This document shows, piece by piece, positions 1 through 64,000 of a DNA stretch of 64,000 nucleotides (position 1 is the first letter of the stretch; each line of letters begins with the position of its first letter). A model generated the notes under the pieces. That model did no database searches. It saw only the letters and a program-made list of their open reading frames with translations, and was not told the origin of the DNA. Source of the DNA: an uncultured Clostridia bacterium (GTDB taxonomy: Bacteria > Bacillota > Clostridia > Saccharofermentanales > Saccharofermentanaceae). The stretch lies in assembly GCA_947167045.1 (NCBI GenBank), contig CAMVGO010000004.1, positions 1 through 64,000 on the forward strand. The letters are read 5' to 3'. A program made the position numbers and the translations under genes.

Positions 1-285
1 GTTACTTTCGGTCTCTTCACGGAAGGTATCGACAACTTCAACAAGGCATACGAAGAAGGCATCATCAACAAGGTATTTGCGACAAACCTCATCTACAGAA
101 GACCTGAGCTCCTCGAAGCTCCCTGGTATGCGGATGTTAACCTCTGCAAGTTCGTTGCTCTCCTCATCGATGCCATCAACCACGACGCTTCACTGTCCAA
201 TCTCATCAATCCTACCGAGAAGATCAAGAATCTCCTCGCAACGAAAGAGAAGATCGGCCTTAATCCTGAAGAGCTGAAAACCTGA
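1..285 (+). CDS. prs: ribose-phosphate pyrophosphokinase, 3' end only (start outside window)
   Basis: Frame 1 reads VTFGLFTEGIDNFNKAYEEGIINKVFATNLIYRRPELLEAPWYADVNLCKFVALLIDAINHDASLSNLINPTEKIKNLL..., resembling the C-terminus of clostridial long-form PRPP synthetase; stop at 283-285. Confidence 0.8.
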   Translation, partial: VTFGLFTEGIDNFNKAYEEGIINKVFATNLIYRRPELLEAPWYADVNLCKFVALLIDAINHDASLSNLINPTEKIKNLLATKEKIGLNPEELKT

Positions 286-287
286 TA

Positions 288-713
288 ATGGCAAATACAG
301 GCAGATCACGTTCGGCTGGCACTTCATCAAGGAGCACGAAAAGCAGCTCCTCGGGCAGGTCTGCCCGCACGACGGGCCAGCGCAGTTCCTCACAGCGCAC
401 TTCTTCCAGGAGCGGCTCAGCACAGCGTTCCACTTCAAGGAGGACGTCTGCCCCTGCCCCACAGGAATCGGGCGCAGAATCTCTCTTTAAGAAGTTTGCT
501 TCATCAAGGGCTGCCCTGCCGCTTATCTTCATAGGCGCGGTACTTCTTATTGTCGGCATTGACCTTCTCGTCAGCTGGAACAAATATGAGGTCTTCTTTA
601 AGATCCTCGGCGTGGAAATACTCATCGCTGTCGTTGTTTGGGGTGTTTTGACGCTAGTATTCTCAAGCAGGAAGAAGAACGACACGGACGGAATGTCTGA
701 AGACGAGGTATAG
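288..713 (+). CDS. membrane protein with Ser/Arg-rich N-terminal region and two predicted TM helices
   Basis: 141-aa ORF directly after prs; RS-rich residues 1-60 then hydrophobic PLIFIGAVLLIVGIDLLV and ILIAVVVWGVLTLVF. Confidence 0.75.
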   Translation: MANTGRSRSAGTSSRSTKSSSSGRSARTTGQRSSSQRTSSRSGSAQRSTSRRTSAPAPQESGAESLFKKFASSRAALPLIFIGAVLLIVGIDLLVSWNKYEVFFKILGVEILIAVVVWGVLTLVFSSRKKNDTDGMSEDEV

Positions 714-717
714 TGCC

Positions 718-2652
718 TTGACTTTGGACGGAATAACCTGTCAGCTTCTCGCAAACGAGCTGAATACCGAACTTGAAGGCAAGCGTGTAGACAAGATCTA
801 CATGCCCGACAGGCATACGGTAATACTTCACATAAGATTCACGGGCGGATACAGAAAACTCCTGATCTCGATAGATCCGGGGTCTCCCCGCATATGCTTT
901 TCCGAGAACACCATGGAAAACCCGTCCATACCGCCCTCATTCTGCATGCTGCTCCGCAAGTACCTGGCAGGATCAAGGATCGAAAAGGTCACCAATCCCG
1001 GATACGAGCGCATCATAGAGATCACGGTAAGCAACAACGACGAGTTAAGGGACAGGAAATTCTACACGCTGACGGTCGAGCTCATGGGTCGTTTTTCAAA
1101 TCTCGTCCTCATAAATGAGAACGGCAGGATACTGGATTCTGCTATACATGTCGATTTCTCCGTTTCACGCGTAAGGGAAGTCATGCCTGCCAGAGTCTAT
1201 ATTTATCCGCCGGCACAGGAAAAGCTCGATGCCGCAACGGCTCTTGAAATGGCCGGGAACAAGGATCTGCCGATCCTCGAAACGGAACTCTCCCGCCCCA
1301 TAGAAAAAGCACTCGTAGGCTCGATCAAGGGCCTTTCCCCTATTCTCGCGGCTTATATCGCAGACATGGCCGGGATCGACGGCAGAAAGACTCTTGCGAT
1401 GCTGAAGGACGCTGACAGGAGCGCGCTTAATGATTCCGTCAGGGATTTTCTGAAGACCGTCGTAAACGGCACATACTCCGCTCACGTCTTCTACGGAGAT
1501 GACGGCGAGCCTGCTGACGCTTCCATCGCGGAGCTCAAAGGCTATGCGAAGACCGTGAGCGTAAATTCGATATCCGAAGCCATAGACCTGTGCTATCAGG
1601 CAAGGGATTCAAGACTCGTACTCGATAAAGGCCGCGACAGATTAAACCAGATCATAGGCAGTGCACTCGCAAGAGTCATAAGAAAGCGCGAGATACACGA
1701 ACAGGATCTCGAGGAAGGCCGAAAAGCAGATAAGCTCAAGCATTCCGGAGATCTCATACTCACATATAAGTACATGATCACCCAGGGCTCTTCGAGCGTT
1801 ACGCTCACCGATTATGCTTCTGAGACACAGGCCGAGATCACCATCCCCTTAAATCCAACGCTCGACGCCTCAGGAAATGCCCAGGAATACTACAAGCGCT
1901 TCCACAAGGCCAAGAGAAAGATGGAGCTCGCAGAGCAGTATCTCAAAGAAGACGAACTTGCAGTCGAATATCTGAGGTCACTGAGCGCAGCCGTTAACGC
2001 CGCATCGTCTACCGAAGACATTGATGCGATAAACGAGGAGATAAGACTTGAGATAAGCGGAGATACAGGTTTCCGCAAAGGTACTTCCGCCCCAAAAAAC
2101 ACCAACGAGAACAATGGCGACCCCAACAAGATGGTCGGTGTCGCCAAATCCGGCAAAGCATCTTCCAGAGCCCTCAGGGAAGCCGCAAAAAGAGCCAACA
2201 TGGGCAAAGGCAATAAAGACAAGCACAAGGATAAGGCTCTCCCCTGCCGCAGATACATGACATCCGACGGCTACGAGCTTCTCGCCGGAAGGAACAATAT
2301 CCAGAACGACCAGCTCACGTTCCACACAGCTTCAAGACGCGACTGGTGGTTCCATGTCAAAGGCCTTCCCGGAACACACGTCATCCTGAAGACCAAGCCG
2401 AACGAGGATATGCCTTCTGATAACGCTGTCCTCGAGGCCGCCAGCCTCGCGGCATTCTTTTCGAAAGCGATAATACTGGAAGAGCATATGACTTCCGGCG
2501 ATTCAAAGCCGGGAATGCTCAAGGCCGAAGTCGACTACTGCCCCGTCTCACATGTAAAAAAGATACCGGGAGCAAAGCCCGGCATGGTCATTTACGAAGG
2601 TTATTATTCGGTATTGGTCGAGGCTAAAGAACCTCACTCAAAGGACTTGTAG
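718..2652 (+). CDS. rqcH: NFACT/Rqc2-family (FbpA/RqcH-like) protein
   Basis: 644 aa; N-terminal LDGITCQLLANELNTELEGKRVDKIYMPD, C-terminal NFACT-R region RRDWWFHVKGLPGTHVILK; TTG start likely. Confidence 0.88.
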   Translation: MTLDGITCQLLANELNTELEGKRVDKIYMPDRHTVILHIRFTGGYRKLLISIDPGSPRICFSENTMENPSIPPSFCMLLRKYLAGSRIEKVTNPGYERIIEITVSNNDELRDRKFYTLTVELMGRFSNLVLINENGRILDSAIHVDFSVSRVREVMPARVYIYPPAQEKLDAATALEMAGNKDLPILETELSRPIEKALVGSIKGLSPILAAYIADMAGIDGRKTLAMLKDADRSALNDSVRDFLKTVVNGTYSAHVFYGDDGEPADASIAELKGYAKTVSVNSISEAIDLCYQARDSRLVLDKGRDRLNQIIGSALARVIRKREIHEQDLEEGRKADKLKHSGDLILTYKYMITQGSSSVTLTDYASETQAEITIPLNPTLDASGNAQEYYKRFHKAKRKMELAEQYLKEDELAVEYLRSLSAAVNAASSTEDIDAINEEIRLEISGDTGFRKGTSAPKNTNENNGDPNKMVGVAKSGKASSRALREAAKRANMGKGNKDKHKDKALPCRRYMTSDGYELLAGRNNIQNDQLTFHTASRRDWWFHVKGLPGTHVILKTKPNEDMPSDNAVLEAASLAAFFSKAIILEEHMTSGDSKPGMLKAEVDYCPVSHVKKIPGAKPGMVIYEGYYSVLVEAKEPHSKDL

Positions 2653-3194
2653 ATCTTGTCTCTGAATTTGGATTCCTCCAAAGAGAATATGCAGCCGCAG
2701 TATTTCTGCCTGTAAAGACCTATCTCCCTGGCCATGTCCTGACCCTGTCTGAAGCCGGGACGGAAATCCATGTAATCGAACTTTACCCCATATTTCGATG
2801 CCTTGGCGCCGCTTATCTCAGCAATCTTGTCGTGCTGCTGATAAGGACTTACCAAAAGCGTCGTGCAAAAAGACTCATAACCGTTCTCTGACGCAAACTT
2901 CGCGACATGATCCATCCTTATGTCGTAGCACATATCGCATCTGGAGGCGAATTCATTAAGGTATTCCTTTGAAAGCCAGTAGTCCTGCATGCATTCCGAA
3001 CCTTCGGAGATAAGCCTGACATTATAGTGATCACATGCTTTCTGAAGGTTTTCGTGACGGCGGTCGAACTCAAACTGCGGCTGGATGTTGGGGTTGTACC
3101 AGAAGCAGTCGATATCCCTTCCCTCTGTCAGGAGCAGGTCAACGGGATACATCGCGCACGGACCGCAGCAGCAATGAAGGAGCATCTTCCCCAT
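2634..3194 (-). CDS. queH: epoxyqueuosine reductase QueH (DUF208)
   Basis: MLLHCCCGPCAMYPVDLL motif and conserved Cys residues; adjacent to ruvB. Confidence 0.88.
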   Translation of the reverse strand: MGKMLLHCCCGPCAMYPVDLLLTEGRDIDCFWYNPNIQPQFEFDRRHENLQKACDHYNVRLISEGSECMQDYWLSKEYLNEFASRCDMCYDIRMDHVAKFASENGYESFCTTLLVSPYQQHDKIAEISGAKASKYGVKFDYMDFRPGFRQGQDMAREIGLYRQKYCGCIFSLEESKFRDKIYKSFE

Positions 3195-4360
3195 CAGTTG
3201 TCCTCACCGTCCTTATTCGCTTTCTGCCAGTCCTCTATCGTTATGTTCTCGAATTTTGCTGGTATGGTATCGTTATTCTTCATGCCTGCGATGAATGAAG
3301 GCGGAGGAGTCATGCCAAGATGCTCGAAAGCCCTTAAAGTCAGGACTCTTCCTCTGGGGGTCTTCGCAAGGAAACCGTTCTGCAACAGGAAAGGCTCGTA
3401 AACATCTTCGATCGTCACGGGATCTTCACCCGTGCAGGCTGCAAGGGTCTCGAGTCCCACAGGACCGCCCTTGAATATATCTGCGATAGCAGTAAGAACC
3501 CTTCTGTCAACGTTATCAAGACCGAGTTCATCTATCTCGAGAGCCTTGAGTCCGAAATCGGATACCTCCTTGTCGATCGTATCCTTTTCCATGTAAGAAG
3601 CGTAATCTCTCATACGCTTAAGAAGCCTTATGGCAATTCTCGGAGTGCCTCTCGACCTTGAAGCGATATTGCGGAGTCCCTCGTCGTTAATGGCGATGCC
3701 TAAAAGGCCTGCGTCACGCTTTAATATCTGCATGAGGTCTTCAGTCTCATAGAGTTCAAGACGGTTTATCATGCCGAAACGGTCTCTCAAAGGCGCAGAG
3801 AGCATTCCTGCCCTGGTCGTGGCACCAACAAGCGTGAAATGCGGAAGATCGAGCCTGACGGATCTCGCGGCGGGACCTTTACCGATCATGAGATCGAGGC
3901 AGTAATCCTCCATTGCGGGATAAAGTACTTCCTCAACGCTCTTATTGAGCCTGTGGATCTCGTCGATAAAAAGAACCTCATTCTCATTGAGGTTGGTAAG
4001 GAGCGCTGCCAGATCGCCTGCCTTCTCGATGGAAGGGCCTGTGGTGATGTGCATCGCAACACCCATCTCTGACGCTATTATGCCCGCCAAAGTGGTCTTT
4101 CCAAGACCCGGAGGGCCGTATAAGAGAACATGGTCCAAAGCTTCACCGCGCTTTTTGGCGGCGTCAATGAAGATCTTTAAATTGGTCTTTACCTTGGTCT
4201 GACCTGAATACTCATCAAAGGTCACCGGCCTTAAGGCCTTCTCCTCTGCATCACCGGGCTGTCTGAGCCTGCCCAGGACGCGCTCTTCCTCATTATCCTG
4301 TTCGTTAAAATTCATCATCTGTATATCCTGTCCCTTATGAGAACTTCTTTCCCGCTGCAA
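3194..4360 (-). CDS. ruvB: Holliday junction branch migration helicase RuvB
   Basis: [46 protein letters not shown]; real start probably internal ([18 protein letters not shown]...). Confidence 0.96.
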
Positions 4361-4961
4361 GCTTCAAAGCCTTGCGGATAAGAGCTTCGAGACCTATGCC
4401 TTCTTCATAAGCAGCGCTGACGGCTTCAGCAGCTTCCTGATCTTTATATCCTAACACAACGAGAGCTCCGACAGCATCCTGCATGACGCCCGTATCGCCC
4501 TTGCCCGAAGCCGCTGCGGCCACAGGAGTAACGCTTACGCTTGCTGCTGTCCCTAGCTGCGTTTTGAGCTTATCCTTGAGTTCCACGATGATCTTCTCCG
4601 CGCTCTTCTTGCCAAGACCCTTTACGCTCGTAAGAAGCGCTATATTTCCGCTCATGACGGCTGCAGCGATCTGCTCGGCGGAAAGCGTTGCACAGATCGA
4701 ATGGGCAACCTTGGGACCGATGCCGCTTACCGTGATGAGCTTTAAGAACATCTCCTTCTGGTCTCTTGAGATAAAGCCGTAGAGCGATATGTCGTCTTCC
4801 TTGACGCTCTGATAGAGATATACCGTAACGGTATCGCCTATCCCCCCTATCTCTGCAGATATCCCCAGCGGGCAGTTTATGAGATATCCGATGCCGCTGT
4901 TCTCGACAACTATCTGCTGATCGTTTCTTTCTGTCATCATTCCCTTGATATATGCGTACAT
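4335..4961 (-). CDS. ruvA: Holliday junction branch migration protein RuvA
   Basis: [11 protein letters not shown]..., [34 protein letters not shown]. Confidence 0.95.
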
Positions 4962-5004
4962 TAAATCTCTCCTGTAATTGTTTATCCGTTTATTCTAACA
5001 AAGA

Positions 5005-5613
5005 TCAGACGAATCCTTCGTTGCGTTTCGAATATCCGTATCTTCCGTACTGATAACCCGATACCGCCTTTCCGGAGAACGCGGTGCCGGTGTTTGCAAG
5101 TGTGATCGCGAGAGCCAGCGCGTCGGCCGCATCGTCAGGCTTCGGGATCTCCTTGAGACCCAAGATGTTCTTGGTCATGAGCTGCACCTGCTTCTTCTCG
5201 GCTTTGCCGTATCCCGTAATGGCAAGCTTTACCTGACCCGGAGTAAATTCGTAACACTCCACACCCGCTCTTGCGGCTTCGACAAGGACAGCGCCTCTTG
5301 CCTGCGCCGTACCGATAACCGTCGTGTGGTTATGCCCCATGAAGAGCTCCTCGATGGACATAAAGTCGGGTTTATGCTGCTCTAAAAGGAATCTGATCTT
5401 GTCGTTTATGGCAAGGAGCCTTAACGGGAAATCGACTCCGGCCTTTGTCTCTATAACGCCGTAATCGACAACCTCAAACTTGTTTCCGACCTTGTCGATG
5501 ATGCCGTATCCCGTGATGGCATAACCCGGGTCGATACCGATGATCCTCTTCTTAACGGGTTCTTTGACCATAGTACTCCTCTGCATGTATAAACATTTGT
5601 TCTGATTATACAA
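5005..5613 (-). CDS. ruvC: crossover junction endodeoxyribonuclease RuvC
   Basis: RIIGIDPGYAITGYGII, SIEELFMGHNHTT, KPDDAADALALAI. Confidence 0.95.
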   Translation of the reverse strand: MYNQNKCLYMQRSTMVKEPVKKRIIGIDPGYAITGYGIIDKVGNKFEVVDYGVIETKAGVDFPLRLLAINDKIRFLLEQHKPDFMSIEELFMGHNHTTVIGTAQARGAVLVEAARAGVECYEFTPGQVKLAITGYGKAEKKQVQLMTKNILGLKEIPKPDDAADALALAITLANTGTAFSGKAVSGYQYGRYGYSKRNEGFV

Positions 5614-5628
5614 TAAGAAAAGAACAAA

Positions 5629-6954
5629 TCAAGTTATCACGTCCAATATGGCAGGCTTCGTCTCAGGCTTTTCAGGTCCTATCTCATAGGCTTCAAGTAT
5701 CAGGTCCATGGCGTCGAAAAGCCTTTCTTCAGGCAACGTGCTGTTCTCTCCCTGATAGAGCGCGCAAAGTGAATCGCCGCGTTCGACCTTATCGCCGATC
5801 TTTGCGAAGAACCCTATTCCTGCACCGTAGTCGATGCTGTCCGTTTTCGCAAGGCGGCCTGCTCCTAACAGAACCGAAGCCTGTCCTATCAGATCAGCGC
5901 GCATACCCGTGACGTATCCTGCTTCAGGAGCGTTAACATGCATGCAGTCGAAAGGCTTATCCACATAAACGGGACCGGTCATATCATTCCATTCGCCGCC
6001 CTGTGACTTGATGAGTTCTTTGTATTTCTCATAACACGTTCCGTCAGAAAGTCTTGCGCGGATCTCATTTCTTAATACCTCATCACTCATGCCGGCATCT
6101 TTTCCAGCCAGTTTGATGAGCTGGAACGCAAGCTCGGTAACGACTGTGATAACATCCTCTTCGCCCTTACCCGTTACCGTGTTGTAGACTTCCTGCATCT
6201 CAAGGATGTTTCCGCAGAACCTTCCCAAAGGCTGGTCCATATCCGTAATGACCGCCACCGTCTTCCTCTCTGCGAGCTTTCCGATCCTGATCATGGCCTC
6301 GGCAAGCTCTTTGGCCATACCGTAATCCTTCATGAATGCTCCGGAACCGCATGTGACATCAAGAGCAATTGCCGAAGCTCCTCCTGCTATCTTTTTGCTC
6401 ATTATGCTCGATGCGATGAGCGGAATGGAATCGACTGTTCCCGTCACATCCCTTAATGCATAAAGAATCTTGTCTGCGGGAGCAAGATCCGGCGTCTGTC
6501 CGGAGATGACCATTCCTGTCTGGATGACATACATATGGAAATCCTTGGGACTGACCTCTATGTTAAAACCCTTTATTGATTCGAACTTATCAACAGTACC
6601 GCCCGTAAACCCGAGTCCCCTTCCGCTTAGTTTTACAGTCTCCACGCCGAACGTGGCGATAAGAGGAATGAGGATGGGAGTGATCTTATCTCCTACTCCG
6701 CCCGTGCTGTGCTTATCAACGGGTACGCCTTCAAGATACGGGAACTTCATCTGGTTTCCCGATGCAGCCATCTCCAGTGTCAGCGTGGTCATCTCACGGT
6801 CATCCATGCCGTTTAAGACAATCGCCATAAGGAGCGCCGATGTCTGATAGTCAGGAATGGTACCGTCCGTAACACCCTTTACGAAGAACTTTATCTGTTC
6901 GTCTGTAAGGCTGTGCTTATCTCTCTTGGCGATGATTATGTCACGCATGTTCAT
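5629..6954 (-). CDS. pdp: pyrimidine-nucleoside phosphorylase
   Basis: 441 aa; MNMRDIIIAKRDKHSLTDEQI, DKHSTGGVGDKITPIL, GRGLGFTGGTVDKFESI. Confidence 0.94.
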   Translation of the reverse strand: MNMRDIIIAKRDKHSLTDEQIKFFVKGVTDGTIPDYQTSALLMAIVLNGMDDREMTTLTLEMAASGNQMKFPYLEGVPVDKHSTGGVGDKITPILIPLIATFGVETVKLSGRGLGFTGGTVDKFESIKGFNIEVSPKDFHMYVIQTGMVISGQTPDLAPADKILYALRDVTGTVDSIPLIASSIMSKKIAGGASAIALDVTCGSGAFMKDYGMAKELAEAMIRIGKLAERKTVAVITDMDQPLGRFCGNILEMQEVYNTVTGKGEEDVITVVTELAFQLIKLAGKDAGMSDEVLRNEIRARLSDGTCYEKYKELIKSQGGEWNDMTGPVYVDKPFDCMHVNAPEAGYVTGMRADLIGQASVLLGAGRLAKTDSIDYGAGIGFFAKIGDKVERGDSLCALYQGENSTLPEERLFDAMDLILEAYEIGPEKPETKPAILDVIT

Positions 6955-7144
6955 GGAAGATAACCTCCGGAAAATGTATTCATCTTATTGATTAATTATA
7001 GCCTAAACAAAGCTTTATGTGGTTCTGCCGAAAACACTGTCATCCTCTTGTCAGATACAGTAAGACGCCGCCTTTGCGATCTGAGGGTCTATATAAATGA
7101 TTTTGTGCTAAACTATTCAAATAAAATCTTACTGGAGGCTATAA

Positions 7145-8281
7145 ATGGCCGGGAATACAACAGCATCCGCTTCTGCTCCGTTATCCGTGATAATCATCGG
7201 ATGCGGGAGAGTCGCCGAGAAACACTTAAAAGCTATCTCAAAGCTGAAGAACCTTGAACTTAAAGCCGTAGTCGACGTCAATCCGGACTCCGCAAAAAGA
7301 CTCTTAGGTTCCGTCAAAGGTTTTGCCGGCACAAAGTTCTATAACGACTACAAGACCGCGATCGACGAGGTAAAACCATCCATCGTATCAGTCACGGTCC
7401 CCTCAGGTCTTCATTTCCAGATAGCTAAATATGCCATGGAACACGGCTGCAATCTCCTGCTCGAAAAGCCGATGACCATGTCCGTCTCCGAAGCCCGTGA
7501 GATCTTCGAACTGTCCCAAAAGACTGGACTCAAACTCGCTATGGGCCACATCTACCGTTATCTTCCCATCGTGGGACTGGTAAGAGAAGACATCGCAGCA
7601 GGCAAATACGGCAAGGTCACGCACGGCACCATCTATGTCCGCTGGGGGCACGGCGAGGATTATTACAAGAGCGCGGCATGGCGCGGAACATGGAAGAGCG
7701 ACGGCGGAGCATTGATGAACCAGACGATCCACGCCATAGACCTTCTCGTTTGGCTCATGGGTTCCGAACCTGAAGAAGCTTCCGCCATGATCGCACAGCG
7801 CGTAAGGAACATCGAAGCCGAAGATCTCGGTATGGCAGTACTCCGCCTCGAGAACGGTGCCCTGGCCCAGATCGAAGGCACTACAGCCACGGTTCCTTCC
7901 AAACACACTGCTGAGTTCTCGGTCTTCTGCGAGAACGGTCAGCTCTCAATGGGACTCGACTCAGGAAAACCCCACCTCAACATCTTCTCCGTCAAACCTG
8001 ACGGAAAGCTCAAAAAACTCAACGGTTATTACATCCGAAGGCAGTTTAAGGAAGGCGGACTTTTCTCTTACAAATGCGCCCTGAATCCACACCTCGGTAT
8101 ATACAAAGACCTGAGCGATTCCATCATCGAGAACAAGGCACCCATAGCAGACGCATACTCAGGTTTCTCATCAGTCGACACCCTTCTCGGCATCTACAGA
8201 TCTGCCAAGGAAGGCCGCCCTGTCCAGCTTCCTCTGACAGACGATTTCAACTCGGTCGACATGACAGGTTTCTTTGATTAA
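7145..8281 (+). CDS. Gfo/Idh/MocA-family oxidoreductase
   Basis: Rossmann VIIIGCGRVAEKHLKAI; LLEKPMTMSVSEA; MNQTIHAIDLLVWLMG. Confidence 0.92.
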   Translation: MAGNTTASASAPLSVIIIGCGRVAEKHLKAISKLKNLELKAVVDVNPDSAKRLLGSVKGFAGTKFYNDYKTAIDEVKPSIVSVTVPSGLHFQIAKYAMEHGCNLLLEKPMTMSVSEAREIFELSQKTGLKLAMGHIYRYLPIVGLVREDIAAGKYGKVTHGTIYVRWGHGEDYYKSAAWRGTWKSDGGALMNQTIHAIDLLVWLMGSEPEEASAMIAQRVRNIEAEDLGMAVLRLENGALAQIEGTTATVPSKHTAEFSVFCENGQLSMGLDSGKPHLNIFSVKPDGKLKKLNGYYIRRQFKEGGLFSYKCALNPHLGIYKDLSDSIIENKAPIADAYSGFSSVDTLLGIYRSAKEGRPVQLPLTDDFNSVDMTGFFD

Positions 8282-8312
8282 AAGAAAATACGAAAATCGC
8301 GAAAAATAACTG

Positions 8313-8341
8313 TTGACTTGTAAATACCTAATAGCTATAAT
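8313..8341 (+). promoter_or_regulatory. sigma-A type promoter for tRNA-Lys
   Basis: TTGACT (8313-8318) - N17 - TATAAT (8336-8341), 17 nt upstream of the tRNA 5' end. Confidence 0.8.
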
Positions 8342-8358
8342 AACTGACGTTGCTTGAC

Positions 8359-8434
8359 GCACCTCTAGCTCAGATGGTAGAGCAACTGACTCTTAATCAG
8401 TGGGCCCAGGGTTCGAGTCCCTGGAGGTGCACCA
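8359..8434 (+). tRNA. tRNA-Lys (anticodon CTT), CCA encoded
   Basis: GCACCTC/GAGGTGC acceptor stem, anticodon arm ACTGA-CTCTTAA-TCAGT, GTTCGAGTC T-loop, ACCA end. Confidence 0.95.
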
Positions 8435-8439
8435 ACACG

Positions 8440-8474
8440 AAGGCTGTCTCATATGAAACAGCCTTTTGTTTTGC
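8440..8474 (+). terminator. intrinsic terminator after tRNA-Lys
   Basis: AAGGCTGT ctcatatga AACAGCCTT followed by TTGTTTT. Confidence 0.85.
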
Positions 8475-8564
8475 TTATGCCTGCTTTTCTTCTAATTAAT
8501 TGAGGCGTCCCGATCATCATCGAAACGCCTCATTATAGTTATCATTACTGCCGCAATACTGCGC

Positions 8565-9617
8565 TTACTGGTCTTCGTCGTCGAGGAATTCCTTGAAGTC
8601 GGCAAATGTCTCTTCGGCGGAAACGATCTTTGCGCGCTTGGAAGGCTGCTCTTCCTCCTTCCTCTCCCAAATGGGTTTAACGGGTTCGGGTCTCTCGGGT
8701 CTTCTGCCCTTGGGAGCTGGCTTAGCTTCGGAAGCAGCAGCTTCAGGTGCCTTAGGCTGAACACCGGCATCAGCAGCAGTCTTCGCTTCGGCAGCTTCTG
8801 CAGTCTTGTTCTCCGCAACAGGAGTCTCAGTCCTGGAAGCCTCAGCCTTTGTCTCAGCAGTGGCCACAGTCTTGGCAGCCTCAGCTTTCTTAACGTCTTC
8901 AGCCTTTGCTTGGGTAAATGTAACGCCGGAATGGACGGGGCCGGTGGACTTAAATATCGGTACCGGTGCCTTCTCTTCTTCCGGTTTCTTCTCGACAGGC
9001 TTTTCCACAGGAGCAGCGAGCTTTTCCGCCATTTCCATGGCAGCTCTTCTAATCTCTTCGTCCTCCCGCTCGGCTGCTTCCTTTTCGGAGAGCTCCTGCG
9101 CGGCCTTCTCCTGAGCGGCACGTTCTTCGGCTGCCGCCTTTTCCTGTGCTGCACGTGCTCTTGATTCTTCGATCATCTTCTGCTGGAGCTGACGGCGTTC
9201 TTCGCGTGCCTTGTTCTTGGCATCTTCCTCCGCCTTCTGCTTCTGCTCTTCGCGCATTTGTTCTTCGACCTGCTTGCGCTTCTCGTCGTTAAGCTGAGCT
9301 ATATGAGAAGCCTTAAGATCACCGATGGATTCAGGAGCCTGTACGGCCTTTGTCATTATCTTATCCATCTTTGCACGGCTCTCGGCCTTGGAACGTTCCT
9401 CGTCCTCAGCGACCTTGACACCGAGCTGCTGGAGTCTCGCGAGCTCTTCCGGAGATACCGCAGAAGTCGTTGCTGCTTCAACAGGCTTTATGGTTGTTGT
9501 CTTGATCTCAACGTCTCCTACTTCGGAAACGCTGAAATCTGACGCAGCTTCCTGGATCTTCTTGATATCGGGGATCTCTACGCCGGGCAAAACCTGATAT
9601 TTCTTCTCATCTCTCAT
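8565..9617 (-). CDS. Ala/Glu/Lys-rich coiled-coil protein; last gene of the TerY-P-like operon
   Basis: 350-aa ORF, long EAAREE-type coiled coil, C-terminal FADFKEFLDDEDQ; 6-nt gap to the PP2C gene. Confidence 0.75.
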   Translation of the reverse strand: MRDEKKYQVLPGVEIPDIKKIQEAASDFSVSEVGDVEIKTTTIKPVEAATTSAVSPEELARLQQLGVKVAEDEERSKAESRAKMDKIMTKAVQAPESIGDLKASHIAQLNDEKRKQVEEQMREEQKQKAEEDAKNKAREERRQLQQKMIEESRARAAQEKAAAEERAAQEKAAQELSEKEAAEREDEEIRRAAMEMAEKLAAPVEKPVEKKPEEEKAPVPIFKSTGPVHSGVTFTQAKAEDVKKAEAAKTVATAETKAEASRTETPVAENKTAEAAEAKTAADAGVQPKAPEAAASEAKPAPKGRRPERPEPVKPIWERKEEEQPSKRAKIVSAEETFADFKEFLDDEDQ

Positions 9618-9623
9618 ATAACA

Positions 9624-10721
9624 TCATCCTTTAACGGAAAGTACTAATTCTATTGCGCCTACTATACAGAGGATAGCACCGATGATAAGCAATACAATGG
9701 AGATCTTGCTTATCCTCGAAGGAACCTTCTCTTCCTGCTTTTCCGGTTCTGCAGAAGTTTCCGCTGCAACCCGAGAGGCAGCCTCCGGCACATTCTCCGG
9801 CTCCGCTGCGGCAACAGGTGTTTCAGTTTCCTCGCCTGCACACTTCTTTATGATCTCATGCGCGTTTATAAGCTCCGGCTTTATTGCCACGGACAGATCC
9901 TTGAATGTCTCGGCAGAAGAAGCGAATTTCTCAGCCGAACTCTCAAGAGTATCTGGATCCGGAGCTTTTGTACCCTCGAAGAGCATTACTCCGAAGCTTG
10001 CGTCATCGCTGACATTGCTGGAACCGACGATAAACTTCTGTACTGTCTCCAAAACAGACTTCTCGCCTTCTTCCCTGCCTTCTGCAAATGTCTCGGCCAT
10101 CTTGGCAACCACGGGCTTAACGAGACCTGCTTCCTCATTGTAGACACTGTCCTGGACACCATCGGTCATAAGAGCGATGGCATGAACATCGTCTACAGTA
10201 GTCTTTATGAAACGCAGATAGTTGTCCGCGTGGGCGGCGGTGACAAAATATGTCTTGCCGTCTTTATCGTTCTGGGGCATCGAGATGGGGCTGACACCGG
10301 AAGGTGAGATCCTTACGATGAGACCGTCTCCGATATGACCGATCATCATACGTCTGTCCTTTACGGCAACAAAGAGGAGCGTGCATGACAGCCTGTCGAT
10401 GACATCTATTGTGCGCTCTTCCATAATGCCTGCAAAAGCGACGCGGAGCTTGGCCATGAGATAACCTCTTACTGCCGCTTCCCTGTTCTCAGCATAAAGC
10501 GCATCGAAATGATCGCAGAGCGTGTCAGTGATGACATGTACCGCGCAGTCAGAACCGAATCTTGCATCGGTATACTGCTTGCCGCCGGCTCCGTCAGCTA
10601 TACAGACCACTGAAACGCCGTTCTTTGTGGCCGCATAGGAAGCGTCCTCACAGGGAGTTCCGCGGTTTACATGCTTATTGCCGATGGTCGTGATCGCTCC
10701 GACCGTAATACCCTTATACAT
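9624..10721 (-). CDS. PP2C-family protein phosphatase with C-terminal TM anchor
   Basis: VCIADGAGGKQYTDARFGS, GHIGDGLIV, ALMTDGVQD; C-terminal ISIVLLIIGAILCIVGAIELVL. Confidence 0.88.
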   Translation of the reverse strand: MYKGITVGAITTIGNKHVNRGTPCEDASYAATKNGVSVVCIADGAGGKQYTDARFGSDCAVHVITDTLCDHFDALYAENREAAVRGYLMAKLRVAFAGIMEERTIDVIDRLSCTLLFVAVKDRRMMIGHIGDGLIVRISPSGVSPISMPQNDKDGKTYFVTAAHADNYLRFIKTTVDDVHAIALMTDGVQDSVYNEEAGLVKPVVAKMAETFAEGREEGEKSVLETVQKFIVGSSNVSDDASFGVMLFEGTKAPDPDTLESSAEKFASSAETFKDLSVAIKPELINAHEIIKKCAGEETETPVAAAEPENVPEAASRVAAETSAEPEKQEEKVPSRISKISIVLLIIGAILCIVGAIELVLSVKG

Positions 10722-11470
10722 TACTCGTCCTCGTTAATGAATTTCATAAAGTCATCAAGCTCGACAGCTTTGCCTTGCGGCGTGGTGTCGATATTATAAA
10801 GAGCATCGTCGCTCATACCGGAAGATACGATCGAAGATGAAGAGGATCCGAGGAATTCAAAAAGCTTTCCGAAGTCCGCGGAGTTTACCGAGATGGGCTC
10901 GGCGCGCTTGAGGGAAAGTCTCTTCAATATATCGAAATCAACACCGGAACCTACACCGATGTTAAAGACAACAAGCTTATCCTGACTCTCGAGTTCATTG
11001 CAGGCCTTGATCGCAAGCTCCATGTTCTGCATAGCGTTGGGTCCCTGCGGAGCGCCGTCCGTAATGACTACGAGCCATGGCTGGAAATACTTGATGCCCA
11101 TTTCCTTGTAGCCTTCTTTTCGCGCATTGAGAAGCTCTAAGGCAGTAAGAACGCCCTCACCGATAGGTGTAAGTGTCGTCGATGCCGTGATCTCGGGAAG
11201 TCCCTTCTCTTTGGAGATCTTACCGAAAGGCATTACGATATCGACCTTGGAACCGAATGTAATGATCGCTATATCCGTTGAAGACCTTGTGTCGTCATTC
11301 GCCTTGATTGAAGCTACGAAGTTCTGAAGACCCATGTTAAGCTGCTTAATGGGGTTTCCCATCATTGAACCCGATGTATCAAGTGCAAAACAAATTGGAA
11401 GTCTTCGTCTGGTGCTCGTACCGAAATCGGAACTCGAAAAACTGTTCGCCATAATAATCCTCCGACTCAT
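10721..11470 (-). CDS. vWA domain protein (TerY-like)
   Basis: MIDAS motif FALDTSGSMMG, later TLTPIGEG and VVITDGAPQG; overlaps the PP2C start. Confidence 0.9.
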   Translation of the reverse strand: MSRRIIMANSFSSSDFGTSTRRRLPICFALDTSGSMMGNPIKQLNMGLQNFVASIKANDDTRSSTDIAIITFGSKVDIVMPFGKISKEKGLPEITASTTLTPIGEGVLTALELLNARKEGYKEMGIKYFQPWLVVITDGAPQGPNAMQNMELAIKACNELESQDKLVVFNIGVGSGVDFDILKRLSLKRAEPISVNSADFGKLFEFLGSSSSSIVSSGMSDDALYNIDTTPQGKAVELDDFMKFINEDE

Positions 11471-11515
11471 CGTGAGTTAAAAATATACTCTTATGAGATT
11501 ATAACAAAAATAGTG

Positions 11516-13261
11516 TCAGAACAGACCGAAGAATTTCTTCTTCTTTGCGGGTTCTGCAGGGGCTGCAGGAGCAGCATTACCCGTCGTACCGGCGGGAACA
11601 AACGGAGAGTTGCTCTTCTGCGGCGTGTCGGCAGGCTTGTCATCATCAAATCTGACAGGTCTGAAACTGCTGCTCGTACCGACGCTCGAAGATACGAATC
11701 TGCCCGTAGGCGCATTCGCGAAACTCTTCTTCTCTGCTGCAGGCTTAGGCTCGACAGCCTTATTGCCCTTTGCTTTCCTGGCTTCAAGCTGTGCTCTGAC
11801 ATCGTTTACGTTGATGCTTGTCTGCTTATAGTCCTCACAAGGGAAAAGCTTGTAAGCTTCAGGATCGTCATAGACACAATTCTCAAGTTCATTCATATAG
11901 ACCTGAACGGCATCTCTCCAGCAGACAGCCTCATAGGATTTGCCTTCGCGGAATGTCTTGTAGAGCATGACGCGGAGTCTTTCCGGGAGATATTCCCAGA
12001 TGTGATCATAACCGCCAACGGGAATATGTTCCGTATCAGAGTTATCGAGAGTATACGGGAAGTTCTTGTTGATTATCTCTTCCCTCAATGTCTCGGCGCC
12101 GTTCCTGGTCGCATAAGGATGCAGGCCGCAGAACAGAATCGAGAATACGAGCATAGCGATCGAATAATCCTCATCCTCAAGGCTTCTTACAAAACCGGAG
12201 AAATCCTTTCCCCAGAGTTTCGGATCGGTAAACTCCTCAGTACCTACAGGACAGGGAAGATTGCTTATCTGAACACTGTCCATGTCGATAAGATACTGAA
12301 CAGCCGAAGTATAGATAAGTGCATTCTTGAGCTGAATGTCACCTGCGACAACATCATGCATATGAAGATAAAGATATTTGCTGATAAGCGACAGAAGCGT
12401 CTCGCACACATCGAGTCTCGTCCAGTAAGGGAACTGCTCGATTATTGCATCAGGTCCGTCGAAAACATTGCTGAGCGTCGTACCCTTGCCCAAAGGCATC
12501 GTATAACCGACGGGCATACCGCGGAAATAAAGAAGGTGTCTCGGGACACAGAATTCGGGTGACGTGATACCCAATGCCTGAAGCTTCTTGAGCTTGGCCC
12601 ATCTTAAAGGCGTGATGACTCCACTGTGATAGATCTTGGCAACGAATCTGGAATTGTCGGTCGTAAAAACCATTCCCTCAGCACCGCCGCTCAATCTCTT
12701 GACGAGCGTAAACTTGTCGCCTTCAGTGGATAAGACAACATCATCGATGTTTGCCCTGGCATCGGAATCAAGGAATGTATCATTCTGAGCCAGTCCGCTG
12801 ACTGAAGGGAGCGGATTATCCTCTATCGCCTCCGCAAGTGTCGGATAGATCCTGAAACCTTTAGGCGAAAGGATGGCGACATCCTTGTTATATTCGATCT
12901 TCTTCTCGCAAAGTCTCTTGAAGAAGATGCTTCTGCTGGTGGTAAGCAGACAGGACTCGTTAAGTTCCTTAACCTGCTCGATGAAATACTCTGTGTTGCA
13001 GGTGTTGACTAAATGGAGCCTGTTCGTGGTAAGAAGAGTCTGCATGAGATTGCGCATGGCTGTCTGGACATATTTGTCCTTGGGATCCTGCTGTGCGACA
13101 ACACACTTATGAAGGCTCTTAAAGGTATCATTGACATAACATTCAATGCCGTAATCATTGAACATATTTATGAGTTCATCAAAACATACTCCGTTGGAAT
13201 ACTCCAAGACAACAGAGTAATCAAGTACGATCGACAGATACTTACTCAGTCCTTCGAACAT
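11516..13261 (-). CDS. TerY-P-type protein kinase with an unassigned N-terminal domain
   Basis: LVKRLSGGAEGMVFTT, FVAKIYHS, HMHDVVAGDIQLKNALI, YLIDMDSVQI; C-terminus KKKKFFGLF. Confidence 0.82.
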   Translation of the reverse strand: MFEGLSKYLSIVLDYSVVLEYSNGVCFDELINMFNDYGIECYVNDTFKSLHKCVVAQQDPKDKYVQTAMRNLMQTLLTTNRLHLVNTCNTEYFIEQVKELNESCLLTTSRSIFFKRLCEKKIEYNKDVAILSPKGFRIYPTLAEAIEDNPLPSVSGLAQNDTFLDSDARANIDDVVLSTEGDKFTLVKRLSGGAEGMVFTTDNSRFVAKIYHSGVITPLRWAKLKKLQALGITSPEFCVPRHLLYFRGMPVGYTMPLGKGTTLSNVFDGPDAIIEQFPYWTRLDVCETLLSLISKYLYLHMHDVVAGDIQLKNALIYTSAVQYLIDMDSVQISNLPCPVGTEEFTDPKLWGKDFSGFVRSLEDEDYSIAMLVFSILFCGLHPYATRNGAETLREEIINKNFPYTLDNSDTEHIPVGGYDHIWEYLPERLRVMLYKTFREGKSYEAVCWRDAVQVYMNELENCVYDDPEAYKLFPCEDYKQTSINVNDVRAQLEARKAKGNKAVEPKPAAEKKSFANAPTGRFVSSSVGTSSSFRPVRFDDDKPADTPQKSNSPFVPAGTTGNAAPAAPAEPAKKKKFFGLF

Positions 13262-13403
13262 AACCTTACTTATAACCTTCTCTCTCCCCCGATTATGATT
13301 TTATACAATGGAAATTTATAAATCAAGAAATGCTAACAATAATTTTGATATTTTTACCATGAATCAAACACAAAGAAAAAAATATGTCGATACACACAAA
13401 GTA

Positions 13404-15266
13404 TCAGCCGATGCCGACCAGTTTCATTAGATATTTAGCATTAGATTGCCTGCTGATACCCGAAGTGAGCTTATAATCAAAAGTTATACCGGTATCCGTG
13501 TAGTTCTCCGAGAAGTGATAATACCTGATATTGTCGAAGCCTTCAGTCGTTTTATCGATCATTGCATAGTCATGTGTCGTCATCATGCCGCAGATATAAG
13601 GCTTCGAAAGTTTCTTTAATACCGTAAGCGCGCCTTCGGTCCTGTCATCGGAATTGGTGCCGCGGAATATCTCGTCTATCAGGAACAGAAGAGCTTTCTC
13701 CTCTCCTGCCGCCTTAACGATACCGGATATCCTTATGAGTTCTGCCTTGAATGTACTCATATTCTCCTCAAGGCTGTCGACTATCCTCATCGAACTCATT
13801 ACCCTCATTCTTCCGAGCGTAAGCCTGGATGCAGGTACAAGACCGCCTGTCATGGCAAGGATCGTGCAGACGCCGACCGTTCTGATCATCGTGGTCTTAC
13901 CGGACATGTTGGATCCTGTGATTATCGCTATATCATTCTTTACGGTAACGGAATTGCTTACCGCAGTATCGTGTGCAAGAAGCGGATGTGTAAGGTTCTC
14001 CCCTTCGAAATAAGCATTTGCGGAAGCTTCATCCGACTCAACGAATTCCGGGAAAGCGCTCTCTTTAAAGACAAGTCCTGTCTGTGCCGCACACATCATG
14101 GCCTCGAGTTCAGAAAGGCTGTCAATGTATGCCGGCAGGCTCTTTCCGTGCTTTACGGCCCAGTTGCCCAAAAGATAAGCGATAAGATAATCAAGCGGTG
14201 CGATCAGGTTAAGTATAAGAGCGAAAAGCGGCTGGCTCCTTAAGCCTGCCACACGCAGTGCGCGGTCCAGTTCCTTAAGTGAATCAAATGCGCTCTCAGA
14301 CTTGTCATCACCTTTAATCAGCGACTTGATGAGAGCATTATCAAAACCGGCTCTCTCGAGAATGGAATAGAGTTTCAATATCGTTCTGACCTGCGTAGGC
14401 ATTCCTTCGCAGGCTTTGATGTATGTGTCGTTAAATCTGTGTCCCGCAACCCATATGATCAGGTTGATGATAAAACATGCAGGGATCGATGAAGCAGCAT
14501 ACTCCGGGAAAAGGATATAAGCAGCAGGAACAAAGAGCCAGACAACACAGCCAAAGATGCCGAGAACATTTGCCGCGGTCTTTGTTTTCGTGCCTGTGCC
14601 TGCAAAGTCCATAAGGACCTTGGGATCTTTTGTCATCTTTCCGCATCTGGCAGTAGCCTGGTATTCGAGAAGTATCTCAGGCTTGGAGCAAAGCTCGCTG
14701 ACGGCAGCCTGCCTGGCCTTGAGTTCATCCCTTGTAATACCTGATTCGTGTTCGTAAAGGAGCGTATCGGCAAATCTTCTTCTTCCGAAAGAAGTCTCGG
14801 ATACGTTCAGGAGCGAAAACAGTGATTTCTTGCCGAACAGATCAAGATCAGCGCAGTAATCATGATCAGGCACGTCAAAATCCTTGCCATAGAGCCTGCT
14901 CTTCGCAGAGCCGATGTCTTCCGCCCTCTTGAGTCCTTTTACGGCAATGTTCCGGAGTTCATTGAAGTCACCGTTGATCCTGGCTATATAAGACAAATTG
15001 ACCTTACTTAGCTCGGTGAGATATTCCACCTTTTCGGTAATGCCGCTGTGTATGAAACAAAGAACTACGAACAGGGCAAGAAACAACGCGCCTGCAAAAA
15101 AGAGTACGGGAACCTGGCTTACGATACCCCAAACGATCATTGAAGCCGCGCCCAGGAAAGATATTAGTCTTAAAAAAGATAAAAAGCCGCTCTGCCTTCC
15201 ATATCGGGCAAGATCGGCATTTATAACCTTTTGTTTGTCTTCGTAGAACTTAAGATCAGCTTTCAT
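13404..15266 (-). CDS. MutS-family (domain V ATPase) protein with TM segments
   Basis: IITGSNMSGKTTMIRTVGVCTILAMTGG Walker A, FLIDEIFRGTNSDDR Walker B/signature; start placed at MKADLKFYEDKQ, overlapping the sirtuin stop. Confidence 0.85.
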   Translation of the reverse strand: MKADLKFYEDKQKVINADLARYGRQSGFLSFLRLISFLGAASMIVWGIVSQVPVLFFAGALFLALFVVLCFIHSGITEKVEYLTELSKVNLSYIARINGDFNELRNIAVKGLKRAEDIGSAKSRLYGKDFDVPDHDYCADLDLFGKKSLFSLLNVSETSFGRRRFADTLLYEHESGITRDELKARQAAVSELCSKPEILLEYQATARCGKMTKDPKVLMDFAGTGTKTKTAANVLGIFGCVVWLFVPAAYILFPEYAASSIPACFIINLIIWVAGHRFNDTYIKACEGMPTQVRTILKLYSILERAGFDNALIKSLIKGDDKSESAFDSLKELDRALRVAGLRSQPLFALILNLIAPLDYLIAYLLGNWAVKHGKSLPAYIDSLSELEAMMCAAQTGLVFKESAFPEFVESDEASANAYFEGENLTHPLLAHDTAVSNSVTVKNDIAIITGSNMSGKTTMIRTVGVCTILAMTGGLVPASRLTLGRMRVMSSMRIVDSLEENMSTFKAELIRISGIVKAAGEEKALLFLIDEIFRGTNSDDRTEGALTVLKKLSKPYICGMMTTHDYAMIDKTTEGFDNIRYYHFSENYTDTGITFDYKLTSGISRQSNAKYLMKLVGIG

Positions 15267-16269
15267 CCTTCTTCGCCTTTGAAGATGAGGCTTTCTTTGA
15301 AGCGGTCGTACCGGAAGCCTTCTTTGCAGGTGCTTTCTTCGCTGTCTCAGCCTTCGGCTCCTTCTTAGCATCTGCCTTTGAAGCAGACTTTGAAGCTGTC
15401 TTGGAAGCAGCGGACTTGGCCGTGGTCTTCGCAGAAGTCTTCTTAGCCGTTGTCTTCTTTGAAGTTGTCTTGGAAGCGGTATTCTTTCTGGATACTCTCT
15501 TCGGAACGACCTTGTCTAAGACTTCGCCTACGTTATCGTGGATCGTAAGCAGTGCCTTAAGATCCATGTATGTGGAACTCTTGTTGATGATGACGATCCT
15601 GTCATGCTTTAAGAACTGGGCGAAAGTTGCTGCGGGATAAACCGTAAGCGATGTTCCCGCAATGATCATGAGATCGCATTTCTTTACTGCCTTGATGGCA
15701 TTGTCAACATTCTCATGCTCGAGATTTTCCTCATAGAGAACAATGTCAGGTCTTACTATGCCGCCGCACTTGTCACAGTGGGGAACGCCTTCCTGTGCAG
15801 CTATGTATTCGATATTGAACTTCTTTCCACAGTCCATGCAATAATTCCTGAATACGGAACCGTGAAGTTCGATAACGCACTTGGAACCTGCCTCCTGATG
15901 GAGATTGTCGATGTTCTGAGTGATTATTGCCTTGAGCTTGCCCTGTCTCTCGAGCCTTACAAGGGCCTTGTGGGCCTTATTCGGTCTTGCGTCAGGATAT
16001 ATGAGCTTACGCTTATAGAAATCATAGAAATCTTCAGGATGCTCGATAAAGAAATCATGGGCGATAATGTCGATCGGTCTGTACTTGGTACCGCTCTCAG
16101 TGTTATAGATACCGGCTCCGCTTCTGAAGTCGGGAATGCCGCTCTCAGTCGAGACACCTGCACCGCCAAGGAAAACGATGTACTTGGACTCTTCGATCAA
16201 CTCCTTGAGCTGCTTTATCTTGTCATCACGGACGCTTCCGAATCTGTCAATCCTCGTCTCCACAAACAA
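15256..16269 (-). CDS. Sir2-family NAD-dependent protein deacylase with Lys/Ala-rich C-terminal tail
   Basis: FLGGAGVSTESGIPDFRS, ITQNIDNLHQEAG, zinc Cys pairs CMDCG/CDKCG; tail SKTTSKKTTAKKTSAKTTAKSAASK...; start could be GTG at 16263. Confidence 0.92.
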   Translation of the reverse strand: MFVETRIDRFGSVRDDKIKQLKELIEESKYIVFLGGAGVSTESGIPDFRSGAGIYNTESGTKYRPIDIIAHDFFIEHPEDFYDFYKRKLIYPDARPNKAHKALVRLERQGKLKAIITQNIDNLHQEAGSKCVIELHGSVFRNYCMDCGKKFNIEYIAAQEGVPHCDKCGGIVRPDIVLYEENLEHENVDNAIKAVKKCDLMIIAGTSLTVYPAATFAQFLKHDRIVIINKSSTYMDLKALLTIHDNVGEVLDKVVPKRVSRKNTASKTTSKKTTAKKTSAKTTAKSAASKTASKSASKADAKKEPKAETAKKAPAKKASGTTASKKASSSKAKKDES

Positions 16270-16278
16270 TAACCTCTA

Positions 16279-16734
16279 TCAATGAATATCGATTATGCCG
16301 TCACCGTCGAGATCCACGCCTTCAAGATCACCGTGATCGTGGAACATTCCGGCAGCACCGAACATCTCTTTACCTGTAACACGCTTCTCATCGCGTCTCT
16401 GTTCAACCAGTGTGCTCAAAGCCTTCCTGACTCTGTCAGGTGTCTTGATATTCTTGATCTCAAGGACAGGAGCCGTCTTATCGGCCGTGGTAAGGATTAC
16501 CGAACCGACACCGAAGATCTTCTGCCAGATCGACTGCTTGAACGTAAGATCCAGGATTCTGTATAAAAGGATCTCCTCAGAGCTTATGTTGAAGATACCC
16601 TTTTTGAGGTAGAACTTGTTCTTGCTGAAACTGTAGATGGTAAATGACAGCGGCAGACCCAGATATCTCTTCCTGTCCTGCCAGAGGATCTCTTCCTTCT
16701 CTGTCAGATTTGTAAGTTTGTCTATTCTACCCAT
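16279..16734 (-). CDS. bacterial PH-like domain protein with C-terminal DxDGDGxxD motif
   Basis: Start MGRIDKLTNLTEKEEILWQDRKR with AAGGGAG RBS; bPH-like SKNKFYLKKGIFNISSEEILLYRILDL; ends GVDLDGDGIIDIH. Confidence 0.65.
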   Translation of the reverse strand: MGRIDKLTNLTEKEEILWQDRKRYLGLPLSFTIYSFSKNKFYLKKGIFNISSEEILLYRILDLTFKQSIWQKIFGVGSVILTTADKTAPVLEIKNIKTPDRVRKALSTLVEQRRDEKRVTGKEMFGAAGMFHDHGDLEGVDLDGDGIIDIH

Positions 16735-16842
16735 AAGTAAAGCTCCCTTCGGGAAAGCAACATAAAGCTCTTCACAACTTACATTATATAAAAAAACTGA
16801 TTTTTTGTGCAAACAAATCGAAAATGAAACGTAATATTAATA

Positions 16843-18738
16843 TTAGCCTTCACCGTTCTCACTGTTCTGTTCCCTCGCAGGGTCGATTATCTCGGTATAG
16901 TCAAACAGTTCCGTATATGCCTTTCTGGACAGCGTGTTATAGCTCATCATGGCACGGTCAAGATAGAGATAATTGTCTCCGTAGGTATAATACGGCTTTG
17001 CTCCGCCGCCGAAAAAGATCCTGAATCCGTTGTTCTTGAGATAGACGGCTCTCTCGTCCGTACCGTAGATATAATTGCCGTTCGGATAAACGAGCATGTG
17101 AACATCTCCGAAAAGACTCCCTATCTGATCGAGCCACTTGATCGTGTCAAGTTCGATATCAGCCTTTTCCGTATTCCTGCAGTCGGCAATATAAGAATAA
17201 GTGCAGGAAGCGAATTTCCATCCGTTGTCCAAGAGGACACTTGCGATATCCATTACCCTGTTCCTGCTGAAATCAATATCATCATTGGTGGGATTTATCT
17301 GCGGAAGATTGGCAGCCGAGAGAGCGCTGTTGCGGTCGTCGATCTCGTCGGCAGCAACAACATATCCGAAGCATGCTTCATAGCCGCTTACGGAAATGAT
17401 GCCCTTCGCGCCGTCGTATGTGAAATCAGGATGCTTCTCAACAAAAACATCGAGCATTCCGATGGCCTCGGCAGTCCTGCTCACTATGGTCTCGCCCGCA
17501 GAATTCACATATTCCCCGCATACCTGGTTCTCATCGTTAAGGACCAGTCTCCTGCAGGTGCCGCAGCTGTATGCGGAACAGTTGTACTGCAGATTCTCGA
17601 TGACAACGACAAGCGGTTTCTTTCCCTTCGGCACAACAAGATTTCTTTCGAGAAGGAATGTAGGATCGCTCGCCTCAATGAGGTTCTCGGGATCAACGAG
17701 CACATAGTCTCTGGCGTAAAGATTTTCGAGGATCTTCTCAAATTCGTATGTCGTCAGATAAAGTCCCGTATCTCCGGAACGAAAACGTCCGGCAAACGCA
17801 GTATCCGTATCCACAATAAGCGACCTGACGCAAATTACTTCGATGGCACCCCTGTATTCCTTTACCTCGCTCGTGTGTGATGTTGCCGTCAGCAGATTGC
17901 TCTTTATCATCTCGTCTTCCGGGAAGATAACCGCAAGATCCGAGAACAGCTGCTCGGCGGAATAGAACTTGAAGGTCTGGAGCATATGCTCGCCTTCCTC
18001 CATCATGGGAACATACATCGTCTGCTTTATGGCCGCGATACGCTTATCGCAGTAATCGCCCACGAAGCCGTCATAACCGTCATTGACCTGTGTGTATTTC
18101 TGAACCGCAGCAACATAATCGCCATTGCTGAGCGATTCCTCCGCCGTCTGCACGTCACCCGTGGCAGTCTCGATGAAATCAAGTTCCCTGAGCAGAGGAT
18201 TGGCAGTCGCGGAAAAGTTTCCTATAGGCTGGAGCTGCTCGAAAAAATACATTACGACAGGCTTTTCGGTCTTGCCCAGAAGGAACTCCTCACAGATGCC
18301 GTACATTCTCTCGGAGACAACGGAACTCGTGAGCTCTCTCATGGAATCAAGGAAATTGATGTCGCTGTAAGTGAGAACATATCTGCTCGCGATTATGTGG
18401 TCGCAAAGCGAGTCTACACGGACCCTTACGATACTCTCCATATCATCGAGCATCTGCACTCTTACAGCATTCGATGCCTGGTTCTCCGGAGAAGCTTTGA
18501 GAACTTCATCCTGGATGCCTCTGTAGATATCGAGCGCATCGGTATAGCGCCCTTCGTCGATCGCCTTCTCGAAATTAGGAACGGTGTCCATCTCATAAGC
18601 AGTCTTTCTTCCGATAAACAGCGTCACGATGCCCAGAGCTATCAGGGCAACGGCGCAGAGGACTGCAGCGACGGTATATCCGATGCCGCCCTTGCGCTCG
18701 TCTTCTCCGACGCGATACTCGGAAGAAAATACCGTCAC
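16843..18738 (-). CDS. membrane-anchored polysaccharide-deacetylase-like protein (apparently lacking catalytic residues)
   Basis: N-terminal TM; C-terminal region resembles clostridial polysaccharide deacetylases (HPDFTYDGAKGIISVSGYEACFGY, DNGWKFASCTYSYI, LVYPNGNYI); GTG start overlapping parC stop. Confidence 0.7.
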   Translation of the reverse strand: MTVFSSEYRVGEDERKGGIGYTVAAVLCAVALIALGIVTLFIGRKTAYEMDTVPNFEKAIDEGRYTDALDIYRGIQDEVLKASPENQASNAVRVQMLDDMESIVRVRVDSLCDHIIASRYVLTYSDINFLDSMRELTSSVVSERMYGICEEFLLGKTEKPVVMYFFEQLQPIGNFSATANPLLRELDFIETATGDVQTAEESLSNGDYVAAVQKYTQVNDGYDGFVGDYCDKRIAAIKQTMYVPMMEEGEHMLQTFKFYSAEQLFSDLAVIFPEDEMIKSNLLTATSHTSEVKEYRGAIEVICVRSLIVDTDTAFAGRFRSGDTGLYLTTYEFEKILENLYARDYVLVDPENLIEASDPTFLLERNLVVPKGKKPLVVVIENLQYNCSAYSCGTCRRLVLNDENQVCGEYVNSAGETIVSRTAEAIGMLDVFVEKHPDFTYDGAKGIISVSGYEACFGYVVAADEIDDRNSALSAANLPQINPTNDDIDFSRNRVMDIASVLLDNGWKFASCTYSYIADCRNTEKADIELDTIKWLDQIGSLFGDVHMLVYPNGNYIYGTDERAVYLKNNGFRIFFGGGAKPYYTYGDNYLYLDRAMMSYNTLSRKAYTELFDYTEIIDPAREQNSENGEG

Positions 18739-20996
18739 TTCAGATCATCAAAGCTAACCTGCTTTGCCTCCAGAGAATTTTCTTTAATGTAGTAGCCGAT
18801 AGCCGGCACCTTGCGGATCCTGTAGTATTCGGGATCCTGTACCTCGATCTCGGCAAGACGCGCCAGCGTCTTCAGCACTGAACCCTTCTTCGATACGAGA
18901 AGCTGAACACCCTGTGTAGTTCTCGTGGTCTTGAGAGGTATCAGAGATGCCTTGAATACGGCTGCCTTGTCGAGGCTGTTGGTAACGATGAGATCGGGAT
19001 CCTCCGTCTCGTCAAGGAGGATAAATCCTATCGCTTTGCTGCCGTCGAAATATGCGTTTACGAGTTTCTTTCTGTTCTGCTTTGTCTCATATGCCGCGAT
19101 CGGGAATCTGGCAGCCTTGCCGTTCTCGAAAGCGATAAAGAGTATTCCCTTATAGTCTGTCGTCGATATCATGAACATCGGCTTCTCGCCGTCTTCCATC
19201 TCGAGTTCACTGTTAAGGAAATGTCCGAGCTCACCAGGTTTGGTATCAGTAAAGTCGTATACGTGAGTCTTATAGAGATTGCACTTGTCGGTGAAGATCA
19301 AAAGGTCCGATCTGTTCTCACACTCAAAACCCATGAAGATCTCATCGTCGTCTTTTGTCTTGAGTTCGCCGGCACTCTGAAGCGATTTCATCGTATGCTT
19401 CTTGAGGTAACCGTGACGCGTGAGCATGAGATGCAGCCTGTAATCGGGAATGACCGCCGACTCTACGAATGTCTCGGTCTCTTCCATGCCGACCAGTTCA
19501 GATCTCCTGGGCTGTCCGTACTTCTCTGCGACTTCCCTTAAAGTCTTGACGATAAGTCCGTTGATCCTTCTGGGGCTGTTCAACAAGTCTTCGGTATCGG
19601 CAATGTCAGCCTTGAGCTTATCCCTGTCGGCGATCCTGTTAAGGATATACTGCTTGTTGATGTTGCGGAGCTTGATCTCAGCGACATATTCAGCCTGTTC
19701 CTCGTCAATAGAGAAGCCCTTCATGAGGTTTGGAACAACGTCTGCCTCGAGTTCCGTTTCCCTTATGATCTTGATCGCCTTGTCGATGTCGAGAAGGATC
19801 TCCGCAAGACCGTTGAGGAGATGGAGCTTCTTCTTCATCTTGCCGAGGTTGAAAGCCAGTTCTCTGCATACGCAGACTCTTCTCCACTTGAGCCATTCGT
19901 CGAGTATCTGCGCAACGCCCATGACCTTCGGCGAACCGTCGATCAGAATGTTGAAATTGCACGAGAATGTATCTTCGAGCTTTGTGAACCTGAAGAGCTT
20001 CGTCATGAGCTGCTCATGGTCGGTGCCTCTCTTGCAGTCGATTGTGATCTTGAGACCGTCAAGGTCTGTCTCGTCGCGGATATCCGCGATCTCTCTTGCC
20101 TTTCCGCTCTTTACAAGATCGGCGATGTTGTCGATTATAGCCTCAACGCTCGTGGAATAAGGGATCTCCGTGATCTCTATGAGGTTATTCGACTTATCCA
20201 CCCTGTACCTGGCTCTTACGGAGAAAGTACCCTTTCCGGTATCGTAGATGGACTTCATCTGTTCACGGCTGTATAAGATCTTTCCGCCGCCCGAGAAATC
20301 AGGCGCAGGCATAACTTCGAGCAGATCGCAGTTCGGATCCTTCATGTAAGCTTCCGTCGCCGCGCATACTTCCGCAAGATTGAATGAGCAGATGTTGGAC
20401 GCCATACCAACGGCGATACCCTGGTTCGCATTAACGAGAACGGCCGGGAATGTCGTCGGAAGGAGCGTGGGTTCCTTAAGCGTACCGTCATAGTTGTCGA
20501 CCATGTCGACCGCATCTTTGTCGATACCCTTGAAGATCTCTTCACAAATCTTTTCGAGCCTTACCTCCGTATATCTCGGCGCCGCGCACTGCATGTCGCG
20601 CGAATACTGCTTACCGAAGTTACCCTTCGAATCAACGAAAGGATGCAAGAGCGAACCGTTGCCCCTGGTAAGTCTTACCATCGTGTCGTAGATGGCCTGG
20701 TCGCCGTGCGGATTGAGCTTCATGGTCTGTCCGACAACGTTCGCGGACTTTGTCCTGTTGCCGCCCAAAAGGCCCATCTTGTACATCGTGTAAAGGAGCT
20801 TTCTGTGTGAAGGCTTAAAACCGTCTATCTCTGGGATCGCACGCGATACGATGACGCTCATCGCATACGGCATGTAGTTGATCTCGAGCATGTCCGTTAT
20901 CGGCTGATCTATAGCCGGCATATCCTTGGCATTACTGTCGGTAAGCCTTGCCTTCAGTGAATCGGAATTATTATCGTCTTTTTTCTTACGTGCCAT
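18735..20996 (-). CDS. parC: DNA topoisomerase IV subunit A
   Basis: MLEINYMPYAMSVIVSRAIPEIDGFKPSHRKLLYTM, CAAPRYTEVRL active-site Tyr. Confidence 0.92.
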   Translation of the reverse strand: MARKKKDDNNSDSLKARLTDSNAKDMPAIDQPITDMLEINYMPYAMSVIVSRAIPEIDGFKPSHRKLLYTMYKMGLLGGNRTKSANVVGQTMKLNPHGDQAIYDTMVRLTRGNGSLLHPFVDSKGNFGKQYSRDMQCAAPRYTEVRLEKICEEIFKGIDKDAVDMVDNYDGTLKEPTLLPTTFPAVLVNANQGIAVGMASNICSFNLAEVCAATEAYMKDPNCDLLEVMPAPDFSGGGKILYSREQMKSIYDTGKGTFSVRARYRVDKSNNLIEITEIPYSTSVEAIIDNIADLVKSGKAREIADIRDETDLDGLKITIDCKRGTDHEQLMTKLFRFTKLEDTFSCNFNILIDGSPKVMGVAQILDEWLKWRRVCVCRELAFNLGKMKKKLHLLNGLAEILLDIDKAIKIIRETELEADVVPNLMKGFSIDEEQAEYVAEIKLRNINKQYILNRIADRDKLKADIADTEDLLNSPRRINGLIVKTLREVAEKYGQPRRSELVGMEETETFVESAVIPDYRLHLMLTRHGYLKKHTMKSLQSAGELKTKDDDEIFMGFECENRSDLLIFTDKCNLYKTHVYDFTDTKPGELGHFLNSELEMEDGEKPMFMISTTDYKGILFIAFENGKAARFPIAAYETKQNRKKLVNAYFDGSKAIGFILLDETEDPDLIVTNSLDKAAVFKASLIPLKTTRTTQGVQLLVSKKGSVLKTLARLAEIEVQDPEYYRIRKVPAIGYYIKENSLEAKQVSFDDLK

Positions 20997-21001
20997 TTAA
21001 A

Positions 21002-22996
21002 TCACCCCAGATCAAGCATATCGAGATACTTTTTGCCGTCCAGCTCGATATGAGTTTTTCTTCCTGCAAGGTTATCTCCGAGGAGAAGATCAAATACTTC
21101 AGCTGTCTTCTGAGCATCTTCGGGACAAGCCTTGATAAGACGTCTGGACTTAGGATTCATCGTCGTCTGCCACATCATCTCAGGCTCGTTCTCACCCAGA
21201 CCTTTGGATCTCTGGATCGTGCAGAGCTTGGGATCGACCTTTGCCAGTATCTCGGCCTTCTCCTTCTCGTTGAATGCGAAATAAGTCTCTTCCTTCGCAT
21301 TCTTGCCCTTAGGCCTGTATGTGATCTCGAAAAGAGGCGACTCCGCAATGTATACGTAGCCCTTCTCGATAAGCGTCGGAGTAAGCCTGTAGAGCATCGC
21401 AAGTATCAGCGTTCTGATCTGGAATCCGTCGACGTCGGCATCGGTACAGATTATGATCTTGTTCCATCTTAAGTCATCAAGATTAAAAGCACTCATATCC
21501 TTGGTGTGCTTGTTCTTGATCTCAACACCGCAGCCAAGCACCTTGAGAAGATCCGTGATGATCTCACTCTTGAAGATCGTCGCGTAATCAGCCTTGAGAC
21601 AGTTCAATATCTTACCTCTGACAGGCATGACAGCCTGGAATTCGGCGTCTCTTCCGAGCTTAACGGAGCCCAAAGCCGAATCACCCTCAACGATGTAGAG
21701 CTCGCGCTTTGAAACATCCTTCGATCTGCAGTCGACAAATTTCTTGATCCTGTTATTGATGTCGACCTTGCCCATGAGAGTCTTCTTGATATTGACCTTT
21801 GCCTTCTCGGCATTCTCTCTGGCACGCTTGTTTATGAGGATCTGATCTATGGTCTTTGCAGCAAAATCCTTATTCTCTATGAACCAGATCTCAAGGTTAT
21901 CTCTGATGAGCTGGGTAAGGAAATCCTGAACAAACTTATTGTTTATGGCCTTCTTGGTCTGGTTCTCATAAGAAGTCTGTGTTGAGAACGTGTTGGTCAC
22001 GAGGATCAGCGAATCGGCAACATCCTGGAAAGTGATCTTTGACTCATTTGCCTTGTACTTGTCACGCTGCTTGATCTGCTTGTCGATCTCGGCAACAAAT
22101 GCATTCCTTACGGCCTTATCAGGTGAACCGCCGTGTTCGAGGAAGCTTGAGTTATGAAAGTATTCGAGGACATTTACCTCGTTATTGAAGCAGAAGGCTA
22201 CCTCTGCCCTGACTTTATACTCGTCACGGTCTTCCTTGTCCCTGCCCTTGCCTTCACCTGAGAAGGAGTATGTATCGGTAAAGCCCTTCATGGCATTGAG
22301 CTCATCAACATATCCCTTGATACCTTCAGGATAGATGAACGAGAATTCTTCTCCGGACTCTGCATCCTTAAGGATAAACTCGATACCGCTGTTGATGACC
22401 GACTGACGCTTGATGATCTCCTTGAATGTATCAAGAGGGATCAGTATCTCGGTGAAGACTTCCGTATCGGGCTTCCATCGCTGGATCGTACCTGTTCTGT
22501 TAAATCTGTAAGGAGACTGGATGAGCTCGGTTACAGGCTCACCCTTCTTAAAGGACATCTCGAACTTAGTGTGATCCCTGAAAACGGTTACTTCGAAAAA
22601 CTCGGAAGCATACTGTGTGGCGCACGCACCGAGACCGTTGAGTCCCAAAGAGAACTCATAATCACCTGATGAGTTATTGTTGTACTTACCGCCGGCATAA
22701 AGCTCGCAGTAGACCAGTTCCCAGTTGAACCTTCCCTCTTTGGCATTGTAATCCATGGGGATACCGCGGCCGAAGTCTTCAACTTCGATGGCACCGTCGG
22801 CAAATCTCGTTATTATGATCTTGTTGCCGTGGCCTTCCCTGGCCTCGTCGATAGAATTGGACAGGATCTCGAAAAAGGAATGAATGCATCCCTCGAGATT
22901 GTCTGAACCGAAAATAACAGCCGGACGGAGTCTTACTCTGTCCGCGCCCTTGAGCATCGAGATACTCTCATTGCCGTAATCTTTCTTACCCGGCAT
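21002..22996 (-). CDS. parE: DNA topoisomerase IV subunit B
   Basis: GHKL ATPase motifs (EILSNSIDEAREGHG, EDFGRGIPMD), YIVEGDSALGS, CTDADVDGFQIRTL. Confidence 0.92.
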   Translation of the reverse strand: MPGKKDYGNESISMLKGADRVRLRPAVIFGSDNLEGCIHSFFEILSNSIDEAREGHGNKIIITRFADGAIEVEDFGRGIPMDYNAKEGRFNWELVYCELYAGGKYNNNSSGDYEFSLGLNGLGACATQYASEFFEVTVFRDHTKFEMSFKKGEPVTELIQSPYRFNRTGTIQRWKPDTEVFTEILIPLDTFKEIIKRQSVINSGIEFILKDAESGEEFSFIYPEGIKGYVDELNAMKGFTDTYSFSGEGKGRDKEDRDEYKVRAEVAFCFNNEVNVLEYFHNSSFLEHGGSPDKAVRNAFVAEIDKQIKQRDKYKANESKITFQDVADSLILVTNTFSTQTSYENQTKKAINNKFVQDFLTQLIRDNLEIWFIENKDFAAKTIDQILINKRARENAEKAKVNIKKTLMGKVDINNRIKKFVDCRSKDVSKRELYIVEGDSALGSVKLGRDAEFQAVMPVRGKILNCLKADYATIFKSEIITDLLKVLGCGVEIKNKHTKDMSAFNLDDLRWNKIIICTDADVDGFQIRTLILAMLYRLTPTLIEKGYVYIAESPLFEITYRPKGKNAKEETYFAFNEKEKAEILAKVDPKLCTIQRSKGLGENEPEMMWQTTMNPKSRRLIKACPEDAQKTAEVFDLLLGDNLAGRKTHIELDGKKYLDMLDLG

Positions 22997-23095
22997 AACT
23001 TACCCAACTCCTTAAAATAAATAATATATATGCGTTTGACTTTTCGATTATAACACAAAGATTTCGATATCCTTCAAGCCTAAAGGGGTGCAAAA

Positions 23096-23133
23096 ACAAG
23101 GTTGTCCCAAAAACGGACAACCTTGTCACAATA
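23096..23133 (-). terminator. intrinsic terminator for the zinc-ribbon gene
   Basis: Perfect inverted repeat ACAAGGTTGTCC/GGACAACCTTGT with T-run on the minus strand. Confidence 0.85.
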
Positions 23134-23150
23134 TACTAAAATACATTTGA

Positions 23151-23780
23151 TTAAATGTTAGGAATCTCCTCCGGGTTGCACTGTTTCAGCTCAACCCCGT
23201 TCGAAGCCCTGTATCTGTATATGATATTCATTTTGAATGCCAGACTGTTGCTCTGCGGTCCGACAACTATCTGGAACTGATTGCTGGTGACGGGAGAATA
23301 CGGCCAATTCGGCTTGGTTACCGCGCCGATGATATGCGTTCCGTTACTGAGCAGGATCCTGACGGATTCGGTATTGGTGATCTCCCCGTATACAACACCG
23401 TCTATCGTAATATCAACGTGAAGAAGGCCGCAGCTGGGTATTCCCATTCCGCATCTGTAGAGCAGGACCTGACCGCCATATGCATAAGCCTTTCCGCATG
23501 AACGGCACGGGAAACCCGGAGTCTGATCACGCTTGATATCTTCACTGACCGAATGGCAATCGGGACAAACGATCCTGTATTTTCTCCCAAACGGAATAAT
23601 TATGTTGCCGTCCTGCATAGCCGGAGGCGCATAAGGAAGCGTTTGTGAAGCCGCAATGGGTGCCTGCTGCTGAACAGGTGCAGAAGCCTGAGGCTGTACC
23701 TGTGCTCCGACAGGTGTTCCGCAGATCATGCAGAAATTGTTTCCATCTGCTATTAAAGAACCGCACTTAACACAATTCAT
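23151..23780 (-). CDS. zinc-ribbon domain protein
   Basis: MNCVKCGSLIADGNNFCMICGTPV; second ribbon RIVCPDCHSVSEDIK...FPCRSCGKAYAYG. Confidence 0.75.
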   Translation of the reverse strand: MNCVKCGSLIADGNNFCMICGTPVGAQVQPQASAPVQQQAPIAASQTLPYAPPAMQDGNIIIPFGRKYRIVCPDCHSVSEDIKRDQTPGFPCRSCGKAYAYGGQVLLYRCGMGIPSCGLLHVDITIDGVVYGEITNTESVRILLSNGTHIIGAVTKPNWPYSPVTSNQFQIVVGPQSNSLAFKMNIIYRYRASNGVELKQCNPEEIPNI

Positions 23781-23818
23781 AGTAATCTACCCCCTGAATT
23801 CAGATCAAACCGATTATA

Positions 23819-24514
23819 TCATTGAGCAGGATTATTTAATTTGCCTTGACAGAGCATGACAGCTTCATAAAGATCCTTTGCCTCGCCGTTTTCGATACTG
23901 GCTCTCAGCATCTTCACATGAAAAGAACTCCTCATAGCGGGCGGGATACAGCTGTTATACTGATCGAGCTCACGTTCCAGAACATTCCGCCTACGCATCA
24001 GTTCGCCGAGGCGTCTTTCGATCTTACGCTTCTTTTCCACAACATCGTTTTCGGCATTGACCAGCACAAGATTCTTCGCGTATCTTTTTTTTGTGGCATA
24101 GACACCGCCGATGATCAGTGTGGCGCCCCCTGCCAGGAAAGCAAATAAATACATGAAAAACCTGATGGTATCTAATTCCACATCTGCAAAGCCGTTGGAA
24201 AAAGCAATGATGAGGAAAATAATACCGACAAAGACCTCAGCTACCTGAGCATAGATGAAAAACGGCCAGAAGAACCTGAAAGCGGAATACCTGGGCCGCT
24301 TATCCGGAACCTGATAAAGCGGAAGTTCTCCTTCGAGCTGCTCGATCTCGTTATTAAGGTTAACCCACTCATCGTATTTGTTCCCGATATTATTAAGCAG
24401 CGATATGCTCTCATCTGCAGAAATTCTTTCAAAAGCTTCGACCTTAGTTCCGCATTTCCGGCAGAAATCATCATTATCAGCTAACGGGGCAAAACAATTA
24501 ATACAATATTTCAT
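23819..24514 (-). CDS. zinc-ribbon membrane protein
   Basis: MKYCINCFAPLADNDDFCRKCGTKV; two TM segments followed by a coiled coil. Confidence 0.72.
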   Translation of the reverse strand: MKYCINCFAPLADNDDFCRKCGTKVEAFERISADESISLLNNIGNKYDEWVNLNNEIEQLEGELPLYQVPDKRPRYSAFRFFWPFFIYAQVAEVFVGIIFLIIAFSNGFADVELDTIRFFMYLFAFLAGGATLIIGGVYATKKRYAKNLVLVNAENDVVEKKRKIERRLGELMRRRNVLERELDQYNSCIPPAMRSSFHVKMLRASIENGEAKDLYEAVMLCQGKLNNPAQ

Positions 24515-24636
24515 GATCCTATTTCTCCTTTATCCTGATAAAGTTTACCAAACACTGTAACGGCAGACAATGAGAAACGGATATCGTCAAAGTAAAACAC
24601 GAATGGAGCTTTTTATGCAAAATACTCAAATACAAC

Positions 24637-24668
24637 CAAAAGCGCTCCGATCACTCGAAGCGCTTTTT
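24637..24668 (-). terminator. intrinsic terminator after tRNA-Gly/tRNA-Arg
   Basis: AAAAGCGCTcc...cgAAGCGCTTTT hairpin immediately 3' of tRNA-Arg on the minus strand. Confidence 0.75.
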
Positions 24669-24670
24669 GA

Positions 24671-24747
24671 TGGTGAGCCATGGGGGACTCGAACCTCCGG
24701 CCCACAGCTTAGAAGGCTGTTGCTCTATCCAGCTGAGCTAATGACCC
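24671..24747 (-). tRNA. tRNA-Arg (anticodon TCT), CCA encoded
   Basis: GGGTCAT/ATGGCTC acceptor, anticodon arm ACAGC-CTTCTAA-GCTGT, GTTCGAGTC, ACCA. Confidence 0.94.
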
Positions 24748-24821
24748 TGGAGCGAGTGATGGGAATCGAACCCACGTGGTCAGCTTGGAAGGCTGAAGTT
24801 CTACCATTGAACTACACTCGC
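24748..24821 (-). tRNA. tRNA-Gly (anticodon TCC), CCA encoded
   Basis: GCGAGTG/CACTCGC acceptor, anticodon arm TCAGC-CTTCCAA-GCTGA, GTTCGATTC, TCCA. Confidence 0.94.
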
Positions 24822-24889
24822 GTGTCGGCACTTTTGTTAAGTGCCTATGTATATTACACTAAGGTTTAAAATTTTTCAACAGAAAAAAA

Positions 24890-25312
24890 TCAGTTCGGCG
24901 GAGTTGCTACAAGATAGTTCTCTGATACATAGAATCCGTCAACTGTCTTATACCAGCCTCCGGACGTTGCAACAACCTTAATGGCCTGTCCTCTCGTAAG
25001 AGTGCCGACCTTCTCATAAGTCGTAGCGGGACCTTTCCTTACATTAAGGAACTCACCCTTGGTAACATTGGCATATAAAGTCTTTTCCTCGATGGGGGTT
25101 TCAGTCCAGGAGACCTCAACATCATTGGTAAGAGGGCCTGTATACTCGGTAAGTGTCGTTGTCGGGACGGTGGTTGTTGTGGTGGTTGTTAGTTCAGAAG
25201 TCTCAATCGAAGTCTCTGTGGGCTCCGTCTTTTTGCAGGCAACTGCTCCGAGTCCTATCGCACTGACCATCATCATTGCAATAAGCGCAGTTGTAAATCT
25301 CTTTCTGTTCAC
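24890..25312 (-). CDS. SH3b-domain lipoprotein
   Basis: GTG start (VNRKRFTTALIAMMM...GAVACKK) behind GGAGGTGATAATT; SH3b FLNVRKGPATTYEKVGTLTRGQAIKVVATSGGWYKT. Confidence 0.82.
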   Translation of the reverse strand: MNRKRFTTALIAMMMVSAIGLGAVACKKTEPTETSIETSELTTTTTTTVPTTTLTEYTGPLTNDVEVSWTETPIEEKTLYANVTKGEFLNVRKGPATTYEKVGTLTRGQAIKVVATSGGWYKTVDGFYVSENYLVATPPN

Positions 25313-25436
25313 AATTATCACCTCCGCATAATCGTATACCATATTATTACATACTTTGCCTGTAAAATTATGGAAATTTTGTTACAAGTTAAGGCAAATT
25401 GAGTTTTCTGACCTGAAACTTCACGCAGCACAGGTG

Positions 25437-26036
25437 TCACATGTCGTCTTCGAGCAGATAAAAAGCCTCGTGGTCCTTATATTTCCCGTTGATGTGCATA
25501 TAGGATTTCCTCTGCCCTTCGTAATGAAACCCCACGTTCCTGATGAGCTTTAACGACGGTTCGTTTTCGGGAAGGATGAAAGCTTCGATGCGGTGCATCT
25601 TGTATTCGTCGAAGACAAAAGCGAGCGAACCTTTGAGAGCCTCGGTCATGTAACCATGCCCCGTGTGATCCTTATCGAGATGATAGCCGCATGCGCAAGA
25701 CATCATGCCGCCGTACGCGAAATTAAAATACGACACCCTTCCGATCAGTCTGCCGCCTTCCTTCAGTGATATCCACAAAGGCACGAGACTTCCGTCCAGA
25801 AAGGATTCACAGTCATAAACCAGATACTTCTTCTGCGTGGACAGCGTGAAATAATCGTCGGTATGCGTCTGCGAAAACCTCTTATGAAACTCCCTGTTGC
25901 GCGAAAAATATTCCAGAGCCCTGGGCGCTTCGCTCTTTCTCAGGACCGAAAGCCTTAACCTTTCAGTCTCCAGAGCGAGCATCTCACACCTGTATCTGGA
26001 TCTTGATACGCTGTAACCGGGACGCGACATAAGCAC
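25437..26036 (-). CDS. GNAT-family N-acetyltransferase
   Basis: LALETERLRLSVLRKSEAPRALEYFSRN; CGYHLDKDHTGHGYMTEAL; LPENEPSLKLIRNVGFHYEG; start may be at 25982. Confidence 0.88.
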   Translation of the reverse strand: MLMSRPGYSVSRSRYRCEMLALETERLRLSVLRKSEAPRALEYFSRNREFHKRFSQTHTDDYFTLSTQKKYLVYDCESFLDGSLVPLWISLKEGGRLIGRVSYFNFAYGGMMSCACGYHLDKDHTGHGYMTEALKGSLAFVFDEYKMHRIEAFILPENEPSLKLIRNVGFHYEGQRKSYMHINGKYKDHEAFYLLEDDM

Positions 26037-26046
26037 TTACGAAAAC

Positions 26047-27240
26047 CTACTCTTCAGTGGTCTCGGAAGTCTCTTCCGTCACGGGTTCCACATAGAGGAA
26101 CTGGTCTCTTGCAAAGTGTCCGGAATCGGAAATGAGACCGTCCGGCCAGTGACCTGAATACTTCTGTTCGTCGGTATAGTTTTCGGCATCAAGAAGCAGC
26201 GCATTTGCTGATTCTTCGGCATTGCTTCCGATGGCGTAATTGCACCAGGAGATCTCATATTCGTTCATGAACTTCATCCATGTCGTGCTCATCAGCTCGT
26301 TGATGCCGTCTGTGCTGTTCTCTGTACCAAGACCGAACTGCGTTGCGATAACGCACGCACCGTTATCCATCGCAGTCTTCGCCTTCTCCCTGAGAAGATA
26401 TCCCTGCGATCCGGAATAAAAACGGAATGCGTATGCGATATTATCGTAATCGAGCATATCTTCAGAAGCGACATCGATATCGATTCCCTTGTTGGGAGCG
26501 CCTACTATGATTATGCTGTCGGGACTGTTCTCTCTTGTAACTTCGATGATATCTGATACGAAGGGCACGATTATGTCATTCCATTCATCGGCGTCTTCAT
26601 CTTCCTCATCGTCCAACAGCGGATCATTTGCAACTTCATATATAACGTTCGGAGAATCGGCATATATAGTTGAAAGCCTTGTAAAGAAATCAACTGCGGC
26701 TTCTTTGGTCTCATCCTCCTCTTCGACAAAACAGACATTCCAGTCGACTATGACATATATGCCCTGCACTATACACATGTCGCACATCTTGCAGACCAGA
26801 TCGAAATACTTCTCGGGATCTTTCAGATATCCTTCGCTGTTCTCATCACCGGTAACAGCGATCCTCAGAACATCCACACCCCAGTCTTCCGCAAGTGTCT
26901 TAACGATCTCAGGCGTGAAAAAGTTCTCGCAGTCCTGAATACCGTATGAGCTTATTCCCTTGAGTATGACAGACTCTCCTTCACTGTCCGTTATCTTCTT
27001 TCCGTCGATCTGAAGGCGTCCGTATTTTTCAACGATGCTTTCAGTAACGACAGCGGTGCTTGAAGGTTCCGTTTCTTCCGGTAAATGTGTTTCTTCAGTC
27101 TCGGTTGGTTCCGTTTCGGTAGGCTCTGTTGCAGGAGTTGTTGAAGGTAATGTCTCAGGTCCCAGATTAGCTGAACAGGAACTGAATAAAACAGCTAAAG
27201 ATATGACCGAAGCGGCAATGCCGCAAGTAGTTTTTTTCAT
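26047..27240 (-). CDS. GH5-cellulase-like lipoprotein (apparently lacking both catalytic Glu residues)
   Basis: Lipobox LFSSCSANLG; GH5-like KKITDSEGESVILKGISSYGIQ, VIYEVANDPL, ACVIATQFGLGT, ISWCNYAIGS; start MKKTTCGIA behind GAGAGGATAATTTGG. Confidence 0.78.
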   Translation of the reverse strand: MKKTTCGIAASVISLAVLFSSCSANLGPETLPSTTPATEPTETEPTETEETHLPEETEPSSTAVVTESIVEKYGRLQIDGKKITDSEGESVILKGISSYGIQDCENFFTPEIVKTLAEDWGVDVLRIAVTGDENSEGYLKDPEKYFDLVCKMCDMCIVQGIYVIVDWNVCFVEEEDETKEAAVDFFTRLSTIYADSPNVIYEVANDPLLDDEEDEDADEWNDIIVPFVSDIIEVTRENSPDSIIIVGAPNKGIDIDVASEDMLDYDNIAYAFRFYSGSQGYLLREKAKTAMDNGACVIATQFGLGTENSTDGINELMSTTWMKFMNEYEISWCNYAIGSNAEESANALLLDAENYTDEQKYSGHWPDGLISDSGHFARDQFLYVEPVTEETSETTEE

Positions 27241-27454
27241 CCAAATTATCCTCTCGTTACTTTCGATCAAAACAACCGTAAAGTGTAAAAAATCATTTCA
27301 ATTTTTTTGACTTTGATTGTATAATCAAAGGTATTATAGAGCAAAGTATACCAAAATCTATTAACATTTCAGGATATTTTGGTGAACCTAATGTTTTTTT
27401 CACGATTTTACTCTATAATAACCTTGAGTAATAAGATTTATCGGGAGCCTTAAT

Positions 27455-27796
27455 ATGGGACGTACTGACGCTTTGAAAGATAAAATCCAGAAACTCGGAT
27501 CGAAGCAGAAGCTTGGTGCACTTCTTAAATATGCCGATAATTCCGAAGATGACGTCCGCATGGCAGTTGCAATGGCCATGGGCATGATCCCTACTTATGA
27601 ATCCGGCATGGCTCTCATTCCTCTTCTCCGTGACTCTTCACCGATGGTAAGAGCAGCAGCAGCTACGGCAGCAGCAGACATTCACGCAAAGCATTGCGAA
27701 GAATACGTAAAGAAGCTCGCTTTCGCCGATTCCGATCCTAACGTCAGACAGGTCGCAAAGGCCGCATTCGACAAACTCAAGGACAGCGTAGTCTGA
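27455..27796 (+). CDS. HEAT-repeat domain protein
   Basis: DDVRMAVAMAMGMIPTYESGMALIPLLRDSSPMVRAAAATAAADI repeat pattern; 113 aa. Confidence 0.78.
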   Translation: MGRTDALKDKIQKLGSKQKLGALLKYADNSEDDVRMAVAMAMGMIPTYESGMALIPLLRDSSPMVRAAAATAAADIHAKHCEEYVKKLAFADSDPNVRQVAKAAFDKLKDSVV

Positions 27797-27820
27797 TCCG
27801 GTTAACAACTTAAACGATCT

Positions 27821-27858
27821 GGGGCTGTTTCACTATCGGAGCAGTCCTTTTGTTTTAA
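27821..27858 (+). terminator. intrinsic terminator after HEAT-repeat gene
   Basis: GGGGCTGttt...gGAGCAGTCC followed by TTTTGTTTT. Confidence 0.6.
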
Positions 27859-27875
27859 TATAATACGACAAATAA

Positions 27876-27920
27876 AACTGCCTCAAAAGCGATTTCCGCA
27901 TCCTGAGGCAGCCTGTTTTA
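27876..27920 (-). terminator. intrinsic terminator for the beta-helix gene
   Basis: CTGCCTCA...TGAGGCAG hairpin with T-rich tract on the minus strand. Confidence 0.65.
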
Positions 27921-27936
27921 AAGTCTATACTGTGAT

Positions 27937-28599
27937 TTATTCCTCGATCGGAACGATCTCGTCCTTATCCTTGAAGATATGCTTTTCGGGGATTACGCCT
28001 CTTACTCTTGAGAGAGGATATACACGGCATCCTCTGCCGATAACTGTACCCGGATTAAGAACGCTCTGGCATCCTACTTCAACGTTGTCTCCGACGATTG
28101 CAGCAAACTTCTTGAGGCCTGTCTCGATTACCTCATCGCCGTTCTTAACGCAAACGAGAGTCTTATCGGACTTAACGTTAGAAGTGATGGCGCCGGCACC
28201 GAGATGTGACTTGTATCCGAGAATGGAATCTCCGACGTAGTTATAGTGGGGAACCTGAACGTTATCGCTGATGATAACATTCTTGAGTTCTGTGGAGTTT
28301 CCGATAACGCACTTGCTTCCGATGAGTGCGCTGCCTCTTATGAATGCGCACTGACGGACCTCAGTCTCGGGTCCGATGATGCAGGGGCCGGCGATGTACG
28401 CGGAATCAAATACTTTCGCACTCTTTGCGATCCAGATGCCCTCGCCTTTTTCCTCGTAGACTTCGGGATCGAGCGTGGGACCGAGCTTAAGGATGAACTC
28501 CTTGATGAGCGGCAAAGCCTCCCAGGGATACTTCTTGTCTTCCAGGATGGGAGCTGCAAGAGTATGTGTCAAATCGATAAGATCTTTTGTCTCTAACAT
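27937..28599 (-). CDS. left-handed beta-helix (hexapeptide) protein, UDP-GlcNAc pyrophosphorylase-like
   Basis: Hexapeptide pattern VFDSAYIAGPCIIGPETEVRQCAFIRGSALIGSKCVIGNSTELKNVIISDNVQVPHYNYVGDSILGYKSHLGAGAITSN. Confidence 0.82.
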   Translation of the reverse strand: MLETKDLIDLTHTLAAPILEDKKYPWEALPLIKEFILKLGPTLDPEVYEEKGEGIWIAKSAKVFDSAYIAGPCIIGPETEVRQCAFIRGSALIGSKCVIGNSTELKNVIISDNVQVPHYNYVGDSILGYKSHLGAGAITSNVKSDKTLVCVKNGDEVIETGLKKFAAIVGDNVEVGCQSVLNPGTVIGRGCRVYPLSRVRGVIPEKHIFKDKDEIVPIEE

Positions 28600-28648
28600 G
28601 TTTTATATCCTTTCTTCCTGCACCTTGTAAATGCGGGCAATAAAATAC

Positions 28649-30130
28649 TCAGTTGGCCGAATAAACGGTTACGGATACCTTTTCCGGGAGCTTGCTGTCG
28701 ACACGGAAATATACTCCGTCATCGTGCATGATCTCAACAGGGAGCTCCACTACTCCGGTATATCCCGGTTCAAGGCTCTGATAGTCTACTGCGGCGATGA
28801 TGTCATCTGCCGTCAGCGTATTCAGCGTGCCTGCACGTCCGACTACGACAAGATCAACACTCTTGATGGAATAGGAAACTTCCGCATTCTCAGGGACATT
28901 GATATCCTGTGTGATCGGAACCGTTATCGACTTCGTGACTACAGGGTTCGTGATTATCTGGATATACATCCAGAGGAACAGCGACAGGAAGAGGGATACA
29001 ATAAAGAATATGATCCTTGTGGCAGTTCCCACGCGCTTGGAATTCGGGAGCTGGTCTGCCGCTCTGGTGCTGATGGAAATGGGAACGGCTGTCTCTCCGG
29101 CGATCTCGACCTGCGTGGTTGCAGTAACGGGATTGGAAACACCGCTGTTCTTGCTCTTCCCTGCTTTTGCGACTTCCTCCTGGCTCAATACATCCTGGTC
29201 GTCGGCTTTTTTGCCGCGGAGCTTGTCAAAGAATCTTCCGATGACCGTCTTCTGCTCTCCGCCGTATTCCTTAAGACCGAGAAGATAGGACAGGTTTGCT
29301 TCGAGTTCTTTTGTCGATCTCATCTCGAAAAGTCTGCCGTTAACGGCGATGGAGGTCTTTCCTCTCTCTTCGGAAACGACTACTGCAACCGTATCGCCCA
29401 TCTCACTCGCGCCGACTGCGGCTCTGTGCCTAGTTCCGGAGCGCTCGAGAGAATGCATCGTGACTGAGAGAGGGACGTGGCATCTTGCCGCGATGATCCT
29501 GCCGTCCCTGATAAGCAGGCCGCCGTCATGCATCGGAGATCCCTTATAGAAGATGCTCTGGAGTACCGAGCTGGTAACTTCAGAATCGAAAGTGACTACG
29601 TTTTCCTGTGAAAGGAGCTCATCGAGCCTCGTATGTCTCTCTATGAGGATAAGAGCACCCGTATATGTCCTGGACATTTCTTTGCACGCGGAGCTTATCT
29701 CCTTGATGAACGAGGTAAGTTCTTCCTTCGTCATTACGGACTCGCTGTGCCTGAAAGGGTTTGCGGCATTCGAAGTCCTGAGTCCGACCGTCTCGAGAGC
29801 TCTTCTGAGCTCGGGCTGGAACAATACGACGAAGAGAATCGCGATGATATAGAGAAGGCGGTTAAACAGGAACCCGACCATGTCGAGTCCGATAAGACCG
29901 CAGAAAGCTACAAATACAAGGATCAGAACGATACCTTTGATAAGCTGCCATGCCCTTGTCTGCCTGATGAACATCAGGAGCGTGTAGAAAAGGAATGTTA
30001 CGAGGATGATGTCTATCGCATATCTGACAAAGTCCCACGGAGAGCCAAAGAAGAGCTTGCCTTCGTCAAGGCTTTTAAAAAGCTCCAATAAGAACTCGTA
30101 TATCTGGCTGATGATAGATGTATCGGACAT
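28649..30130 (-). CDS. cdaA: CdaA-type diadenylate cyclase fused to a C-terminal YbbR (CdaR-like) domain
   Basis: Three TM helices, DAC domain (GSPMHDGGLLIRDGRIIAARC, SGTRHRAAVGASE), then a TM (IIFFIVSLFLSLFLWMYIQIITNP) and a YbbR-like domain (VDLVVVGRAGTLNTLTADDIIAAVDYQSLEPGYTGVVELPVEI...LPEKVSVTV). Confidence 0.9.
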   Translation of the reverse strand: MSDTSIISQIYEFLLELFKSLDEGKLFFGSPWDFVRYAIDIILVTFLFYTLLMFIRQTRAWQLIKGIVLILVFVAFCGLIGLDMVGFLFNRLLYIIAILFVVLFQPELRRALETVGLRTSNAANPFRHSESVMTKEELTSFIKEISSACKEMSRTYTGALILIERHTRLDELLSQENVVTFDSEVTSSVLQSIFYKGSPMHDGGLLIRDGRIIAARCHVPLSVTMHSLERSGTRHRAAVGASEMGDTVAVVVSEERGKTSIAVNGRLFEMRSTKELEANLSYLLGLKEYGGEQKTVIGRFFDKLRGKKADDQDVLSQEEVAKAGKSKNSGVSNPVTATTQVEIAGETAVPISISTRAADQLPNSKRVGTATRIIFFIVSLFLSLFLWMYIQIITNPVVTKSITVPITQDINVPENAEVSYSIKSVDLVVVGRAGTLNTLTADDIIAAVDYQSLEPGYTGVVELPVEIMHDDGVYFRVDSKLPEKVSVTVYSAN

Positions 30131-30234
30131 CAACGGGACCTTCTTCCCTATGCTTATCTTATTTAGTATAACATAAGGACGCGAAAATCAATTTGGTAAA
30201 TATGTGTGAAGGAGCCGTTCTTTTGCGGCCTGTG

Positions 30235-31554
30235 TTATGTGGTCTCGGACGAACCGTAAGTCTGTCTGGTGGACTCGATCATGTAGGCTTCATACTGAGC
30301 CGGCGTCATGCCCTTGTCCGAACCCTTGAGAAGCGATTCGATGACGATGAACGCAACGCAGTTTATCCTTATCTGAAGCCTGTCTCCGGAGCAGTCTATC
30401 TCGCCGTCGCCGTTGCGGTCATAATCATCTTCCACGAGAACGGAATCAAGATAGTAGGAACAGTCCGCAGGCGTTCCCCTGATGATACCGCCGTAATCCT
30501 GAAGGCTAAGGTTCTTTGTCTCCTTCATCTGGTCCATGGAAGTGAAATTGTATTCGTAACTCTCGAAATAAACGATCGGGATCATCCTGTCGTCGAAGAC
30601 CTTATAGTCCGATATCGTTTTCGGCAGTTCATTGAAGATATCCCTGATGCCGTCGTCATTTACGTCGGCCTTAACACCGGATTCATTGTAATAGAGATCG
30701 AAGCCGTAATTTGTGTACAGAGTATTCGAAAAGCATACGTCATAAGCCTGATACAGCTTTCTTCTCATCTCGTATTTCCTGCTGGAGATAAGTGATTTGA
30801 AGCCTGAAGATGCATACACCTTGTCGCCGGCATAAAGGCTGTCGACATCGTACATTACATCGATCGAGTTCTTCTCGTCGTAACTGAGCGACTGATAAAA
30901 GGCTTCCGCGCCCGTGAAGTTGTCGGTACCGGCACCGAAGAAGACAAAGCATACGTCGTAAGCGATGTTCTTGTAGTCTTTGAAAGCCCTGAGAGCCGTA
31001 AGGATGCAGGCTGTGCCTGAAGCGTTGTCAGAGATGCCGTCAAAGACGAACTTAGGTGCTTCCGTAGGCTCTGCATCCTCCTCGCCTTCTTCCTCCTCAT
31101 CTTCCTCATCTTCTTCATCCTCATCGGATTCTTCAAGATAGTCCGGAAGTATGGCAGCGTCATAATGCGTGCCTATAAGGGCTGTCCTGTGCTCGAGTTC
31201 GAAGGTCCCGTCATCTTTTGCGACATAGAAACCCGTTCCCTCGACCTTAACGATATAGTTGTTGGAAGTGCCGCCGTCAGCGCCCTGAAATGTCTGTACT
31301 TCAGGCGTATACCCCAGTTCCTTTATCTTCTCTTCGATATATTCGCCGGTCTTTTTCTCATCGGAAGAATATGCTTTTCTTCCGGGGAAATTCGTTGCGA
31401 TCTCACGCGCTATATCGGCACCGTAAGTACCGTAATCAGCGGGCTTGTCAGAAGACTTGTCCTTTTTTTTGCACGAAGACAGGACCATCGGTTCCGCAAG
31501 AACCAACAGGCATGTGACGGCAGCTATTATCCTTTTTCCAAGATCTCTGTTCAT
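30235..31554 (-). CDS. M28-peptidase-like lipoprotein (apparently lacking catalytic Glu pair and terminal His ligand)
   Basis: Lipobox VLSSCKKK; TALIGTHYDAA, SDNASGTACILTALRAF, VCFVFFGAGTDNFTGAEAF, YDVDSL, SDYKVFDDRMIPIVYFES. Confidence 0.75.
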   Translation of the reverse strand: MNRDLGKRIIAAVTCLLVLAEPMVLSSCKKKDKSSDKPADYGTYGADIAREIATNFPGRKAYSSDEKKTGEYIEEKIKELGYTPEVQTFQGADGGTSNNYIVKVEGTGFYVAKDDGTFELEHRTALIGTHYDAAILPDYLEESDEDEEDEEDEEEEGEEDAEPTEAPKFVFDGISDNASGTACILTALRAFKDYKNIAYDVCFVFFGAGTDNFTGAEAFYQSLSYDEKNSIDVMYDVDSLYAGDKVYASSGFKSLISSRKYEMRRKLYQAYDVCFSNTLYTNYGFDLYYNESGVKADVNDDGIRDIFNELPKTISDYKVFDDRMIPIVYFESYEYNFTSMDQMKETKNLSLQDYGGIIRGTPADCSYYLDSVLVEDDYDRNGDGEIDCSGDRLQIRINCVAFIVIESLLKGSDKGMTPAQYEAYMIESTRQTYGSSETT

Positions 31555-31571
31555 AACCCGCTAATTATACC

Positions 31572-32672
31572 CTAAGACTCTCCGTTTTTTGCGGCAATCG
31601 CAGAAGAGCTTCCGGCGATGTGGCCCAAACGCTCCTCAAGTATCGAAAGAGCCTCTTCCCTGGAAGGATCCTTTATGGCCCAGGTGCCCTTGCCGCCCAC
31701 TTCCTCATAACAAACGAGGGGTTTTCCGGCGGAATGGCCTTTGCCGTATGTATCCTTAAGGGAATTCATTATCGAATTGAAGCTTACGTCCTTCAGTTCG
31801 GTGGGAAGATTAAGCTTCGTGTAGATCGCGGTAAGCGCGGTCCTGGCCTTGTCGGGGACCGTGGCGAAAAGGCTTAAGGCAAGAGCCTCGCCTTCCGAAT
31901 AGTTCATAAACCTGAAGTATCCCTCGATAGCCTCCGACAGTTCGTTGCCGAGCGTCAGGAGAACGGGATTCTTCCTGTCGATAGCAGCTCTCGCGGCATA
32001 GACCCTGTTAAGGAAAACCCTGATATCGGAAGGGCTCGAACCCGCTATGTTGAGCAGATCCGTGAGCAGACCGAAATCAGCAAGCAGCGCATATCTGATT
32101 ATCTGGGCATATCCGTTGGGAATATACTTTTTCGGTATCGTCGAAAGGAAGACCGGATCGATGAACACAGCGCTCTGGGAAACCTTAACGGAAGCCGTAT
32201 TCTTGCGGCTTCCTGAATTTGTATAGACCTTATCGGCGCAGCATGTCTCCGCCATTGACGAGAGTGTCGTAGGGACAGCGATAAAACGGGAACCTCCCGA
32301 ATAGAGCGCAGAAGCAAATCCAGCGATGTCTATTACGGAACCGCCGCCGAACGCGATCACCCAGTCGTTGCTGCCGAGACCGAACTCCGTGAACTCCTTG
32401 ATAACATTATTGACCTGTGAGAGATTTTTGTTCTGCTCACCCTCTTCAACAGTGATAAGGCATGTCTTGACATTTCTTATGACGAACTGTTTCTCAAAAG
32501 CGTTGTAATAGTAGCCGCTGACCTGTCTGTCGGATATTATCGCAGCCTTGATCTCCTGGTCTCCGAGATCTTTGTTGCCATATTGCTCGAGAATAAAACC
32601 TGCCACGAATTCGTCTGCGATACCGCTTCCGGTAAAGCAGTCGTAGCTCCGGTTGCAATCAAGTCTGTCCAA
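31572..32672 (-). CDS. divergent 3-dehydroquinate-synthase-like protein
   Basis: VIAFGGGSVIDIAGFASALYSGGSRFIAVPTTLSSMAETCCADKVYTNSGSRKNTASVKVSQSAVFIDPVFLSTIP; TTG start at 32672 behind AAAGGAG. Confidence 0.75.
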   Translation of the reverse strand: MDRLDCNRSYDCFTGSGIADEFVAGFILEQYGNKDLGDQEIKAAIISDRQVSGYYYNAFEKQFVIRNVKTCLITVEEGEQNKNLSQVNNVIKEFTEFGLGSNDWVIAFGGGSVIDIAGFASALYSGGSRFIAVPTTLSSMAETCCADKVYTNSGSRKNTASVKVSQSAVFIDPVFLSTIPKKYIPNGYAQIIRYALLADFGLLTDLLNIAGSSPSDIRVFLNRVYAARAAIDRKNPVLLTLGNELSEAIEGYFRFMNYSEGEALALSLFATVPDKARTALTAIYTKLNLPTELKDVSFNSIMNSLKDTYGKGHSAGKPLVCYEEVGGKGTWAIKDPSREEALSILEERLGHIAGSSSAIAAKNGES

Positions 32673-32768
32673 AGGTTTTAAGGCTCCTTTCGCTGCAAAA
32701 GTCAATTTGTATATTACCACAAAAGTGATAAAATAAACGCTCAGGAAATTTATTAATAGAGGTCACAT

Positions 32769-34220
32769 ATGAAAATAAGAACGAGATTCGCACCCAGTCC
32801 CACGGGTTTTATGCATGTCGGAAATCTCCGCACCGCGCTTTATGAATACCTTACCGCAAAGCACGAAGGCGGCACTTTTGTACTGAGGATCGAAGATACC
32901 GACCGTGAACGTTATGTGGAGGGCGCAACTCAGGTAATATACGACACGATGAAGCTCGCCGGCCTTGAGCACGACGAAGGTCCGGATATCGGCGGAGAGT
33001 ACGGACCATATGTCCAGAGCGAGCGACTTCCTATGTATAAGCCTTACGCCGAGCAGCTCGTGGAACAGGGCAAGGCTTACAGATGCTTCTGCACCAAGGA
33101 GCGCCTTGAGGCTCTTAAGGAGAATGCACCTGAGGGTACAGGTTACGACCGTCACTGCAGAGACTTATCTCCTGAAGAGATCCAGAAGAACCTGGACGCA
33201 GGCATGCCCTATGTCATCCGTCAGAAAATGCCCCTTACAGGCTCTACTTCTTACCATGACCTGGTTTACGGAGACATCACATTCCCCAACGAGGATCTTG
33301 ACGATCAGGTATTGATCAAGACTGACGGCTTCCCTACTTATAACTTCGCCAACGTTATCGATGACCACACAATGGGAATTACACACGTTGTAAGAGGATC
33401 CGAGTACTTATCTTCAACACCTAAGTACAACCTCCTCTATGAGGCATTCGGCTGGGAGATCCCCACATACATCCACCTGCCGCTCATCATGGGCAAGTCG
33501 GTTGACGAGGAAGGCAACGAAGTGATCTCCAAGCTTTCAAAGCGTCACGGCTCCACAGGTTTCATGGATCTCGTTAACGAAGGTTACCTCCCTGAGGCTA
33601 TCATCAACTATATCGCACTCTTAGGCTGGGCACCCAAGGATACAAGGGAGATCTTCTCCCTGCCCGAGCTTATCGAAGCATTTGATATCAACGGCATTTC
33701 CAAGTCACCTGCCGTATTCGACTACGACAAGCTCTCATGGGTAAACCAGGAACACATCAAGGCCATGTCCGACGAGGAGTTCTTGGAGCACGCAAAGCCC
33801 TTCTACGATGAGGCAGGCGTTGATCCTTCATGCTACGCTCTGCTCGCAGAGCTCCTGAAGCCCAGGATCGCAAAGTTCACTGAGATCACCGAGAAGCTTT
33901 CCTTCATAAAGGAATACGGTGATTTCGATCTCGGGCTTTTCGAGCACAAGAAGAGCAAGTCAACACTGGAGTCTTCAAAGCAGATGCTCGAAAAGGCTAT
34001 CCCCGTTTTAGAGAACTTAGACTGGGACAGAGAAGCCATCACAGAAGCTATGAAGACGCTGGCAGAGAGCCTTGAAGTCAAGAACTCTGTCGTTATGTGG
34101 CCTGTAAGGATCGCTGCCGCAGGAGTTGCGGTCACCCCCGGCGGATGCGCTGAGGTCATGATCCTTCTGGGCAAGGAAGAATCTCTTAAGAGAATTAAAT
34201 ACGCTTATTCAAGACTTTGA
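32769..34220 (+). CDS. gltX: glutamate--tRNA ligase
   Basis: [35 protein letters not shown]. Confidence 0.97.
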
Positions 34221-34237
34221 TCGGGAGAATACTAGAA

Positions 34238-35899
34238 ATGGCTGACAGCAAGAATTTTATCGAGCAGATCATTGACGAGGAACTTAAAGAAGGCGGAAGA
34301 GTCTACGGCAAGAAGATCCATACGAGATTCCCGCCCGAACCGAACGGCTACCTTCACATAGGTCACGCAAAGGCATTGGAGATCGACTTCGGTACCGCTG
34401 AAGCATACAACGGCCTGTGCAACCTCAGAATGGACGACACGAACCCCACCAAAGAGGATGAGGAATACGTTGAGGCCATCAAGGAGGATATCCACTGGTT
34501 AGGTCACGACTGGGATGACCGGTTCTTCTATGCTTCCGAGTATTTCGAGAAGATGTATGAATTCGCCATCGAACTCATCAACAAGGGCCTGGCTTACGTT
34601 TGCGAACTTACGCCCGACCAGATGAGAGACATGAGAGGCGACACAAAGACTCCCGCTGTCTCCCCTTATCGTGACAGACCCATCGAGGAGAGCCTTGATC
34701 TCTTTAAGAGAATGAGAGCCGGTGAATTTGAAGACGGAAAGATGACTCTCCGTGCGAAGATCGACCTCGCTTCCGGCAACTTCAACATGAGAGATCCCGT
34801 TATCTACAGGATCAATCATCTCCCTCATCACAGAACAGGCACAGAGTGGTGCATCTACCCCATGTACGACTTCGCTCATCCAATCGAAGACGCTTTGGAA
34901 GGCATCACACACTCCCTCTGCTCATTGGAGTTCGAAGCTCACAGACCTCTTTACGACTGGGTGGTAAACAACATTTCCGTTGAGTGCAAGCCCCGTCAGA
35001 TCGAGTTCGCAAGACTCGGAATCACACACACGGTCCTTTCCAAGAGAAAGCTCCGTGCCATGATCGAAGCAGGCATCGTATCAGGATGGGATGACCCCAG
35101 AATGCCTACACTCTGCGGTCTCAGAAGAAGGGGTTATACTCCCGCTTCCATCCATAACTTCAGCGCGCGTAACGGTGTAGCCAAGGTCAACTCCGTTGTT
35201 GACTTCGCTTTCCTCGAATACTGCCTCCGCGAAGATCTTAACGATCACGCTCAGAGAGCTATGGCTGTATTAAAGCCCATCAAACTCATCATCGACAACT
35301 ATCCTGAGGGACAGACCGAAGAGTTCGATGTCGAGAATAATCCCAAGGACGAGAACGCAGGCACACGTAAGGTATCCTTCTCCAGAGAGCTCTGGATCGA
35401 AGAAGAAGACTTCATGGAAGTTCCCGCTCCCAAGTATTTCAGATTATACCCCGGCAACGAGGTGCGCCTTAAGTCCGCTTATGTCGTTAAGTGCGTATCC
35501 TGCGATCACGATGCAGAAGGCAATGTAACCGCAGTCCACTGCACATACGATCCGGATTCCAGAGGCGGCAACACTTTGGACGGCAGAAAGATCAAGTCCA
35601 CCATTCACTGGGTTGACGCTAAGACAGCCGTTGACGGTGAGATCAGACTCTACGACAGGCTCTTTACGACAGAGCAGCCCGACCTCGCTGACTGCAACTA
35701 TCTCGATTTCATCAATCCCAATTCCCTGGAGATCATCAGGGGCGCCAAATTAGAAGCATTCCTTGCTGACACAAAGCCCGCTGACAGATTCCAGTTCTTA
35801 AGGACCGGTTACTTCTGTGCCGACTCAAAGGATTCAACACCTGATCATCTGGTATTCAACAGAGCAGTATCTTTGAAGGATTCTTATAAGCCGGAGTGA
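34238..35899 (+). CDS. glnS: glutamine--tRNA ligase
   Basis: [37 protein letters not shown]; start [12 protein letters not shown]. Confidence 0.97.
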
Positions 35900-35991
35900 T
35901 TCTCTAAAAATATTGCAGATTAAACAGATCCCGGCTCTTTCACAAGTACCGGGATCTTTATTTATCACTTGAAGTTTTTCTCGTAGGTCGG

Positions 35992-36726
35992 CTACTCGTG
36001 CAATGTCTTTCCCAGAAGCGTCATAGCCTGCTTCGGACAATGATCTATGCATCTGTAGCACATCGTGCATTTTGAAGAAGCGACCGCTTTGCCGTCTCCT
36101 ATCCTGATGTTTTGCGTAGGGCAGTTCTTCGCGCAGATCCCGCACCCGATGCACTTTGACGGATCGATCTTAACCTTATCGGTATAGCCTGTCGTCTTAT
36201 TGTAGAACCAGAGCCTCTGTCCGAATAATCCGGCAAGGTGCGCTGCAAATGACAGCCCCTCTTTGGGATAGCTGCCTTCCCTCATCTGTTTGGCGGCTTC
36301 GGCAACGCGTTTGTCGGCCTTTTCTATTATCGCCTTATTCTGTTCTTTAGATTTCTTTAGAGCCTTGCAGTCACCGATGGAATCAGGCATCACTATCTGA
36401 AGGCCGCCCGTGATCTCCGCACCGTACTTTTTGAGAAGCCTGGCAGCACACCCGGTTCCGTCACCAGAAAACAGTCCCATGGTCGTTATCAGGAATATCT
36501 TCTTCCCTTTCCAAAATGCTTCATGAGTGTTTATGAAGTCTCTTACAAGATACGGAATGTTCGAAAACATCGTCGGATAAGCCAGGATGATCTCATCGCC
36601 TTCCAAAGCTTTCATTGCATCTTCTGACTCGATAGGCACTGCAATCCCGTTTCCGCCAAGCTCATCCAGAAGCAGAGTCACTATATGCTTTGTATTGCCG
36701 GAACCGCTTAAGTAGACCGCATTCAT
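35992..36726 (-). CDS. EFR1-type ferredoxin/flavodoxin fusion protein
   Basis: Flavodoxin-like MNAVYLSGSGNTKHIVTLLLDEL; 2x[4Fe-4S] CIGCGICAKNCPTQNI and CTMCYRCIDHCPKQAM. Confidence 0.9.
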   Translation of the reverse strand: MNAVYLSGSGNTKHIVTLLLDELGGNGIAVPIESEDAMKALEGDEIILAYPTMFSNIPYLVRDFINTHEAFWKGKKIFLITTMGLFSGDGTGCAARLLKKYGAEITGGLQIVMPDSIGDCKALKKSKEQNKAIIEKADKRVAEAAKQMREGSYPKEGLSFAAHLAGLFGQRLWFYNKTTGYTDKVKIDPSKCIGCGICAKNCPTQNIRIGDGKAVASSKCTMCYRCIDHCPKQAMTLLGKTLHE

Positions 36727-37331
36727 AAAACACCGTCCAAAAGCATCTTGAATGCTTTCTTCAGATACTCTTCTTTAGTCATTTTGAATCTGAGTTTAAT
36801 GTACTCTTCCTTGTCGTTTGCCATCGAGATTATCCCCGATATCGACGACCACATCATTATGACCGCAGGATAGATGTCGATGTCTTTTCTGACAATGCCC
36901 TCTTCTATGCCGCTTCTGATAAACTTTGCGATCTCCTCATTGGTCTGTTCGCCGATATCGTAGATCTTCTTATAAAGCTCTTTATCTGTGTCTACAGAGA
37001 TCTTTCCCAATGTACCCTTGCAGAACAACGGGTGCTTTTCGAACTTATCTGCAATGTCAAAACAGAGCTTGTAGTACCTTTCCTCAAAACTGCCGTCGCT
37101 TTCTGCAGCTTTCTTCGCATCGCCCAGGATCTGCTCCATATACCTGCATACGATGGAATCCCAGATCGTCTGCTTGCTATCGAAATAAACATAGAGTGTG
37201 GATCTGCTGATCCCCGTGCATCTTGCTATGTCATCTATCGAAGTCGACTCATATCCCTTTGCTTCGAAAAGCTTTTCCGATGCATTCAAAACGGCTTCAT
37301 TATAGATCTCGACCGCCAAGTCTTTACGCAT
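36723..37331 (-). CDS. TetR/AcrR-family transcriptional regulator
   Basis: AVLNASEKLFEAKGYESTSIDDIARCTGISRSTLYVYFDSKQTIWDSI HTH. Confidence 0.92.
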   Translation of the reverse strand: MRKDLAVEIYNEAVLNASEKLFEAKGYESTSIDDIARCTGISRSTLYVYFDSKQTIWDSIVCRYMEQILGDAKKAAESDGSFEERYYKLCFDIADKFEKHPLFCKGTLGKISVDTDKELYKKIYDIGEQTNEEIAKFIRSGIEEGIVRKDIDIYPAVIMMWSSISGIISMANDKEEYIKLRFKMTKEEYLKKAFKMLLDGVL

Positions 37332-37370
37332 ATCTTCCTCCTCAAATACATATCCTTGATTCCCTATTTT

Positions 37371-37437
37371 CGTACTGCTAATTCGATTTTCGAACTATCA
37401 GTACGATTATCGTACTATCAATTCGATTTTATGTCAA
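37371..37437 (-). promoter_or_regulatory. promoter with three tandem 20-bp operator repeats upstream of the TetR gene
   Basis: CGTACTGCTAATTCGATTTT / CGAACTATCAGTACGATTAT / CGTACTATCAATTCGATTTT; minus strand TTGACA (37432-37437) - N17 - TACGAT (37409-37414). Confidence 0.8.
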
Positions 37438-37510
37438 GAATACCCTGCCGGGTAAAACACGAAATTTTAAACCCGGGCGAAAATAAGTATTTGTAAGAGC
37501 TGAAAAAGTA

Positions 37511-38269
37511 TCAGTAACCGGCCAGGAAAGCTTTGGTTCTTTCCTGCTGGGGATTTGTAACGAGATCGTACGCGTTGCCTTCCTCAACGATCACTCCGCC
37601 ACTCATGAATATGATGCGGTCGGCAACGTCTCTGGCAAAGCTCATCTCGTGGGTTACGATAACCATCGTCATCTTTTCTTTTGCGAGTTCCTTGATAACG
37701 GTCAGAACGCCTTTGGTGAGCTCGGGATCCAAAGCGGATGTGGGCTCATCGAAGAAGATGATCTCAGGATTTGTGGCCAGGGCCCTTGCTATGGAAACTC
37801 TCTGCTGCTGGCCGCCCGAGAGATTGCAGGGATAAGCGTCAGCCTTTTCGACGAGGTCCATCTTCTTTAAGAGTCCGTCGCAGATCGCGTCGGCTTCTTC
37901 CTTACTCATTTTATGCACATGTATGAGGGCTTCCGTTATGTTCCTGCGGACTGAAAAATGCGGGAAGAGATTGAAATTCTGGAATACCAGGCCGAATTTG
38001 GAGCGGATTTCCTTTTCTAGCTTCTTGTCGCAGTATTTTCCTTCATCACACAGAACGTCGCCGCCTATCACGATCCTGCCGTAATCGACGGTCTCGAGTG
38101 TCGTGGCGCATCTGAGCAATGTGGATTTTCCGCCGCCTGAAGGACCGATAACGGCCACTACCTCACCGCGCTTTACTTCCATCGAAATGCCTTTTAAGAC
38201 CTCAAGGTCACCGAAGGATTTCTTTATGTTCTTCATCTCAAGAACGATGTCGTTTTTTACGTCTGCCAT
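37511..38269 (-). CDS. polar amino-acid ABC transporter ATP-binding protein
   Basis: [45 protein letters not shown]. Confidence 0.95.
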
Positions 38270-38282
38270 CGGGATAACCTCA

Positions 38283-38954
38283 TTAAGAATAGTAGGACAT
38301 GGATTTTTCCACGCGGTTCAGTATCGTCTCGACAATCAGGTTCATAGCATAATAGAAAGCGCCCGCAACTATGAACGGCATTACCGATACCTGTGCGGAT
38401 GCGGCAGCTGATGCCTTGGTGAACATCTCGGTAACCGAGAGGACCTGGGCAAGCGAAGTATCCTTTACAAGCGTGATTACCTCATTCGAAACAGAAGGCA
38501 GCACTCGCTTGATGACCTGCGGGAGTATTATCTTGAAATATGTCTGCATCTTCGTAAATCCGAGGACCGTCGCAGCTTCGTACTGTCCCTTGGACATAGA
38601 CTGGATGCCGCCTCTGAATATCTCGGCGAAATATGCCGCATAGTTCAGCGAGAATGCGATTATCGTTGCGATAAATCTGTAGTTGAAAGGACCGATCTGT
38701 ATGCTTCCAAGGTTTACTCCGAAGATGTAATAAGGTCCGAAATACACCAGCAGGAGCTGGAGCATGAGAGGCGTGCCTCTTAATATCGAGATGTAGAGTT
38801 GGAAAACAAGAGAAACGATCTTGATCTTGGACATCCTGCCCTTTGAAACGAGGAGTCCCAACGGGATCGAAAATATCAGCGTAAAGAAGAAGATCCCGAA
38901 TGTAAATCCGAAGCCCTGCCACAGCTGGATCAATGTCGACTGAAAATTACCCAT
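38283..38954 (-). CDS. amino-acid ABC transporter permease
   Basis: [50 protein letters not shown] motif. Confidence 0.94.
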
Positions 38955-38955
38955 A

Positions 38956-39378
38956 TCAATACCCCGGCATGCTCCATAAAGATTCTATCTCGGAATCGCC
39001 CTTGATGTGCCAGGTTACCTCATGCGCAGAGGCATCAACATTGAACTTATCGATAAAGCCTCCTTCAACACTGCCGTAACTGTATGTCTTCAGGACTCCT
39101 CCTAAACCGTTCAGAGCATCCGAGCGCTCTTTATCGGTCATGTTCTTATAGTAATCGCTCTTTCCGAACTGTTCGAAAACCGTCACAGTGAATTTCATCG
39201 CGAACTCGTCACTGCTCATGTTACCGTACTTGGCTGCCGGCATCAGTATCCTGCATTCGTCAACAAAATCCGGAGCGGAAAATGCCTTGTTCTCATCCTT
39301 ATCTGCCGAAGAACAACCGGCAAAAAGAACAAGTGACATAACGGCTATCAGAATGTAAGAAATTACTCTTTTGAACAT
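38956..39378 (-). CDS. hypothetical lipoprotein inside the ABC transporter operon
   Basis: Lipobox LVLFAGCSSADK; 2-nt gap to the permease gene. Confidence 0.72.
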   Translation of the reverse strand: MFKRVISYILIAVMSLVLFAGCSSADKDENKAFSAPDFVDECRILMPAAKYGNMSSDEFAMKFTVTVFEQFGKSDYYKNMTDKERSDALNGLGGVLKTYSYGSVEGGFIDKFNVDASAHEVTWHIKGDSEIESLWSMPGY

Positions 39379-39445
39379 AGCACCTATTTTAGCATAAACA
39401 AAATATCATCGAGGTCATTTTCGCAAGACTACTTAAAACATAACT

Positions 39446-39477
39446 AAAAGACTGCCGCAAAAGCGCGGCAGCCTTTC
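39446..39477 (-). terminator. hairpin/terminator between substrate-binding protein gene and downstream lipoprotein gene
   Basis: AGACTGCCGCaaaaGCGCGGCAGCCTTT; T-rich tail on the minus strand. Confidence 0.7.
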
Positions 39478-39503
39478 CGAATAAGCTTATCTGATCTTAA
39501 GCC

Positions 39504-40274
39504 TTATTTGCCGAGGATGGTAACATCGGCACCGAACCACTTGTTGGAGATCTGTGCCATCGTTCCGTCAGCAGCCATGTCATCCATAGCTTTCTGAACT
39601 TCATCACGGAGAGCGGTATTTCCCTTGAGGAAACCTACGCCGTACTCTTCGGATGCGACTGCCTCGTCAAGGACCTTGAAAGCCTTGCCTGATGTCTGGA
39701 TCTCATAACGCGCAACGATCTCGTCCATTACGATGGCATCAACGCTGCCCATCTCAAGTTCCATCATGGCATTGAGATAGGAATCCATCTCGATGAGGTC
39801 ACCGAATGAATCCTTGAGAGCCGCATTGTCTTCGAGAGCTGCAAGACCTGAAGAATCCTTCTGTACAGCTACAGTCTTGCCTGCAAGATCTGCAAGTGAA
39901 GCGATAGCAGAATCGTTCTTTACTACAACTACCTGGTCATTGCTCATGTAAGCCTTTGTCCATGTGTATCCGTCTTCTCTGCCGCTGATGGTAAAACCGT
40001 TCCAGATGCAGTCGATGTTGCCTGTAGCGAGTTCCTGATCCTTGGAATCCCATGCGATGGGCTGTGCCACGAACTCACGTCCCATACGCTTTGCTGCTTC
40101 CTTTGCGAGATCAAGATCGAATCCTACATATGAACCGTCGTCTGCGACGAAGCCCATAGGCGGGAATTCCTGGTCGAAACCTACGACAAACTTCTTGTCA
40201 TCCTTCTTTCCGCAGCCTGCAAAAGCAAGTGCCAGTGTGGCAACCGCCATAACAGATGCCACGATCTTCTTCAT
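39504..40274 (-). CDS. amino-acid ABC transporter substrate-binding lipoprotein
   Basis: MKKIVASVMAVATLALAFAGCGKK; VVGFDQEFPPMGFVADDGSYVGFDLDLAKEAAKRMG. Confidence 0.94.
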   Translation of the reverse strand: MKKIVASVMAVATLALAFAGCGKKDDKKFVVGFDQEFPPMGFVADDGSYVGFDLDLAKEAAKRMGREFVAQPIAWDSKDQELATGNIDCIWNGFTISGREDGYTWTKAYMSNDQVVVVKNDSAIASLADLAGKTVAVQKDSSGLAALEDNAALKDSFGDLIEMDSYLNAMMELEMGSVDAIVMDEIVARYEIQTSGKAFKVLDEAVASEEYGVGFLKGNTALRDEVQKAMDDMAADGTMAQISNKWFGADVTILGK

Positions 40275-40311
40275 AACCATAAACACTTTTCCTCCGTTTG
40301 TTTTGGCTTAA

Positions 40312-40956
40312 TTATTTGGTGCCGAAAATACGGTCACCCGCATCTCCCAGACCGGGGAGAATATACGCGTTTTCATTGAGTTCCCTGTCTACGTTTCCGA
40401 CATAAATATCGATATCGGGATGAGCCTTTGCAAGTCTCTCGATACCGACGGGAGCAGCGATGATGCACATGAACTTGATGAGCTTTCCGCCGTGCGCCTT
40501 GATGGAATTGATGGCATCGACTGCAGAACCGCCCGTAGCGAGCATAGGGTCGACGACAACGATGAGACGCTGATCGATGGGATCAGGGAGCTTGCAGTAA
40601 TAATCGTGAGGCTCGTGTGTCTCGGGATCCCTGTAAAGACCGATGTGACCGACTTTTGCAAGAGGAGCCAGAGCCTGAACGCCGGGTACCATACCGAGTC
40701 CTGCACGCAGGATCGGAACGATGGCAAGCTTCTTGCCGTCGATCATGGGAGTCATGCACTTCTCAAGAGGAGTCTGGATCTCCACATCCTTTAACGGAAG
40801 GTCTCTCAATGCCTCATAGCCTTCAAGCGTGGCGATCTCCTCAACGAGCTGTCTGAACTCATAAGTGCCGGTGTTAACGTTTCTTAAGAGTGAGATCTTA
40901 TGCTTGATGAGAGGGTGATCCATTACCTGAACATTCGTAAAATCTTTGTACTGCAT
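40312..40956 (-). CDS. upp: uracil phosphoribosyltransferase
   Basis: [39 protein letters not shown]. Confidence 0.96.
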
Positions 40957-41146
40957 AGCAATCTCCTTTTCGCATCAAAAGTGCCTGAAAGAATAATCTC
41001 CTGATTATTTTAGTTGAATGATTTTTTAAGTCAATAAAACTCACGCGCTACTTGTAAATATTACAGACAAATGTCATTTTGATTGCTTGAATTTTACGCA
41101 TTAGTGCTATGATAGATTAAATTCCATAACAACGGAGGGCTTGTCT

Positions 41147-42640
41147 ATGAGTAAATCCAACCTTCAGGATGGAGCGGTCTACGACGCGAAAACTCTGGGT
41201 GCCGGTCGTATCGTCGTACTCGGTTTCCAACACATGTTCGCCATGTTCGGATCAACTATCCTGGTTCCTGCTCTCACCGGACTGTCGGTGTCAGCCACAC
41301 TTCTTTTCGCAGGTCTCGGAACACTTCTCTTCCACCTTATCTCAAAGAGAAAAGTACCTGCATTCCTCGGTTCATCTTTTGCATTCCTTGCCGGTTACTT
41401 CGCCATTGCACCGAACGGCGAACGTGAACTGCTTCCCTACGCCTGCTTCGGCGTTGCGTGCGCAGGTCTCATGTACCTCATCCTGGCAGGACTCATCAAG
41501 GGATTCGGCGTAAACCGTGTACTTAAGTTCTTCCCGCCTATCGTAACAGGCCCTATCATCATCGCGATCGGTCTCTGCCTTTCAGGCACCGCCATCAACA
41601 GTTGCTCCACCAACTGGATCGTCGCTGTCGTAGCGATCATCATCATCGTCATCTGCAACATCTGGGGTAAGGGAATGGTCAAGATCACCCCTATCCTCCT
41701 CGGTGTCATCGGCTCATGCGTACTCTGCATCATCCTCATGCTCGCCACAGGCCGTCCTGACGGAAACGGCTACTATGCAATCATGGGCAATCCCGACTTC
41801 CAGTTATTCTCGGAAGCCAGCATAGAGAACATCAAGAACGCCGCATGGCTCGGACTTCCTTTCAAGTATCAGGATACAGTTCCCGCCATCTTCACCGGCG
41901 GCAATCTCGACAAGGGTCTCCTTGTAACCGCGATCGCAACCATCGTTCCGATCTCCCTCGCGACCATCGTTGAGCACATCGGCGACATCTCCGCCATCTC
42001 CTCGACAGTCGGACGTAACTTCATTCAGGATCCCGGACTTCACAGAACACTCATCGGTGACGGTCTTGCAACAACAGTCGCTTCCCTCTTCGGCGCTCCC
42101 GCCAACACAACATACGGCGAGAACACGGGCGTTCTTACTCTCTCCAAGGTATTCGATCCTATGGTAGTAAGACTTGCGGCTCTCTTTGCGATCCTCTTCT
42201 CTTTCTCACCCAAGCTCGCTGCATGCATCTCCGCTATCCCGACTCCTGTTATCGGCGGTATCTCGCTCGTACTCTACGGCATGATCTCCGCTGTCGGCGT
42301 AAGAAACGTAGTTGAGAACAAGATCGACTTCTCCAAGACGAGAAACGTCATCATCGCAGCTCTCATCCTCGTTCTTTCCATCGGCGTCACATACAGTTCC
42401 GCCGGTGCGATCAACATCCCCTGCGGTGCTTTCGTGATCTCCCTTTCCGGTCTCGCAGTAGGTTCTCTCGTAGGCATCATCTTCAACGCCGCACTTCCCG
42501 GCAAGGACTATGTTTTCGATGACAACCGCGAAGCAGCCGAAAGCAAGAACTCCAGCATAAAGCCTGAACCTGCAGGCAAGTTCCTTGTACTGGACAAAGA
42601 CAAGGAAAAGGAAAAGAGCAAGGGAAAAAACAAGAAGTAA
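41147..42640 (+). CDS. uraA: uracil/xanthine permease
   Basis: GFQHMFAMFGSTILVPALTGLS, GAPANTTYGENTGVL; divergent from upp. Confidence 0.94.
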   Translation: MSKSNLQDGAVYDAKTLGAGRIVVLGFQHMFAMFGSTILVPALTGLSVSATLLFAGLGTLLFHLISKRKVPAFLGSSFAFLAGYFAIAPNGERELLPYACFGVACAGLMYLILAGLIKGFGVNRVLKFFPPIVTGPIIIAIGLCLSGTAINSCSTNWIVAVVAIIIIVICNIWGKGMVKITPILLGVIGSCVLCIILMLATGRPDGNGYYAIMGNPDFQLFSEASIENIKNAAWLGLPFKYQDTVPAIFTGGNLDKGLLVTAIATIVPISLATIVEHIGDISAISSTVGRNFIQDPGLHRTLIGDGLATTVASLFGAPANTTYGENTGVLTLSKVFDPMVVRLAALFAILFSFSPKLAACISAIPTPVIGGISLVLYGMISAVGVRNVVENKIDFSKTRNVIIAALILVLSIGVTYSSAGAINIPCGAFVISLSGLAVGSLVGIIFNAALPGKDYVFDDNREAAESKNSSIKPEPAGKFLVLDKDKEKEKSKGKNKK

Positions 42641-42667
42641 TTCCTTAAACAGTTCAGATAATTTCCG

Positions 42668-42707
42668 GGGCTGACTCATAAACGAATGAGTCAGCCTCTT
42701 TCTTTTG
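42668..42707 (+). terminator. intrinsic terminator after uracil permease
   Basis: GGCTGACTCATaaacgaATGAGTCAGCC + TCTTTCTTTT. Confidence 0.85.
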
Positions 42708-42887
42708 ATCTGCAAAGATCAGCTTTGCGTCGGATTGCATGATCCTGATCCTCTGAAAGGACAAAAAGGGGTGAAAATATGCAAATTCCAAAAGCTTGCA
42801 AGTTTTTGACCCTTTTAGGGGTGGAAAAGGGTTGAAAAGACGCACCGGGGAAAAACCGATATTACGAAAGCAAAGTACTGGCCAGAT

Positions 42888-43463
42888 TCAGAGTAATGCC
42901 AAGAGCGCGATCCCCGCTGTCTCAAGCACTATGACGATTGCTAAAAGAAGCACGTACATCTTGAGCTTTGCGACATCCGTGACTGAAACGGAAACTGTCT
43001 GCCGGGGAGTTGCGGAATCAGTCTCTACCCCGCTGAAAGCGTCGGCTATGTAATCAGATGAAGCCGCCTTATCCTCTTCGGCGATAAAAAACGGCTGTTC
43101 GGATTCCTTAACAGGCTGCTTTATCTTTGCCCTGACTTCCTCAGTATCTATCTCGGGAACGAATATCCTGCTCTCCACCTTTGCAGCGCCCGTCTTGATA
43201 CCTGTTGCCCTGGGCTTTATTTCACCCTTAAGGAGAGCCGTATCCTCAAACGGATTCATGGCATTGGCGGACTGCTCGGTAAACTCGGGAGTGTCCGAAT
43301 CTCTTACGAAAGCCATCTGCTCGGCATCGTAATGGATATTAACATCCACCCTGTCGAGCCTGGTAATGGGAACATGACGGTCGGGATCAAGTCTCCCCGG
43401 CCGTTCGTAAAGCGGTGTCTGTTCCGCATTTCTATTGATAAAACCGTTGCTTTCGTTTTCCAT
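42888..43463 (-). CDS. predicted tail-anchored protein of unknown function
   Basis: 191 aa; polar N-terminal region, C-terminal TM KMYVLLLAIVIVLETAGIALLALL; 77 nt downstream of the Hhe-like gene, same strand. Confidence 0.68.
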   Translation of the reverse strand: MENESNGFINRNAEQTPLYERPGRLDPDRHVPITRLDRVDVNIHYDAEQMAFVRDSDTPEFTEQSANAMNPFEDTALLKGEIKPRATGIKTGAAKVESRIFVPEIDTEEVRAKIKQPVKESEQPFFIAEEDKAASSDYIADAFSGVETDSATPRQTVSVSVTDVAKLKMYVLLLAIVIVLETAGIALLALL

Positions 43464-43540
43464 GTCGGTGATTATACCACAATTCCGCGAAGGACATTTC
43501 CCTGGTCCTTCCTATCAGTTTTCCGAAAACCTGATACCCG

Positions 43541-46500
43541 TCATTCGCCCTTCACGAACAGATCGTCATCCATTACCAGCAGTTCCTGACGGATGCAGTA
43601 ATCGACAGCCCTCTTTCCGAGCATGTAGTTATCGGAATCCTCCGAAGCTCTCGAAAAACCTAAAGCCTTGCAGGTCTCGACAATAAGGCTCGCATAAGGC
43701 ATGCCGTACTGTGACCTCGCCAGATAGTTGGCTGCGCACGCAGCTTCCTGAACAGGGATATCAGCGGCTTTACGCGGCTTCGTTCCTTCGGCAGGCGTCC
43801 TGTAGAAGTCCATGACCTTACCGATCTCGGTACCGTCCTTCCAAAGAAAGATGACTTCCGAATCATCATCTTCGGATGCCAGGTCGAGCTTCTGCGTCGT
43901 GTAATGGAGCTTCACGTTCTTCTCTATGCTCTTTACGAGATAGGAACAGCGGTCGCGCAGCTTCGGCGTCATCTTTGCAATGCCTGCAAGTGTGATGAGT
44001 TCTTTTGCAAGGACATCGGCACTGACAGGCGATTCCTGCTCCACGATAGCCATTACGCATTCCTGCAGATACTTGGTGTTAAGAGCATCGCAGAACTCCG
44101 CCGAAGTCATGGACCTCGGCTTAAGATCTGCAGCCTTATATGTTATTGAAGGACATCCGTTTGAGGTTATGTCTGCGTCAGCCGTTTTTTTTTGCGTCTG
44201 ATCTTCAGCGCTGTCTGTTGAGGCCTGTTCTTCAGCTCCGTCTTCAGGCTCATCCTGACCGTATATCACTACTGTCGGACCGTTGCCGTCTTCTTCGGGA
44301 GATACAGCATCAGCGCTGTCTGAAGGTGCATCAGCAGAAGCATCCGCATCTGCTGCCGGAGTTTCTTCATCAGACTTGCTTTCCGCCTCACAGGCTTTCT
44401 TCGCGTCTTCTATCAGAGCCACCAGTTTTTCAAATACGCTGTCGGGATTCTCCCACCACTCGAGAGACCATATCCTTACAACGTTCCAGCCGAAGCTCTT
44501 GAGCATCGACATCTGGGATACTTCTCTTGATGTTGTCGTACCCGATGCCGCGTAAACTGGACCGTCCAAAAGGATGCCGAGGCAATACGTTCCGTCCTTC
44601 TCGGGAGATACGACGCCGATGTCGATCTTGAATCCGGACTTTCCGACACCCTTATCGGTGTCATAACCCATTGCCTTGAATCTTGCGCAGATATCGTCCG
44701 CGATACCCGTGAATGCGGCGCTGCGGTCAATAAGCGGCGTGTTCGAATTATCCGATGAATTGCCTGTGGCGGCGATATCCTGATCCCAGACAGTGCTGCC
44801 TGCGGCATACTGAAGGAATCTCTTGAATGCCTTTACGCCCTCCGAAGACGTGTCATTGATGCGGATCTCTTCGGGCGAGATCGACGAGAACACTTTCATC
44901 TCGATCCTTGATCTGGTTACGGCAACATTAAGTCTTCTCCATCCGCCGTCCCTGTTCAGAGGACCGAAGTTCATTATCAGTCTTCCGGTCTCGTCCTTGC
45001 CGTAGCCTACCGAGAACAAAATGACGTCGCGTTCGTCACCCTGTACGTTTTCGAGATTCTTGATAAAGACGGGTTCCTCGCTGCCGAATGCCCACTTCTC
45101 GAGAACGGGATCCTTGCTCGCAGCCTCATCAAGAAGGTCTTCAATGAGCGACTGCTGCTGGATGTTGAACGTAACTACGCCGACGCTGTATCTTGAGAGC
45201 ACGGGATCGTGAGCACGGTTTACGAGCTCATCAATAACGGCCTGGGCTTCAGTCTTATTCGTCCTTGTCTTTCCGGAATCGAACGAACCTCCGCAGTCGA
45301 CCATAGTAACCTTTGATTCCCTGTCGTCAGGCGACGGGAACGTAAAGAGCCTTCCCTCATAGAAAGACTTATTGGAGAACGTGATGAGGCTTTCATGACG
45401 GCTCCTGTAGTGCCATGCCAGGAACATCTGCGGCATGCTTATCGCAAGGCAGTCGTCCAAGATGCTCTCAAGATCATCTGTCTCAAAAGCCTCTTCCTCA
45501 TTGACCTGTTCCGTAAAGAATGACGTAGGCGGCATCTGCTTCGGGTCGCCGACGATAACGGCTTCCTTGCCTCTTGCTATAACGCCTATGGCTTTGCATG
45601 TCGGCAGCTGGCTCGCTTCGTCGAATACAACGATATCGAACATTCCGCTCTTATCCGGATCGAGATACTGTGCGCATGAAAGAGGGCTCATGAGGACACA
45701 GGGACAGAGCTTTAGGATAAGGTCGCCGATCTGCGAGAAAAGGGTTCTTATCGACACGCCCCTGCCGCCTGACTTGATCGCATGCTGCAGGATGCCGAGT
45801 GCCGACGATACGTTCGCGTCCTTGCTGAGGTCAGGCAGATTCTTTGCTATCCTCAGGTAGATCTCCTGTCTCGTAAGCTTTTCGAACTCATCGTTGACCT
45901 TTGAAAGCTCATCTATCTTCTTCTCGAAAACAAGGCCCGAGAAAGATCTCAAGACTTCACTGTTATCGATTATCTGCGAAATGAGCAGACTGCTGTATGC
46001 CTTGCGGAACGAACCGATCATGCCGTCAGCCGTGACAGCGCCGCTGTCATAACCCTTTACGAGATTTGAGACCTTATACTCATCGCATCTTGATGCCATG
46101 AGATTGAACTGCATCCTGTCTCTTAAGAATTCGCTGTCATCGATAAGCGTCTGAGCCATCTGCTTCTTGGTCTCGAAAAGATCTTCGCCGGGCTCGAAAC
46201 TTCCGTATGCAAAACCGTATACTGCATTAAGTTTTTCATAAGCATCCTTATATGCTGCTGCCTTGCGGTTAAAGTCGTTAACAGCTGTAACGGCGGTAAC
46301 GTCACCGCTGCCTATCAGTTTTCTAAGAGTGCCTGTCGGATCAACGGGCGCGAACTCCGCAAATGCGGCATGCGCACTTTCATTGAGTGTTTCAACGGCT
46401 GCCACGTCAAAGCCCGGGAAAGCAACACCCGGATTATAGAGTTCACCGAGATAACCTCTTGCGGAAGTAATGAATGCCAGAGCATTCTGAACTGAATTCC

Positions 46501-48826
46501 TGTAATCTGAGAGCGCCTTGAAATCCTGCTCAAGGACATCTTTTCTGTTACCTTTGATGTCGTATGCCCTGACCTTTTTGTAGACATTGCCTTCAGCCAT
46601 TCCGCGCATCAGAGCATTCTTGGCCTTTGCGGTCATGAGCTCGCTTAAGAGCGAGGCGCCGTCAAGATCGAGGAAACCGGGCTGCCATACGGAAAGAAGA
46701 GCGTCCCTCTTTGCGAGAGCGTCCTTGCAGCTTACTATCATGTCTCTTAAGGCAAGATAAGCACTTTCGGTGTCATCAGCGCAGATAAGGCCCTTCGGGA
46801 TGTTAAGGTTCTTGAGCTTCAGTATGGCGACACCGCAGTAACTGAGACCCGAGATCCTCTTTATGGTTCCGACATCACCTGCCGCCCTGCAGCTATAACC
46901 TGCAAGGAGTTTTTCAAATTCACCTATGCTTGCGGCAAACTCATCGTATGCTGCGATCATAGCCATGGCTAGCGGTGAAAGCTGATTCTTTGCCTCCTGT
47001 GAATATCCCGAAGACCTTACGAACGGGAGCTTGCCTTCGAGTTTTCCTGAAGAAGCCACCAGTTCACCTAACGCTGTTTCGGTCTCTTTCAATCTGTCCG
47101 GCGTAAGCTGTTCTATAAATCCGTCGTCAAAAGCACCGCAGTCGGCAGCATCCTGATTTGCGGCATAAACGTTTATGAGTTCATAGAGTGACAATCCGCA
47201 TCCGCGCTTTACGTGAAGTTCGTTTGCATACTTATCGAGTTCTCTTCTCTTGTTTGCGATGTCTTCAAGCGACTTCTCGTAATCGCCGTCGACCTTGATG
47301 TTCGATCTGACTTCGCTTGCGACCTTCAGCTGATCGAGCACGTAGCTCTTTCTGACTTTGTTGGAATGAAGCTCCAGGCAGAAAGGCGCAATGCCTATCT
47401 TTTCCAAACGCTTGTAAACAACATCCAGCGCGGCCTTCTTCTCGGCGGCGAAAAGCACTTTTCTGTTGTTTGCGAGGCAGTTTGCAATTATCGAAGTAAT
47501 GGTCTGTGACTTGCCCGTTCCCGGAGGACCGTGGAGAACGAAGCTGCAGCCTTCACCGGCGCGTTTTATTGCAGCGAGCTGGGAACTGTCGGCGACGATA
47601 GGCAGGAATACATCCTCCTCATTAACTTTGCCGTCAGACAACTTCTCTTCTTCGCTCCACTGTCTCTGCTGCTCGATAAAACACTCGTCGAGGCCGCCGT
47701 TGATGAGGCTCTTTACGATCTTGTTCTTTGAGATCGAATCCCTGTGGCTGTGCATGTCATTCCACATGACGAACTGGGAGAATGAGAACAGTCCCAAAAC
47801 GCATGCCTCGATGACTTCCCAGCCCTTGAGAGCGCCTACGACTTCCTTTACCTGGTCGAATACCTTCTTAACATCGATGCCGTGTTCATCCGTCGGAAGC
47901 GTCTTGCTGAACTCATCGAATTCGATCTTGAAATCCTGTCTTAACTTCTCTGATACGGTGACGTTGAACTGGACATCCTCGTCCCTTCTTCTCATCGTGT
48001 ACTTGATGCCGAACTTCTTGACGAGCTCGACCGGGATCAGGAGCAAAGGAGCATAACAGGGCTCTTTCCTGTCCTTTTCGTACCACTTTAAGAAACCGCA
48101 TGCAAGGAACAGCGTATTGGCGCCGTTCTCTTCCATCGAAGTCCTCGCGCCTCTGTAGAGTGTCTTGATATTCTTGTCGAGAACGGCTTCCGTAACAGAT
48201 GAGACGAGCACGCCCTTCTCGTATTTCTTCTCGATGAATTCCCTGAATTCGTCTATGTGAGCCAGATCTTCAATGGAGTAATCTTTCGCGGGAACACCCT
48301 TGACCTTTTTGGTCTTCTTTGCGGGAGTTGAAGCAGCCGCTTCAGTGGCAGCCTCCTTTGCGGGAGTTTCAGTTGCTACAGTTTCAGCTGCAGGCGCAGC
48401 AGGTTCCGCGGCAGGTTCTGCAGGTGTCTCTTCAGTTGTCTCCGCAGATTCAGCCTTCTCTGCATTATCAGCAGGCTCAGCAGCATTTTCTTCTGCTTTT
48501 GCGGCTTCTATCTCATCGACAGGCTTAATGGCATCCGGGACTTCCTTGGGTTCGGTCTCCTCAGCCTCTTTCTCTGCCTCATCTTCCGCGCCGCGCGAGA
48601 TTATCGAGAAATTCTTCTCCTGGGCTATGAGGTCCTCTATGTTGGCGCATTCAGGCACGAAAAGAGGAATGGAAGAACCTTTTATCCTAAGGTTCAAAAG
48701 AGAATTACGTGTACTTAAGTCAAGGAGTTTGCGTTCCCAAAGATCGAATTTGACAGTGCTTCTGCTTGGATCGACCGAACCGTTCTGCTGATCGTTACCG
48801 GTGTTTTCAAGATTGACTTCACTCAT
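43541..48826 (-). CDS. Hhe-like giant protein: DUF4011 / superfamily-1 helicase / Vsr-like nuclease fold / DUF3320
   Basis: WERKLLDLSTRNSLLNLR (DUF4011), GPPGTGKSQTITSIIANCLA, IVFDEASQLPTCKAIGVIARGKEAVIVGDPKQMPPTSFF, VAVTRSRIEMKVF, DIGVVSPEKDGTYCLGILLDGPVY...FGWNVVRIWSLEWWENP. Confidence 0.88.
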   Translation of the reverse strand: MSEVNLENTGNDQQNGSVDPSRSTVKFDLWERKLLDLSTRNSLLNLRIKGSSIPLFVPECANIEDLIAQEKNFSIISRGAEDEAEKEAEETEPKEVPDAIKPVDEIEAAKAEENAAEPADNAEKAESAETTEETPAEPAAEPAAPAAETVATETPAKEAATEAAASTPAKKTKKVKGVPAKDYSIEDLAHIDEFREFIEKKYEKGVLVSSVTEAVLDKNIKTLYRGARTSMEENGANTLFLACGFLKWYEKDRKEPCYAPLLLIPVELVKKFGIKYTMRRRDEDVQFNVTVSEKLRQDFKIEFDEFSKTLPTDEHGIDVKKVFDQVKEVVGALKGWEVIEACVLGLFSFSQFVMWNDMHSHRDSISKNKIVKSLINGGLDECFIEQQRQWSEEEKLSDGKVNEEDVFLPIVADSSQLAAIKRAGEGCSFVLHGPPGTGKSQTITSIIANCLANNRKVLFAAEKKAALDVVYKRLEKIGIAPFCLELHSNKVRKSYVLDQLKVASEVRSNIKVDGDYEKSLEDIANKRRELDKYANELHVKRGCGLSLYELINVYAANQDAADCGAFDDGFIEQLTPDRLKETETALGELVASSGKLEGKLPFVRSSGYSQEAKNQLSPLAMAMIAAYDEFAASIGEFEKLLAGYSCRAAGDVGTIKRISGLSYCGVAILKLKNLNIPKGLICADDTESAYLALRDMIVSCKDALAKRDALLSVWQPGFLDLDGASLLSELMTAKAKNALMRGMAEGNVYKKVRAYDIKGNRKDVLEQDFKALSDYRNSVQNALAFITSARGYLGELYNPGVAFPGFDVAAVETLNESAHAAFAEFAPVDPTGTLRKLIGSGDVTAVTAVNDFNRKAAAYKDAYEKLNAVYGFAYGSFEPGEDLFETKKQMAQTLIDDSEFLRDRMQFNLMASRCDEYKVSNLVKGYDSGAVTADGMIGSFRKAYSSLLISQIIDNSEVLRSFSGLVFEKKIDELSKVNDEFEKLTRQEIYLRIAKNLPDLSKDANVSSALGILQHAIKSGGRGVSIRTLFSQIGDLILKLCPCVLMSPLSCAQYLDPDKSGMFDIVVFDEASQLPTCKAIGVIARGKEAVIVGDPKQMPPTSFFTEQVNEEEAFETDDLESILDDCLAISMPQMFLAWHYRSRHESLITFSNKSFYEGRLFTFPSPDDRESKVTMVDCGGSFDSGKTRTNKTEAQAVIDELVNRAHDPVLSRYSVGVVTFNIQQQSLIEDLLDEAASKDPVLEKWAFGSEEPVFIKNLENVQGDERDVILFSVGYGKDETGRLIMNFGPLNRDGGWRRLNVAVTRSRIEMKVFSSISPEEIRINDTSSEGVKAFKRFLQYAAGSTVWDQDIAATGNSSDNSNTPLIDRSAAFTGIADDICARFKAMGYDTDKGVGKSGFKIDIGVVSPEKDGTYCLGILLDGPVYAASGTTTSREVSQMSMLKSFGWNVVRIWSLEWWENPDSVFEKLVALIEDAKKACEAESKSDEETPAADADASADAPSDSADAVSPEEDGNGPTVVIYGQDEPEDGAEEQASTDSAEDQTQKKTADADITSNGCPSITYKAADLKPRSMTSAEFCDALNTKYLQECVMAIVEQESPVSADVLAKELITLAGIAKMTPKLRDRCSYLVKSIEKNVKLHYTTQKLDLASEDDDSEVIFLWKDGTEIGKVMDFYRTPAEGTKPRKAADIPVQEAACAANYLARSQYGMPYASLIVETCKALGFSRASEDSDNYMLGKRAVDYCIRQELLVMDDDLFVKGE

Positions 48827-48917
48827 TAGTGATCCCTCCTGATCAGGCTTTTATCAAATTATTATAACTTATTTAGGGAAAACTTGCTTGAGGAAGGTTT
48901 GAGGAAAAGCTGTCTTT

Positions 48918-49631
48918 TTACTTGTTGTTCAGTTTTTTACGGAGCGACTTATAATCCGGCACATATTCGCCGACAATGGCCCAGAACCGGCTGGAATGAT
49001 TAGGCTCTATGAAATGCGCAAACTCATGGATGACAACGTATCTTATGATCTCCCTGTCCTTTTCAAAGAGCCTGTAGCTGAACTTGAGTTCGCCCCTTTT
49101 CGAGAAACACTCGCCCCAGAAAGACTTGTATTCACCCAGAGTTATCTTTTTCGGCGGCGCTACGCCCTTTTGGGCAAACAGCGGATACACCTCGCCGCAC
49201 AGATCGACGATCACGCTCCTGATGCAGTTCCTTCTCCATTTCTCGAAGGTCATGTATTTCGAGCGGTAATCTGACACATCCTTAACGGTCAGCGTGATGA
49301 TGCCGTTCTCCGCGCCGCACGTGTTTTTCGCGCCGCTTTCGACCTTGAGGATAAAGGGCTTTCCGAAAACATCGAATATCTCGCCGTCAACAAACTGCCT
49401 TGCCCTGACCCTGGTACGGTCTTCGTGCACGGTGTCATCAATCGCCTTGAGGAGATAGTCCTGCTTTGAGATTATGAATCTCACGGCCTCATTGATGTCG
49501 ACGCCGTACGGGATCGAGCAGTATAAGGTGCCGTCGCGCCTTACGCGTACGTTGATGTTTCTTATGCGTTTGCGTTCAAACTCGACACCGATAACACGAC
49601 TGCCGAGGGTTAGTTTTCTGATTTCCGACAT
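48918..49631 (-). CDS. YgjP/DUF45-family (M48-like) metallopeptidase
   Basis: RYVVIHEFAHFIEPNHSSRFWAIVGEYVPDYKSLRKKL (HExxH). Confidence 0.9.
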   Translation of the reverse strand: MSEIRKLTLGSRVIGVEFERKRIRNINVRVRRDGTLYCSIPYGVDINEAVRFIISKQDYLLKAIDDTVHEDRTRVRARQFVDGEIFDVFGKPFILKVESGAKNTCGAENGIITLTVKDVSDYRSKYMTFEKWRRNCIRSVIVDLCGEVYPLFAQKGVAPPKKITLGEYKSFWGECFSKRGELKFSYRLFEKDREIIRYVVIHEFAHFIEPNHSSRFWAIVGEYVPDYKSLRKKLNNK

Positions 49632-49639
49632 AGGACCTG

Positions 49640-51508
49640 TCAGCGGTTCGCTTTGATGAGCTTATCGAAGTTCTTGCCGTTTACGTCATACATGGTGTGA
49701 CCCAGCTCGGCAAGGCGTGATTCGATGTGTTCCTGCTCCTTGGGACGCTTGATCTTAAGCGTCGTCGTCTTGATCATCTCTTCTTCGGAGAATACGTAGT
49801 TGCGTACTATCTTATACTGGGGCATCGTGTGGTTTGCGTAGTGGACCTTATCGTTCAGATATGCCTCGACCTGACCGTCATCAGCTTCGGTGGCAAGACC
49901 AAGCTCGGCGCCGATAACCTTACGGTTGATAAGGAGCTTGGCGCAGATGTCGATGGCCTCACGGTCGTTCTTGTTGCCCCAGACGAAAGCCTCGGTAACA
50001 CCTTTGATCTCTGTAAGGACTGCCTCGATCTCCTCGGGGAAAGCCTTCTTGCCGTTTGTAAGAACGATCATGGACTTAACACGGCCGGTGATGTGGATGG
50101 AACCTGTCTTATCGATGTATCCCATGTCGCCCGTATGGAACCACCCGTTCTCATCGATGGCTTCCTTCGTGGCTTCCTCATTCTCATAGTAACCGAGCAT
50201 GACGCACTCGGACTTGGTAAGGATCTCGCCTACTGCCTTTGGGCCAGTGCCCTCGGCGTCTATCGCGACAGTGATGCCTGCCATAGGTCGTCCGACGGAG
50301 CCGTGAACGTCGCAGACTTCAGTATTGACCGAGATAACGGGCGAAGTCTCGGTAAGACCATAACCCATATAGAACTGGAGACCGAAATCCGTAAAAGCGT
50401 CAACATACTTCTTGTCGATGCCGGCGCCGCCGATAACGACCATACGGAAATTGCCTCCGAGCTTATCCAGGATGTCCTTGAAGACATTCTTCCTTATGTC
50501 TATGCCGCACTTTCTAAGGAAACGCGTGACCGGCCTTGCAATTGCAATAACCCTCTCCTTGCCTGATGCCTTGATGCCGTCTTCGATCTTTTCATAGATA
50601 TTCTCGAAAAGCAACGGCACGGAAATGCAGACATCCGGCTTCCATTCCTCCATATTCTTAACGATATATCTCAGACCGTCACACATGCAGATGCACGCAC
50701 CGCATGACAGAATGAAGAAATCGCACGTATTCTCGAAAGTGTGATGCAGCGGCAGGATCGAAAAAGCCCTGTCGCCCCTTCTTACGTCGAGAGTCTGTGC
50801 TATGGCATAAACATTTGAGACTATGTTGTTGTGAGAGAGCAGAACGCCCTTGCTCATCGACGTCGTGCCCGAAGTAAAGAGGATTATCTTTGCCTCATTG
50901 GGATCGATCGTCGTATCCATGAACTTATTGTCACCGGCCTCAATGAAGACATTGCCTTCCTTTATGAGGTCGTAGATATCGGCAAAGCGCTTATCGTCTT
51001 CAGGCCATGTATCGTCCTTGCTCTTGCCGGAAAGTCCTTCCTTATAGAAGATGACGAACTTTTCGAGCGGTATGTCGAGCTCGCCGGACTTGATCTTGGC
51101 AGCAATCGAAAGCATCATCTTGTGGTGCTTGTGATGATAAAAGATAACGCGGCTCCTGGACCTGATAAGGAGCTGGATGAGCTCATCTTCAGGAAGAGCC
51201 CTGTCTAAAGGAACTCCGACGGAACCAGATGAAAGGATCGCGTTATAAGAAACAAACCACTCGTAAGCATTCTCGCCTACGACGGCAAGTCTGTCTCCTG
51301 CATACTCACTGTTAAGGATATATGTGGCAAGGCCTTTGATATCATTGCCATATTCGAAGAAGCTCCGGTGGACCTCGGAAAGCTTCGGAGAACGTCTGAA
51401 GATAAACGCATCAAGTTCAGAATACTTGGAACAGGTACGGACAACGAGATCTCTTAAGTCCGTAAATCTCTCAGCTGTAAATACAGGCGTACCCTGAACA
51501 GGATTCAT
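49640..51508 (-). CDS. AMP-binding long-chain acyl-CoA/ACP ligase
   Basis: IILFTSGTTSMSKGVLLSHNN, MGYGLTETSPVISVN, GWFHTGDMGYID. Confidence 0.92.
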   Translation of the reverse strand: MNPVQGTPVFTAERFTDLRDLVVRTCSKYSELDAFIFRRSPKLSEVHRSFFEYGNDIKGLATYILNSEYAGDRLAVVGENAYEWFVSYNAILSSGSVGVPLDRALPEDELIQLLIRSRSRVIFYHHKHHKMMLSIAAKIKSGELDIPLEKFVIFYKEGLSGKSKDDTWPEDDKRFADIYDLIKEGNVFIEAGDNKFMDTTIDPNEAKIILFTSGTTSMSKGVLLSHNNIVSNVYAIAQTLDVRRGDRAFSILPLHHTFENTCDFFILSCGACICMCDGLRYIVKNMEEWKPDVCISVPLLFENIYEKIEDGIKASGKERVIAIARPVTRFLRKCGIDIRKNVFKDILDKLGGNFRMVVIGGAGIDKKYVDAFTDFGLQFYMGYGLTETSPVISVNTEVCDVHGSVGRPMAGITVAIDAEGTGPKAVGEILTKSECVMLGYYENEEATKEAIDENGWFHTGDMGYIDKTGSIHITGRVKSMIVLTNGKKAFPEEIEAVLTEIKGVTEAFVWGNKNDREAIDICAKLLINRKVIGAELGLATEADDGQVEAYLNDKVHYANHTMPQYKIVRNYVFSEEEMIKTTTLKIKRPKEQEHIESRLAELGHTMYDVNGKNFDKLIKANR

Positions 51509-51664
51509 ACATTACCTCCATCGGCCCCGCCTCCCCTTTTACGGGGAAACAGCGCAACTAAAAAAATATATCATATTTGAGAATGAAATGGCAATAAGTC
51601 GCTAAATTCACATTTTGTGTTATATTAGTTGCGGATTATAGTCAGAAACCTTTCAGGAGCATAT

Positions 51665-52444
51665 ATGTCTGAAGAAGAAAAAGCAATAAATAAAGAAGAA
51701 ATTACATCCAAAGACACAGAGTCCAAGATGTCCCGTGCGGATCACCATAAGCATCTGGACGAGAAATACCCCACGAAACGCGGTTTCTGGGACGTTGTAG
51801 CCAAGGACGGCTTCCTGCTCCTGACTCACATCCTCTGCGACATGAAATGCATAGGCAAAGAGAACTTCCCTAAGAACAATCCATACGTCGTCGCTTCCAA
51901 CCATCAGAGTTATCCTGACGGCGTCCTTATAATCGATTATCTGCCCAAGGGCCACTTCAAGTGGATGTGCTGCCTCGCAGCTTCCGACCTTGAGACCAAT
52001 CACGGCAAACTCGGCCGTCTCATAATGAGAGTAGGCAGAGGCATCGCGGTTGACCGTTACGGAAATCCCGTCAGAGGTCTCATCAAGGCCAAAAAGGAAG
52101 TCGAGAAAGGCAATATCTGCTTCGTCTTCCCCGAAGGCACGAGATCCCACACGGGCAAGCTCGCCGAGATGAAGGACGGAGCCGCTTACCTTGCGATCAA
52201 GGCCGGTGTTCCCATGGTCCCCGTCTATATCGCCGGCGCATACCAGATCTGGCCGAGAACATCCAAGAAGCCTCATCCGCTCAACGGTTTTCACCGCCGC
52301 AAGATCAGGATCTACGTCGGCGAACCCATGCACGGCGAGGATTATGACAATGATGCGCACAAGATGACCGAAGCTTTGTCAGCCTGGATGCACAAACACG
52401 AAGATCTCTACTGGGATCCCGAGACAAATTTCGAAGCAAAGTAA
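51665..52444 (+). CDS. plsC: 1-acyl-sn-glycerol-3-phosphate acyltransferase (PlsC family)
   Basis: ASNHQSYPDGVLI (HX4D), VFPEGTRSHTGKLAEMKDGAAYLAIKAGVPMVPVYI; start MSEEEKAINKEE behind AGGAG. Confidence 0.9.
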   Translation: MSEEEKAINKEEITSKDTESKMSRADHHKHLDEKYPTKRGFWDVVAKDGFLLLTHILCDMKCIGKENFPKNNPYVVASNHQSYPDGVLIIDYLPKGHFKWMCCLAASDLETNHGKLGRLIMRVGRGIAVDRYGNPVRGLIKAKKEVEKGNICFVFPEGTRSHTGKLAEMKDGAAYLAIKAGVPMVPVYIAGAYQIWPRTSKKPHPLNGFHRRKIRIYVGEPMHGEDYDNDAHKMTEALSAWMHKHEDLYWDPETNFEAK

Positions 52445-52469
52445 AACATAAATAAACCAAACAAAAGGA

Positions 52470-52514
52470 AGCTGCCTCACAAGTGAACGATCCACTTAAG
52501 AGGCAACTATTTAT
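52470..52514 (+). terminator. intrinsic terminator after plsC
   Basis: GCCTCacAAGTGaacgatcCACTTaaGAGGC inverted repeat followed by a T-rich stretch. Confidence 0.6.
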
Positions 52515-52541
52515 TGCCTGATCACCCGATTTCCGGGATTA

Positions 52542-55202
52542 TTACGAATAAAGTCCTCCGAGGAACTCCGTTGCAAACTGTATCTTGGTCGGACTGAACA
52601 CTTCCCTGCTCTCCTCGGTCGGATAGATGAAGAACGTGTCATCATAGGTAGACAGCGTGACACACGGTCCGAACTTTCCCCTGTAATCGTATTCTGTGTG
52701 GATCGATACCATGGACTTCGCCGGGAACTTCAGTGTCTCGTACTTTTCGGTCCTGTAGTTATTGAACGACAGTGCAAATCCGTCTTTATCATGAACGAGC
52801 CTTCCCTCACCGCAGTCTATGAAGTTTACGGCATTGGGCAGAGCCTCGACCCTTACGGGTATGTCGAGCTTATAAGTGCCGTTTCTGATCTCGTCATGGA
52901 CAAAACCTCTCTGCCACTCGTACCAGTCGGGAATGTGGATCTTTTCACCCGCAGAAGAATGAAGGACGCCAAGCTCATCCATCTCGTATGAATCGCCGCA
53001 GCATGAACAGAGTATCCTGCTGCCTTCAGACCTCATCGCGAAATCAGTTCCGCACTTCCTGCATCTGTACAGCGGATAGTGCAGACCTTCGGCTCTCCAT
53101 TCGTCATCGATGACGATCTTGTTTTCGAGCTGATACTTATACTCATCGTAAGTGAGTTCTTTGGAAATGCGGGACAGGATCTCGTCCACGGAAAGCTTAC
53201 CGATCTCATCCTGAGTAACGACGCATTTTAGCTCGGCATGGAGACGCGCACCCTTTCTCTCCTTGAGATTCCATATCGGCTGCTGGAGATAGTTGCCCTG
53301 CATGTTCAATGTGACGACGGGAACCTTCAGCATCTTGGCGAGCTTTGCTATGGACGGCGTAAGGTGTGAATTCGTACCGACATTCGCATATCGGGCCTCA
53401 GGATAGATGACCATGATGTCGCCGCGTTTTATGACGCGCGCTATGTTCCTTATGAGCGACTGGTCGTTAATGAACTTGCGCGTTCCGAGGCATCCTGCCT
53501 GACGGTATATCCACTCACCGAAATTCTCGAATCCTTCGAGCTCGGAAATGTAGTTCGCGCGGTAAGGCTTAAGCGCCAGCGGAGTTACGTAGAAATCCAT
53601 AAAGGAATTGTGAGAGCCGTATACCAGGAACGGAGGCTTGATGCCTTCCATGTTCTTCTTCTCGATCTTGAGCTTATAAGGAGATACGGCAAGCTTGCAG
53701 AGCAGCCACATCAAAGGCAGGAAGATAATGTTCTGCCTCGGCGGCACCTTCGCTCTGTCAAAGGGCTTCTTATCCGGGCTCGCATAAGTGTCTCTTCTTA
53801 CATAGCGGCGGATACCCGGGATCTTGCAGAGTAGATAGTACAGTATCGCCGTAAAGAACAGTGACGCGCCCGTGGGAGTCAGCATGAAGAGTATCTTGTT
53901 GTGAACGACGCTCTTGATCGGGTCGTAGATGATAAGCGAGAACGCGAAGCCCAGCGCTAGGCAGACCGCGCCTACAATATTAAATCCCTTGGAATATACA
54001 TATGCGTTGTGGCCTTCCTCTTCATAAGCGCTCTTAAGGTCGATCTTCTGTTTTCTTACGAAGAAGAAGTCAACGAAGAGCAGTGCGGCAAGAGGCGCAT
54101 AAACGCATGCACTTATCGTAAGGAAGCTTCCGAAATATTCTTCGATCTTCCCCCATACGCAAAGGATGCCGACATAAAGACCGAGTACGAGCACGAGCAC
54201 TTTATAGGACGATTTCTTGAATGTGGATTTGAGCATTACGCCGTAGATATATGAACCTACAGCCTGTGTACCGATGTTCGCGAAAGCTACCAGAAGGAGC
54301 GACGCAAGCGCAAGGATCGGAGTTGATAACGTAGCCAGCATGAGCGTAGGGTCCTCAACCATCTGGCCTGTTACATACTGCATCGCGATGGCCATGACGG
54401 CACCGACAACAACGAAGAAGGATCCGGCGGCGCCCTGTCCGAGAACGCCCGCGTAATAACCTGATTTCTCTGACTTGCAGAGTCTCGGAACTTCGGCCAT
54501 GCCTCCGACAAGCGTTATGACGAAAGCAAAATTAGCTTCAATATTGAGCACATAATTAACCGTCTTGTCAGCATCACCCGCGAGCTCCGGCTGGTAATTC
54601 CAGATGACATCCATTGGCACGGAAGTAAAGCCGACAACGACGACTGCCACACCTACGAGAAGGAGGAGCGGCACAAGGATCCTCGTGGTCCATGTGATCG
54701 TTCCAACACCCCTTAACGCGATGACCGTTCCGATTATCACGCAGGAAAGACTGAGCACTAAATGCGCTCCGTTAAAAAGATGCACGCCGAACAGCGCAAG
54801 CAGGTTTTCCATCGAACTTGCGAAAAGTTCACAGCACACCGCATACCAAGGGAAATTAACGATAATGATAATGACCGTTACGATCTTAACACCCTTTGTT
54901 CCGAACACGCTTCGGAGCCATATCCATATGTCTATTCCGTATCTGACTGACATGATTACCGGAAGCTGGTAGATCATGAGCATGAATATCGCTGCGAGGA
55001 ATGCACCGATCAAAAGCTGCTTAAATCCGACGAGTGTTGCAAGGTAGGAACCCTGCGTGTAACTCCATGTTGCGATGCAGTATCCCGAAAGCACCAGGAG
55101 AGCATCGATAAATCCGTATTTGCGTTCTTTCGGAAGAACCGGCAAGGTCCCGCAATAGACCTCATTCTCTATTTCTTTGTTTACGTCATGCTTACGGCTC
55201 AC
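52542..55202 (-). CDS. fusion protein: NCS1/cytosine-permease-like transporter + PlsC acyltransferase + zinc ribbon + beta-rich C-terminal domain
   Basis: 886-aa uninterrupted ORF. aa 1-~457 polytopic (YGFIDALLVLSGYCIATWSYTQGSYLATLVGFKQLLIGAF...); C-terminal FLVYGSHNSFMDFYVTPLALKPY (HX4D), MVIYPEARYANVG, zinc ribbon CRKCGTDF...CSCCGDSYEMD; GTG start. Confidence 0.87.
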   Translation of the reverse strand: MSRKHDVNKEIENEVYCGTLPVLPKERKYGFIDALLVLSGYCIATWSYTQGSYLATLVGFKQLLIGAFLAAIFMLMIYQLPVIMSVRYGIDIWIWLRSVFGTKGVKIVTVIIIIVNFPWYAVCCELFASSMENLLALFGVHLFNGAHLVLSLSCVIIGTVIALRGVGTITWTTRILVPLLLLVGVAVVVVGFTSVPMDVIWNYQPELAGDADKTVNYVLNIEANFAFVITLVGGMAEVPRLCKSEKSGYYAGVLGQGAAGSFFVVVGAVMAIAMQYVTGQMVEDPTLMLATLSTPILALASLLLVAFANIGTQAVGSYIYGVMLKSTFKKSSYKVLVLVLGLYVGILCVWGKIEEYFGSFLTISACVYAPLAALLFVDFFFVRKQKIDLKSAYEEEGHNAYVYSKGFNIVGAVCLALGFAFSLIIYDPIKSVVHNKILFMLTPTGASLFFTAILYYLLCKIPGIRRYVRRDTYASPDKKPFDRAKVPPRQNIIFLPLMWLLCKLAVSPYKLKIEKKNMEGIKPPFLVYGSHNSFMDFYVTPLALKPYRANYISELEGFENFGEWIYRQAGCLGTRKFINDQSLIRNIARVIKRGDIMVIYPEARYANVGTNSHLTPSIAKLAKMLKVPVVTLNMQGNYLQQPIWNLKERKGARLHAELKCVVTQDEIGKLSVDEILSRISKELTYDEYKYQLENKIVIDDEWRAEGLHYPLYRCRKCGTDFAMRSEGSRILCSCCGDSYEMDELGVLHSSAGEKIHIPDWYEWQRGFVHDEIRNGTYKLDIPVRVEALPNAVNFIDCGEGRLVHDKDGFALSFNNYRTEKYETLKFPAKSMVSIHTEYDYRGKFGPCVTLSTYDDTFFIYPTEESREVFSPTKIQFATEFLGGLYS

Positions 55203-55354
55203 AGGAAGAAACCTCCTATTATCCCCAACAGGGAGATGAGCGTAATGACCGCCGCGATTATGTAATCTTTTTTGGTCATGCGGGGAATGATGTTTTCCTT
55301 CTCCGCCTTAAGGACCGCCTCTATTCTTGAATCAAGTTCTTTATTCCCGTCCAT
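55199..55354 (-). CDS. 51-aa single-TM small protein (absent from supplied ORF track)
   Basis: MDGNKELDSRIEAVLKAEKENIIPRMTKKDYIIAAVITLISLLGIIGGFFL*; GTGA overlap with the fusion gene; upstream AGAGGAG RBS. Confidence 0.75.
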   Translation of the reverse strand: MDGNKELDSRIEAVLKAEKENIIPRMTKKDYIIAAVITLISLLGIIGGFFL

Positions 55355-55372
55355 ACAATACTCCTCTTATTC

Positions 55373-55873
55373 TTAGTAAACTTTGTCACCGTTTGCCTCG
55401 ATCGACGGGAAATAGACCTTCATCTCATCCCAGAAATCGCAATTGGTAACTTCTATGAATTTATCTCTGATACTGTTTTCGCTGTCATGGGGTTCATCGA
55501 TAGGCGCTTTGTTGTGCTCTAACTGTGTTCCGTCATATCTCAGATATGTTCCGTCCTCAAGTTCCATCTCGATGCCGAAATGATCAGCCCACCAGTAGTT
55601 CTTGAATTCGAGCGTCTGAAGCTCCATCGAATCGAGCTTGTCCAGGAATCCGTCAAGATCATCCGGATCAAGTTCCTCGAAATGATATACCGGCTCATCC
55701 TCGTCTCTCGAGCCCTCATAATAATCACTGTAATACCTTACTGACACTACGGGACTGTCTGTCAGATAAGTCGTAAGTTTCTTTTTTGTCTTCTGTGGCT
55801 CGAAAAGGAAACAGCCGCTCAATGCAACCGCCATGACCAGTGTCAGGCTCAAGGAAATCAAACGTTTAAACAT
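55373..55873 (-). CDS. hypothetical lipoprotein
   Basis: MFKRLISLSLTLVMAVALSGCFLFEPQ lipobox. Confidence 0.72.
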   Translation of the reverse strand: MFKRLISLSLTLVMAVALSGCFLFEPQKTKKKLTTYLTDSPVVSVRYYSDYYEGSRDEDEPVYHFEELDPDDLDGFLDKLDSMELQTLEFKNYWWADHFGIEMELEDGTYLRYDGTQLEHNKAPIDEPHDSENSIRDKFIEVTNCDFWDEMKVYFPSIEANGDKVY

Positions 55874-55966
55874 AAAAGATACCCCCGGACAAAAAGCATT
55901 GTTTTTTGATATCTAAACGATAACACAAAGGGCCGTTATCTCGATGCACTTACCCGGTAATATCAG

Positions 55967-55998
55967 GGGCTGCCTTTTTTGAATTAAGGCAGCCCCTC
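55967..55998 (-). terminator. intrinsic terminator hairpin downstream of the 59-aa protein gene
   Basis: GGGGCTGCCTTttttgaattAAGGCAGCCCC inverted repeat. Confidence 0.7.
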
Positions 55999-56023
55999 AT
56001 CTATCCCGATATCCCTTAAACGA

Positions 56024-56203
56024 TCAATCTCCTAAATCCTGAACCTGTTCGGTCATCTGACTGAAAGCACCCTTCCAGTCGTATTCGACGGCCTTGCCGC
56101 CCAGTTTTATTCCATAAAGCGCGAGCGTGATTATTCCCAGAAAACAAGCCAGGAAAAGAGCTACTGCACCGGTAATCGACAGTTTAATATCACCTTTACT
56201 CAT
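56024..56203 (-). CDS. 59-aa single-TM small protein (absent from supplied ORF track)
   Basis: MSKGDIKLSITGAVALFLACFLGIITLALYGIKLGGKAVEYDWKGAFSQMTEQVQDLGD*; starts 1 nt past the stop of the DUF1700 gene. Confidence 0.72.
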   Translation of the reverse strand: MSKGDIKLSITGAVALFLACFLGIITLALYGIKLGGKAVEYDWKGAFSQMTEQVQDLGD

Positions 56204-56204
56204 A

Positions 56205-56777
56205 TCAGTCCTCCCCCAAGCCGTAGTTCCATACGTGCTTGTTCCATCTTATGTATGACTTCAGACCCTTTGCGTAGTACTTGACGCCGAGTATGACCAG
56301 CGCGACAAGGAATACTGCGACACAAACAAGTGTAAGTACGAGGAAGATGCAGGGAACCAAAAACTCCGTGATCTTGCCCATGATCATTGATGCGACCAAT
56401 ACTCCGATAATACCAAGATCTGCCGCAAGGAACATGAATGCCGCAATGACTGCCGCCAGAAGGACGAGCCAGCATTCGATACCAACAAATGCGTTAAATA
56501 CGATAACAAAAATCCTGCCTCTTCCGTCAGGTCCTTTAAATGAATCAGCCATTCTCTTGCGCTTCTTCATTATCTGATTGAACTTGGCGCCGTCCTTGAA
56601 TTCGTTCGCAAGTTCCTTGGGATCGCCAAGGCTTGCCGCGATCTCTTCTTCGCTTCTGCCTTCCCCCAAACCTTCGTCAAAATGCTCTTCTATCGATTGG
56701 ATGATATCCTTGACATCACCGTAAGGCATGTGCCCCAATTCATCGCTGAGCCTTTTAAGATATTCAGTCTTATTCAT
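56205..56777 (-). CDS. DUF1700-family membrane protein
   Basis: MNKTEYLKRLSDELGHMPYGDVKDIIQSIEEHFDEGLGEGRSEEEIAASLGDPKELANEF + TM segments; next to PadR. Confidence 0.85.
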   Translation of the reverse strand: MNKTEYLKRLSDELGHMPYGDVKDIIQSIEEHFDEGLGEGRSEEEIAASLGDPKELANEFKDGAKFNQIMKKRKRMADSFKGPDGRGRIFVIVFNAFVGIECWLVLLAAVIAAFMFLAADLGIIGVLVASMIMGKITEFLVPCIFLVLTLVCVAVFLVALVILGVKYYAKGLKSYIRWNKHVWNYGLGED

Positions 56778-57102
56778 CGGCTTTTCCTCCAGTCTCCTCG
56801 CTGATAATTCCATTTACTTCCCCGCAGAACTTTATCCACTCTTCACGTTCCGCATTCAACTTTTTGCGTCCTGCATCAGTAAGATGATAGTATTTGCGCG
56901 GCGGCCCGTTTTGTGATTCTTGCAGGTACGTCGAAACGATACCTTCAGAAGCGAGCTTGCGCAGTATCGGATAAACAGTACCGTCTGCTACTTCGACTTT
57001 ACGTGCCAGGCTACCTGCGAGGTCGTAGCCGTAACTGTCGCCCTTCTCCAATAAGGCCAGCACGCACAGATCGAGAATGCCCTTCTTGATTTGGCTGTTC
57101 AT
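56770..57102 (-). CDS. PadR-family transcriptional regulator
   Basis: MNSQIKKGILDLCVLALLEKGDSYGYDLAGSLARKVEVADGTVYPILRKLASEGIVSTYLQES. Confidence 0.9.
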   Translation of the reverse strand: MNSQIKKGILDLCVLALLEKGDSYGYDLAGSLARKVEVADGTVYPILRKLASEGIVSTYLQESQNGPPRKYYHLTDAGRKKLNAEREEWIKFCGEVNGIISEETGGKADE

Positions 57103-57251
57103 TGGCAAATCCCCTTTCATTCCGATTTGACGGGCCGGAAGCGCCCTTATTCCCAAGCGCCCCACCGTCAGTATCAGTTATAGCACACTACTGTTTATTG
57201 TTCAATACTAAATCTTGAGTAATTCCGTAATCGATATGTACGTCGTACCGT

Positions 57252-57283
57252 GTGCCGGATCCTCACAGTGCCGGATCCTCACA
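57252..57283. repeat. perfect 16-bp tandem duplication
   Basis: GTGCCGGATCCTCACA x 2, followed by partial CGGATC. Confidence 0.9.
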
Positions 57284-57388
57284 CGGATCGGCCTCTCAAA
57301 GGGAGAGATTTTGGCACAGGATATTTGTTATGAAACAGTTTCTTTGTCCAAATTACAAAGAATGATATTATCAGTATCGGAGGTCACC

Positions 57389-58840
57389 ATGCCAGAAGAC
57401 AATCTCGCACAATTTAAGCAGATAATAGCGAAGCTCCCCGAAGATAAAAGGAAGCTTTTATATAAGCGTCTTCACGACATGCCGACTTCGGAAAGAGAAG
57501 CCTTCATCGGCGAATTTGTAAAGAAATACAACTCAACAGCAAAGAAACCTGTCAGCGGTTCTGCGAAAAAGACTTCAGCAAATGCTCCCGTTTCAAAGTC
57601 AGACAAAAAGCCTGCTTCGCAGGGAGCCCCCTCCACTGCCAAGTCCGGAAAGAAACCCGCTCCTCAGGGCGGTTCTTCCGCAGTCAAGTCCGGTAAAAAG
57701 CCTACTTCTCAAGGTTCATCATCCGCCGCCAATTCAGGCAGGAAACCTTCTGCGCAGGGTTCTGCTGCACCGGCCTCCAAAAAGGCCCAACAGCAGTCAA
57801 AGAACGTTCCAGCAAAATCAGAACATTCAACCGAACACAAACAGGAAAAGGCTCAGGAACACAAACCGGAGCAAAAACAGGAAAGCAAAAAGCACCTGGC
57901 TGAACACATACCTGAGCACAGACCCGAGCCTGAGCAGGCACCGGAGTCCGAACCCAAAAAGGCATCGTCTTCCCAGAGCATCATACTCGGCATCATCGTC
58001 GCGGTATTCCTGGTAGGGGCTTTATATTTCGTATATCTTTTTAACAAACAGAATATCGACAATAAGTTCAACGAGGCATTCGGAATGCCGGCTTCCGAGA
58101 CCACGGAAACAACCGAAGAGTCAGACGGCATAATGGGACCCGAACCACGCCACTTCCCTATCAACACACCGACTCCCATACCGGCCACGCCCACACCCGC
58201 ACCTGTCGTACTCAGGGATGACCATCCCGATCTGTCAGGTCTCGTAATAGTCTTGGATCCCGGGCATCAGGCCGAATACGATCACGAACTCGAGGAATCC
58301 ATCCCCGGCACCACCGCCGAGAAAGAACGTGCCACAACAGGAGCGACCGGCATCGACAGCGGCGCAAAGGAATATGAGATCACTTTGAGATATGCTCTGA
58401 TAATGAAAGAATACCTTGAAGGATGCGGTGCCGAAGTCATTCTCACGAGAGAAGAAAATGAGGTAAACATCTCCAACATCGAGAGAGCAAACATCGCGGT
58501 GGAAAACAACGCTGATTACTTCATCAGGATCCACGCGGACAGCGCACCCGACAGCGAGATAAGCGGTGTAAAAGTATATGTTCCTTCCACAGGAAAGTAT
58601 TCTTCCAGTGCAGTTTCAGACGGTAAGGATCTTGCGGAAAAAGTTGCCGAAGCCATCGGTTCGACTTCACTCGGTGTTGTACAGTCGAACATGTATACCG
58701 GACTTAACCATGCGGATTCCGTAAAGTCTTATCAGCTGGTCGTAGGTTATCTGTCGAACAGCGACGACGATGCGCTTCTCGGAAAGGAAGAAACCGCCTA
58801 TAACACCGCAGTTGCAGTTTCCGAGTTTTTGGCAGAATAA
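57389..58840 (+). CDS. N-acetylmuramoyl-L-alanine amidase (Amidase_3)-like membrane protein with repetitive cytoplasmic linker
   Basis: MPEDNLAQFKQIIAKLPEDKRKLL behind GGAGGTCACC; TM SIILGIIVAVFLVGALYFVYLF; VLDPGHQAE, KEYEITLRYALIMKEYLEGCGAEVILTREE, YFIRIHADSAPDSEISGVKVYVPS. Confidence 0.85.
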   Translation: MPEDNLAQFKQIIAKLPEDKRKLLYKRLHDMPTSEREAFIGEFVKKYNSTAKKPVSGSAKKTSANAPVSKSDKKPASQGAPSTAKSGKKPAPQGGSSAVKSGKKPTSQGSSSAANSGRKPSAQGSAAPASKKAQQQSKNVPAKSEHSTEHKQEKAQEHKPEQKQESKKHLAEHIPEHRPEPEQAPESEPKKASSSQSIILGIIVAVFLVGALYFVYLFNKQNIDNKFNEAFGMPASETTETTEESDGIMGPEPRHFPINTPTPIPATPTPAPVVLRDDHPDLSGLVIVLDPGHQAEYDHELEESIPGTTAEKERATTGATGIDSGAKEYEITLRYALIMKEYLEGCGAEVILTREENEVNISNIERANIAVENNADYFIRIHADSAPDSEISGVKVYVPSTGKYSSSAVSDGKDLAEKVAEAIGSTSLGVVQSNMYTGLNHADSVKSYQLVVGYLSNSDDDALLGKEETAYNTAVAVSEFLAE

Positions 58841-58928
58841 CAGTCTCAATTATTCCGCAATGAAAATTGCGAAATGTTTGTTATAGTAAATGCACGGATA
58901 CAAATAAAGAATTTGGAGGTAGATAATT

Positions 58929-59513
58929 ATGGCGGACATCGATCCTATGACACTCAAGAGTATGGCTAAGCTCAAGAATGCAAATGAAGCTGACGAGCTT
59001 ATACGCGGCATGAAGGAACCCGGAAACGAGAGCGAGATCAAGGGCGAATACCAGGCGCTCAAGGAAGTTGAAGAATTGAAAAAGCTCGTCGAAAAGCAGA
59101 CTTATCTGCTCCACGCTTTCTGGATCATGCTCAAAGAAAAGGGCGCTACGAACGAAGAGCTCGACAAGGCTCTCAATGAGGCAATCCTCTTCTCAAAAAG
59201 GAAGGATTACAAGACAGCAAGCGTCTGCCCCAGCTGCAACAAGCCGCTTCAGTCTATGGAGAACAAGCCCTTCACATCGAAGTGCTACTATTGCGGAACT
59301 GAGATCCTCGAGAATCCTTACAGGAAATTCGATGGGATCGATCCTTATCAGACAGGCTATCCCCAGAATGAATCTACTGCACCGGCAGGACCTTATGTTT
59401 CGGATTCGGAAGCAGACGAGCAGGAGTTCAAATCAGCTCAGGACGTTATCAGCCAGAGCTTTGAACCTTACGATGTAACGAAGGATCTTCATTTCGACGA
59501 CGAGGAGACTTGA
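58929..59513 (+). CDS. zinc-ribbon-containing protein of unknown function
   Basis: 194 aa; central CPSCNKPLQSMENKPFTSKCYYCGTEI; RBS TTGGAGGTAGATAATT. Confidence 0.75.
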   Translation: MADIDPMTLKSMAKLKNANEADELIRGMKEPGNESEIKGEYQALKEVEELKKLVEKQTYLLHAFWIMLKEKGATNEELDKALNEAILFSKRKDYKTASVCPSCNKPLQSMENKPFTSKCYYCGTEILENPYRKFDGIDPYQTGYPQNESTAPAGPYVSDSEADEQEFKSAQDVISQSFEPYDVTKDLHFDDEET

Positions 59514-59537
59514 ATTTCTCCTGATTGATTGTATAAT
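59510..59537 (+). promoter_or_regulatory. candidate ssrA promoter
   Basis: TTGAAT (59510-59515) - N16 - TATAAT (59532-59537), overlapping the stop codon of the upstream CDS. Confidence 0.6.
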
Positions 59538-59550
59538 CACGCATAAGCTT

Positions 59551-59594
59551 TATTGCTTCGGTCACATGTTGTCGTGACCGGAGCAATATTTTTC
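59551..59594 (+). terminator. strong hairpin plus T-run immediately upstream of tmRNA
   Basis: TATTGCTTCGGTCAC atgttgtc GTGACCGGAGCAATA then TTTTTC. Confidence 0.8.
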
Positions 59595-59600
59595 AGATCT

Positions 59601-59980
59601 GGGGATGTACCGGTTTCGACGGGGCTTCTGAGGTCGGGAAAGCGGGTGGAGGATCCTCGTTGTGCCTCCTTAAAAAACGGGGAATTGCAAGTAATTGCAG
59701 ACAACACAGAGCTCGTAGCAGCCTAAGGCTACCGTCCTTCCGCCTATCTTCTCGCGGGAGTGTACGTACACCGAAGACCTCGCCTGAGAGAGGTTAAGCA
59801 GGCAGTCCTACCGGTTAAGCTTTGCGCCGGATAGCGACTTAAATCTTTATGAAGCTACAGGAACCGCAATCTGTCAGCAGATGACGCGGGAATTGGAATA
59901 ATTCAAATACTGACTGCACCCGGAGATTGTCCCGGAGGAAGAGGTTTCGGACAGGAGTTCGATTCTCCTCATCTCCACCA
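59601..59980 (+). ncRNA. ssrA: transfer-messenger RNA
   Basis: GGGGATGTACCGGTTTCGACGGGG 5' end, GGAGTTCGATTCTCCTCATCTCCACCA 3' end, internal tag ORF GCAGACAACACAGAGCTCGTAGCAGCCTAA (ADNTELVAA*) at 59697-59726. Confidence 0.96.
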
Positions 59981-59982
59981 AG

Positions 59983-60015
59983 AACCGCTCAACCACAAAG
60001 GTTGGGCGGTTTTAT
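59983..60015 (+). terminator. intrinsic terminator after tmRNA
   Basis: AACCGCTCAACCacaaaGGTTGGGCGGTT + TTATT. Confidence 0.85.
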
Positions 60016-60019
60016 TATG

Positions 60020-60066
60020 AAGAGAACCCCTGAAGTTTGACTTGCTTCGGGGGTTCTCTTCTTTTC
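60020..60066. terminator. bidirectional terminator-like hairpin between ssrA and the PASTA gene
   Basis: GAGAACCCCTGAAG...CTTCGGGGGTTCTC with T-rich flank. Confidence 0.75.
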
Positions 60067-60089
60067 AAGCCTTTTGTTTTTTTACCGGC

Positions 60090-60488
60090 TCAGTTACCTG
60101 TTTTGGTAACGAAATCAGGCGCCTGCTCACCTGCACCGAGCAAGATAACCACATCTCCGTCATCCGCAGTAATAACTGTACCGGGAGCAGGATCAATACG
60201 GGTGATCTTGGCATTCATTTCAGGATCATAGTTGTATTGATCCCAATAGTAAGTGACATGTACATTTTTCAGACCGGATGCATCAATTTCAGCTTGGACA
60301 CAGTCTACGGCCGTACTGAAATACAAGCCTCTTACATCAGGCACAGTAAAAGTTCCCGGGTTGGAAACCACTTCCGATGTTTCCTCAGTAGTTCCGTTAC
60401 CGTGTAACGGCGGAAGGAACTGAGAGCACCTTGCCAACGTTAATGTTGACAGCATTGAGATTGCAATTAAAACAGCTGCGACTTTCAT
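60090..60488 (-). CDS. PASTA-domain secreted/lipoprotein-like protein
   Basis: MKVAAVLIAISMLSTLTLARCSQ; TVPDVRGLYFSTAVDCVQAEIDASGL...IDPAPGTVITADDGDVVILLG. Confidence 0.78.
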   Translation of the reverse strand: MKVAAVLIAISMLSTLTLARCSQFLPPLHGNGTTEETSEVVSNPGTFTVPDVRGLYFSTAVDCVQAEIDASGLKNVHVTYYWDQYNYDPEMNAKITRIDPAPGTVITADDGDVVILLGAGEQAPDFVTKTGN

Positions 60489-60757
60489 ATATTATCCCCC
60501 TTGATAAAAATATAAATATATTTTACACCTTATGGGCATTAAATAAACCTTCTCATTCTCCCCTTACATGCAGCCGGGTGTTAATGACCAATGTATAGTT
60601 TGTGAATTTACTTTGACTATCAAACTATTGCCTCATGTTTGCCTTAATCACTTCTACTGCAAAATAAATAAAGACGATATTATGACGGCAGATGAACCGG
60701 TATCACAAGTCAGACGTAAACGCCGGCAACATCTGCTCAAAAAACGAGGTGCATACT

Positions 60758-61549
60758 ATGAATTACAAGATATATAACAACAATTCGAAGGAATGGGTCT
60801 TACTGATCCACGGACTTGGCGGAAGCATAAACACATGGAAATACCAGATCGAGGACCTGAACGAATATAACGTACTGGCAGTAGATCTTGAGGGACACGG
60901 CGGTTCCGCTTTCGAGAAGCGCAGACGTCTTCTTACAAGATCGGCTTCAGAGATCAACGAGATACTCGAGAGCGAGAACATCGAAAAAGTCCATGTCATC
61001 GCACTTTCGCTCGGCACACTGGTCGCAATGGAATTCGCTTATCTCTATAAAGAAAAGGTAAAGTCCATATTACTCGCTGGATTCGTACTCAACATGGGCA
61101 TAGGATACAAGTCTCTTCTGGCAATCCTCGAAGGCATCAAGTACTTCGTTCCCAAGAAGGTCTTCTACCCCGTATTTGCCAACCTCATGATGCCGCGCAA
61201 GAACCACAAGAAGTCAAGGGACATCTTCATCAGGGAATCCGTAAAGATGAAGTCAGTCGCTTTCAGGATGTGGCTCAGCGAATTGTTCAGGACTCAGTTC
61301 AAGCTGAACGAATACCTGATATCCATCGAAGAGAGCAAACTTCCGGTCATGTTCATTTCGGGCAAGCAGGATTATTTCTTCGTCAACAGTGTAAAGAGAA
61401 CCCAGAAGAAGATAAACGACGCTTCACTGTACTTCATCGAAAAATGCGGACACGTCTGCAGCATCGAAAAGCACAACGAGTTCAATTGCCTCATGATCGA
61501 TTTCCTGCACGAAATAAGCAAGCGCGAATACTATCCTTCAGCAGCCTGA
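60758..61549 (+). CDS. alpha/beta-fold hydrolase
   Basis: VLLIHGLGGSINTWKYQIEDLNEYNVLAVDLEGHGGS, VIALSLGTLVAMEFA, FISGKQDYFF, EKCGHVCSIE; triad appears intact. Confidence 0.9.
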   Translation: MNYKIYNNNSKEWVLLIHGLGGSINTWKYQIEDLNEYNVLAVDLEGHGGSAFEKRRRLLTRSASEINEILESENIEKVHVIALSLGTLVAMEFAYLYKEKVKSILLAGFVLNMGIGYKSLLAILEGIKYFVPKKVFYPVFANLMMPRKNHKKSRDIFIRESVKMKSVAFRMWLSELFRTQFKLNEYLISIEESKLPVMFISGKQDYFFVNSVKRTQKKINDASLYFIEKCGHVCSIEKHNEFNCLMIDFLHEISKREYYPSAA

Positions 61550-61573
61550 AGACTAAAGACATAAGAAGCCTTA

Positions 61574-62848
61574 TCAGGATTCAGAGGAAGTCTTCCCTTT
61601 AGAAAGTTTATAGAGCTCTTCGGCGGCAAGTCTCGTCTTGGCAACGATGTCCCCTTCCTTCGGGAAGCAGAAATACAGGCAGTCGTTGGTACCGATGGAG
61701 ACTATGTCGCCGATCTCATACCAGTAGTAATCCGAATTGACGCTGTAGGATGCGCCCGGAGACTGCTCGTAATGAAGCTTCCCGTCACAGCCGTCGAGAA
61801 CAAAGCCGTTTACATCATGATGGAGTTTTCCGCTCCCCACCATGTACAGAGCTTTGGAGTCCTTTAATATCGCTATGTCGCAGTTTACATCGAGCTTGTA
61901 AGTTCCGTCCTCTATCTCTTTCTTGATCTGTTCCCTTTCCCAGGCGAACCAGTCAGGAATATGCGTGAACTTAGGCTCAACATTGATGCCATTGAGCCTG
62001 CCTAATGTATCGAGTTCATACTCGGCCCCACATTCCTCACACTTAAGGAGGATCCCCTTGCCTATGGTCTTTCCTTCCGTCATGCAGTGAGGACATTTAT
62101 AAAGGATCCTGTTAAGACCGTCAGCCCTGAAAGGCTCGTCGATCTCTATGTTATTGTCCTGCTGCCACTTGAAATAATCGAGCGTGAATTCCCTGTCAAG
62201 GATCTCGTCTATCTGCCTTACTTTGGTATTTGCAAGTTCTTCCGGAGTAAACAGACACTTCATCACACAGGATACTTTCACGTCACGCTTTTGCAGATTG
62301 TTATAGAGCGGATCTCTCGAAAAGGCACCGTATGTGGTGATCATGACTACAGGGTGCTTGAGTTTTTTCAGGAGAACCCCGAGTCTTCTCGGGATCCTGG
62401 TCCCCGTTCCGTCAAGCGAATAGCCGGCTTCAGGATACATAAGGACACTTGCTTTATTGACGTTTAAGGCATGGTCCATATCCGAAATAAGAGTCATGTC
62501 CGAAACGAACTTTCTCGTCGGAATGCATCCTAAGGATCTCATCAGTCCCTCTTTTCCGACCAGGGCATCAGATGTACAGACGATGCTGAAAGGACGGCCT
62601 TTAAGGACTTCAAATGCTATGGCAAGATCCGTAAAGCTGCAGTGGTTCATGAGGATCATCCACGGACCGTCGCCCGCTCTTTCCATATCCTTTTTCTCAC
62701 ATGTGAAGCTGACCTTCTTAAGCTCGCCGCCTAAAGCGATACGTGCTATGCCTGCAAGAAGTCCGGATGGCTTTTTTGGCTTTTTATGTTCCCAAGAAGG
62801 CAGCGCCATGACCGCTTCGTAATCCATCGTCTTTGTCTTTATCTTCAT
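61574..62848 (-). CDS. PlsC-type acyltransferase with zinc ribbon and beta-rich C-terminal domain; stand-alone paralogue of the C-terminal half of the 52542-55202 fusion
   Basis: MILMNHCSFTDLAI (HX4D), LMYPEAGYSLDG, CPHCMTEGK...CEECGAEYELDTLGRL, HIPDWFAWEREQIKKEIEDGTYKLDV. Confidence 0.86.
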   Translation of the reverse strand: MKIKTKTMDYEAVMALPSWEHKKPKKPSGLLAGIARIALGGELKKVSFTCEKKDMERAGDGPWMILMNHCSFTDLAIAFEVLKGRPFSIVCTSDALVGKEGLMRSLGCIPTRKFVSDMTLISDMDHALNVNKASVLMYPEAGYSLDGTGTRIPRRLGVLLKKLKHPVVMITTYGAFSRDPLYNNLQKRDVKVSCVMKCLFTPEELANTKVRQIDEILDREFTLDYFKWQQDNNIEIDEPFRADGLNRILYKCPHCMTEGKTIGKGILLKCEECGAEYELDTLGRLNGINVEPKFTHIPDWFAWEREQIKKEIEDGTYKLDVNCDIAILKDSKALYMVGSGKLHHDVNGFVLDGCDGKLHYEQSPGASYSVNSDYYWYEIGDIVSIGTNDCLYFCFPKEGDIVAKTRLAAEELYKLSKGKTSSES

Positions 62849-62884
62849 TGATAATTCCCCTGTTTGTCTTTCATATTGAAAGGA

Positions 62885-63766
62885 TCATGCATTCTGCATT
62901 TCTTCCTCGAGTCCCAAATGCACCTGATATTGCTTATAGATGAAACTCATTAACTCTACGAAATCGCCGGTTACCAACTTTTCCATCTTCTTAAGAGCGG
63001 CAACAGCCTCCTGCCGTTTTCCGAGATGAAGATCGAATTCAGCTTCGATGTAATACCTTGTATAAAATCTCATCGCTGCCTCTGAATCCATGGCCAGTAC
63101 TTTATTAAGGTATTCCTCTGCCCGTTCATAATTACCCAGCAGCATATAGTAATTGTAGTAGATCGCATATGTTGAAACAGTAAGCACATCATTCTTAAAC
63201 TGCGAATCAAGCAAAGGCTTGGCACGTTCGATGAGCTTTATGGCATTTTCTCTGTCGTTCAGGCCTTTGTATGTATCGATATAACAGCCGTAGTACATAA
63301 GAGCCGATGTTCCGTAGTCTATAAAGCGAACGCTCTTACCGGTGAAATCACTTTCATTAAGGAGCGAGAGAAGCTGGAGCGACTTGTCATATTCGCCTTT
63401 CATGTTGTGGTAATCCACGGTAAACAGGACAAAGTCCTTAAGATATACGGGGTCTATTTTCTCTCCGTTTTTATATGCATCTATTGCTTTTCCGGCAAGC
63501 TCGAAATACCTGTCGGTGTAACCATGCGTAAAGACCTCCCTGCGGAATTCGCTGTAGACCTTGCTGTACGGTTTGTTCTTTTCTGATATGAGCATGATCT
63601 TAAAAATGATCAGCGCAACAGGGATCGCAGCCACAAGGATTATCACGACAGCAATAAGAAAATTGAATTTGATAAAACTGTGCACCAGCCTGGTTACGGA
63701 TCCGGCAATAAGAACGGTCAGAAGATACAAAAGACCGTATGTCTTGATATAGACTTTCTTATCCAT
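62885..63766 (-). CDS. TPR-like membrane protein
   Basis: Two N-terminal TM segments, then helical repeats (YAIYYNYYMLLGNYERAEEYLNKVLAMDSEAAMRFYTRYYIEAEFDLHLGKRQEAVAAL). Confidence 0.65.
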   Translation of the reverse strand: MDKKVYIKTYGLLYLLTVLIAGSVTRLVHSFIKFNFLIAVVIILVAAIPVALIIFKIMLISEKNKPYSKVYSEFRREVFTHGYTDRYFELAGKAIDAYKNGEKIDPVYLKDFVLFTVDYHNMKGEYDKSLQLLSLLNESDFTGKSVRFIDYGTSALMYYGCYIDTYKGLNDRENAIKLIERAKPLLDSQFKNDVLTVSTYAIYYNYYMLLGNYERAEEYLNKVLAMDSEAAMRFYTRYYIEAEFDLHLGKRQEAVAALKKMEKLVTGDFVELMSFIYKQYQVHLGLEEEMQNA

Positions 63767-63780
63767 CAGTATTCCTCCAT

Positions 63781-64000
63781 TTACTTTTTCGAGGCAATGA
63801 CAAGAAAATGAGGACTTATGCCCATCATGGTCTCCTCATGTTCTGTAGCCCTTATTATCGTAAGAAGGCGTTCTCTTCTACCCTCATCTTCCCATTTCGA
63901 GGCAATATCAGGCGCTATCCACGAGCACCCTTCAACGGCAACGTTTTCCATGACTTCAAAGCCCGAATCCGTTACCTCATCCCTCAGTCCGTCAATCGTA
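63781..64000 (-). CDS. SAM-dependent methyltransferase, C-terminal part only (gene runs off the window)
   Basis: Minus-strand frame ends ...GCSWIAPDIASKWEDEGRRERLLTIIRATEHEETMMGISPHFLVIASKK*. Confidence 0.55.
   Translation of the reverse strand, partial: TIDGLRDEVTDSGFEVMENVAVEGCSWIAPDIASKWEDEGRRERLLTIIRATEHEETMMGISPHFLVIASKK

Follow-up and report, generated by a model that had tools for sequence, protein, structure and literature searches.

An NCS1-like transporter fused to a PlsC-type acyltransferase in Clostridia, and its possible role in the import and acylation of a choline-type compound

Among the closest known systems to the gene described here is LplT-Aas, described from gram-negatives, in which a PlsC-type acyltransferase is complexed with a flippase for lysophospholipids, the two being apparently encoded as one ORF in some bacteria (PMC11416262). 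The acyl-[ACP]--phospholipid O-acyltransferase fusions of NCBIfam PRK08633 and PRK06814 are grouped with it as closest known. In lic1-type pathways the LicB choline permease or a BCCT protein stands beside LicA-LicC, and the tiny single-transmembrane (TM) protein MAP17 is paired with SGLT2, a transporter of the LeuT fold. Uptake of glycerophosphocholine (GPC), a breakdown product of choline phospholipids, followed by its acylation is found in yeast (Git1 and Gpc1), Xanthomonas and mitis streptococci, and the same order of events is proposed below for the fusion. A bacterial GPC importer and a GPC-specific acyltransferase have both been described as unidentified (PMC6805115, PMC10434233).

In the window (the whole stretch of 64,000 nucleotides that was analysed, from an uncultured Clostridia bacterium) the minus strand from 55202 to 52542 reads as one uninterrupted frame of 886 codons, with a GTG start where many orthologues have ATG. 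An earlier note on this DNA had given these coordinates and a single 886-aa ORF correctly, although the gene lies on the minus strand and a plus-strand reading of 52542-55202 yields many stops. Residues 1-470 (53793-55202; this and all further parts of the gene are on the minus strand) are an NCS1-like transporter of 12 TM helices and LeuT fold, ending close to the position of about 53830 that the note had put forward, and are followed by a linker, residues 471-493 (53724-53792; RRD...PFDRAKVPPRQN), to which the stop and start codons of split genes map when fused and split forms are aligned. The PlsC-type acyltransferase domain occupies residues 494-690 (53133-53723), a zinc ribbon residues 708-750 (52953-53081; Cys714, Cys717, Cys732 and Cys735), and a helix, beta-barrel and terminal helix residues 757-885 (52548-52934). 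Both Pfam families expected by the note in one protein are found above their cut-offs in the same frame, Transp_cyt_pur (PF02133) at residues 21-426 (55.8 bits, cut-off 23.5) and Acyltransferase (PF01553) at residues 513-634 (29.7 bits, cut-off 23), and the motifs GSHNSFMDF, YPEARYANVG and CxxC...CxxC and the unbroken junction peptide are present in the translation as it had quoted them.

AlphaFold2 modelled the full-length protein with a pLDDT of 86, the transporter part forming a 12-helix LeuT fold, and residues 477-886 with a pLDDT of 93. In Foldseek searches the solved structures closest to the transporter half were CodB (TM-score 0.83) and Mhp1 (0.75), and that closest to the PlsC half was the Thermotoga maritima PlsC (5kym, E 4.6e-7). 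The tail was modelled as a seven-strand barrel with a C-terminal helix, a topology which fits the PH-domain superfamily, and it matched the PH domains 3voq and 2kie weakly (E about 0.02); matches of the C-terminal module to PilT-like ATPases were dropped for their low TM-scores. H531 and D536 of the HX4D motif, P601, E602 and the four ribbon cysteines are invariant in 53 aligned relatives, and the protein looks catalytically intact. Block III, which is PEGTR in the usual PlsC/LPLAT enzymes, is YPEARY in this subfamily, its PE being invariant in the same alignment.

The fusion resembles LplT-Aas in that a PlsC-type acyltransferase at the cytoplasmic face is encoded next to, or in one frame with, a membrane transporter. 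However, LplT is an MFS flippase whereas the transporter here is LeuT-fold and NCS1-like by Foldseek, Aas combines PlsC with an acyl-ACP synthetase whereas the fusion has PlsC and no AMP-binding domain by Pfam, and the system here also has a zinc ribbon, a tail that is PH-like and a small TM protein as partner. In stating that no transporter-acyltransferase had been described, the earlier note overlooked this system (PMC11416262), and the principle of coupling import to acylation is already known, LplT-Aas being the same idea built from different parts. A literature search confined to open-licence papers found no account of NCS1 and PlsC proteins as a pair or a fusion, of the small TM family, of an NCS1 subfamily linked to amines or of choline transport by an NCS1 protein, which is weak evidence that these are new.

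Beside the fusion gene, and kept in the genus, lie an acyl-CoA/ACP ligase gene with an AMP-binding domain (49640-51508, minus strand) and, divergent from it, an ordinary PlsC gene (51629-52444, plus strand), which as a pair of individual genes recall the two enzymatic parts of Aas. A stand-alone paralogue of the PlsC-ribbon-tail module of the fusion (61574-62848, minus strand; 33% identity) lies about 6 kb away from it, and similar stand-alone copies occur in most genomes of the genus.

Directly upstream of the fusion, a 51-codon gene (55354-55199, minus strand) encodes a protein that has a single TM helix behind a charged N-terminus, its TGA overlapping the GTG of the fusion (GTGA). The earlier note missed both this gene and the stand-alone paralogue. 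A profile of the small protein matched upstream of 65 of 67 transporter loci, a set which includes a few same-species near-duplicates, and the two exceptions are technical (a contig starting inside the transporter, and a frameshifted locus); with all four of the more distant loci from other classes, one by a weak match, the total is 69 of 71. The profile found no small gene at any of about 30 PlsC-only loci, suggesting that the small protein is a partner of the transporter and not of PlsC. No Pfam or NCBIfam family was matched by it or by any of the homologues tested, and we regard it as a new candidate transporter subunit. MAP17 and SGLT2 offer a parallel, but here the putative partner is encoded directly upstream in an overlapping gene and matches no Pfam or NCBIfam family.

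Of 85 genomes from the source genus, about 31 carry the full-length frame, and in the GTDB contig set it was found in approximately 25 species of Saccharofermentans-like rumen and gut bacteria, including Ruminococcaceae bacterium AB4001, an apparent isolate whose record carries no MAG label. Fused forms also occur in two other families (L121; L142-L144), and the fusion that the note had taken to be genuine is borne out by this spread. A search of plasmid records gave no match that would point to plasmid spread. The two halves are encoded by separate neighbouring genes, in unchanged order, in Ruminococcus, Flavonifractor, Family XIII and some Lachnospiraceae, where the two genes abut, lie a short distance apart or overlap. 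A tree built from the transporter half places the fused forms in one group (23 rows, SH-aLRT 90) requiring one change, and fused and split forms together in a larger one (SH-aLRT 92), though the trees were quick searches and some branches are long; the single fused group suggests that an adjacent gene pair was fused, probably once. Repeated independent fusion, suspected from the spread over three families, was set aside in view of this clade. The note had also allowed that homologues might always be two genes and the ORF an artefact; in fact fused and split forms both exist.

The tree of the PlsC half is less orderly, for PlsC-only genes branch at several points within the paired group and also within the fused group. 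Across varied gene neighbourhoods, PlsC is fused or immediately adjacent to 48 of the 48 transporters of the PlsC-linked clade in the tree, none being seen without it, while PlsC is often alone, and so it appears that the transporter needs the enzyme but not the reverse. Inside the fused group, two loci (L062, 4521-5912 in genome G002, and L063, 5007-6272) have a PlsC module with no adjoining transporter, and the transporter model matches nothing in G002, a draft genome that is 93% complete; these are apparent secondary losses of the transporter half. Likewise, loci L082 and L094 share the neighbours of L072 without its transporter and small gene, which is a natural deletion of the two. On inspection, the neighbours of PlsC-only genes were mixed, with no common theme.

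Membership of the transporter in the NCS1 family is partial, since it has the fold and the Pfam match but scores only 63.8 bits against a curated NCBIfam cut-off for NCS1 (TIGR00800) of 353.1; the genome of the window, in an assembly that is 79% complete, contains no other NCS1-family gene. With Mhp1 and CodB it shares the fold, the 12 TM helices, the TM3 tryptophan and probably part of the Na2 site, where A308 and T312 are invariant and Mhp1 S312 is replaced by G311. W119 and F225 align with the aromatic pair that sandwiches substrate in CodB (W108/F204), W119 being invariant and F225 replaced by V, C, L or M in some relatives. Unlike Mhp1 and CodB, it has the small TM partner, relatives beside choline and methylamine genes, and a glutamate in TM6, E222 (54539-54537), which is invariant in 21 of 21 diverse members of the subfamily, aligns with a valine in Mhp1 and is a candidate ligand for a cationic group.

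The evidence on its substrate comes from the genes beside relatives of the transporter. A sister clade, 43-45% identical and with the same small gene but no PlsC, adjoins a wHTH-LicC-LicA protein in all nine of its loci in the tree and at one from another class (L173), making 10 of 10. The closest PDB entries to that protein are a CTP:phosphocholine cytidylyltransferase (1jyk, E 2e-38) and a choline kinase (4r77, E 5e-30), and LicD is found close to two sister-clade loci, while one has a glycerophosphodiesterase nearby. The arrangement is that of the lic1 pathway, except that an NCS1-like protein stands where the choline permease would be, the slot otherwise taken by transporters of other families such as LicB and BCCT; the fusion clade goes with PlsC instead of LicA-LicC. 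Several of these loci (L120, L123, L146-L151, L173) encode the winged-helix (wHTH) domain, LicC and LicA as a single polypeptide, which may be a choline-activating enzyme that regulates itself. The genome of the window has a homologous operon (L157, contig C23, 6146-10253) in which that slot is filled by a BCCT transporter, a family which carries betaine, carnitine and choline. That operon comprises a wHTH-LicC-LicA fusion, a second LicC and the BCCT gene, with putative choline-binding-repeat proteins around it, and phosphocholine decoration of the cell surface is probable in this organism.

Two more distant relatives of the transporter adjoin an MttB-family methyltransferase and corrinoid proteins, and MttB-family enzymes are known from the literature to demethylate trimethylamine and quaternary amines. 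In one locus (L176, 10493-11476 onward) an MttB gene near the NCS1-like transporter and small gene has an in-frame TAG, probably read as pyrrolysine, at the place expected for it. Three other distant members speak neither for nor against: L152 lies beside an FGGY kinase, L153 beside aldehyde and alcohol dehydrogenases, and L174 has no choline, methylamine, kinase or dehydrogenase neighbours of the kinds named for the others. Taken with the NCS1 score, the choline and methylamine genes beside these relatives indicate trimethylammonium or choline-like substrates and not the nucleobases of the earlier note; the argument from gene neighbours is a strong one where the sister clade is concerned and an indirect one for the PlsC-linked clade, for which it is carried over from what the relatives handle. 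Between the PlsC-linked and the kinase-linked clade the divergence is greatest at residues 223-235 of TM6, where 9 of 13 positions differ (hypergeometric p 2e-7, for a stretch picked after looking at the data). CodB binds its substrate in TM6 (PMC9379551), and related but different substrates for the two clades are therefore plausible. One genome (G005) carries both transporter types, and the simplest reading is that the PlsC-linked clade takes a different but related substrate.

The reading that we prefer, with a probability of roughly 0.4, is that the fusion imports a choline-type acyl acceptor and then acylates it at the membrane; the coupling of import to acylation suggested in the earlier note is thus still the best model. 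Together with the small single-TM protein, the NCS1-fold half would import a small trimethylammonium compound, presumably inward and coupled to Na+, and the PlsC half, tethered at the inner face of the membrane, would acylate it with acyl-ACP or acyl-CoA as the likely donor, so that a head group from the environment would pass straight into a membrane lipid. The most likely acceptor would be GPC, since it is a choline-type compound that a glycerophosphate acyltransferase could plausibly accept, giving lyso-PC and possibly going on to PC. More tentatively, and with considerable doubt, the fusion with its small TM protein may unite the missing bacterial GPC importer and GPC acyltransferase in one polypeptide. 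It would then belong to a so far undescribed NCS1-fold subfamily for trimethylammonium compounds, in which what becomes of the substrate decides whether the partner is choline kinase/cytidylyltransferase, a corrinoid methyltransferase or an acyltransferase. To our knowledge GPC is larger than known NCS1 substrates, which counts against it, and the glycine for serine in the Na2 site and YPEARY in place of PEGTR would count against import and acylation more generally. Such PlsC proteins also occur in many genomes without the transporter, and so their main acceptor may be an ordinary lysophospholipid.

In an alternative that we consider unlikely, the protein is an analogue of LplT-Aas, its NCS1-fold half flipping lysophospholipids (perhaps lyso-PC) inward for re-acylation by PlsC. 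There is precedent for this in the adjacency, complex and fused ORFs of LplT-Aas (PMC11416262). A membrane lipid acceptor would suit the PlsC family and the PH-like tail, and an acyl-ligase and a second PlsC gene adjoin the fusion in the genus, but the sister transporters associate with soluble small amines. Moreover, the transporter has a LeuT fold with a conserved NCS1-like pocket, and we know of no lipid flipping by that fold.

It is distinctly unlikely that the protein takes up an osmolyte of the choline or betaine type and leaves it unacylated, with the PlsC half serving to sense or adjust the composition of the membrane, even though the subfamily is tied to quaternary amines, the tail is PH-like and LeuT-fold osmolyte transporters such as BetP bear cytoplasmic regulatory domains. 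The invariance of the catalytic residues in 53 sequences argues against this and, together with the retention of PlsC when the transporter is lost, suggests that PlsC is an enzyme in its own right. An ordinary NCS1 transporter for a nucleobase, hydantoin or vitamin with an incidental acyltransferase would account for the PF02133 match, the Mhp1/CodB fold and the retained aromatic pair, but we regard it as improbable, because the score is far under the curated cut-off, no Rfam riboswitch match was seen near the fusion gene and no nucleobase or vitamin gene recurred among the neighbours, the relatives are partnered by choline and methylamine genes, and linkage to PlsC in 48 of 48 cases is not incidental. 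The chance that two genes have been read as one through an assembly or annotation artefact is negligible, since, although most of the genomes are metagenome bins and a frameshift breaks one fused locus (L061), the same unbroken frame recurs in dozens of independent assemblies, in AB4001 and in three families.

With import and acylation of a choline-type acceptor as the preferred model, there are now named genes with which two matters can be tested, namely which proteins import and acylate GPC in bacteria, a gap stated by others (PMC10434233, PMC6805115), and what cargo is carried by some of the divergent NCS1-like transporters of gut Clostridia. If the assignment to quaternary amines is true, the metabolism of choline and trimethylamine in gut and rumen would gain uptake genes, and if import and acylation are indeed coupled, this coupling would have evolved here with a transporter different from that of LplT-Aas.
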